A stretch of 25,533 nucleotides of DNA from a virus. This document shows positions 1 to 25,533 of the stretch, piece by piece. Where the stretch lies: positions 1-25,533 of the IMG/VR virus record IMGVR_UViG_3300037069_001810. One strand, given 5' to 3'. Both the position numbers and the translations under genes were made by a program. How positions within the stretch are numbered: position 1 is the first letter of the stretch; every line of letters starts with the position of its first letter. Below the pieces are notes generated by a model. It did no database searches and was not told the DNA's origin. It saw only the letters and a list, made by a program, of their open reading frames with translations.

Positions 1-167
1 GCGCGTCAGCGTCCGGGTACTACCAGGTGATAAAAACCACGTGGGAAGCCTACGGGGGCTTGAAGTACGCCCCCGAAGCGTGGGAGGCATCAAAGCGCGA
101 TCAGGGAATCGTCGCGTCGCGTATCTGGACCCAAGGTGGGCCCTCGCAATGGGTGTGCAAGGGCTAG
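1..167 (+). CDS. Cell-wall hydrolase, transglycosylase/Rpf-like domain, C-terminal fragment
   Basis: This is the last 55 codons of a gene whose start lies left of the window, read from base 3 and ending at TAG 165-167. The visible pattern is A-S-G-Y-Y-Q-V, then T-T-W-E-A-Y-G-G, a Y-A-P-E-A segment, and an end of S-Q-W-V-C-K-G. This matches the C-terminal half of resuscitation-promoting-factor and lysozyme-like transglycosylase domains (GYYQF..STW..YGG..YAP....QG...W..C). The catalytic Glu would lie in the missing N-terminal part. Such enzymes cleave peptidoglycan. At the end of a phage late region it would act as an endolysin or virion hydrolase. The family call is fairly secure; the role is inferred. 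Confidence 0.72.
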   Translation, partial: ASASGYYQVIKTTWEAYGGLKYAPEAWEASKRDQGIVASRIWTQGGPSQWVCKG

Positions 168-182
168 TTACCTCGCACGCCC

Positions 183-188
183 TATACT
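183..188 (+). promoter_or_regulatory. Candidate -10 (TATACT) for the HNH gene
   Basis: TATACT lies 6 nt before the ATG at 195, so transcription would begin at or next to the start codon and give a leaderless mRNA. No good -35 is visible at normal spacing, and no Shine-Dalgarno sequence precedes the ATG. The same arrangement recurs at other lone genes in the window. Confidence 0.35.
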
Positions 189-194
189 TGGCCC

Positions 195-542
195 ATGCGT
201 GGAGAACGGCGAATCGAGCGAAACGGCTACGTGATGGACTACGTGGGCAGCGGTCGATATCAGTACCAGCACCGGCTCGTCATGGAAGCTCACTTGGGCC
301 GGCCGCTGGACCGTCGGGAGATCGTCCACCACGTCAACGGCGACAAACACGACAACCGGGTCGAGAACCTCGAGATCATGTCGCAGTCCGAGCACCGTGC
401 GCTCCATGGCGGCGCGAAGGGCCCGCGACCGCACCTGTGGAAGCGGCGCTGTGCATGGTGCGGAAAGCCGATGAGAGGAAAAGGCGAGCGCGTGAAGTGC
501 TGCTCACAGTCGTGCGGCCAGAAGCTCCGTTACGCCGCCTAG
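195..542 (+). CDS. HNH endonuclease with C-terminal zinc ribbon
   Basis: The 115-residue protein has an HNH_3-type core. The segment Q-H-R-L-V-M-E-A-H-L-G-R-P-L (about 25-38) is followed by I-V-H-H-V-N-G-D-K-H-D-N-R-V-E-N-L (43-59) and S-E-H-R-A-L-H (65-71), giving the metal-binding and catalytic His/Asn pattern. The tail holds C-x-x-C at 86/89 and a second Cys group at 102-107, likely a zinc ribbon. Enzymes of this class are free-standing homing endonucleases or packaging-associated nickases of phages. It stands between a lysis-type gene and a terminator, well away from the terminase, so a selfish homing nuclease is likelier than a packaging factor. That role is inferred. Confidence 0.85.
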   Translation: MRGERRIERNGYVMDYVGSGRYQYQHRLVMEAHLGRPLDRREIVHHVNGDKHDNRVENLEIMSQSEHRALHGGAKGPRPHLWKRRCAWCGKPMRGKGERVKCCSQSCGQKLRYAA

Positions 543-580
543 TACCCTCCCAAGGGAGTCTTCTCTCCCTCATATGCGTT

Positions 581-610
581 AGCCCCCTGGCGAAAGCTGG
601 GGGGCTTTCG
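581..610 (+). terminator. Rho-independent terminator after the HNH gene
   Basis: AGCCCCC at 581-587 pairs with GGGGGCT at 600-606, with a 12-nt loop between. The pyrimidine-rich sequence TTTCGTCGTTCT follows. It separates the late-region end from the immunity region. The T-tract is broken by C and G, so strength is uncertain. Confidence 0.6.
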
Positions 611-618
611 TCGTTCTG

Positions 619-636
619 GTCGGTATACAAACCGAC
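619..636. promoter_or_regulatory. Inverted repeat, possible operator
   Basis: GTCGGT (619-624) and ACCGAC (631-636) form a perfect 6-bp inverted repeat around the AT-rich hexamer ATACAA. It lies just upstream of a candidate rightward promoter and downstream of the repressor gene. A regulator site is plausible; a chance palindrome is not excluded. Confidence 0.25.
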
Positions 637-654
637 GAACAGTCGTCTAACCCC

Positions 655-683
655 TAGACATCCTGTCGGACGGACGTTAGGTT
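655..683 (+). promoter_or_regulatory. Candidate rightward promoter facing the repressor gene
   Basis: TAGACA (655-660) and TAGGTT (678-683) are separated by exactly 17 bp. The -35 matches TTGACA at five of six positions, and the -10 fits the actinobacterial TANNNT pattern. Transcription would start near 690 and run antisense into the repressor gene that ends at 767. It could drive an antisense RNA or a short ORF starting at ATG 694. Confidence 0.4.
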
Positions 684-766
684 CGTCGGTCGGATGGAAG
701 ACGTCCAAGCTTGGGAGATTCTCCTCGTCGCGATCGGGGAGGCGCTGGCGCTGAGCGTGTCTGACG

Positions 767-1165
767 CTACTCGCCGGCGGCTTCTGCGCTGCCGGGGTCT
801 TGTCTGCCTATGGGGAGGGCAGCCACGGCTGCGTGCAGTTCCGCGAGCTGGTCTCCGATCTCGGCCAGATTTGCCTCAATCTGTCCCAGGCGAGCGTCGA
901 CGGACAAGTTCGACGCTGGCGTTCTGAAGGCGCCCATCAGGTCCGCGCTCTGCACCGGCGGCCCCTTGTACAGCTCGTCGTAGTCGACGGAGAAGAACTC
1001 GGCTAGCTTCCGGGCGTTCGCTGGTGCGATGCCACCCTCGGCTGCCCATGCGCCGACCGCGCGAGTTGATACGCCGCAGTAGGCGGCTACTTCATCCCAT
1101 GTGATCTCGGGGTTCTGGTCCTTGAGTTCCCGGATGCGTTCGGCCCGCGCCTGGTCCTTTGCCAT
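767..1165 (-). CDS. Cro/CI-type phage repressor (XRE-family HTH)
   Basis: The protein has 132 residues when started at the ATG of MAKDQARAER. An upstream extension to 1306 would run through the promoter region and shows no protein-like pattern. The HTH spans about residues 12-60: W-D-E-V-A-A-Y-C-G-V-S-T-R-A-V-G-A-W pairs the two helices, followed by N-A-R-K-L-A-E-F-F-S-V-D-Y-D-E-L. The C-terminal part (R-L-G-Q-I-E-A-N-L-A-E-I-G-D-Q-L-A-E-L) has heptad-like spacing and probably forms a coiled coil for oligomerisation. It is transcribed away from the early operon, the usual layout of an immunity repressor. No LexA-like self-cleavage domain is present, so RecA-driven autocleavage is not expected. 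Confidence 0.8.
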   Translation of the reverse strand: MAKDQARAERIRELKDQNPEITWDEVAAYCGVSTRAVGAWAAEGGIAPANARKLAEFFSVDYDELYKGPPVQSADLMGAFRTPASNLSVDARLGQIEANLAEIGDQLAELHAAVAALPIGRQDPGSAEAAGE

Positions 1166-1175
1166 CCGGATCAGC

Positions 1176-1204
1176 ACGCTACGTCGGTGGGCTTGGCTTG
1201 TCGA
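1176..1204 (-). promoter_or_regulatory. Repressor promoter, leftward
   Basis: On the minus strand TCGACA (1204 to 1199) and TAGCGT (1181 to 1176) are separated by exactly 17 bp. The -35 matches TTGACA at five of six bases and the -10 fits TANNNT. The predicted start lies within a few nt of the repressor ATG at 1165, leaving almost no leader. No Shine-Dalgarno sequence is seen. Confidence 0.55.
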
Positions 1205-1238
1205 TGATGCGTTCACGAAGTTCCTTCTTCCTGATGCG

Positions 1239-1267
1239 TTGACTTCCGTCTTACTTCCGATTATAGT
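1239..1267 (+). promoter_or_regulatory. Early promoter, rightward
   Basis: TTGACT (1239-1244), a 17-bp spacer and TATAGT (1262-1267) form the best sigma-70-type promoter in the window. The expected transcription start near 1274 falls on or next to the GTG 1275 / ATG 1278 start of the first early gene, so the mRNA would be leaderless. It would drive the 8.2-kb early operon. Confidence 0.8.
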
Positions 1268-1276
1268 TCCGGAAGT
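1242..1276. promoter_or_regulatory. Operator cluster of ACTTCCG repeats
   Basis: ACTTCCG occurs at 1242-1248 and 1253-1259 on the plus strand and at 1270-1276 on the minus strand. The last lies in the near-palindrome AGTTCCGGAAGT (1265-1276). The first two are 11 bp apart, about one helical turn. They cover the -35, the spacer and the start of the early promoter. They are likely binding sites for the XRE repressor, for the ribbon-helix-helix protein encoded next door, or for both. Confidence 0.6.
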
Positions 1277-1277
1277 G

Positions 1278-1439
1278 ATGCAGAAGCAAGCGGAAGATGC
1301 GGACAAGCTGGTGAGCCTCTCGGTGCGCGTGCCGGCCGAGACCGCTGAGCGGTTGAAGGAGCGCGCTGACGCGCACTACCGGCCGGTCGCTACGCACATC
1401 CGCTGGCTCATCGACAAGCACTTGAAGGAGGCGGCATGA
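1278..1439 (+). CDS. Ribbon-helix-helix (Arc/MetJ-like) regulator
   Basis: This is a 53-residue protein. L-V-S-L-S-V-R-V-P-A (11-20) is the antiparallel DNA-contacting strand; two helices follow, E-T-A-E-R-L-K-E-R-A-D (21-31) and V-A-T-H-I-R-W-L-I-D-K-H-L-K (37-50). The strand-helix-helix size and pattern fit small phage Arc-type repressors. The start is ATG 1278, with GTG 1275 one codon upstream; either sits at the predicted transcription start of the early promoter. As first gene of the early operon facing the XRE repressor, it may act like Cro and autoregulate through the ACTTCCG sites. That role is inferred. Confidence 0.75.
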   Translation: MQKQAEDADKLVSLSVRVPAETAERLKERADAHYRPVATHIRWLIDKHLKEAA

Positions 1440-2341
1440 AGACCATCCTGCTCGACCGGATCATCGTCGATCCGAGCGTCGATGTCAGAGCGAAGCTCAA
1501 CCCCAAGACCGTCGAGCAGTACATGGACCGCCTCGACGAACTTCCCCCGGTGGTGCTGTTCGGCACGTTGCTCGCCGATGGGTTCCATCGCGTAGCTGCC
1601 GCAAGGAAACTCGGCCGTGACTCGATCAAGGCTGAGGTGAAGCGAGGTGGCCGCGATGAGGCGATGGTCTATGCGGCATCCGCGAACACGACGCATGGGG
1701 TGCCGTTGACGCAGAAGGAGCGACGCGCGGCAGCGGAGCGGCTTCTCAAGATGACGAAGAAGCCTCAGCGGCAGATCGCTCGTGATCTCGGGATGGCATC
1801 CGCGACGGTGACGGAAATCGCCGAGGGCCTTGCGGTAAGTGCTCGGATACGAGCACCCGAGAGCCTTTCGCCGTCGCATCTGGACATGCTGAGCCGTGCG
1901 CCCGCCGAGCACCAGCAGGCGCTCGCCGATGCCGCCGAGAAACGCGGGTGGACAGCGCATGAGACTCGTCAGGCCGCGCAGGTGGTCAAGGACGAGCGGA
2001 CTCCCCCAAAGCACCGTGAGGAAGTCCTCGCAGGCGAGAGCGATCCCTTCCCGCTCGATGAGCAGGGCGAGCCGACGGTCTCCAAGGACACGATCAAGCG
2101 GCGCGCCGCTGAAGCTAAGAACCATGGTCTGAGTGTCCCGCTTCACACGATGGTGAGCGCTGCCGCGACCATCGAACAACGTGTCGCTGAAGGCGAGCAC
2201 TTTGAGGATCGGCTGACGGCGAAGGATCGGCAGCGACTCGACCGTGACTTGCAGCGAATCGAAGAGAGCCTGCCGCGCATCCGCGAGCTCCTGACCGGGA
2301 CCGGCGTGCGTCCGTTCGCGATTCAAGGTGGCCGCGCGTGA
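1436..2341 (+). CDS. ParB/Spo0J-like nuclease-domain protein
   Basis: This 301-residue protein overlaps the previous gene by ATGA and has a strong AAGGAGG ribosome site at 1425-1431. The N-terminal part (1-85) shows the ParB pattern: I-I-V-D-P (9-13), then A-D-G-F-H-R-V-A-A-A-R-K-L-G (47-60), the CTP- or nuclease-associated box. Residues about 91-131 (T-Q-K-E-R-R-A-A-A-E, then Q-I-A-R-D-L-G-M-A-S-A-T-V) form an HTH. The rest is helical and charged. In chromosomes ParB segregates DNA; in phages such proteins are often DNA-binding nucleases or regulators. No ParA partner is encoded nearby, so plasmid-style partition is unlikely. Confidence 0.8.
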   Translation: MKTILLDRIIVDPSVDVRAKLNPKTVEQYMDRLDELPPVVLFGTLLADGFHRVAAARKLGRDSIKAEVKRGGRDEAMVYAASANTTHGVPLTQKERRAAAERLLKMTKKPQRQIARDLGMASATVTEIAEGLAVSARIRAPESLSPSHLDMLSRAPAEHQQALADAAEKRGWTAHETRQAAQVVKDERTPPKHREEVLAGESDPFPLDEQGEPTVSKDTIKRRAAEAKNHGLSVPLHTMVSAAATIEQRVAEGEHFEDRLTAKDRQRLDRDLQRIEESLPRIRELLTGTGVRPFAIQGGRA

Positions 2342-2757
2342 CCGAGAACGAATACATCGCCAACCACATTGCGGAGGCGTTGCGCAAGCGTAAGGGACGC
2401 GCGTTTACGAAGGCCGATGTGGTGGCCGAAGTCGAGACGCAGATCCATCACGCGAGCCTTGATATGCGCGGCCTGGTCCGCGAAAAGATCGCGACGCTCC
2501 TAGACCGCCCGCTCAAAGCCAAAGACGCCGGCGGCGTTCGGATCTACTGCAACTACGCCACGGGAAGCGAGCGGCGGTGGCAGGACACCGAATCCATGAC
2601 CTTGTGGTCGCTGCGCTCGTTCATTCTCAAGCAGGAGTCGCGGCATGAGGAGTTCGGTGCATCCATCCAGCCGATGCGCGCCCTGCTCACCGAAATGGAA
2701 CGAGTGGGCGCCGAGGTTGTCGGAGTTGTTTGGAAACCCGAGGAGCAGGCGGCGTGA
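2338..2757 (+). CDS. Hypothetical early protein, 139 aa
   Basis: I do not recognise this family. It starts at GTG 2338, overlapping the ParB-like gene by four bases. The N-terminal 70 residues are helical and charged (K-R-K-G-R-A-F-T-K-A-D-V-V-A-E-V), with a possible HTH-like segment. A Y-C-N-Y-A-T-G stretch and a conserved-looking W-S-L-R-S-F-I-L-K helix follow. The C-terminus (M-R-A-L-L-T-E-M-E-R-V-G) is helical. Its position between DNA-binding proteins suggests an early DNA-metabolism or regulatory role, without direct evidence. Confidence 0.7.
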   Translation: MTENEYIANHIAEALRKRKGRAFTKADVVAEVETQIHHASLDMRGLVREKIATLLDRPLKAKDAGGVRIYCNYATGSERRWQDTESMTLWSLRSFILKQESRHEEFGASIQPMRALLTEMERVGAEVVGVVWKPEEQAA

Positions 2758-3008
2758 TTGCGGCGCTCGTGATCGTGGGTGGCTTGTGCGGCTTTATCGC
2801 GTTCGGTGTCCTGCTCCCTTACGGGCTAGCCCAAGCAGCACAGGAGGCTAGGGAGGACTGTGAGGACCGGTGCGCGAGGTTGTGTCTGGAAGAAGACGAC
2901 CGGCACGCCTGCGCGAGCGAGTTTGAGGGTGTTGTCCCGGGGTTCCAGGTCGGGGTGGCACGGGACGCTGAAGGTTGGCTCGCTGGCCGGGAGAGGTCAA
3001 GCCGATGA
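2754..3008 (+). CDS. Small membrane protein with cysteine-rich tail
   Basis: The 84-residue protein starts at GTG 2754 (GTGA overlap). Residues 2-24 form one hydrophobic segment (A-L-V-I-V-G-G-L-C-G-F-I-A-F-G-V-L-L) suited to a single transmembrane helix. The remainder is acidic and Cys-rich (D-C-E-D-R-C-A-R-L-C, with another Cys near residue 54). The Cys residues could form disulfides outside the membrane or bind metal. The family is unknown. An early-operon membrane protein could act in superinfection exclusion, but nothing in the sequence proves that. Confidence 0.6.
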   Translation: MIAALVIVGGLCGFIAFGVLLPYGLAQAAQEAREDCEDRCARLCLEEDDRHACASEFEGVVPGFQVGVARDAEGWLAGRERSSR

Positions 3009-3202
3009 GCGCCCGGATTATCCGGTTCCCTCGCCGCCCCGACCCTCGCCCTGACCTGGATGAGCGTCGTGCGGTGTCGATGTTGCGCCCTCGGAGCGGG
3101 AATGTGCGGGTTGAGCCGCGCGACTCGCCGGAAGTCCAGAAGGCCCAGGCGCAGGTTTGGGCGATGCACCTGATTGATAGCGCGTTCGAGGAGCAGCGAT
3201 GA
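3005..3202 (+). CDS. Hypothetical basic protein, 65 aa
   Basis: It starts at ATG 3005 with a four-base overlap on the previous stop. The N-terminus is Arg- and Pro-rich (I-I-R-F-P-R-R-P-D-P-R-P), followed by a helical end (V-Q-K-A-Q-A-Q-V-W-A-M-H-L-I-D-S). There is no family assignment. The operon overlaps on both sides and the Arg-rich N-terminus would fit a nucleic-acid-binding accessory protein. Confidence 0.6.
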   Translation: MSARIIRFPRRPDPRPDLDERRAVSMLRPRSGNVRVEPRDSPEVQKAQAQVWAMHLIDSAFEEQR

Positions 3203-3636
3203 AGTGCCGCGGCTGCGACAGCGAGGCGGCTCCTCGCAAGGGACGGCGCGGGCGAAAGCCGGAATGGTGTTCGGAGCGCTGTCGCAAGCGCCAGTACGAG
3301 CAGCCGTGCATCGACTGCGGGAAACCCCATATGGGGCGCGCGAGCCACCCGGAGCAGCGCTACTGCCATGCGTGTGCTCAACGTCGCAGCGGCGAAGCCT
3401 CCGCTGAGCGAGCGCGCCCTCGACGTGAACTTGCCGAACGTCTGTGGGCCGAGGGCAGGACCTACCGGGAAATAGCGCCGCTCATCGGGATGCGCCTGCC
3501 GACGCTCAAGTCACAGCTCACGAACTGGCGGAACGAAGGCTACTCATTCCCTCACCGGCATCCCGGTCAGGCGGCCGCTGTCCGCCGCATGTTTGCAGAG
3601 GGCCGCGCACGGCCGTTCGGGAAGGTGCCCGCGTGA
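3199..3636 (+). CDS. Double zinc-ribbon plus HTH protein
   Basis: This is a 145-residue protein with a good GAGGAG ribosome site. Cys pairs at 3/6 and 24/28 form one likely zinc ribbon and pairs at 37/40 and 56/59 a second (C-I-D-C and C-H-A-C). Residues about 75-115 (A-E-R-L-W-A-E-G-R-T-Y-R-E-I-A-P-L-I-G-M) are an HTH of the type that reads whether a site fits stepwise, as in Sigma-70 region 4 or resolvase HTHs. It is likely a DNA-binding regulator or recruiter in the early operon. The target is unknown. Confidence 0.72.
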   Translation: MKCRGCDSEAAPRKGRRGRKPEWCSERCRKRQYEQPCIDCGKPHMGRASHPEQRYCHACAQRRSGEASAERARPRRELAERLWAEGRTYREIAPLIGMRLPTLKSQLTNWRNEGYSFPHRHPGQAAAVRRMFAEGRARPFGKVPA

Positions 3637-3788
3637 GGCTCAACGACCCGGACGGCGACCAGGAGTTCTGGGAGCGCTACGAACGCTGGGTGGGTTTGGA
3701 GGATCGGCGGATGGATGAACGCGACCGGTTTCTGGAGCATGACTACCGGACCAGGCTGGAACGAGAAAGGGAGGAGGGGGCCGCATGA
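3633..3788 (+). CDS. Small charged protein, 51 aa
   Basis: It starts at GTG 3633 (GTGA overlap) and ends overlapping the next ATG. Almost every second residue is charged (Y-E-R-W-V-G-L-E-D-R-R-M-D-E-R-D-R-F), forming one long amphipathic helix. The family is unknown. The tight coupling to both neighbours supports real translation; the function cannot be read from the sequence. Confidence 0.55.
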   Translation: MRLNDPDGDQEFWERYERWVGLEDRRMDERDRFLEHDYRTRLEREREEGAA

Positions 3789-4255
3789 GCCAGTTCACGA
3801 TCACGAAGGTTCTCGGTAGCCGCGAGTGGAAACCGCCCGAAGGCGACAAGACGTTCGTGTTCTACGACATCCTTTTCGAGGGGGATCAGGGCAAAGCGGA
3901 CGACCTGTCGAAGCCCGCGTCGTGGAAAACCCTGAAGGGCGAGCCGGCTCCGACTGATGGCCAGACGGTAGACGCGGAGATGGTCCACAAGGACGGCAAG
4001 GTCAAACTGGAGCCCGTCCGAAAGGGCGGCTGGGGCGGCAGAGGGGGCGGCGGTGGCAAGACCCCCCAGGAGCGTGCGGAGATCCGCCGTATGGCCGCTC
4101 AGAAGGCTGCTGTGGAGACGTTCCGTGCGTATGTGGAACTGGCTATCTCGGTGGGGAAGGCGGAGGAGTTCAAAGGGAAGCAGCCGCGTGAGATTTTGGA
4201 CCCGCTGATCGCGTACTTCGATGAGGATGTTCGCAAGGCTGGGGAGGCGTCCTGA
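3785..4255 (+). CDS. Possible OB-fold DNA-binding protein with Gly-rich linker
   Basis: This 156-residue protein has a strong purine-rich ribosome site before ATG 3785. The first 80 residues are beta-rich (F-T-I-T-K-V-L-G, F-V-F-Y-D-I-L-F-E, Q-T-V-D-A-E-M-V) like a small OB or beta-barrel domain. A W-G-G-R-G-G-G-G-G linker follows at about 84-92, then a helical C-terminal domain (I-R-R-M-A-A-Q-K-A-A-V-E-T-F-R). Placement before a resolvase-like nuclease and the replication genes would suit a single-strand DNA-binding or recombination protein. This is structural inference; I see no diagnostic SSB motif. Confidence 0.6.
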   Translation: MSQFTITKVLGSREWKPPEGDKTFVFYDILFEGDQGKADDLSKPASWKTLKGEPAPTDGQTVDAEMVHKDGKVKLEPVRKGGWGGRGGGGGKTPQERAEIRRMAAQKAAVETFRAYVELAISVGKAEEFKGKQPREILDPLIAYFDEDVRKAGEAS

Positions 4256-4641
4256 TGCGCGAGTCGCCCGAGGAGCAGATGGAGCGGCTCGACAGGATCG
4301 AAGAGGCTTACATCGGCCAGAAACGTGTTCTGGAGGAGCGCTTGGGGTTGGAGGGTTCGCATTACTCGGTGGGCCGTTTGAGGCTACTTGAGGAATACGC
4401 GCGCGACGCAAGAACGGATGGCGTCGTGAGCTATATCCGGCCTGACGCGCCCCCGTTTCGTGAACCGGACGGTACGGCTTGCAATTTCAGCGCGGAGGAT
4501 GAGGTGATCCCGTTTGACACGGTCAACTCGTCGGCTCTGATAGCGATGTGGGAGTGGCTGCTGGACGAAGCGGTCGATGTGGACTTGTTGACGTTGGGGC
4601 GCGCGTTGACGTACTACTTCGAGGTTCAGGCGAACCAATGA
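4255..4641 (+). CDS. Hypothetical early protein, 128 aa
   Basis: The start shares one base with the upstream stop (TGATG), an exception in this operon. The N-terminal half is a charged helix (M-E-R-L-D-R-I-E-E-A-Y-I-G-Q-K-R-V-L-E-E-R). The C-terminal half contains W-E-W-L-L-D-E-A-V-D-V-D-L-L-T and then A-L-T-Y-Y-F-E-V. I do not recognise the family. Its location between the OB-like gene and the nuclease gene suggests a DNA-metabolism accessory. Confidence 0.6.
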   Translation: MRESPEEQMERLDRIEEAYIGQKRVLEERLGLEGSHYSVGRLRLLEEYARDARTDGVVSYIRPDAPPFREPDGTACNFSAEDEVIPFDTVNSSALIAMWEWLLDEAVDVDLLTLGRALTYYFEVQANQ

Positions 4642-4967
4642 GTCTCGCGTCTCCCGCCGAGGTCCAGAACCGCCTTGAACAGGTCGATGCTGAACTCGGC
4701 CTCCGTCTGAACGCGCTGGAGAAAGCGGCGTTCGACTGGTACAGGGCGAAGCCGCAGCGCGACAAGCTTTGGGCGCAGACCTACATCGGTTTCAACGGGC
4801 CGGCGCATCTGCGGAAGGTCGCGGCTGACGGGAGGGTTGCGGAGGAGTTGGAGTGGGCTGAACTGGAGGGGTTGTATGAGGGGTTGAGGGCTGTTGTGCG
4901 TGGGTTGGAAACGAAAGCGTCGATCGGTCAGAGCATTCTCCGGGCGCAGTCGAGGGTGGGCGCGTGA
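4638..4967 (+). CDS. Coiled-coil early protein, 109 aa
   Basis: It starts at ATG 4638, overlapping the upstream stop. It is almost entirely helical. The N-terminal helix V-Q-N-R-L-E-Q-V-D-A-E-L-G-L-R-L-N-A-L-E has heptad spacing, and a second helical part has L-E-W-A-E-L-E-G-L-Y-E-G-L-R-A-V. Between them, K-P-Q-R-D-K-L-W-A-Q-T-Y may be a conserved loop. Proteins of this size beside nucleases are common in actinophages and have unknown function. No catalytic motif is visible. Confidence 0.6.
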   Translation: MSLASPAEVQNRLEQVDAELGLRLNALEKAAFDWYRAKPQRDKLWAQTYIGFNGPAHLRKVAADGRVAEELEWAELEGLYEGLRAVVRGLETKASIGQSILRAQSRVGA

Positions 4968-5314
4968 AACAGACCCCGCTCGCACGCAAGACCCCTCTCG
5001 GCCGTAAACCCCGCGCTCGCGGGAACCGTGGCGAGCTGGAGGTCGTGAACATCCTGAAGGCGCACGGCTACCCGGCGTACAGGAACTTCGCGTCCGGGGG
5101 GTATGGCGGCTCGGATGTGATCGGTTTGCCGGGGTTCGCTGTCGAGGTGAAGATGGTCGAGGCGCTGAATATCTGGAAGGCGCTGGCGCAGTCTGAGGAG
5201 GCTGCGAGTGCGACGGAGACCCCGACGGTCGTGTTTCGGCGGAATCGTTCTCGGTGGTATGTGGCGCTCCCGTTCGAGGATTTCCTTGGGCTGGTCGAGG
5301 AGGCTCAATCATGA
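4964..5314 (+). CDS. PD-(D/E)XK nuclease, Holliday-junction-resolvase-like
   Basis: This is a 116-residue protein starting at GTG 4964. After a basic N-terminus (R-K-T-P-L-G-R-K-P-R-A-R) come the nuclease elements: N-R-G-E-L-E-V-V-N-I-L (21-31) with a conserved Glu, G-G-S-D-V-I-G-L (48-55) with catalytic Asp51, and A-V-E-V-K-M (59-64) giving Glu61 and Lys63. The order E...D...ExK is that of small archaeal-Hjc-like and phage resolvases. Such enzymes cut branched DNA made during replication or recombination, or trim ends. No RusA or RuvC motif is present. Confidence 0.78.
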   Translation: MKQTPLARKTPLGRKPRARGNRGELEVVNILKAHGYPAYRNFASGGYGGSDVIGLPGFAVEVKMVEALNIWKALAQSEEAASATETPTVVFRRNRSRWYVALPFEDFLGLVEEAQS

Positions 5315-5622
5315 CTCGTCGTCTGCTTCTCCTGAACCTGCTCGAACAGGCCGGCGACCGGGGCGTGACTACCGGCGAGCTGCTCAATGCTGGCGTTGGA
5401 AGCCGGTACTCGGCGCGTCTGATGGAGCTTCGCGAAGAAGGCTACGTCGAGGGGACGCGGGAGCGTGAGGGGTCTTGGAGGTATGTGCTGGCTGGTGTTG
5501 GGCGAGGGGCTGGTCCCGGCGTGTCCTCCAATGCGCCCTGTGATCCTCAGGCCAGTCTCTCGCCGAGCCCCGACCAGCTATTCACGCCGGCGCCGGCGTC
5601 TCACTACGACGAGGCGGCGTGA
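5311..5622 (+). CDS. Winged-helix DNA-binding protein
   Basis: The protein has 103 residues from ATG 5311. Residues 2-60 form a winged helix: L-L-L-L-N-L-L-E-Q-A-G-D-R-G-V-T-T-G-E-L, then S-R-Y-S-A-R-L-M-E-L-R-E-E-G-Y-V as recognition helix, and a short wing ending W-R-Y-V-L. The C-terminal 40 residues are Pro- and Ser-rich and probably disordered. It lies directly before the replication gene, so it may be an origin- or promoter-binding factor. Confidence 0.65.
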   Translation: MTRRLLLLNLLEQAGDRGVTTGELLNAGVGSRYSARLMELREEGYVEGTREREGSWRYVLAGVGRGAGPGVSSNAPCDPQASLSPSPDQLFTPAPASHYDEAA

Positions 5623-6056
5623 GCTATGACCACTACAGCCGCGTATGGGCAGCCATCTGGCTCGAGCCCTGGACCGAAGACATGCGGACCGTCGCGTTCT
5701 ACCTGCTCACGGGACCGCACCGTCGCTCCGAGGGGATCTACCGGCTGCCGCTCGGGTACGCCGTCGAAGACCTCAAATGGACGACCCGCAGGTTCCGTTC
5801 GGCGTTCGACGGGCTCGTCGATATGGGGTTTGTCGAGTACGACGAGGACGCGAAACTCGTGCTGATCGTGAACGCCCTGAAACGCGAAGGGTTCAACGGT
5901 AAGCAGATCGAGGGGATCGTCAAAGCGTTGGCAGAGCTGCCGCCTTCGCCTCTCGTTGACCGTTTCACAGCTCTCGCTCGAAGCCTCAACGAAAGCCTTG
6001 CGAAAGCCTTGGCGGACGCTAACGGAAGTCTGGCGCATGCAACAACCAACAACTAA
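5619..6056 (+). CDS. Phage replication initiator / helicase-loader N-terminal domain
   Basis: The 145-residue protein starts at GTG 5619 (GTGA overlap). Residues 5-95 follow the winged-helix N-terminus of phage replisome organisers: V-W-A-A-I-W-L-E-P-W-T-E-D-M-R-T-V-A-F-Y-L-L-T, then E-G-I-Y-R-L-P-L-G-Y, then F-V-E-Y-D-E-D-A-K-L-V-L-I-V. These domains bind the phage origin and recruit host helicase. The frame stops inside an AAC-rich tract where homologues usually continue through a low-complexity linker. The next ORF picks up in the +1 frame and overlaps by 20 nt. It may be one half of an originally single protein. Confidence 0.7.
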   Translation: MSYDHYSRVWAAIWLEPWTEDMRTVAFYLLTGPHRRSEGIYRLPLGYAVEDLKWTTRRFRSAFDGLVDMGFVEYDEDAKLVLIVNALKREGFNGKQIEGIVKALAELPPSPLVDRFTALARSLNESLAKALADANGSLAHATTNN

Positions 6057-6588
6057 CAAAGAACAACCAACAACCAAATTGAACGGACCGGACAGGACTG
6101 TTCAGTTGGAAGCACTGCTAGCTCGACACGGCGTTGACGGGCTCGACAACCTCATCGAGGGGTTGGGTGAGGGGTTCAACGTCGAGGCTTGCCTTGCGGC
6201 GGTGGGGAAGTTCGAACAGGGCGCTGAGCAGTCCCCGGGGCTGCTGGTTTATAAGGTCCGGGCTGCGGCGAAGGCTCCTCGGGTTGAGGATGCGCCGGCG
6301 CCGAAGATGGCTGTGACTCCTCGCCTGCTGCAGGCTGTCCGCGGGTCCTGTGGCAGCCCGAACGGGTTCACGAGGGACGAGGCCCGCGACATGTTCGCCG
6401 CTGCTGCGAAGGCCAGGGGCCGGTCGGTGGATGAGCTGGTGGATCTGGCGATGGGCGCTGAGTGGCAGGAGACGAAGCCGCACCCGGCGTACGACCTGGA
6501 CAGGTCGCGTGAGGAGCGGGTGGTGGCGTATCACCGGTGGTTGAACCGTCCGGTGGTCGAACAGAAGCTCGCGGAGGTCGAGGTATGA
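6037..6588 (+). CDS. Replication protein C-terminal partner, 183 aa
   Basis: ATG 6037 is the first start; no Shine-Dalgarno sequence is evident. The protein opens with a linker-like Q-Q-P-T-T-N-K-E-Q-P-T-T segment. A helical domain follows: L-E-A-L-L-A-R-H-G-V-D-G-L-D-N-L, then F-N-V-E-A-C-L-A-A-V-G-K-F, and S-P-G-L-L-V-Y-K-V-R-A-A-A. The last third has F-T-R-D-E-A-R-D-M-F and R-S-V-D-E-L-V-D-L-A. A Gln/Thr/Pro linker at an N-terminus is odd and suggests this was the distal part of the preceding initiator, reached by re-initiation or frameshift. The function is otherwise unknown. Confidence 0.65.
   Translation: MQQPTTNKEQPTTKLNGPDRTVQLEALLARHGVDGLDNLIEGLGEGFNVEACLAAVGKFEQGAEQSPGLLVYKVRAAAKAPRVEDAPAPKMAVTPRLLQAVRGSCGSPNGFTRDEARDMFAAAAKARGRSVDELVDLAMGAEWQETKPHPAYDLDRSREERVVAYHRWLNRPVVEQKLAEVEV
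6041..6074 (+). repeat. AAC-rich direct repeats, iteron-like
   Basis: AACAACCAACAAC occurs perfectly at 6041-6053 and 6062-6074, 21 bp apart (two helical turns). The wider tract 6040-6078 contains 24 A, 13 C, one G and one T, far more AT-rich than its surroundings. It spans the overlap of the two replication ORFs. Confidence 0.7.
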
Positions 6589-7292
6589 GCAGGCCCAGGC
6601 TTCTCGATTTGTTCTGCGGCGCCGGCGGCTGCTCAGTGGGGTATCACCGCGCGGGCTTTGATGTGGTGGGTGTGGACATCGCTCCGCAGCCGAACTACCC
6701 GTTTGAGTTCTGGCAAGCCGACGCGCTCGAGGTTCTCGAGCGTACGGAGCGGTGGCTTGACGATGGCGCGCTCTGGCGCTTCGACGCGATCCATGCTTCG
6801 CCGCCTTGTCAGGCGCACAGCACGATCGCAAAGCAGCAGCGGCAACGCCGTCCCGGCGTTTATGAGCACCCCGAATTGGTCGGTCCGGTCCGCGAGCTTC
6901 TGAAGGCAACCGGCCTGCCGTACGTGATCGAGAATGTGATGGGGGCGCCTCTCGTTGACGCGATCCAGCTTTGCGGCTCGAGCTTCGGCCTCGACCTCCA
7001 CCGGCATCGGTTGTTTGAGTGCTCGTTCCCAGCGATGGCTATGCCGTGCGCGCACTATTGGCAGACGCCACGGTTCCGGACGCTTGATAGCCGCAAACCG
7101 AATGCTCTGGCATCTGTCGTCGGCGTCCATGGACACCACAATTATGCGGGAGAGCGCGATCTGCGGGAGGCGGCGATGGGCATCGACTGGATGGACCCTC
7201 GCGAGCTGACCCAGGCGATCCCGCCGGCGTACACCGAGCACGTCGGCTCCTACCTGCTAGCCGAGGTCAACCGGAGCAGGGTCGCGGTATGA
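6585..7292 (+). CDS. Small DNA (cytosine-5) methyltransferase, copy 1
   Basis: The protein has 235 residues from ATG 6585, with a GGAGG site upstream. C5-methyltransferase motifs appear in order: I, D-L-F-C-G-A-G-G (8-15); II, G-V-D-I (29-32); IV, A-S-P-P-C-Q (71-76) with Cys75 as the nucleophile; VI, Y-V-I-E-N-V (114-119); VIII, H-R-H-R-L-F-E (139-145). Usual C5 enzymes have 320-450 residues with a large target-recognition domain after motif VIII; here only about 90 residues follow. It would transfer methyl from SAM to cytosine in DNA, probably masking phage DNA from restriction. No cognate nuclease lies nearby. Confidence 0.85.
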   Translation: MSRPRLLDLFCGAGGCSVGYHRAGFDVVGVDIAPQPNYPFEFWQADALEVLERTERWLDDGALWRFDAIHASPPCQAHSTIAKQQRQRRPGVYEHPELVGPVRELLKATGLPYVIENVMGAPLVDAIQLCGSSFGLDLHRHRLFECSFPAMAMPCAHYWQTPRFRTLDSRKPNALASVVGVHGHHNYAGERDLREAAMGIDWMDPRELTQAIPPAYTEHVGSYLLAEVNRSRVAV

Positions 7293-7567
7293 GCGCCCAG
7301 TCGTTGGAAGCTCTCGCGTATGGCGATGAGATCCGTCTGGCACGGTCGAGGGCGAAGAAGGCGATGCGCGCCCACGAACTCTCCCTGGAGGCTGCGCTCT
7401 CGTTGGATTGCTGTCAGGGGATGAGGATCTCCCAACTCCTCGAAGCGCAGTGGAATTGGGGGCCGGCGAGGACTCTCGGGCTGCTCGGGAAGCTCGGCAT
7501 CAGTCCTTTGCGGCGTGTGGGGCAGCTCACTGAGCGGCAACTGCGCGTGATCGTGGAAGCGGCATGA
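7289..7567 (+). CDS. Actinobacterial-type integration host factor (mIHF-like)
   Basis: The 92-residue protein starts at ATG 7289 (ATGA overlap). The pattern L-A-R-S-R-A-K-K-A-M-R-A-H-E-L-S-L-E is a charged N-terminal helix. It is followed by M-R-I-S-Q-L-L-E-A-Q-W-N-W-G-P-A-R, then L-G-K-L-G-I-S-P and R-R-V-G-Q-L-T-E-R-Q-L-R. This is the H2TH fold pattern of mIHF (V..LL...G.G..RA...+..LGI...RR..GL...Q). mIHF bends DNA and supports phage integration (as with L5 integrase) and nucleoid structure. The integrase lies three genes downstream, so a self-encoded recombination cofactor is a natural reading. Confidence 0.78.
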   Translation: MSAQSLEALAYGDEIRLARSRAKKAMRAHELSLEAALSLDCCQGMRISQLLEAQWNWGPARTLGLLGKLGISPLRRVGQLTERQLRVIVEAA

Positions 7568-7827
7568 GCGTCATCGAGCGTCCCGAGCAAGCGGTCGCGT
7601 GGGAGCTGCGGGGCGCGTGGGCCTCAGGCAAGATCCTCGTCTTCTCGCTTTCGGAGCGATGTGAGCCGCAGCGCGTCGAAGGGCGAGTCCGTCGAGTGTC
7701 GCCGACGGGGGCCTTCGTCGTCATCGAGGAGCGCACGACCGCAGGATTCGGCCGCCGCTGGCACGTGCCGACCGTCGATGTCCTCGCCACGCTCTCCCCG
7801 CACTACTCGATGGAGGCTGCCGCATGA
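7564..7827 (+). CDS. Hypothetical beta-rich protein, 87 aa
   Basis: It starts at ATG 7564 with ATGA overlap. The alternating pattern K-I-L-V-F-S-L, R-V-E-G-R-V-R-R-V-S, G-A-F-V-V-I-E and R-R-W-H-V-P-T-V-D-V-L suggests a small barrel, possibly SH3- or Tudor-like. The family is not recognised. Its place between mIHF and the excisionase-like gene makes a recombination or nucleoid accessory plausible. Confidence 0.55.
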   Translation: MSVIERPEQAVAWELRGAWASGKILVFSLSERCEPQRVEGRVRRVSPTGAFVVIEERTTAGFGRRWHVPTVDVLATLSPHYSMEAAA

Positions 7828-8036
7828 GTGTCCCGCGTGGCAGCAACGTCGTAGTGTTCCCGACACCGGAGCCGTACTTGTCGAGGCTTGAGATTGCGAG
7901 GCTGATGGGCGTGTCCCCGAGAACGATTGACCGGTGGTGTAAGGAGGGTTTGCCCCATCAGACGTGGGGGTTGCGGACTAAGAAGCTGAGGTTTTCGGAG
8001 GTTGAGGAGTGGGCGCGGAAACGAGGCGCAGCATGA
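7824..8036 (+). CDS. Excisionase-like MerR/HTH_17 protein
   Basis: This 70-residue protein has a GGAGG ribosome site before ATG 7824. The segment L-S-R-L-E-I-A-R-L-M-G-V-S-P-R-T-I-D-R-W (19-38) is the HTH. It is followed by E-G-L-P-H-Q and R-F-S-E-V-E-E-W-A-R-K-R-G, the classic small excisionase or binding-domain pattern. Two genes upstream of the integrase, it probably acts as recombination directionality factor. Other HTH_17 proteins act as transcription factors. Confidence 0.78.
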   Translation: MSVPRGSNVVVFPTPEPYLSRLEIARLMGVSPRTIDRWCKEGLPHQTWGLRTKKLRFSEVEEWARKRGAA

Positions 8037-8209
8037 GCGAGTTGGAGCGGATCATCGAAGCCATTCGCGCGATGCCAGATGAAGGCGACGGGATGACTGT
8101 CGGGAAGATCGCGGACCGTGTTGGGACGGATACTGGGATGGTGGTCGCGGCGCTCGAAAGCATTGTCGAACGGGACGAACGGGACGAACGGGACGAGGCA
8201 ACGTCGTGA
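8033..8209 (+). CDS. Small HTH-like protein, 58 aa
   Basis: It starts at ATG 8033 and overlaps both neighbours by four bases. Residues 20-48 (M-T-V-G-K-I-A-D-R-V-G-T-D-T-G-M-V-V-A-A-L) look like a helix-turn-helix. The C-terminus is an Arg-Asp-Glu repeat encoded by three copies of a 9-bp unit. It may be a second directionality or regulatory factor for the integrase that follows. Confidence 0.6.
   Translation: MSELERIIEAIRAMPDEGDGMTVGKIADRVGTDTGMVVAALESIVERDERDERDEATS
8167..8193 (+). repeat. Tandem 9-bp repeat, three copies
   Basis: CGAACGGGA occurs three times without spacing, encoding repeated Glu-Arg-Asp at the end of the small HTH-like protein. It lies 13 nt before the integrase GTG. The unit is a multiple of three, so copy-number changes would keep the frame. 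Confidence 0.85.
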
Positions 8210-9246
8210 GCGTCAAACGTCGAGGCGACTCCTGGGCCGTGAGCATCTACGACCCTGCGACCAAAGGCAAGCGGTGGGTCGGCACCTACCCGACGCAACG
8301 GGACGCGAAGCGCGCGGAGGCCGAGGCCACGTTGCATCAGCGTCAGGCCGGCGGCACCATCGCAGCCTATGAGAACCGTTGGCTGGGACTGCATCCGAGG
8401 AAGCGCAGCTCGACGATGATCCACTACCGGGACCGCCTCCGCCCGTTCGTCAAGGAGTTTGGGAAGCGTCAGCTGGGGTCGATCAGCAAGCTCGAGGCCC
8501 GCGAGTGGGCGCTCGAGCACCGGTCGGCGCACGGTCCTGTGCGGGCGATGTATGCGGACGCGATCCGGGACGGCCTGATCTCGGAGAACCCATTCTCGAA
8601 CCTGCGACTACAGCAATCGAGGGGTCGTAGGGATCTGGATGTGATGAGCGAGGACGAGGTCCGCCACGCCATCCAAGTTGCGGGGGAGAAGTATGGCCCG
8701 AACTTCGCCGCCTACATCGCCACCGCCGCCTACTGTGGACTACGGCCCGGCGAGCTTTACGCGCTCACATGGGCTTGTGTGGATTTCGACGAGAACGAGC
8801 TCCACGTCAAGGCGTCCTACTCGTCTAAGAGCGGGGAGACGACGGCGCCGAAGAACGATCATCAACGCCGCCCGGTCCTGTTCCCCGAGGCTAGGGACAT
8901 GCTCCTCCGTGTGCCGCGGAGCGATGGTCCGGTGTTCAGGACGATCACGGGGAAGCCGATGAGTGGGAGGGTCCAGCATTTCTATTGGGACCCGGTCAGG
9001 ACCGCGATCGGTAGGCCACAGGAGAGCTTCTATTCTTTGCGCCATTACTGCGCATGGCGCTTGTTGAACGTCCTGGGCCACGAGGCCGAGGACGTTGCTT
9101 TCCAGCTCGGCCATACAGACGGAGGCGTTCTGATCCGTCGCCTGTACGGGCATCCGAGTGAGGAGTTGGCCCGCGAACGGCTCAAGGCTGGGCTCGGCCG
9201 GAAGGTTGTGCCGGTGGACTTTCGACGGAGAGCGGGTGGGGCATGA
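8206..9246 (+). CDS. int: Tyrosine recombinase (phage integrase)
   Basis: The protein has 346 residues from GTG 8206. The N-terminal part has a basic arm-binding domain (V-S-I-Y-D-P-A-T-K-G-K-R-W-V-G-T). A core-binding domain spans about 50-135 and the catalytic domain follows. Catalytic residues are Arg180 (C-G-L-R-P-G-E-L), a Lys near 216, Arg279-His280 in Y-S-L-R-H, His303 in Q-L-G-H, and nucleophile Tyr314 in R-L-Y-G-H-P. The first His of the usual H-x-x-R is Tyr276 here, a tolerated variant in some families. It would integrate or excise the genome at attP/attB. Unusually, it sits inside the early operon with no attP seen beside it. Confidence 0.92.
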   Translation: MSVKRRGDSWAVSIYDPATKGKRWVGTYPTQRDAKRAEAEATLHQRQAGGTIAAYENRWLGLHPRKRSSTMIHYRDRLRPFVKEFGKRQLGSISKLEAREWALEHRSAHGPVRAMYADAIRDGLISENPFSNLRLQQSRGRRDLDVMSEDEVRHAIQVAGEKYGPNFAAYIATAAYCGLRPGELYALTWACVDFDENELHVKASYSSKSGETTAPKNDHQRRPVLFPEARDMLLRVPRSDGPVFRTITGKPMSGRVQHFYWDPVRTAIGRPQESFYSLRHYCAWRLLNVLGHEAEDVAFQLGHTDGGVLIRRLYGHPSEELARERLKAGLGRKVVPVDFRRRAGGA

Positions 9247-9467
9247 GCAACGAGTGGGAGGTTCGAGCGCGTCCCGGCGCTGATGTGTCGGAGGAGTCGC
9301 TTGAGACGGTCCGCAAGATCATCAACAACCCCGAGTTCGCTGAACGTGCCCGTCGGCTCGCCATCACCTCGATGCTCACCGGCATCCCCCCGGCGGAGCT
9401 GCTGGCTCGGGAGCATTTCCCCGACGATCCGGACTGGATCGGGAGCTACCTCGGAGCAAAGGACTGA
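9243..9467 (+). CDS. Hypothetical protein, 74 aa
   Basis: It starts at ATG 9243, overlapping the integrase stop by four bases, and closes the early operon. It is acidic and helical, with E-E-S-L-E-T-V-R-K-I-I-N-N-P-E-F-A-E-R-A-R-R-L and then G-I-P-P-A-E-L-L-A-R-E-H-F-P. The family is unknown. Co-translation with the integrase suggests a link to integration or its control. Confidence 0.6.
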   Translation: MSNEWEVRARPGADVSEESLETVRKIINNPEFAERARRLAITSMLTGIPPAELLAREHFPDDPDWIGSYLGAKD

Positions 9468-9559
9468 TATGTGGCTCTACCAAGCGACATGTAACCTATC
9501 GGGCCCACTGCCCCGCCCAACAGGCGTAAGGAGTCTGCACCGGACAACCCCTACTGCTG

Positions 9560-9579
9560 CGGCCTGTAAACACGGGCCG
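9560..9579 (+). other. Hairpin in the spacer after the early operon
   Basis: CGGCCTGT (9560-9567) pairs along all eight positions, including one G-T pair, with ACGGGCCG (9572-9579) around an AAAC loop. No T-tract follows, so it is not a standard intrinsic terminator. The surrounding 191-bp spacer (9468-9658) contains no convincing gene and could hold an attachment site or regulatory sequence. Confidence 0.35.
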
Positions 9580-9658
9580 GGACGGACAGGAGCGGACACG
9601 GCTCTGGACGGATCGGTAGCGGTACAGGAGCATCGCGTCGCGCATCGGAAGCATCGGC

Positions 9659-9916
9659 ATGGCTGATCGGCGCGTGGGAATCGAGCACTTCTTCCTGGCG
9701 GACGTAGACCCGCGCGATGACCGACTGCTCCGCGTGACACCGACCGGCGACGGAACGGTCGGGCTCACGATCGTTCAGCGCACCGAAGACGTGCCCGTGA
9801 AGGAAACCGAGCTTGGCTCGCTGATCGTCGATATCGAGCCGCTGTGGAATGGCCTGCGCGCGATGCTCGTCTCGGAGGGGTATCGCGTGGCTTCTGGGGG
9901 TGTGTCTGGTGTCTAG
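9659..9916 (+). CDS. Hypothetical protein, 85 aa
   Basis: It starts at ATG 9659 with only a weak GGAAG upstream. The protein is beta-rich (I-E-H-F-F-L-A-D-V-D, T-V-G-L-T-I-V-Q-R-T) with a helical C-terminal part (I-E-P-L-W-N-G-L-R-A-M-L). It ends G-G-V-S-G-V, encoded by the 29-bp repeat shared with the gene ending at 11332. The family is unknown. Confidence 0.55.
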   Translation: MADRRVGIEHFFLADVDPRDDRLLRVTPTGDGTVGLTIVQRTEDVPVKETELGSLIVDIEPLWNGLRAMLVSEGYRVASGGVSGV

Positions 9917-9919
9917 AGA
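9891..9919 (+). repeat. 29-bp direct repeat, copy A (gene junction)
   Basis: This stretch is identical over 29 bp to 11307-11335. It encodes the last residues of the upstream gene, includes the stop in GTGTCTAG (9909-9916), and leads into the AAAGGAG ribosome site (9919-9925) of the next gene. Confidence 0.9.
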
Positions 9920-9935
9920 AAGGAGCGCGATATGA
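9909..9935 (+). other. Micro-ORF bridging two genes, 8 codons
   Basis: GTG 9909 opens a frame reading V-S-R-E-R-S-A-I and stops at TGA 9933. It overlaps the preceding stop at GTGTCTAG and the following gene start as ATGA. A second example lies at 10173-10202. It may be a translational coupling device or just a by-product of the repeat. Confidence 0.3.
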
Positions 9936-10180
9936 GCGTGAGGCTGCACCTTCAATGCTCGGGCTGCGAGAACACGGCGACCGGGAAGCTGCACCGGGAC
10001 TTCGAGACGATCTTCAACGGCTCCAACGCTTACGGCTTCGGCCGCTGGAATCTGCGCCCCGAGGTTCCAGACGGCTGGGTGCTGTTCGACCCGTATACCA
10101 ACATCACCTATTGCCCGGTGTGCGCTGATGAGATTTGGGGCCCGTCTGTTAATCAGGATGCGCGGGTCGCTGGTGTCTAG
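9932..10180 (+). CDS. Zinc-ribbon protein, 82 aa
   Basis: This gene has an excellent AAAGGAG site six bases before ATG 9932. C-S-G-C (9-12) and C-P-V-C (64-67) form a likely zinc-binding pair. The middle holds N-G-S-N-A-Y-G-F-G-R-W-N-L-R-P and P-D-G-W-V-L-F-D-P-Y-T-N. This resembles small phage or actinobacterial zinc-ribbon proteins of unknown role. It ends V-A-G-V at a partial copy of the GTGTCTAG junction. Confidence 0.65.
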   Translation: MSVRLHLQCSGCENTATGKLHRDFETIFNGSNAYGFGRWNLRPEVPDGWVLFDPYTNITYCPVCADEIWGPSVNQDARVAGV

Positions 10181-10183
10181 AGA
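10170..10183 (+). repeat. Partial copy of the junction repeat
   Basis: CTGGTGTCTAGAGA matches the 3' half of the 29-bp repeats. It again contains the upstream stop codon and leads into a purine-rich ribosome site. Confidence 0.8.
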
Positions 10184-10202
10184 GAGGAAGGAACTGCGAT
10201 GA
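10173..10202 (+). other. Micro-ORF bridging two genes, 9 codons
   Basis: GTG 10173 reads V-S-R-E-R-K-E-L-R and stops at TGA 10200-10202, overlapping the next ATG (10199) as ATGA. It has the same layout and the same first five residues as the micro-ORF at 9909. Confidence 0.3.
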
Positions 10203-10375
10203 CGCAGCGCGACGGGAGCTACAGGGTGCGCATTGAGCGTCTGCCGAGCAGGTGGTGGCGCGCGGAGGTCAAGGGACCGCGCGGACTCTTGGAGGTGACG
10301 ATCAGCGCGCGCACAGCGCTCGATGCGCTCGACTTCGCGAAGGCCCGAATCGAAGAGGAGGAGAGCCCACGATGA
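10199..10375 (+). CDS. Small hypothetical protein, 58 aa
   Basis: ATG 10199 follows a GAGAGGAAGGA purine tract. The protein reads as a beta hairpin (Y-R-V-R-I-E-R-L, W-W-R-A-E-V-K-G) followed by a helix (A-R-T-A-L-D-A-L-D-F-A-K-A-R-I-E-E-E-E). It resembles a small HicB-like or dsRBD-like fold, but no family can be named. It couples to the next gene by ATGA. Confidence 0.5.
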   Translation: MTQRDGSYRVRIERLPSRWWRAEVKGPRGLLEVTISARTALDALDFAKARIEEEESPR

Positions 10376-10605
10376 CGCCTTCCGAGCAGCGCAGCGTGCG
10401 CGTGAAGGGCGGCCTCGTGCTCGTCCAGCCGTCAGACGCTCGGCCGCCCTGGGGACTCTCTCCCCGGGCGGCCCGCGAACTCGCGGGGGCGCTCATGGCC
10501 GCTGCTGCCGAGGCGTCGGGGGACGAGAGCGCTCCGGGCCAGCCCGAATCGCGCGTCCTCAGACCCCGATGCACTTGCCAAACGAACCCGAGGAGACACC
10601 TGTGA
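10372..10605 (+). CDS. Hypothetical protein, 77 aa
   Basis: It starts at ATG 10372 (ATGA overlap). The visible order is a short strand pair (V-R-V-K-G-G-L-V-L-V-Q), W-G-L-S-P-R-A-A-R-E-L-A-G-A-L-M-A-A-A-A-E-A as a helix, and a Cys-containing basic tail (R-C-T-C-Q). The strand-helix part resembles small proteins with a P-x-x-A-R-x-L-A-x-x-L motif frequent in actinophages. The function is unknown. Confidence 0.55.
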   Translation: MTPSEQRSVRVKGGLVLVQPSDARPPWGLSPRAARELAGALMAAAAEASGDESAPGQPESRVLRPRCTCQTNPRRHL

Positions 10606-11018
10606 ACAGCACGATGACTGACGAAGAAGCTCGCGTCCAAGCGATCGAGGTCGCTAAGGAGGCGCTGGCCTATGTTTCTGAGGCCGACACTCTCCCGGCG
10701 GCGCAAGCGACCGCGAGAGGCGCTCTGTACGCGATGGGTAAGACGCTCGGATGCCCGGAGGCTGTGCTCGCGGGCACCTGCGAGTGCGTTCAGGGTGAGT
10801 GCACTTGCCCGAGCGGCTCGACCGAGGGCGAGATCGCGGCGATTCAAGCACTTCCCGCCGATGCGCTTGTCCCGTCGGGCTTCTGCGCGCACTGCCGGCT
10901 GCCCATAGGGAAATCTGACTGCTATGCGATTCCCGGCATCATGTGCCAGATCCACAAGCGGTGCTACGAGGCCTTCCGCACCGCCCGCCAGTCCGTGCCT
11001 GTGCGGGAGGGCCTATGA
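10602..11018 (+). CDS. Cysteine-rich zinc-finger-like protein, 138 aa
   Basis: It starts at GTG 10602, overlapping the upstream stop, with GAGGAG ahead. The N-terminal half is helical (V-Q-A-I-E-V-A-K-E-A-L-A-Y-V). Cysteines follow: C-E-C-V-Q-G-E-C-T-C around 80-90, then C-A-H-C, C-Y, and C-Q-I-H-K-R-C near the end. The last set (CxxC...CxxHKxC) resembles a treble-clef or LIM/RING-like zinc site. The target is unknown. Confidence 0.6.
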   Translation: MNSTMTDEEARVQAIEVAKEALAYVSEADTLPAAQATARGALYAMGKTLGCPEAVLAGTCECVQGECTCPSGSTEGEIAAIQALPADALVPSGFCAHCRLPIGKSDCYAIPGIMCQIHKRCYEAFRTARQSVPVREGL

Positions 11019-11332
11019 AAGGCTGGCAAACTACATGGAGGAGCTGGACGATGTCTGACGAGGCTCTAGAGAAGGAGGAGAAAGTGCGCGGAGTTGTGGC
11101 GGCGATGACGGCGCTAGGCGAGGCGTACCGGGGGGACTGGCACGACTTCGACGGCCGCTGGCTTCGCAGCCAACTCGAAGAACTCGGCACGGTCTTCGAG
11201 AAGGCGTTACGCGGCGAGGACACGACGGGCGATGTAGCCGCCTTCTACGCGTTCAACGGCATCTGCTCTCAGTGCGGTAGCTGGACGGAACACTGCGACT
11301 GCGTGTCTTCTGGGGGTGTGTCTGGTGTCTAG
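11015..11332 (+). CDS. Hypothetical protein, 105 aa
   Basis: ATG 11015 overlaps the upstream stop. ATG 11051, preceded by GGAGGAG, is an alternative start giving a protein that begins M-S-D-E-A-L-E-K-E-E. The body is helical (W-L-R-S-Q-L-E-E-L-G-T-V-F-E-K-A-L). A C-S-Q-C and C-D-C group lies near the end, followed by G-G-V-S-G-V from repeat copy B. The family is unknown. Confidence 0.55.
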   Translation: MKGWQTTWRSWTMSDEALEKEEKVRGVVAAMTALGEAYRGDWHDFDGRWLRSQLEELGTVFEKALRGEDTTGDVAAFYAFNGICSQCGSWTEHCDCVSSGGVSGV

Positions 11333-11335
11333 AGA
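11307..11335 (+). repeat. 29-bp direct repeat, copy B (gene junction)
   Basis: It is identical to 9891-9919 and again spans the end of a gene, its TAG stop in GTGTCTAG (11325-11332) and the following purine-rich ribosome site. Here the internal GTG opens a full gene rather than a micro-ORF. Confidence 0.9.
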
Positions 11336-11537
11336 GAGGGAGGAAACCATCAGCGAAGCGTTCTCGGGCTCGCTCGCACGCGTACGGCAGGCCGTCAGCG
11401 ACTTGGAGGATGCCGCGGGGCTGCCCGTCGAGAGCAACACGGGCTGGGGCGAAGCGATCATCGCCGCGGCTGAGGTGGAGTACGCCGCAGGAGAGCTGCG
11501 CCGCGCGGTGGATCAAAGGGCGCCGAGTCGTGTCTAG
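11325..11537 (+). CDS. Helical hypothetical protein, 70 aa
   Basis: I start it at GTG 11325 inside the repeated GTGTCTAG junction, which gives V-S-R-E-R-E at the N-terminus; a GTG at 11316 is the alternative. The protein is helical (S-L-A-R-V-R-Q-A-V-S-D-L-E-D-A-A-G, A-I-I-A-A-A-E-V-E-Y-A-A-G-E-L-R-R). It looks like a small coiled-coil accessory of unknown family. It ends again at a GTGTCTAG. Confidence 0.5.
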   Translation: MSREREETISEAFSGSLARVRQAVSDLEDAAGLPVESNTGWGEAIIAAAEVEYAAGELRRAVDQRAPSRV

Positions 11538-12228
11538 GGAGCCGGTACAGGCAACAGACAGGCGAGCGCCGAAGATCCTTGATCTCTTCTGCGGAGCTGG
11601 CGGGGCCGCGATGGGGTACTACCGGGCGGGCTTCCGGGTCGTGGGCGTAGACATCAAGCCTCAGCCGCACTACCCCTTTACGTTCTGGCAGGCCGACGCA
11701 ACCCAGTTCCTCGACTGGGTCGAGCCGGAAGAGTACGCCGCGATCCATGCTTCGCCGCCGTGCCAGGGCTATACGTCGATGAACAACCGCTATGCGTCGA
11801 AATCGCCGCTGCTCATTCGGGATGTGCGTGCGGCCCTGAAGCGGATCGCCACTCCGTACGTGATCGAGAACGTTTCGGGCGCTCGAGCGCATATGGATCA
11901 TCCGGTCCAGCTCTGCGGGAGGTCACTGGGGCTGGGCGTGGCTCGGCACCGTCTCTTTGAGTGCTCCTTCCCGTGTATGGCGATCCAGTGCGCGTGCCGC
12001 GGGGACGAGCTCCCGGTCTACGGAAAGCTCGACGGCCGGCGCCTCTGGACCCGTAAAGACGGTTCGGAGCTCCGGGCGGCTAAGACGCTCGAGGAAGCGC
12101 AGGCGGCGATGGGCATCGACTGGATGACCTGGGATGAGCTTCGGGAGGCAATCCCACCCGCAATGACGGAGCACATCGGAGGTTTCTTGATCCGTGAGGT
12201 TGAGCGTCGGTCGAGGCTGGTGGCGTGA
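11530..12228 (+). CDS. Small DNA (cytosine-5) methyltransferase, copy 2
   Basis: The protein has 232 residues from GTG 11530 in the GTGTCTAG overlap. Motif I is D-L-F-C-G-A-G-G (18-25), motif IV A-S-P-P-C-Q (74-79) with Cys78, motif VI V-I-E-N-V (111-115), and motif VIII A-R-H-R-L-F-E. It shares extended identity with copy 1 (P-Q-P-x-Y-P-F-x-F-W-Q-A-D-A; A-A-M-G-I-D-W-M; I-P-P-A-x-T-E-H) but diverges after PPCQ and in the middle. That is what paralogs with different targets would show. It too lacks room for a large target-recognition domain. The likely role is self-modification against restriction. Confidence 0.85.
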   Translation: MSREPVQATDRRAPKILDLFCGAGGAAMGYYRAGFRVVGVDIKPQPHYPFTFWQADATQFLDWVEPEEYAAIHASPPCQGYTSMNNRYASKSPLLIRDVRAALKRIATPYVIENVSGARAHMDHPVQLCGRSLGLGVARHRLFECSFPCMAIQCACRGDELPVYGKLDGRRLWTRKDGSELRAAKTLEEAQAAMGIDWMTWDELREAIPPAMTEHIGGFLIREVERRSRLVA

Positions 12229-12257
12229 CCGTGGTACAGGCAAGAAAGGACAACGAG

Positions 12258-12452
12258 ATGAGCGACAAGGCGCTTTGCCCCGTGGACCTCGAGGAGCCTG
12301 CCGAGGATCAATGGGAACGCGATGAGGAGCTGGCGTGCGAAGTGGCGTTGTCCTACGGCCGACGTTTCTACGCCCGCGAGCGTGCTGGCGGGGGCGATCT
12401 TGTACGCATGTACGGTCAGGGTCCCGTTCGGGGTGACTCCAATGCCCGCTGA
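12258..12452 (+). CDS. Hypothetical acidic protein, 64 aa
   Basis: ATG 12258 follows AAAGGA at proper spacing. An in-frame GTG at 12225 overlapping the methyltransferase stop is the alternative start. The protein opens M-S-D-K-A-L-C-P-V-D-L-E-E-P, continues with an acidic helix, and ends with a basic G-rich tail. The family is not recognised. Confidence 0.5.
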   Translation: MSDKALCPVDLEEPAEDQWERDEELACEVALSYGRRFYARERAGGGDLVRMYGQGPVRGDSNAR

Positions 12453-12906
12453 CGAACGCGAGTGGACGATCCACACGGACTGGGACGTAAGCGGTCCGGA
12501 CCTGACGTACGCCGAGCAGGAGGATTGCGGCGTCGTCGTCGTCCCGAAGGCCCGTCTTGCTGAGGCCGAGGCCCGACGCGATCAAGCAGTCCAGCAGGCC
12601 AAAGAGTGGGGTAAGGCTGTTGAGTACGCCGACGCCCGCCTAGCCCGAACCAAGGAGTATCAGGAGCGGGCTATCGAGATGGCGGCGGACATGGAGTTGC
12701 GTGCGCACACTGCCGAGGCCCGCACCGAGAAGCTACGAGAGGCGCTGCAACGGATTGTCGAGATGGAGGCCGAGAACAACCGGGCCGCGGAGGAGGACGA
12801 CAGTTGGGACAACGGCCCGGAATGGTTCCAGGGCCTCGCGGTCGCTCATGGAATGTGCGCCCGGGTTGCCCGTGCGGCTCTCGACGCTACCGGAGACGAG
12901 ACGTGA
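12442..12906 (+). CDS. Coiled-coil protein, 154 aa
   Basis: I chose ATG 12442, which overlaps the previous gene by 11 nt; an upstream extension reads as unlike protein. After a short acidic start (W-T-I-H-T-D-W-D-V), nearly all of residues 35-125 is a charged helix with Ala/Glu/Arg heptads (L-A-E-A-E-A-R-R-D-Q-A-V-Q-Q-A-K-E-W, then A-E-A-R-T-E-K-L-R-E-A-L-Q-R-I-V). The C-terminus contains W-D-N-G-P-E-W-F-Q-G-L-A. It is probably an elongated dimer or scaffold-like accessory of unknown role. Confidence 0.6.
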   Translation: MPADEREWTIHTDWDVSGPDLTYAEQEDCGVVVVPKARLAEAEARRDQAVQQAKEWGKAVEYADARLARTKEYQERAIEMAADMELRAHTAEARTEKLREALQRIVEMEAENNRAAEEDDSWDNGPEWFQGLAVAHGMCARVARAALDATGDET

Positions 12907-13016
12907 CGGCCTGAGAAACAGGAAACGGGCCGCGCTAACGACCCGTATTCCCGACATAGAGACGCTCTCCAACGCTCCACCCCGCAAGCTACGACCCCGA
13001 CCGGACGGAGCAGACT

Positions 13017-13490
13017 GTGAGCGACCTGAACTTTCTAGAAGCTGATGTGTTGCGTCGTCTCGAGATGCTCGCGGAGGGCGGCACATCCACCCTGGACCCG
13101 AACCGTGTGCATCAGAGCTCCTCAGACTCCAAACCGCCAGCGGGCGTGGAAGCCGTTCTGGGCGAGTCTGTGAGCTTGTGGGTGTACCACCAGGGGAAAC
13201 TCCTCGCGGCGGCTGAGAAGGCCACGCATGTGCGTCTGAGGGCTATCGCTGAGGCTGAACGTGACCTGGAGTTCAGCTTGAAGCGTCCGCCGGCGTATAT
13301 CAGCCCCGACAGCGAGCAAAACTCGAAGGATCGGGACGAGGCGATCCTACGCCACACCGGCAGGAGGCCTGAGGAGGTCGCTGTGTGGGAGAACTGTTCC
13401 TGCAGCTACGTACGGAAGATCAGGAAGCGGGCGCACCGGGATCAGACTTGGGGCGGCAGCCTTGAGGGCTTCGAGACTGAGGCGGCTTGA
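13017..13490 (+). CDS. HTH regulator, 157 aa
   Basis: It starts at GTG 13017 with no clear ribosome site. The N-terminal region is D-V-L-R-R-L-E-M-L-A-E-G-G-T-S-T. A helical middle follows (K-L-L-A-A-A-E-K-A-T-H-V-R-L-R-A-I-A-E-A). The C-terminal part P-E-E-V-A-V-W-E-N-C-S-C-S-Y-V-R-K-I-R-K-R (118-138) looks like a helix-turn-helix. It precedes the shift into late genes, so a late regulator or small-terminase-like protein is possible, but not shown. Confidence 0.6.
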   Translation: MSDLNFLEADVLRRLEMLAEGGTSTLDPNRVHQSSSDSKPPAGVEAVLGESVSLWVYHQGKLLAAAEKATHVRLRAIAEAERDLEFSLKRPPAYISPDSEQNSKDRDEAILRHTGRRPEEVAVWENCSCSYVRKIRKRAHRDQTWGGSLEGFETEAA

Positions 13491-13515
13491 CAACCGTGCG
13501 CACATCCGGTAACAA
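13487..13515 (+). promoter_or_regulatory. Candidate promoter before the 72-aa gene
   Basis: A perfect TTGACA (13487-13492) overlaps the upstream stop codon. TAACAA lies 17 bp downstream (13510-13515), and TAGCGT at 13521-13526 is a second -10-like hexamer 8 nt before ATG 13535. The -10 is uncertain. Confidence 0.4.
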
Positions 13516-13534
13516 CCCAATAGCGTTGCTCTAG

Positions 13535-13753
13535 ATGGCTACGGCATCCGAAGCCCGCAACGCACGCAAGCATCTCCGTAGGCACTCTCGCCGCATCCAA
13601 ACTCTCATCGAACGCTCGATGAGCCAGGTGTGTGACGGTGATCTCCGGATGGTGGATCGTGAGACCGCCGAGCAACGACTCCTACTCCTGTTCCGTGAGC
13701 AGCAAGTGACGGCAGAGCAGCTCGAGCGCGTAGAGACAGCACTAGAGCGCTAG
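13535..13753 (+). CDS. Small helical protein, 72 aa
   Basis: ATG 13535 has no Shine-Dalgarno sequence but lies near a promoter-like sequence, so a short or absent leader is possible. The protein is basic at the start (A-R-N-A-R-K-H-L-R-R-H-S-R-R-I) and then a helical bundle (T-A-E-Q-R-L-L-L-L-F-R-E-Q-Q-V, Q-L-E-R-V-E-T-A-L). The Arg-rich N-terminus suggests nucleic-acid binding. The family is unknown. Confidence 0.55.
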   Translation: MATASEARNARKHLRRHSRRIQTLIERSMSQVCDGDLRMVDRETAEQRLLLLFREQQVTAEQLERVETALER

Positions 13754-13771
13754 CCCGAAACACCGCAAATC

Positions 13772-13787
13772 AAGGGTTTCCGCCCTT
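13772..13787 (+). terminator. Weak hairpin, possible terminator
   Basis: AAGGG (13772-13776) pairs with CCCTT (13783-13787) around a 6-nt loop in the short spacer after the 72-aa gene. No T-run follows, so termination is doubtful. Confidence 0.25.
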
Positions 13788-13832
13788 ACCGATCCTTCAG
13801 ACCGTCCAGTCCGGACCCGTTAGGAGCCGATT

Positions 13833-14072
13833 ATGGGCCCGCTTTCTGAGCGTAACCCTCCAGGACCATGGCACTGGACCGACACACGCTGCGAATCCTG
13901 CAACCACTGGTTCCCCGTAGCAGCCGAGCGGCCCCTCAAACACCCCATCTGCAGCGAATGCCAGGAAACCCTCGACGTCATAGTCGCCACCCGTACCAGC
14001 GCCCACCACCAGCACACCACAACCGGAGACACCTTCGGCGGACTAGGCACCAGCCAAGAACCCGCCACATGA
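13833..14072 (+). CDS. Zinc-ribbon protein, 79 aa
   Basis: AGGAG lies 6 nt before ATG 13833. C-E-S-C (20-23) and C-S-E-C (40-43), about 17 residues apart, form a four-Cys zinc site. The rest is His/Thr-rich (H-H-Q-H-T-T-T-G-D-T) and probably flexible. The base composition of this gene and the next is C-rich on the plus strand, unlike the neighbours. The function is unknown. Confidence 0.6.
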   Translation: MGPLSERNPPGPWHWTDTRCESCNHWFPVAAERPLKHPICSECQETLDVIVATRTSAHHQHTTTGDTFGGLGTSQEPAT

Positions 14073-14326
14073 GCGACCAAACAATCGGCGAACGCCTCGA
14101 CGACTGGATATGGCACCGCAGGTACGGCCGCGCCTACCTGCTCTGGCATTACTGGCGCAGACCCGCCAAAGGCCTCGAACAATGGCGCGTAGGCAGAGCC
14201 AACACCAGACGCCGACAAGCCCTTACCGCCCACTGGCAGCACGCTAACGACGAGATGGTCTACCGCCTCAAGCAGCAGAACGCTAGAGACCACACCAACC
14301 ACACCACAACACCCAACCAGCCCTAG
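14069..14326 (+). CDS. Basic helical protein, 85 aa
   Basis: It starts at ATG 14069 with ATGA overlap. The protein is Trp/Arg-rich and helical: L-D-D-W-I-W-H-R-R-Y-G-R-A-Y-L-L-W-H-Y-W, then W-R-V-G-R-A-N-T-R-R-R-Q-A. The tail is Thr/Asn/Pro-rich. It may bind nucleic acid or membranes. No family is recognised. Confidence 0.55.
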   Translation: MSDQTIGERLDDWIWHRRYGRAYLLWHYWRRPAKGLEQWRVGRANTRRRQALTAHWQHANDEMVYRLKQQNARDHTNHTTTPNQP

Positions 14327-14620
14327 CGCTCAACACACGGTCAACGGGCAGCTCGTGGCCTGTGTTTCTGAGCGTAGCTAGTGTGCGGGATTGGCTAAAA
14401 CGCCTGCATATCACCGTGTTTGCTGACGTGTGTGCTGCTGAGCCACCCTCCTGACATGGCGGAACACCCCGCCGGTGTTGACCATCCAGGGCGGCCTGGG
14501 CCGGCCAGAAGCCGCGACAATGCGCAAGCGAAAACGTTGGCATTGGCATGGGGGTAGCGTTCGCAAACGGCGATGAGCGCTCCCATTTGAGTAGGACCCA
14601 CTGGGATTTGCAGGTTCTCG

Positions 14621-14640
14621 CGGACTTACGTAAGTGTCCG
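14621..14640. promoter_or_regulatory. Palindromic operator candidate
   Basis: ACTTACGTAAGT (14624-14635) is a perfect 12-bp palindrome. Flanking GGAC and GTCC extend the symmetry with one extra base. It lies about 28 bp upstream of a ribbon-helix-helix gene, where an autoregulatory operator would be expected. Confidence 0.55.
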
Positions 14641-14650
14641 TAGGTGGTGG

Positions 14651-14656
14651 TAGGGT
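14651..14656 (+). promoter_or_regulatory. Candidate -10 (TAGGGT), leaderless arrangement
   Basis: TAGGGT fits TANNNT and ends 6 nt before ATG 14663, the same spacing as TATACT before the HNH gene at 195. No Shine-Dalgarno sequence is obvious, and the -35 position falls inside the palindrome. Confidence 0.35.
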
Positions 14657-14662
14657 TATGGC

Positions 14663-14932
14663 ATGAGGCGTAAGGTGACTCTGAGCCTGGATGAGCGCTT
14701 CATCGAAGCGATGGATGGTGCGCGGGGGATGGTGCCGAGGAGCCGGTGGATCGAAACGCCGTGGAGTCCGATCACGGCTGCGGGTGTTGAGGCGCGGGGC
14801 GAGGAGGCTCATGCGATGATCCGGGCCGTCGAACGGGTGCGGAGTCCCAGGCCTGCTGAGGTTTTTGATCCGCCTCGCGAGATTTCGCGTCATCGCCCGA
14901 CTTGCAAGTGCCCGGTCTGTAAGCCGGCGTAG
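14663..14932 (+). CDS. Ribbon-helix-helix protein with Cys-rich tail
   Basis: This is an 89-residue protein. K-V-T-L-S-L-D-E-R-F-I-E-A-M-D-G-A-R-G (4-22) and P-R-S-R-W-I-E (25-31) match ribbon-helix-helix DNA-binding domains, as in antitoxins. A helical extension follows, and the tail C-K-C-P-V-C (82-87) may bind zinc. No toxin gene adjoins it, so it is more likely a phage regulator that binds the palindrome at its own promoter. Fusion of an RHH domain to a Cys knuckle is uncommon. Confidence 0.7.
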   Translation: MRRKVTLSLDERFIEAMDGARGMVPRSRWIETPWSPITAAGVEARGEEAHAMIRAVERVRSPRPAEVFDPPREISRHRPTCKCPVCKPA

Positions 14933-14942
14933 GTTTTAGCTT

Positions 14943-15000
14943 CGGGGGTATGGCCCCGTTGAGCTCGCCGTGTGGCGGCTGAGGTCCCGTCCTTGGCGGG
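14943..15000 (+). ncRNA. Cluster of small hairpins downstream of the RHH gene
   Basis: Three hairpins follow one another. CGGGG (14943-14947) pairs with CCCCG (14954-14958). AGC-CGCC (14962-14969, with one bulged T) pairs with GGCG-GCT (14974-14980). CCCG (14986-14989) pairs with CGGG (14997-15000). A terminator follows at once. The array could be a structured 3' UTR, a small RNA or a regulatory leader for the genes to the right. No known riboswitch or tRNA pattern is recognised. Confidence 0.4.
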
Positions 15001-15006
15001 CGGTGC

Positions 15007-15049
15007 GCGGCAGGTTCGCCCTTCATTGTGGCCTGCCGCCTTTTCTTCT
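15007..15049 (+). terminator. Rho-independent terminator
   Basis: GCGGCAGG (15007-15014) pairs perfectly with CCTGCCGC (15032-15039) around a 17-nt loop. The T-rich CTTTTCTTCT follows (15040-15049). It would end transcription of the RHH unit before the late region. Confidence 0.7.
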
Positions 15050-15069
15050 ACCCGAACCTGGAGGTTGTG

Positions 15070-15135
15070 ATGCTTGTGACGGTTCTTGTTGTGCTCGCGA
15101 TCATTTGCTGCATCGTGTTTCTAGTGAGGCGTTAG
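15070..15135 (+). CDS. Tiny membrane protein, 21 aa
   Basis: A GGAGG site (15060-15064) lies 5 nt before ATG 15070. The product is one hydrophobic helix, M-L-V-T-V-L-V-V-L-A-I-I-C-C-I-V-F-L followed by V-R-R, with the positive end anchoring the cytoplasmic side. The good ribosome site and clean helix support it as real. Very small membrane proteins of this kind are common at the head of actinophage late regions. The function is unknown; holin-like or envelope-modulating roles are possible. Confidence 0.6.
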   Translation: MLVTVLVVLAIICCIVFLVRR

Positions 15136-15261
15136 GTGCGGCGGAATGATGGGCGTGGGGTGGGGGAGCCCGTGAGCCTCGTGTGGCTGCGGTCGCTGCC
15201 GGCCGTGGACCGGGTGCGGATGGAGGGGTCTTGGATGGTCCGCTTTTACGGGGTGTCTTGA
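15136..15261 (+). CDS. Possible small protein, 41 aa
   Basis: GTG 15136 starts right after the preceding stop and the frame ends at TGA 15259-15261, sharing one base with the next ATG. A shorter version could start at GTG 15172 behind GGGGGAG. The sequence W-L-R-S-L-P-A-V-D-R-V-R-M-E-G-S-W-M-V-R-F-Y is protein-like. Packing between two coupled genes is the main support. Confidence 0.35.
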   Translation: MRRNDGRGVGEPVSLVWLRSLPAVDRVRMEGSWMVRFYGVS

Positions 15262-15638
15262 TGGCTGCTCTGGGCTCGAGCAGCACCAGGACGGCTGGGG
15301 CGCCTGCTCAGGCCAAACCTTCGCCTGCCCCGGTCCGTCAGCAGGCGGCGGCAAAAGTGACGCCGGCGTATTCGGCCCCTTCGCCGCGGGCTGAATCGCA
15401 GAACCGGTCTTTCGGCCCGAGGCCGGATCGCACGACCGCTAACTCGGGTCCGCAGCCGAAACCGCTCAGCCCGGAAACCTATGACCGTTTGGAAGGCATC
15501 AAACATGTGTGGGGTTCGGGTCAGGGCGCGGGCGGAAACAAGGTCAGGCTCCCTAACGGCGTGGAAGGGGCGGTTGGTCAACGGTCGCGCACCGTCTACA
15601 AACGTGTCGCGTCGGACAACAGGCCCGTATCGACCTGA
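15261..15638 (+). CDS. Low-complexity late-region protein, 125 aa
   Basis: It starts at ATG 15261. The first 75 residues are Ala/Pro/Ser/Gln-rich and probably disordered (A-P-A-Q-A-K-P-S-P-A-P-V-R-Q-Q). The C-terminal 50 residues look folded: L-S-P-E-T-Y-D-R-L-E-G-I, then G-A-G-G-N-K-V-R-L-P-N-G-V-E and R-T-V-Y-K-R-V. It shares a base with the next gene's start. The family is unknown; it is probably a virion or assembly accessory, given its place. Confidence 0.55.
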   Translation: MAALGSSSTRTAGAPAQAKPSPAPVRQQAAAKVTPAYSAPSPRAESQNRSFGPRPDRTTANSGPQPKPLSPETYDRLEGIKHVWGSGQGAGGNKVRLPNGVEGAVGQRSRTVYKRVASDNRPVST

Positions 15639-15958
15639 TGCCCCTCGTCAGCGAAGCCCAGCGGAAGTTCATGTGGGCTAAGCACCCGGAGATCGCGAAA
15701 CGCTGGGAGGCGATGACCCCGAAAACGGACAGTCTTCCTCAGCGTTCGGCCGGCCAGGACCAGGAACACACCGAAGGCGACGACTACAAGCATCTGACGC
15801 CGAGCAGTTACGCGAGGTTCCCGGGGTCGCTGTCTGAGCGTCAAGCGACCGAAGAATCTGGTGTGCAGGCGGAACCGCAGTCGTTTGGAGCGAAGAGCAC
15901 TCATAAGGGCCTTCGTGCCCGTGATGTCGCGGCAGCCCGCGTCAAGAAAGGCAGGTAG
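15638..15958 (+). CDS. Small phage protein with SEAQRKFMWAKHPEIAKRW motif
   Basis: The 106-residue protein opens with S-E-A-Q-R-K-F-M-W-A and H-P-E-I-A-K-R-W. This motif is seen at the start of many small tailed-phage proteins of unknown function, usually written SxAQRRFMxA..P..A.xW. The rest is charged and flexible, with Y-A-R-F-P-G-S-L-S-E-R and a basic end. It is often found in structural modules near packaging genes, as here. Confidence 0.65.
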   Translation: MPLVSEAQRKFMWAKHPEIAKRWEAMTPKTDSLPQRSAGQDQEHTEGDDYKHLTPSSYARFPGSLSERQATEESGVQAEPQSFGAKSTHKGLRARDVAAARVKKGR

Positions 15959-15963
15959 GTCCG

Positions 15964-16338
15964 ATGGCGAAAGAAAACTGGACGGTGTTCTATGGGCAGC
16001 AGCGTGCTGGTTCTCAGAAACCCGTGACGGGCTGGGCGGAAAAAGCGATGAAGGTCGCGAAAATCGGTTCGGGCTCGACGCTCGAAAAAAACGAACCGGC
16101 GATCATGGCCGAACCCGGCAAAGTGGTCACGGCGGTCCCGCAGGAGTGCTATTTCGTGAGCGTGGTCGCGGAATCCGCTGAAGAAGCGTGCCTGGTGGTG
16201 GACAAGTTCTTGTCGCAGGGTGGTGCTAACGCGACTGCTGGTGGTGGCGGGCCGAGCATCAAAGGGCCGGCTGTGAACAGTGGTGGTAAAGCGTTCGCGG
16301 CGCTGTCGTCGAACCTCACGGAAGTCGGGGTGCTCTGA
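15964..16338 (+). CDS. Tandem small late protein 1, 124 aa
   Basis: First of three adjacent proteins of similar build. It opens M-A-K-E-N-W-T-V-F-Y-G, has a beta-like middle, then E-C-Y-F-V-S-V-V-A-E-S-A-E-E-A-C-L-V-V-D-K-F, and a Gly-rich tail (A-T-A-G-G-G-G-P-S). The V-x-A-E-S-x-E-E-A helix recurs in the next two proteins. Lys and Glu codons are mainly AAA and GAA, unlike the terminase downstream. It is probably a virion or head-assembly protein; the family is unknown. Confidence 0.6.
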   Translation: MAKENWTVFYGQQRAGSQKPVTGWAEKAMKVAKIGSGSTLEKNEPAIMAEPGKVVTAVPQECYFVSVVAESAEEACLVVDKFLSQGGANATAGGGGPSIKGPAVNSGGKAFAALSSNLTEVGVL

Positions 16339-16625
16339 TGGCGAAGACGAAGTGGTGGGCGCTCTGGGACATCCAGGCTGCCGGGGTCTACAACTCGGTC
16401 AAAGCCGGCACGAAATTCAAAAAAGGCGAAACGCTGCCGACCGAAGAAATCGCTGAAACGGGCGGGTTGTGGAAGGACGGCCCGGTGTACACGTGCAAGC
16501 TGGCTCAGGTCGAAGCGGAATCCGAAGAAGAAGCGATCATCGTCGCCGGCGAAGCGTACGGCTCCCGGGGTGGTGTGGGGGCGGTCCCGCACGCCGAAAA
16601 AGAACTCAAATTCTTCAAGGCGTAG
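16338..16625 (+). CDS. Tandem small late protein 2, 95 aa
   Basis: The start shares one base with the previous stop. M-A-K-T-K-W-W-A-L-W mirrors the start of protein 1. Y-T-C-K-L-A-Q-V-E-A-E-S-E-E-E-A-I-I-V-A-G-E-A-Y mirrors its V-A-E-S-x-E-E-A helix. A Gly-rich turn and a basic end follow. The repeated layout suggests tandem duplication and divergence. The function is unknown. Confidence 0.6.
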   Translation: MAKTKWWALWDIQAAGVYNSVKAGTKFKKGETLPTEEIAETGGLWKDGPVYTCKLAQVEAESEEEAIIVAGEAYGSRGGVGAVPHAEKELKFFKA

Positions 16626-16627
16626 CC

Positions 16628-16897
16628 GTGGCTGTCTACTTCGCCATCTTCAACCGTCAGCGTGCGCAGGCGCACTCCCCGGCGACGAACACCAAGGAAG
16701 AAGTCAAATTCGAAAACGTCAAGATCCTGCCTTCGCAGGGCACCGAACCGATAGGCAGGGGCGGACTGGAAGCCGCGAAAGTGGTGCGGCTTGAAGCGAA
16801 CTCGATCGCGGAAGCGCAGATGGGCGTCCGCCATTTCTACGGCGGCACGGCGGACACTCCGGTGATCGTGACGGAAGCCCAGTTCAAAGAAGCCTGA
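16628..16897 (+). CDS. Tandem small late protein 3, 89 aa
   Basis: It starts at GTG 16628, three bases after the previous stop codon ends. It opens with A-V-Y-F-A-I-F-N-R-Q-R. The segment V-V-R-L-E-A-N-S-I-A-E-A-Q-M-G-V-R-H-F-Y-G-G aligns with the V-x-A-x-S-x-x-E-A helix of the two proteins before it. It ends T-E-A-Q-F-K-E-A. It lies immediately before the terminase, where a small terminase subunit is often found, but no HTH is seen. Confidence 0.6.
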   Translation: MAVYFAIFNRQRAQAHSPATNTKEEVKFENVKILPSQGTEPIGRGGLEAAKVVRLEANSIAEAQMGVRHFYGGTADTPVIVTEAQFKEA

Positions 16898-16900
16898 CCC

Positions 16901-18418
16901 GTGCTGAAGATCGACCCGGCAGCGATCGAGCGTCTGCCGCCCGGGGAGCAAGCAGAAGCCCGCTCGATCCTCGCCGCCTATGAGGAGACGCTCAAGGCAA
17001 ACCCGCTCCTCGGCTACCAGCCGCACCCCAAGCAGCAGGAGTTCCACTCCTCCCACGAGCAGCTCAAGTGCTTCCTCGGCGGGAACAGATCCGGGAAGAC
17101 AACCGCCGGTGTTCTGGACGATCTGATCCAGTCGGTGGACCGCGAGTGTCTCCCGGAGCACCTGGCGGCTTACAAGCGTTGGGAACCGCCGTTCTACTGC
17201 AGGATCATCGTCCCTGACTTCACGTCGACGCTCGAGGGCGTGATCTTCCAGAAGCTCCGGGAATGGGCCCCCAAGGACCAGTTGGCGGGCGGACGGTTCG
17301 ATAAGGCGTACGACAAGACCCGGCGGAAACTGCAGTTCGCGAACGGTTCGATGATGGACTTCCTGACCTTCGAGCAGGACCTGGACAAGTTCGGGGGCAC
17401 GGCGCTCCACAGGGTTCATTACGACGAGCAGCCCCCGGGAGCTATTCGTAGGGAGTCGATGATGCGCCTGATCGACTACGGCGGCGACGAGCTCTTCACC
17501 CTCACCCCCCTCACGGGGATGAGCACTTGGATGTTCGACGAGATCTGGGAAGCCCACCAGAAGGGCATCCTGACGGACTCCACGATCATCGTCGTGGACA
17601 TGGACGACAACCCTTACCTGGACAAGAAGACCAAGGCCAGGGCGCTCGCAGGGCTGTCGAAGGAGGAACGCGAAGCCCGCAAATCCGGGCGTTTCGTGTC
17701 GTTCGCGGGGATGATCTACGACGACTTCAAGCGCCACCTTCACGTCATCCCAGAGATCTCAGAGGTTCCGCAAGCAGCGAAGGTCTATGTCGGGATCGAC
17801 CCGGGCGTACGGCACATGGCCGGGGTCGTGTGGACGTACCTGACGCCCGAGGACACGATGGTCGTGTTCGACGAACTAGCGCTCCAGGGAGCGACCGTGA
17901 AGCAGGTTTGCGAAGCGATCAAGCTGACGAACCTGAAGTGGGGCAAACGCGGCGAGAAGGGCGCCACCGTGCCGCTCCCGGCCCACTGGTACGTCATCGA
18001 CCCCGCCGCCAGGAACGTTTCGCATCAGACGGGCCGTTCGGACCAGATGGAGTACTTGGATCACGGGTTCGCGACGATCCTCGGCCAGAACGCCGTCCCC
18101 GCCGGGATCAGCCGTGTGAGGGAGCGTTTGCAGGCCAACCGGCTGCTCGTGACCGCGAACTGCCAGACCCTGATCGACGAGTTCCGCCGCTACCGCTGGC
18201 AGACCGCGACACGCTCCGAGGCCGAACCGAAGGAAGCGCCCGTGAAGGCCGACGACCATCTCCTCGACGCTCTCCGGTACGTCGTGATGTCCCGGCCTTA
18301 CGCGAACCCTGAGACGCAGGAAGAAGACGCTCTGTCGCCGATCGAGAAACGGTTCCGTGAAGACGTGGCCGGCAAGACCTACCACCAGAAACCCGCATCC
18401 AACTGGCTCTACGCATGA
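16901..18418 (+). CDS. terL: Terminase large subunit
   Basis: The protein has 505 residues from GTG 16901. The packaging ATPase domain has Walker A G-G-N-R-S-G-K-T (60-67), Walker B R-V-H-Y-D-E-Q (171-177) with catalytic Glu176, and a coupling-type L-T-P-L-T-G segment near 201-206. The nuclease domain has V-G-I-D-P-G (297-302, Asp300), V-I-D-P-A-A (365-370, Asp367) and D-D-H-L-L-D-A-L-R-Y (451-460), an RNase-H-like metal site. It would cut concatemers and drive DNA into the prohead. Lys codons in its first part are almost all AAG, in contrast to the small virion genes on both sides. Confidence 0.93.
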   Translation: MLKIDPAAIERLPPGEQAEARSILAAYEETLKANPLLGYQPHPKQQEFHSSHEQLKCFLGGNRSGKTTAGVLDDLIQSVDRECLPEHLAAYKRWEPPFYCRIIVPDFTSTLEGVIFQKLREWAPKDQLAGGRFDKAYDKTRRKLQFANGSMMDFLTFEQDLDKFGGTALHRVHYDEQPPGAIRRESMMRLIDYGGDELFTLTPLTGMSTWMFDEIWEAHQKGILTDSTIIVVDMDDNPYLDKKTKARALAGLSKEEREARKSGRFVSFAGMIYDDFKRHLHVIPEISEVPQAAKVYVGIDPGVRHMAGVVWTYLTPEDTMVVFDELALQGATVKQVCEAIKLTNLKWGKRGEKGATVPLPAHWYVIDPAARNVSHQTGRSDQMEYLDHGFATILGQNAVPAGISRVRERLQANRLLVTANCQTLIDEFRRYRWQTATRSEAEPKEAPVKADDHLLDALRYVVMSRPYANPETQEEDALSPIEKRFREDVAGKTYHQKPASNWLYA

Positions 18419-18427
18419 AAGGCCCCA

Positions 18428-18820
18428 ATGGGAACCGTCCGTCTCGCTAACGAGATCCGTGAAACCTCGATGCCCGTCTACTGCTCGGCGTGCTTCAACC
18501 AGGCGAACATCCGCCACGTCGATTTCGACGCCGCATGCGATCGCGGCTACGCGAACGCGGAGGCAGTCGAAGTCTCCATGGACGAGCTCGTGCTGTGCGA
18601 GAACTGCGTCAAGAACGGCGCGGCGATCCTCGGGATCGAGGACTCCAAGCAGCTCAAAACAGAACTCGACGACGCCGAAATGGCCCTGAAGCGCGAGCGC
18701 AAGGAACGCGAGCAGGCGCAACGGTACGCCTCGACGCTCGAGGACGCGGTCCACCAGAAGGGCGTCAAGCTCGACCATCGCCAGAAGCCGCGTCAGCTTA
18801 GGGAGGTTCAGGATGCCTGA
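18428..18820 (+). CDS. Zinc-finger coiled-coil late protein, 130 aa
   Basis: It starts at ATG 18428; ATG 18470 is an internal alternative. C-S-A-C (19-22) and C-E-N-C (57-60) flank a V-D-F-D-A-A-C segment and form one zinc site. The C-terminal half is a charged coiled coil (L-K-T-E-L-D-D-A-E-M-A-L-K-R-E-R-K-E-R-E). Similar zinc-finger proteins lie beside terminase genes in other actinophages, where the role is unknown. A head or packaging accessory is a reasonable guess. Confidence 0.65.
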   Translation: MGTVRLANEIRETSMPVYCSACFNQANIRHVDFDAACDRGYANAEAVEVSMDELVLCENCVKNGAAILGIEDSKQLKTELDDAEMALKRERKEREQAQRYASTLEDAVHQKGVKLDHRQKPRQLREVQDA

Positions 18821-19136
18821 ATCGGGCTCCAGTTTGTTGACCCTCGCTCCCGTCAAAGTGACGACAGCGGGAACCGCTGTCCAGATCAAAACGTCTGGGA
18901 CGAATTTTTCCGCGAAGACGGTGATCTTGCAAGCACTGTCCACCAACACGGAAGCTGTCGTCGTCGGCGATAAGGAAGTGAAGGCGAAAGCTGGGACGCA
19001 GGAAACACCGGAACAGCGCGGGGTCGAACTCCTACCAAAAGCTACGTTGGCTATAGATGTATGTGACAGTACCCAACTCTGGGTGGATGCACGAACATCC
19101 AAAGATGGTGTGGCTGTCTTGGTGCTTCTGGTATGA
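18813..19136 (+). CDS. Beta-rich virion protein, 107 aa
   Basis: It overlaps the previous gene by 8 nt. The sequence is a string of short strands: L-T-L-A-P-V-K-V-T, T-A-V-Q-I-K-T-S-G, K-T-V-I-L-Q-A-L-S-T-N-T-E-A-V-V-V-G, then D-S-T-Q-L-W-V-D-A and V-A-V-L-V-L-L-V. The order resembles a common small phage structural fold (V.iQA...N...v.vG......G..l.pG......d...l.v.a). Such proteins are head-decoration, neck or fibre-adaptor parts. The assignment rests on this pattern only. Confidence 0.6.
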   Translation: MPESGSSLLTLAPVKVTTAGTAVQIKTSGTNFSAKTVILQALSTNTEAVVVGDKEVKAKAGTQETPEQRGVELLPKATLAIDVCDSTQLWVDARTSKDGVAVLVLLV

Positions 19137-20452
19137 GTCGTATTCGCTCGGGTGGAGTGTTTTCGCCTTATGGTGCTACCTGCACGCTACCGGGCGTTTC
19201 CAGCCGACATGCGAATATTGAAGTTTTCACGCCTACGTCGCCTTTTTCGAGTCCTACCAGTATTTTTACGGAGGACGCGACTGCACTGGCGCGTGCGTCT
19301 GAAGCTGAAGTTACTGCGAACCACTACTCGGAAAAGCTCGCGAACCAACTGTTCTACGGCAACAAAACGGAAAAAGGCAAATTCTTCGGTTACGGCGAAT
19401 ACGGCTACGCCGGGGTCAAACAAGGCAACGCGGTCGAACTGACGTTCAAGGAAGCGACCGTACCGCTTTACATCGTGTCGGCTAGCACGCCGCGCGTGAA
19501 GGTGTGGCTAGTCAAAGAAGAAGGCGCTGAAGAAACCCTCGACGAAACCGAAGCTCACATTGCACTCCGGGCGGGGCTTACGAGTGTGCCGCTCCCGGCC
19601 CCGGCGGAAGTTCTCGGCGGCTCCCTGCCGAGCGCGGGCAGCGACGCGATCTGCGCAGTCTGGTGCCCCGCAACAGACGAGTTCTGGGAATTCCGGCGTC
19701 TCAAAACGTTCGCGGCCGGGGAACACAAAGGCGAATGGAAGTGCCCGATCGGCGGCTACGCGCACCCGGCGTCCACCGCAAACGGGGTCTTCCCTACGGG
19801 TGTTGGCTTGTCGATGGGCAACAGCGCATCCGGCCTCATGCGGACCGGCGGGATGATCACGATCGCGGACCTGATCCGCGTCCTCCGCGGCGGCAAGATC
19901 GGCCATGCTCTCGCCGTCACCGCCCCCGTCACCAAGTCTCCCGCCAACAGCGCGTTCCTCGCGCCCGCGACCAGGAACGACACGCGCGAAAACACGACCG
20001 TCTTCCTCGAAGACGGCTCGACTGCGAACCCGTCAAAAGGGACCGTAGACGCTGTCCCCGAGGGCCTGTGGTGCGCGTTCCCTGCGGCCAGCAAAGCGAG
20101 CGAATTCGGGATCACGAAACCCGTCGCCGCCGCGATCTACGAAGCGATCCGCGAACACGGACTGTTCGTTCGTGACTCCGGCCCGAACTGCTCGTTCAAC
20201 CTGGAGGACGCCCGCGCCCTACCAGTCGGTCACCCTCACATCAACCCGTTCGCCGGAGCCACGAGTGTCGGGAACACGGCGACGCAGATCAACGAATACG
20301 TGAACACGCCGCTCGAAGCGCTCGTCGGCTCGGTGTGGAAAGACGCGACGCTCCCCGCGCTCGAAGAGGACTTCCACGCGGAAAACGCGGGGTACCTGTT
20401 CGCGAAAATGCCGTGGCGCACCCTTGAACAACTCAAACCGAGGAGTAGCTAG
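19133..20452 (+). CDS. Large virion/fibre-like protein, 439 aa
   Basis: It starts at ATG 19133 (four-base overlap). The middle and C-terminal parts follow a family I know from actinobacterial genomes: P-L-Y-I-V-S-A-S-T-P-R-V-K-V, W-C-P-A-T-D-E-F-W-E-F-R-R-L, a Gly-rich S-M-G-N-S-A-S-G-L region, G-K-I-G-H-A-L-A-V-T-A-P, P-A-T-R-N-D, a V-P-E-G-L-W motif, and G-L-F-V-R-D-S-G. The usual family members read HALAL.iP, AIPEG.RFRLDP and YG..V.D. Their function is unknown, probably extracellular or carbohydrate-binding. In a phage it would be a tail appendage. The first 100 residues are more variable. Confidence 0.6.
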   Translation: MSRIRSGGVFSPYGATCTLPGVSSRHANIEVFTPTSPFSSPTSIFTEDATALARASEAEVTANHYSEKLANQLFYGNKTEKGKFFGYGEYGYAGVKQGNAVELTFKEATVPLYIVSASTPRVKVWLVKEEGAEETLDETEAHIALRAGLTSVPLPAPAEVLGGSLPSAGSDAICAVWCPATDEFWEFRRLKTFAAGEHKGEWKCPIGGYAHPASTANGVFPTGVGLSMGNSASGLMRTGGMITIADLIRVLRGGKIGHALAVTAPVTKSPANSAFLAPATRNDTRENTTVFLEDGSTANPSKGTVDAVPEGLWCAFPAASKASEFGITKPVAAAIYEAIREHGLFVRDSGPNCSFNLEDARALPVGHPHINPFAGATSVGNTATQINEYVNTPLEALVGSVWKDATLPALEEDFHAENAGYLFAKMPWRTLEQLKPRSS

Positions 20453-20709
20453 TGACCATTATCGCCGGGCTACTCATCGCCGCCCTGATCTTCCAAGCGG
20501 TCTCGCATCGCAGGCAGCTCGAGACCCAGGCAAGGTTCGCTGAGAAGGAGCGCAGAAGCCTCCTTGAACGGATACAGCACCCGGAGCTCCGCCAGCTGGA
20601 CATCCCGGAGGGTTATGAGCCGCCGGAGATCCCGGCTGACGCGGCGGAGCTAGCGTTTGTCGGTCAGGAAGTCCCCGAGTTCATCCACGTCGGAACCAAG
20701 GAGCCTTAG
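20452..20709 (+). CDS. Single-pass membrane protein, 85 aa
   Basis: GTG 20452 shares a base with the previous stop. Residues 2-17 (T-I-I-A-G-L-L-I-A-A-L-I-F-Q-A-V) are a transmembrane segment. A charged coiled-coil follows (R-R-Q-L-E-T-Q-A-R-F-A-E-K-E-R-R-S-L-L-E-R-I), then a Pro-rich acidic end. This N-anchored helix-plus-coiled-coil plan resembles spanin-like or holin-associated proteins. Without lysis neighbours here, the role stays open. Confidence 0.6.
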   Translation: MTIIAGLLIAALIFQAVSHRRQLETQARFAEKERRSLLERIQHPELRQLDIPEGYEPPEIPADAAELAFVGQEVPEFIHVGTKEP

Positions 20710-21393
20710 ATGCCCTCGATCGGGCTTGACACGAAGCACTGGACGCGGTTCTCGCCGCAAGGCAAGACCCAGGTCGTGAAGTGCCTCGGCTTCGCGTGCT
20801 ACTACTCCGCGGAAGCGGAACCGCCCGAAATCTCCTCGACCGGAACCGGCGGCACCGAACTCGCCGCGAACGCGACCCTGACCGTCGAACGCCCGCTGTG
20901 GTTCCGCGGGAAGGAACCCTCGACCACGGAAGCGCCCTACCAGCCTTCGACGCTCGAAGTGCGCGTCCCCTCGGCGGAAACGACCGGGACGGGCCAGATC
21001 GAAAACGAAGCGGTCACCGAAGCGAAGCTCGCCGCGAAAGCCGTGACCCCCGCGAAGGCTCTGGCTGCGACGACACCCACACCGTCGGGCACAGAATCGC
21101 TGACAGCGGAACTGGGGACCGCGGGCGTGACCCGTACTGTCGTCGCCGCGTACAACGCGAAACACGAAGCGTCCGCGAAAGTCAAAATCAAACACGGCCT
21201 GAACACCGAAGCGGTCGTCGTCTTCGCGTACACGGTGTCCTCCAAAAAACCCTCCGAACGTCTCGCTGACAGCGCGAGCACGGCCGGAGCGATCGCGAAA
21301 ATCAAAATCGAATCCGCTGAAGAAATCCTCGTGACGCTCGCTACGGGGGAACCCGCAGCGAAAGAAGAATTCTTCTACGTCGTGATGGGCTGA
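20710..21393 (+). CDS. Tail-fibre-like virion protein, 227 aa
   Basis: It starts at ATG 20710, directly after the previous stop. Residues about 97-120 contain I-E-N-E-A-V-T-E-A-K-L-A-A-K-A-V-T-P-A-K, the repeat unit (I....A.T.AKLA..AV.T.KL) typical of phage tail fibres. Beta-rich regions flank it: L-G-F-A-C-Y-Y-S-A near the start and V-A-A-Y-N-A-K-H, V-V-V-F-A-Y-T-V and E-E-F-F-Y-V-V-M near the end. Its last 19 bases overlap the 3' end of the antisense HNH gene. It probably sits in a tail spike or fibre. Confidence 0.65.
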   Translation: MPSIGLDTKHWTRFSPQGKTQVVKCLGFACYYSAEAEPPEISSTGTGGTELAANATLTVERPLWFRGKEPSTTEAPYQPSTLEVRVPSAETTGTGQIENEAVTEAKLAAKAVTPAKALAATTPTPSGTESLTAELGTAGVTRTVVAAYNAKHEASAKVKIKHGLNTEAVVVFAYTVSSKKPSERLADSASTAGAIAKIKIESAEEILVTLATGEPAAKEEFFYVVMG

Positions 21394-21893
21394 CGCTCCA
21401 GTTCTTCGATGGTCGGAAGCCGGTCGTGCTTTCGCATATTGCAGCCCGGATGCGCTGGCTGGGCGTTGCGGTAGGCATGTAGGCCTCCGCGCGATAGCGG
21501 CATCACATGGTCAACGTGGAAGGCATCGGTGATCGTTTCGCCGCAGATTCCGCAGAGTCCTTGGTGCATCTCAAGTAATTGGATCGGATCGACATCCTCA
21601 ACGAACTGATCTAGCTTGCGAGCGATTCTCGTCAGTTGTGTTCGAGCGCGTTTAGCCAGAGTCGTAGGGCGTTTTTGGCGCTCACGGATGGTCTCGCGTT
21701 CGCGTTCGTAGTAGGCATTTACGTAGGCGACGATCCGATCTTTCTCGCGCCGGTAGCGCGCAGCGCCAACATCGGAGACTCGCGTGCGATGGCGCTCCTT
21801 ATAAGTCGCGAGGTACTCGGAGTTCGCAGCCCTACAGGGCTCACAGCGGCACTTCGCCTTCACGTAACACGATCTGGTGCCGTGGCGCAGCAT
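21375..21893 (-). CDS. HNH homing-type endonuclease, antisense
   Basis: This 172-residue protein starts at the ATG at 21893 on the minus strand. The N-terminus H-G-T-R-S-C-Y with C-R-C-E-P-C (15-20) is a Cys-rich motif common in actinophage nucleases. The HNH core is at the C-terminus: C-G-I-C-G (114-118), F-H-V-D-H-V-M-P-L-S-R-G-G (125-137), N143 in Y-R-N-A-Q-P-A-H, and G-C-N-M-R-K (150-155). It is the only minus-strand gene in the late region and lies between the fibre-like gene and the portal gene, which suggests insertion of a selfish endonuclease. Its own -10 lies just upstream. Confidence 0.88.
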   Translation of the reverse strand: MLRHGTRSCYVKAKCRCEPCRAANSEYLATYKERHRTRVSDVGAARYRREKDRIVAYVNAYYERERETIRERQKRPTTLAKRARTQLTRIARKLDQFVEDVDPIQLLEMHQGLCGICGETITDAFHVDHVMPLSRGGLHAYRNAQPAHPGCNMRKHDRLPTIEELERQPITT

Positions 21894-21900
21894 GGCGCAA

Positions 21901-21906
21901 ATTCTA
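21901..21906 (-). promoter_or_regulatory. Candidate -10 (TAGAAT) for the antisense HNH gene
   Basis: On the minus strand TAGAAT (21906 to 21901) lies 7 nt before the HNH ATG, matching TATAAT at five of six positions. No good -35 is seen. The mRNA would be leaderless. It overlaps the region just before the portal gene's AAAGGA ribosome site (21911-21916). Confidence 0.4.
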
Positions 21907-21919
21907 ATGCAAAGGAACC

Positions 21920-23965
21920 ATGACGTACTACCCCGATCGCTCCGTTGCGGACCTAGATAAGTTGGCCATGATGGCCAAGGCTCCGAGGACGCGCTTGGAG
22001 CCTACGTGGTCCCTAAATTTGGCTTTTTATCAGGGTTACCAGTGGTTGTTCTGGAACCAGGGCCGTCTTGACAAACCTCGTCTCGACCCGCACCGGGTAA
22101 CGATCACCGACAACCGCATCATCGGCGTGGTCCGCAACGAGATCGCGAAGATGACGAAGCAGAAGCCGGCGTTCCAGGTCATCCCCACGACAGCATCGGA
22201 CGGGGACACGCAGGCCGCGAGGACGGGGGAGAAGATCCTCGACTACCTGTGGCGGCACCTGAACCTGCGGACACAGCTCGAAGACGTGCTGCTCTGGTCC
22301 AGGATCACGGGGGCGGGGTTGTGGAAGGTGTGCTGGGACCCGTCTCTCGGCGAGAAGGTCTCGATCATCACCGACGGGGACGGTCAGCCCGTGATGCACG
22401 CGGAAACGGGCGCTCCGATGCGCCCCCACGAACTGCAGACCGAGCAGGGTCTCCCCGAAGGCCTGAAGGCCAAGACGATCGCTACGGGCGACGTGCATGT
22501 CGAAACGATCAGCCCGTGGGAAATCCTCCCCGACCCGGTGGCGCAGCGCTTCTCGGAATGCGAATGGGTGATCCACGAGTGCGTGAAGTCCCCGGAGTAC
22601 GTCTCCCAGCACTTCGGCGTGGAACTGGACCCGGACACCGACGTCGTGCCGGGGGCCTTGGAAGCGCGTATGTTCCCTTCGCTTGAAACGGGCGGCTCGA
22701 GCGGCTACCGCGGCGTGAAGCTCCGCGAGTACTGGTGCAAGCCGAACACGGAGCATCCTGACGGGCACCGGGCGGTGTGGGCGAAAGGCAAGATCCTCAC
22801 CGAAGGCCCGAACCCCTATAAGGAGCATCTGCCGTTCGTGATGTTCCGCGGCATCCCGATGCCCGGACGGCTGTGGCCGACAAGCATCGTGGAGCAGCTC
22901 CGGGGTCCGCAGACGGAGCTCAACAAGATCCGCAGCCAGATCGTGGAGAGTGCGCAGCGTCTCGGTAACCCGGCGCTGATGACCTCCAAGCAGGCGAACG
23001 TGCAGTACTCGGGGACTCCGGGGGAGCGCATCGACTTTGATGACACGGTCCCGAACGCGAAGCCCGAATATTTGGTGCCGCCGCCGATGCCGCAGTACGT
23101 CCTGAACCAGCAGGACCGCATCGAAGCGTCGATGCAGGAGATCTCAGGCCAGCACGAGGTCTCCAATGCTCAGGTTCCCGCCGGGGTGAAGGCCGCTTCG
23201 GCGATCAATCTGCTGCAGGAAGCCGACGACACGCGCCTAGGGCCCGCGATCTATGACATGGAGGAAACGATCGGGTACGCCGGGACGATGTTGCTGAAGC
23301 TCGTGGCGTCCTATTACACCGAGGAACGGACGATCCTGATCGCCGGCGAAGACCACGCCCTCGACGCGACGGTATTCAAGGGTGCCGCCCTGAAAGGCAA
23401 CACGCATGTCGAAGTGCAGGCCGGGTCGGCGTTCCCGAAATCCAAGGCCGCGAGGCAGGCCGCGATCCAGGACATGCTCTCCCTGTACTTCCAGTATCAG
23501 GGCCAGCACGAAATGAACAAACGCCAGCTCGGCAAGGTGCTCCGCGATCTCGAAGCCGGGGGGCTGGAGAAACTGTTTGGGGACTTGTCGGTGGACGAGT
23601 CGCAGATCAACCGGGAGAACCAGCAGCTTTCCCAGGGTCAGCCGCTGCAGATCAACAGCTTCGATAACCAGGAAGCGCACATCGAAGGCCACACCGAATT
23701 CCAGAAGGGCGCGACGTACAGCCTGCTTCCGCCGCCGGTGAAAGTGATCGTCGAACGTCATGTCGCGGAACACCGTGAACAGCACATGCGCGAAATGGGG
23801 CCTCCGAAGCCAGAGACGGTGCCTTCGGAGACCCTCGCCTACAAGGACACGCCGCCCGACATCAAGCGCCAGATCGAGGCACAGGCGGGCTTGCAGCCCT
23901 CGCATGAATCGCAGTTGGAACGTCAAGAATCCAAACCGCAAGGAGCCTCCGCTAATGGCCGCTAA
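21920..23965 (+). CDS. Portal protein
   Basis: This is a 681-residue protein with AAAGGA ahead of ATG 21920. It reads as a large portal of the P22-like or podovirus-related type: W-S-L-N-L-A-F-Y-Q-G-Y-Q-W near the start, R-V-T-I-T-D-N-R-I-I-G-V-V-R-N-E-I-A-K-M-T-K-Q-K-P, a D-V-L-L-W-S-R-I-T-G-A-G-L-W-K segment, and G-R-L-W-P-T-S-I-V-E-Q-L-R-G-P-Q-T-E-L-N-K around 310-340. A Gln-rich helical C-terminal part follows, as in portal stems and clips. It would form the dodecameric ring at the packaging vertex. The portal call is firm; the subfamily is an inference. Confidence 0.85.
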   Translation: MTYYPDRSVADLDKLAMMAKAPRTRLEPTWSLNLAFYQGYQWLFWNQGRLDKPRLDPHRVTITDNRIIGVVRNEIAKMTKQKPAFQVIPTTASDGDTQAARTGEKILDYLWRHLNLRTQLEDVLLWSRITGAGLWKVCWDPSLGEKVSIITDGDGQPVMHAETGAPMRPHELQTEQGLPEGLKAKTIATGDVHVETISPWEILPDPVAQRFSECEWVIHECVKSPEYVSQHFGVELDPDTDVVPGALEARMFPSLETGGSSGYRGVKLREYWCKPNTEHPDGHRAVWAKGKILTEGPNPYKEHLPFVMFRGIPMPGRLWPTSIVEQLRGPQTELNKIRSQIVESAQRLGNPALMTSKQANVQYSGTPGERIDFDDTVPNAKPEYLVPPPMPQYVLNQQDRIEASMQEISGQHEVSNAQVPAGVKAASAINLLQEADDTRLGPAIYDMEETIGYAGTMLLKLVASYYTEERTILIAGEDHALDATVFKGAALKGNTHVEVQAGSAFPKSKAARQAAIQDMLSLYFQYQGQHEMNKRQLGKVLRDLEAGGLEKLFGDLSVDESQINRENQQLSQGQPLQINSFDNQEAHIEGHTEFQKGATYSLLPPPVKVIVERHVAEHREQHMREMGPPKPETVPSETLAYKDTPPDIKRQIEAQAGLQPSHESQLERQESKPQGASANGR

Positions 23966-24272
23966 CGTCCCGATGCTCGACCATGGCCGTGACGGTCAGA
24001 CGAACTCTGGTCCCGCGGGTCCCGAGGCGATCCAGGTCACGATCCGCCACATCGCCGCCTCCAAAGCGGTCCCCTCCGACGGCAACAAGGAGTCGGTCGC
24101 TCCTGCTCCTCGCCCGCCCGCGAACACGACCAAGAAGCCTCCTGCGCCCGCGAAACGCTCCACCAGCAAGAACCCGCTGAAGAAGGAGCCCCAATCCGGC
24201 TACGCGCAGGAATCCATGGACTCATGGTCGCGTGCCGCGAACGACGCGCGGAAGATGCACAGGGGCGAATAG
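23955..24272 (+). CDS. Pro/Lys-rich late protein, 105 aa
   Basis: ATG 23955 overlaps the portal end by 11 nt. After a short N-terminal part (I-Q-V-T-I-R-H-I-A-A-S), the middle is Pro/Ala/Lys-rich and disordered (A-P-A-P-R-P-P-A-N-T-T-K-K-P-P-A-P-A-K). The end is helical (S-M-D-S-W-S-R-A-A-N-D-A-R-K-M). Directly after a portal one expects a scaffold or protease gene; this is short and basic, so a scaffold role would be unusual. The family is unknown. Confidence 0.55.
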   Translation: MAANVPMLDHGRDGQTNSGPAGPEAIQVTIRHIAASKAVPSDGNKESVAPAPRPPANTTKKPPAPAKRSTSKNPLKKEPQSGYAQESMDSWSRAANDARKMHRGE

Positions 24273-24530
24273 ATGGAGCTCTACGTTCGCGGCGAAGACA
24301 GCAAGGTTTCCGCCGCACGCCGCCTGATCTCCGCGATCGACAATTGCGAGCAGGCGTGGAAGAACGACCGTGCGTACAAGGACATCCTGTTCAACCTCGA
24401 CAAGATCGAGCAGGAACTGGACCTTATGACCGCCTCAGCGGGCCAGAGAGCGGCGCGTAGAGCCTCATCGCCCAACATCGCAGGCCAAGACCCCGACGAC
24501 CGTTCAGAGGCCCCCAGCGAAGTCCAATGA
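24273..24530 (+). CDS. Small helical late protein, 85 aa
   Basis: The start follows immediately on the upstream stop. Residues 10-60 are helical and charged (A-A-R-R-L-I-S-A-I-D-N-C-E-Q-A-W-K, I-L-F-N-L-D-K-I-E-Q-E-L-D-L). The C-terminus is flexible. It may be a head-tail connector or assembly accessory from its place after the portal gene. No family is recognised. Confidence 0.55.
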   Translation: MELYVRGEDSKVSAARRLISAIDNCEQAWKNDRAYKDILFNLDKIEQELDLMTASAGQRAARRASSPNIAGQDPDDRSEAPSEVQ

Positions 24531-24898
24531 CCACGACCTATGAAGCGATCGCGGGCAACTCCCATGAAGCCACGAAAGGCCTCACGAACCGTTTCGCGGG
24601 CGAAAAGGAAACGACCGGTGCGCTCATCGAAGCGTCGGGGACGCTCAAGTCGCCGGCGGCGGGCAAGCAGCTCATCCTGTACTGGATCTGGCTGTACTCG
24701 AGCCAGGAAAACGCGGGCGAGGTCTCGGCGGTCGTGACCTTGGGCGCCAAAGAAGTCTACGTGACCTATCTCGGTAACCCGGGGGCGTTCGCGCACTGGG
24801 AGCCCGTCGAAGGCGAAGTCAACGACAAACTGGGCATCACGCTCTCGGGGACGCAGAAAATCGCCGTGTCCTTCACCTACTCCGAAAGGACCCCGTAA
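24527..24898 (+). CDS. Beta-rich virion protein, 123 aa
   Basis: It starts at ATG 24527 (four-base overlap). Strand-like segments are E-T-T-G-A-L-I-E-A-S-G, L-I-L-Y-W-I-W-L-Y-S, V-S-A-V-V-T-L-G, and K-I-A-V-S-F-T-Y. The composition (rich in Ala, Gly, Thr) and heavy GAA/AAA use match the other virion-type proteins here. It could be a decoration or tail accessory protein. The family is not identified. Confidence 0.6.
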   Translation: MTTTYEAIAGNSHEATKGLTNRFAGEKETTGALIEASGTLKSPAAGKQLILYWIWLYSSQENAGEVSAVVTLGAKEVYVTYLGNPGAFAHWEPVEGEVNDKLGITLSGTQKIAVSFTYSERTP

Positions 24899-25359
24899 TG
24901 CCCGCGAGCCTGTACTTGGAGGAAGCGTTCGAGAAATACGCGCTGCTGAAAGTCACGCCGACAGCGATCACGAAATGCTACCTGGGGTTCTCTACCGAAG
25001 CCCCCTTGAAAAAATGGTCGGGGACCGAATTCGAAGCGAAAGAACCCACGTCGGGCAACGGCTGGGCGCGGATCGAATCCTCCGGCGCGGAAAAACCGGG
25101 CTGGGAAGTCGCGACCAAAGCGGAAGGCGCGACGGGGTTCACGATCTTCAAGAACAAAAACGAAATCAAAACCGGGGCGGAAGCGTTCGAATTCAAAAAA
25201 CTGTCGGGCGGCGAATACAAACTCGAATACTGGGGCTTCTTCGACGCGCTCACGGCGGGGAACATGCTGCTGTTCGGGAAACTCGGGACGGCGCTCACGA
25301 TCAACGCGGCGTCCGAACTGAAAGCTGCCCCTAAAGAATTGGTGCTTGAATGCGAATGA
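24898..25359 (+). CDS. Tail-fibre/appendage protein of the DALTAGN type, 153 aa
   Basis: The start shares one base with the upstream stop. The sequence fits a widespread phage tail-appendage family: Y-L-G-F-S-T-E-A-P (Y.gL.t..P), then W-A-R-I-E-S-S at the GYaR position, then Y-W-G-F-F-D-A-L-T-A-G-N-M-L-L-F-G-K-L. The family's signature is wG..Da...GN.L..g.L, which is clear here. Of 17 Lys codons, 16 are AAA, a codon choice very different from the terminase. It is probably part of a tail fibre or baseplate appendage. Confidence 0.72.
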   Translation: MPASLYLEEAFEKYALLKVTPTAITKCYLGFSTEAPLKKWSGTEFEAKEPTSGNGWARIESSGAEKPGWEVATKAEGATGFTIFKNKNEIKTGAEAFEFKKLSGGEYKLEYWGFFDALTAGNMLLFGKLGTALTINAASELKAAPKELVLECE

Positions 25360-25364
25360 TGTAG

Positions 25365-25385
25365 CCTTCGTGGCTCCGACGAAGG
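25365..25385 (+). other. Hairpin overlapping a ribosome site
   Basis: CCTTCGT (25365-25371) pairs perfectly with ACGAAGG (25379-25385) around a 7-nt loop. Its 3' arm merges into the GGGGGGAGG purine tract that serves as ribosome site for ATG 25395. It could act as a terminator without T-tract or as a translation control on the next gene. Confidence 0.5.
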
Positions 25386-25394
25386 GGGGAGGCC

Positions 25395-25533
25395 ATGAGG
25401 AAGCTTGGGGGCATCATCGCGGTGCTGGTCGTGCTGTGCGGAGCGCAGGCGGCGGATGCTCGGAGGGCGGCTGCGGAACCTGTCGCGAGGGAACTGGTCC
25501 GGTCTGGTCCGGCTTCGACAGCGAGGGATTTCT
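25395..25533 (+). CDS. Secreted protein, N-terminal fragment
   Basis: ATG 25395 follows a strong GGGGGGAGG site. The first 46 codons are in the window. M-R-K-L and then G-G-I-I-A-V-L-V-V-L-C-G form a signal peptide, with a probable cleavage after A-Q-A (about residue 19). The mature part begins A-D-A-R-R-A-A-A-E. A phage-encoded exported protein could be a secreted hydrolase or a lysis factor. The frame would continue directly into the hydrolase fragment at the left end if the ends were joined, but that is unproven. Confidence 0.65.
   Translation, partial: MRKLGGIIAVLVVLCGAQAADARRAAAEPVARELVRSGPASTARDF

Follow-up and report, generated by a model that had tools for sequence, protein, structure and literature searches.

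Probable start-associated repeats at gene junctions in an uncultured bacterial virus

Junction repeats of other phages and the present locus

The SAS and ESAS repeats of the Cluster K mycobacteriophages and the Cluster EF Microbacterium phages (PMC3203893, PMC7302621) are short and asymmetric, carry an AGGAG-type core and lie in one orientation at the ribosome-binding sites of a subset of small non-structural genes, and they sometimes include the upstream stop codon. The SAS is 13 bp long, is present in 10–19 copies per genome and is conserved cluster-wide. A different type of junction homology has been described for Island3, in which the unrelated neighbouring small genes 67 and 68 share their last codons in DNA, so that gp67 and gp68 have 18 C-terminal residues in common, which is attributed to recombination at ~50 bp; this is one pair, and a relative with the empty site is known (PMC3029335). 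Finally, ordinary termination-reinitiation coupling operates at stop/start overlaps without an intervening micro-ORF (PMC6728339).

Here, we describe repeats at the junctions of a series of very small genes of an uncultured bacterial virus. The window, which is the whole stretch of DNA analysed, comprises 25,533 nt, and its junctions were called from ORFs. The repeats resemble the SAS in their asymmetry, their AGGAG-type core at the ribosome-binding site, their single orientation, their association with small non-structural genes and the occasional inclusion of the upstream stop codon. Copies A, B, and C (and site E) lie on the plus strand, 3–6 nt from a start codon, and in A–C a Shine-Dalgarno (SD) core that can pair with 16S rRNA is accompanied by conservation beyond the SD. 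In contrast to the SAS, 3–5 copies are confined to 1.7 kb, the repeat extends into the upstream gene (39 bp for the longest pair), it contains a second SD and a GTG, and its sequence is different: the published 13-bp consensus (GGGATAGGAGCCC or GGGAAAGGACCCC) in many copies conserved among relatives was not found, and the relatives carry a different, though alignable, repeat.

As for the Island3 genes, the last codons are shared in DNA between small genes that are neighbours but unrelated (39 bp, compared to ~50 bp), and one short sequence is placed at the junctions of different genes, with A, B, and C all flanking unrelated genes. Unlike the Island3 sequence, the repeat is present in three or more copies and includes the start region of the next gene, and no relative with an empty site was found. 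Stop/start overlaps of the ordinary coupling type occur at some of the junctions and across the window, whereas the coupling proposed for the present junctions would involve an intervening micro-ORF. Judged from sequence, the repeat appears to work like an SAS combined with a boundary sequence, and does not fall into the published Cluster K or EF SAS families; the phenomenon is thus already known in kind, from the start-site repeats and boundary sequences of other phages. We consider that the copies are start-associated boundary repeats with a translation-initiation region, which were copied among junctions during gene shuffling, and assign this reading a probability of about 0.62.

Copies of the repeat in the window

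The octamer GTGTCTAG was found four times in the window, on the plus strand only, at 9909, 10173, 11325, and 11530, against a mean of 0.26 copies in shuffled sequences, none of which (0/100) reached four. Each copy is the end of an ORF. The octamers at 9909–9916, 10173–10180, 11325–11332, and 11530–11537 lie on the coding strand, and, as a preliminary description of this DNA had reported, at all four the TAG closes one frame (ORFs 9659–9916, 9932–10180, 11051–11332, and 11325–11537) and the internal GTG opens another. The genes concerned had also been called successive, which they are not: 10199–10375, 10372–10605, and 10602–11018 intervene between the second and the third. All four octamers were also observed in a near-identical contig of another record (L005/G001), so that an assembly accident in a single contig does not account for them. 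The features are listed below.

9659–9916, plus strand: gene ending in copy A, 85 aa; coding score +12.0, compared to −40 and −50 for the other frames
9885–9934, plus strand: junction copy A; tail of gene 9659–9916 (..VASGGVSGV, stop), GTG at 9909, TAG at 9914–9916, next ATG at 9932; SD1 GGGGGTG at 9896–9902, SD2 AGAAAGGAG at 9917–9925
9932–10180, plus strand: 82-aa gene located between A and B, with two CxxC pairs and no assigned family
10170–10201, plus strand: junction copy B; ..RVAGV, stop; GTG at 10173, TAG at 10178–10180, SD AGAGAGGAAGGAA, next ATG at 10199
11051–11332, plus strand: gene ending in copy C; candidate starts ATG 11015, ATG 11051, and GTG 11084
11065–11086, plus strand: site E, TCTAGAGAAGGAGGAGAAAGTG; stop-like/SD/start layout inside the open frame of 11051–11332
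11301–11351, plus strand: junction copy C; ..VSSGGVSGV, stop; GTG at 11325 (start of gene C), TAG at 11330–11332; SD1 GGGGGTG at 11312–11318, SD2 AGAGAGGGAGGAA; ATC at 11349 in place of the ATG of A and B
11325–11537, plus strand: gene C, 70 aa; no usual start nearby other than the GTG of copy C
11530–11541, plus strand: weak copy at junction D; gene C and the cytosine DNA methyltransferase gene overlap by 8 nt (stop/start, GTGTCTAG)
11530–12228, plus strand: cytosine-C5 DNA methyltransferase gene with a GTG start at D; phrog_363, E=3.4e-41; PF00145 above cut-off

For the gene 9659–9916, searches of PHROG and Pfam and the phage comparison gave no match and no family. Homologues of the small genes were sought to ask whether the ..SGGVSGV tail had been added, and none was usable. 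The methyltransferase gene 11530–12228 is one of two cytosine DNA methyltransferase paralogues (the other at 6585–7292), which have exact repeats of 26, 21, and 17 nt in common. The sequence GGTACAGGCAA is present at the start of this second methyltransferase gene (11544–11554) and again just past its end (12233–12243), and is possibly a boundary repeat.

Copies A (9885–9923) and C (11301–11339) are identical at 37 of 39 bases; the 29 identical bases noted previously in two copies (9891–9919 and 11307–11335) lie within this pair. Copies B and C are identical at 23 of 24 bases over 10170–10193, including a stretch of 18 exact bases, and in each comparison the identity stops abruptly inside unrelated genes. 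Outside the SD, CTGGTGTCTAG is conserved in A–C. Each of the good copies covers the last codons of a gene, its TAG stop, a strong SD, and the next start. In A and C, the ..SGGVSGV codons are arranged with GGGGGTG, 6 nt, GTG, TAG, AGAAAGGAG or AGAGAGGGAGGAA, and 3 to 6 nt before the next start, and ..GGVSGV with its stop is spelled GGG GGT GTG TCT GGT GTC TAG. Site E, which was overlooked previously, is a copy of TCTAGAGA plus the SD at 11065; TCTAGAGA occurs four times in the window, on the plus strand only, a number reached in 0/100 shuffles. For junction D, the shared sequence is limited to GTGTCTAGGGAG, with 11/12 matches to the consensus, and this likeness may be a coincidence. These comparisons show that the octamer belongs to a longer repeat with dispersed copies, of which it is the visible portion.

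In the full form of the proposed boundary repeat (A and C), the last codons of the upstream gene, encoding ..SGGVSGV, would hold an embedded SD and GTG start, followed by the TAG stop and by a second, extended SD of the AGAAAGGAG type set for the next start. Each copy would supply the following gene with a strong ribosome-binding site of the ordinary type, and where the frame permits (C and D), the GTG itself would be the start of the next gene, with an 8-nt overlap with the stop. The copies would have arisen during the reshuffling of small accessory genes, through recombination at short homologies of this type, and the repeat probably also provides short homology for exchange. We infer both the copying by recombination and the use of each start. 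In this manner, ribosome-binding sites could travel with the tail of the preceding gene. One part of the repeat, AGAAAGGAG, could have converged, because it matches 16S rRNA.

The window also encodes a RusA-like Holliday junction resolvase (4964–5314; phrog_244, E=4.3e-21), which may assist recombination between short homologous stretches. By eye, HNH-endonuclease-like ORFs were seen at 195–542 (plus strand) and at 21375–21893 (minus strand), the latter being located on the opposite strand in the gap directly before the portal gene.

Shine-Dalgarno pairing and the micro-ORFs

Duplex energies were estimated for pairing to the 3' end of 16S rRNA, assuming a Gram-positive tail, which may not be that of the host. 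The SD duplexes of the strong sites ranged from −12.7 to −13.3 kcal/mol. In A and C, the additional SD, GGGGGTG, which is placed 6 nt upstream of the GTG, gave −13.1 kcal/mol, and SD2 of copy A gave a comparable value (−12.7 kcal/mol) for the ATG. For copy B, the values were −12.7 kcal/mol for the ATG and −7.7 kcal/mol for the GTG, and for junction D the value was just −4.9 kcal/mol. RNA structure at the junctions did not exceed that of shuffled sequences (z = −0.71, +0.42, +2.41, and +0.40), and no Rfam families were detected in the window.

The GTG of the repeat is plausibly a start codon, as suggested by the presence of SD1 in A and C and by gene C, which has no ATG at the expected place. 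Since copy C carries ATC in place of the expected ATG, the GTG is the likeliest start of gene C. The coding score of this gene is +5.5, compared to −34 and −49 for the other frames, and gene C is the best indication from sequence that the GTG of the repeat can work.

In the preliminary description, the octamer GTG of the first two copies was read as starting a micro-ORF of 8–9 codons, whose stop overlaps the next start as ATGA, thereby coupling translation of inserted genes by stop and restart. The frames were found as described: VSRERSAI for A and VSRERKELR for B, each ending in a TGA that lies within the ATGA at the next start, and full frames from the GTG for C (VSREREETISEAF.., 70 aa) and D (VSREPVQATDRRAPKILDLFCGAGG.., 232 aa). 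Copy A indeed carries a strong SD for the GTG (−13.1 kcal/mol), gene C must use the GTG if it is expressed from a usual start codon, and termination-reinitiation at ATGA is established (PMC6728339). In addition, the GTG-to-ATG distances of A (23 nt) and B (26 nt) differ by 3, so that both micro-ORFs close on ATGA. Frames of 5–12 codons closing on the TGA of a start were found for 11 of the 46 starts in the window, but most of these frames are in fact the genuine upstream gene, overlapping by 4 nt; among starts without such an overlap, a micro-ORF was present at 4 of 28, two of which are A and B, leaving just 2 of the 26 others.

However, the genes after A and B have strong, well-spaced SDs of their own, so that coupling would be unneeded. 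Copy B has no good SD for its GTG, copy C has no micro-ORF but an in-frame fusion, the repeat of the relatives is without a micro-ORF, and the coding score of the micro-ORF codons is negative. We regard stop-restart coupling through the micro-ORFs of A and B, with initiation at their GTGs, as possible but unlikely. Part of the earlier notion of a duplicated stop-restart cassette is supported, in that a sequence spanning stop and restart is duplicated among junctions (37/39 bases, 29 exact) and the relatives use an analogous junction repeat where their genes differ. Its definition by the octamer or by micro-ORFs is not supported, given the rarity of the octamer elsewhere, the in-frame fusion in C and the lack of a strong upstream SD in B and D.

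Repeats in relatives and in other DNA

The relatives G003 and G005, identified by their terminases (67–68% aa), carry the junction repeat GGGGCGTTTCTGCGTNATG (GGGGCGTTTCTGCGTGATG), of which G003 has four copies and G005 a single one, each on the coding strand. A frame terminates in ..GVSA at the G005 copy and at three of those in G003, whereas the fourth G003 copy (L007, 4971) is the end of a short frame in ..GVSAL; in every case, a start is located in or right after the repeat. The ..GGVSA end of G005 is spelled GGG GGC GTT TCT GCG TGA, and the repeat of the relatives aligns with A and C as GGG GGY GTK TCT G, with codon phase and start register both preserved. When anchored on the GTG, copy A and the G005 copy match at 11 of 13 positions, which was reached by 1 of 1119 background starts. 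The pattern GGYGTKTCTG, which was chosen after the fact, is confined to these repeats in the window and the relatives. Both common descent and shared selection on the start region fit the likeness of A and the G005 sequence.

A linker common to this uncultured phage group, comprising a GGVS-type tail with SD and GTG, a stop, and a second SD, with working micro-ORF initiation, is an unlikely reading. If it were true, a new small gene would arrive already fitted with a stop, a ribosome-binding site, and a coupled restart.

The blocks shared by G003 and G005 are mostly 74–99% identical in nucleotide sequence, and their small genes differ. In the accessory regions, isolated identities of at least 24 nt are all located at gene starts or stops (5/5); one is a 28-nt start (MPDHAKVIP) of genes that are unrelated beyond it, and another is a 25-nt end-and-start junction. 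The zone of G003 with three linkers (L007, 3367–4971) largely has no counterpart in G005. This pattern fits recombination at short junction homologies, by analogy with Island3 and Brujita (PMC3029335). Gene differences surround the identities between G003 and G005, whereas for the accessory genes of the window no relative carrying them and no intermediate relative was found, and therefore no copy can be demonstrated to have been gained or lost with a gene. The several copies in one genome and the analogous set in gene-swapping relatives provide concrete test sites for the proposed start-associated boundary repeats. A second family of start-site repeats, GTGACTCCTCCTGACCGTCCCGA.. (protein starts VTPPDR..), was observed in G003 (L007, 2449 and 2619) and G005 (L009, 4484 and 4679).

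A scan of the viral_contigs DNA with the repeat of the relatives detected G003, G005, and G007 only, the last of which belongs to the same phage group but has diverged (about 55% aa). The G007 copy (L100, 474–492) is inverted relative to the neighbouring genes, in DNA that appears to be non-coding.

The inverted G007 copy is not accounted for by a role in translation alone. Stoperators are typically one-directional asymmetric repeats at short junctions, and the present repeats have the same appearance; together with a repressor-like gene in the window (767–1306, minus strand) and the non-coding, inverted G007 copy, this would suit a DNA site for a binding protein (operator or stoperator-like) that is found at gene junctions by chance. 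Nevertheless, just 3–5 copies are present, which are clustered in 1.7 kb and do not lie near the repressor gene, their length and edges vary, and the repeat matches the SD position and the reading phase too well for such a site, which makes this explanation highly improbable.

In 628 kb of other viral DNA, GTGTCTAG occurred 8 times, little above similar control octamers (1–6), and it was located at a junction only in one orthologous pair, that of G003 and G005, in which AGGAGGTATCTGG-GTGTCTAG ends one gene and starts the next. A role of the octamer as a general gene-end signal was thus rejected. The G003/G005 octamer is an 8-nt overlap of the ordinary kind, which is generally enriched in phage loci (ATGNNTGA, 40 versus 20 for the control; ATGNNTAG, 12 versus 0). 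This enrichment raises the question of convergence, in which the TAG stop, the strong SD, and the 8-nt overlap would recur because dense phage genomes favour them; junction D and the single GTGTCTAG of G003 and G005 fit such an origin. For A–C, convergence alone was rejected, since convergence would hardly produce 29 exact bases and 37 of 39 in total, ~20 of which precede the octamer and have no function at the second start. As an account of all copies, convergence only is very unlikely, and it stands for D.

Exact 18- and 19-nt patterns of the window repeat matched just the near-identical contig in viral_contigs. Three matches in genome_contigs (Rhodopirellula, a MAG, and a cyanobacterium) were discarded, not resembling SD junctions between genes, and a 16-nt match in L089 was antisense and treated as chance. 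A megablast search of the window against phages and a terminase search of genome_contigs for a host gave no match. Exact start-site repeats of at least 17 nt were found in about 8 of the 78 other viral loci examined. Two loci contained several exact SD/start repeats (L027, 1127/1384, 5956/6113, and 6609/6893; L091, 410/678/2001), and are candidates for new SAS-like families.
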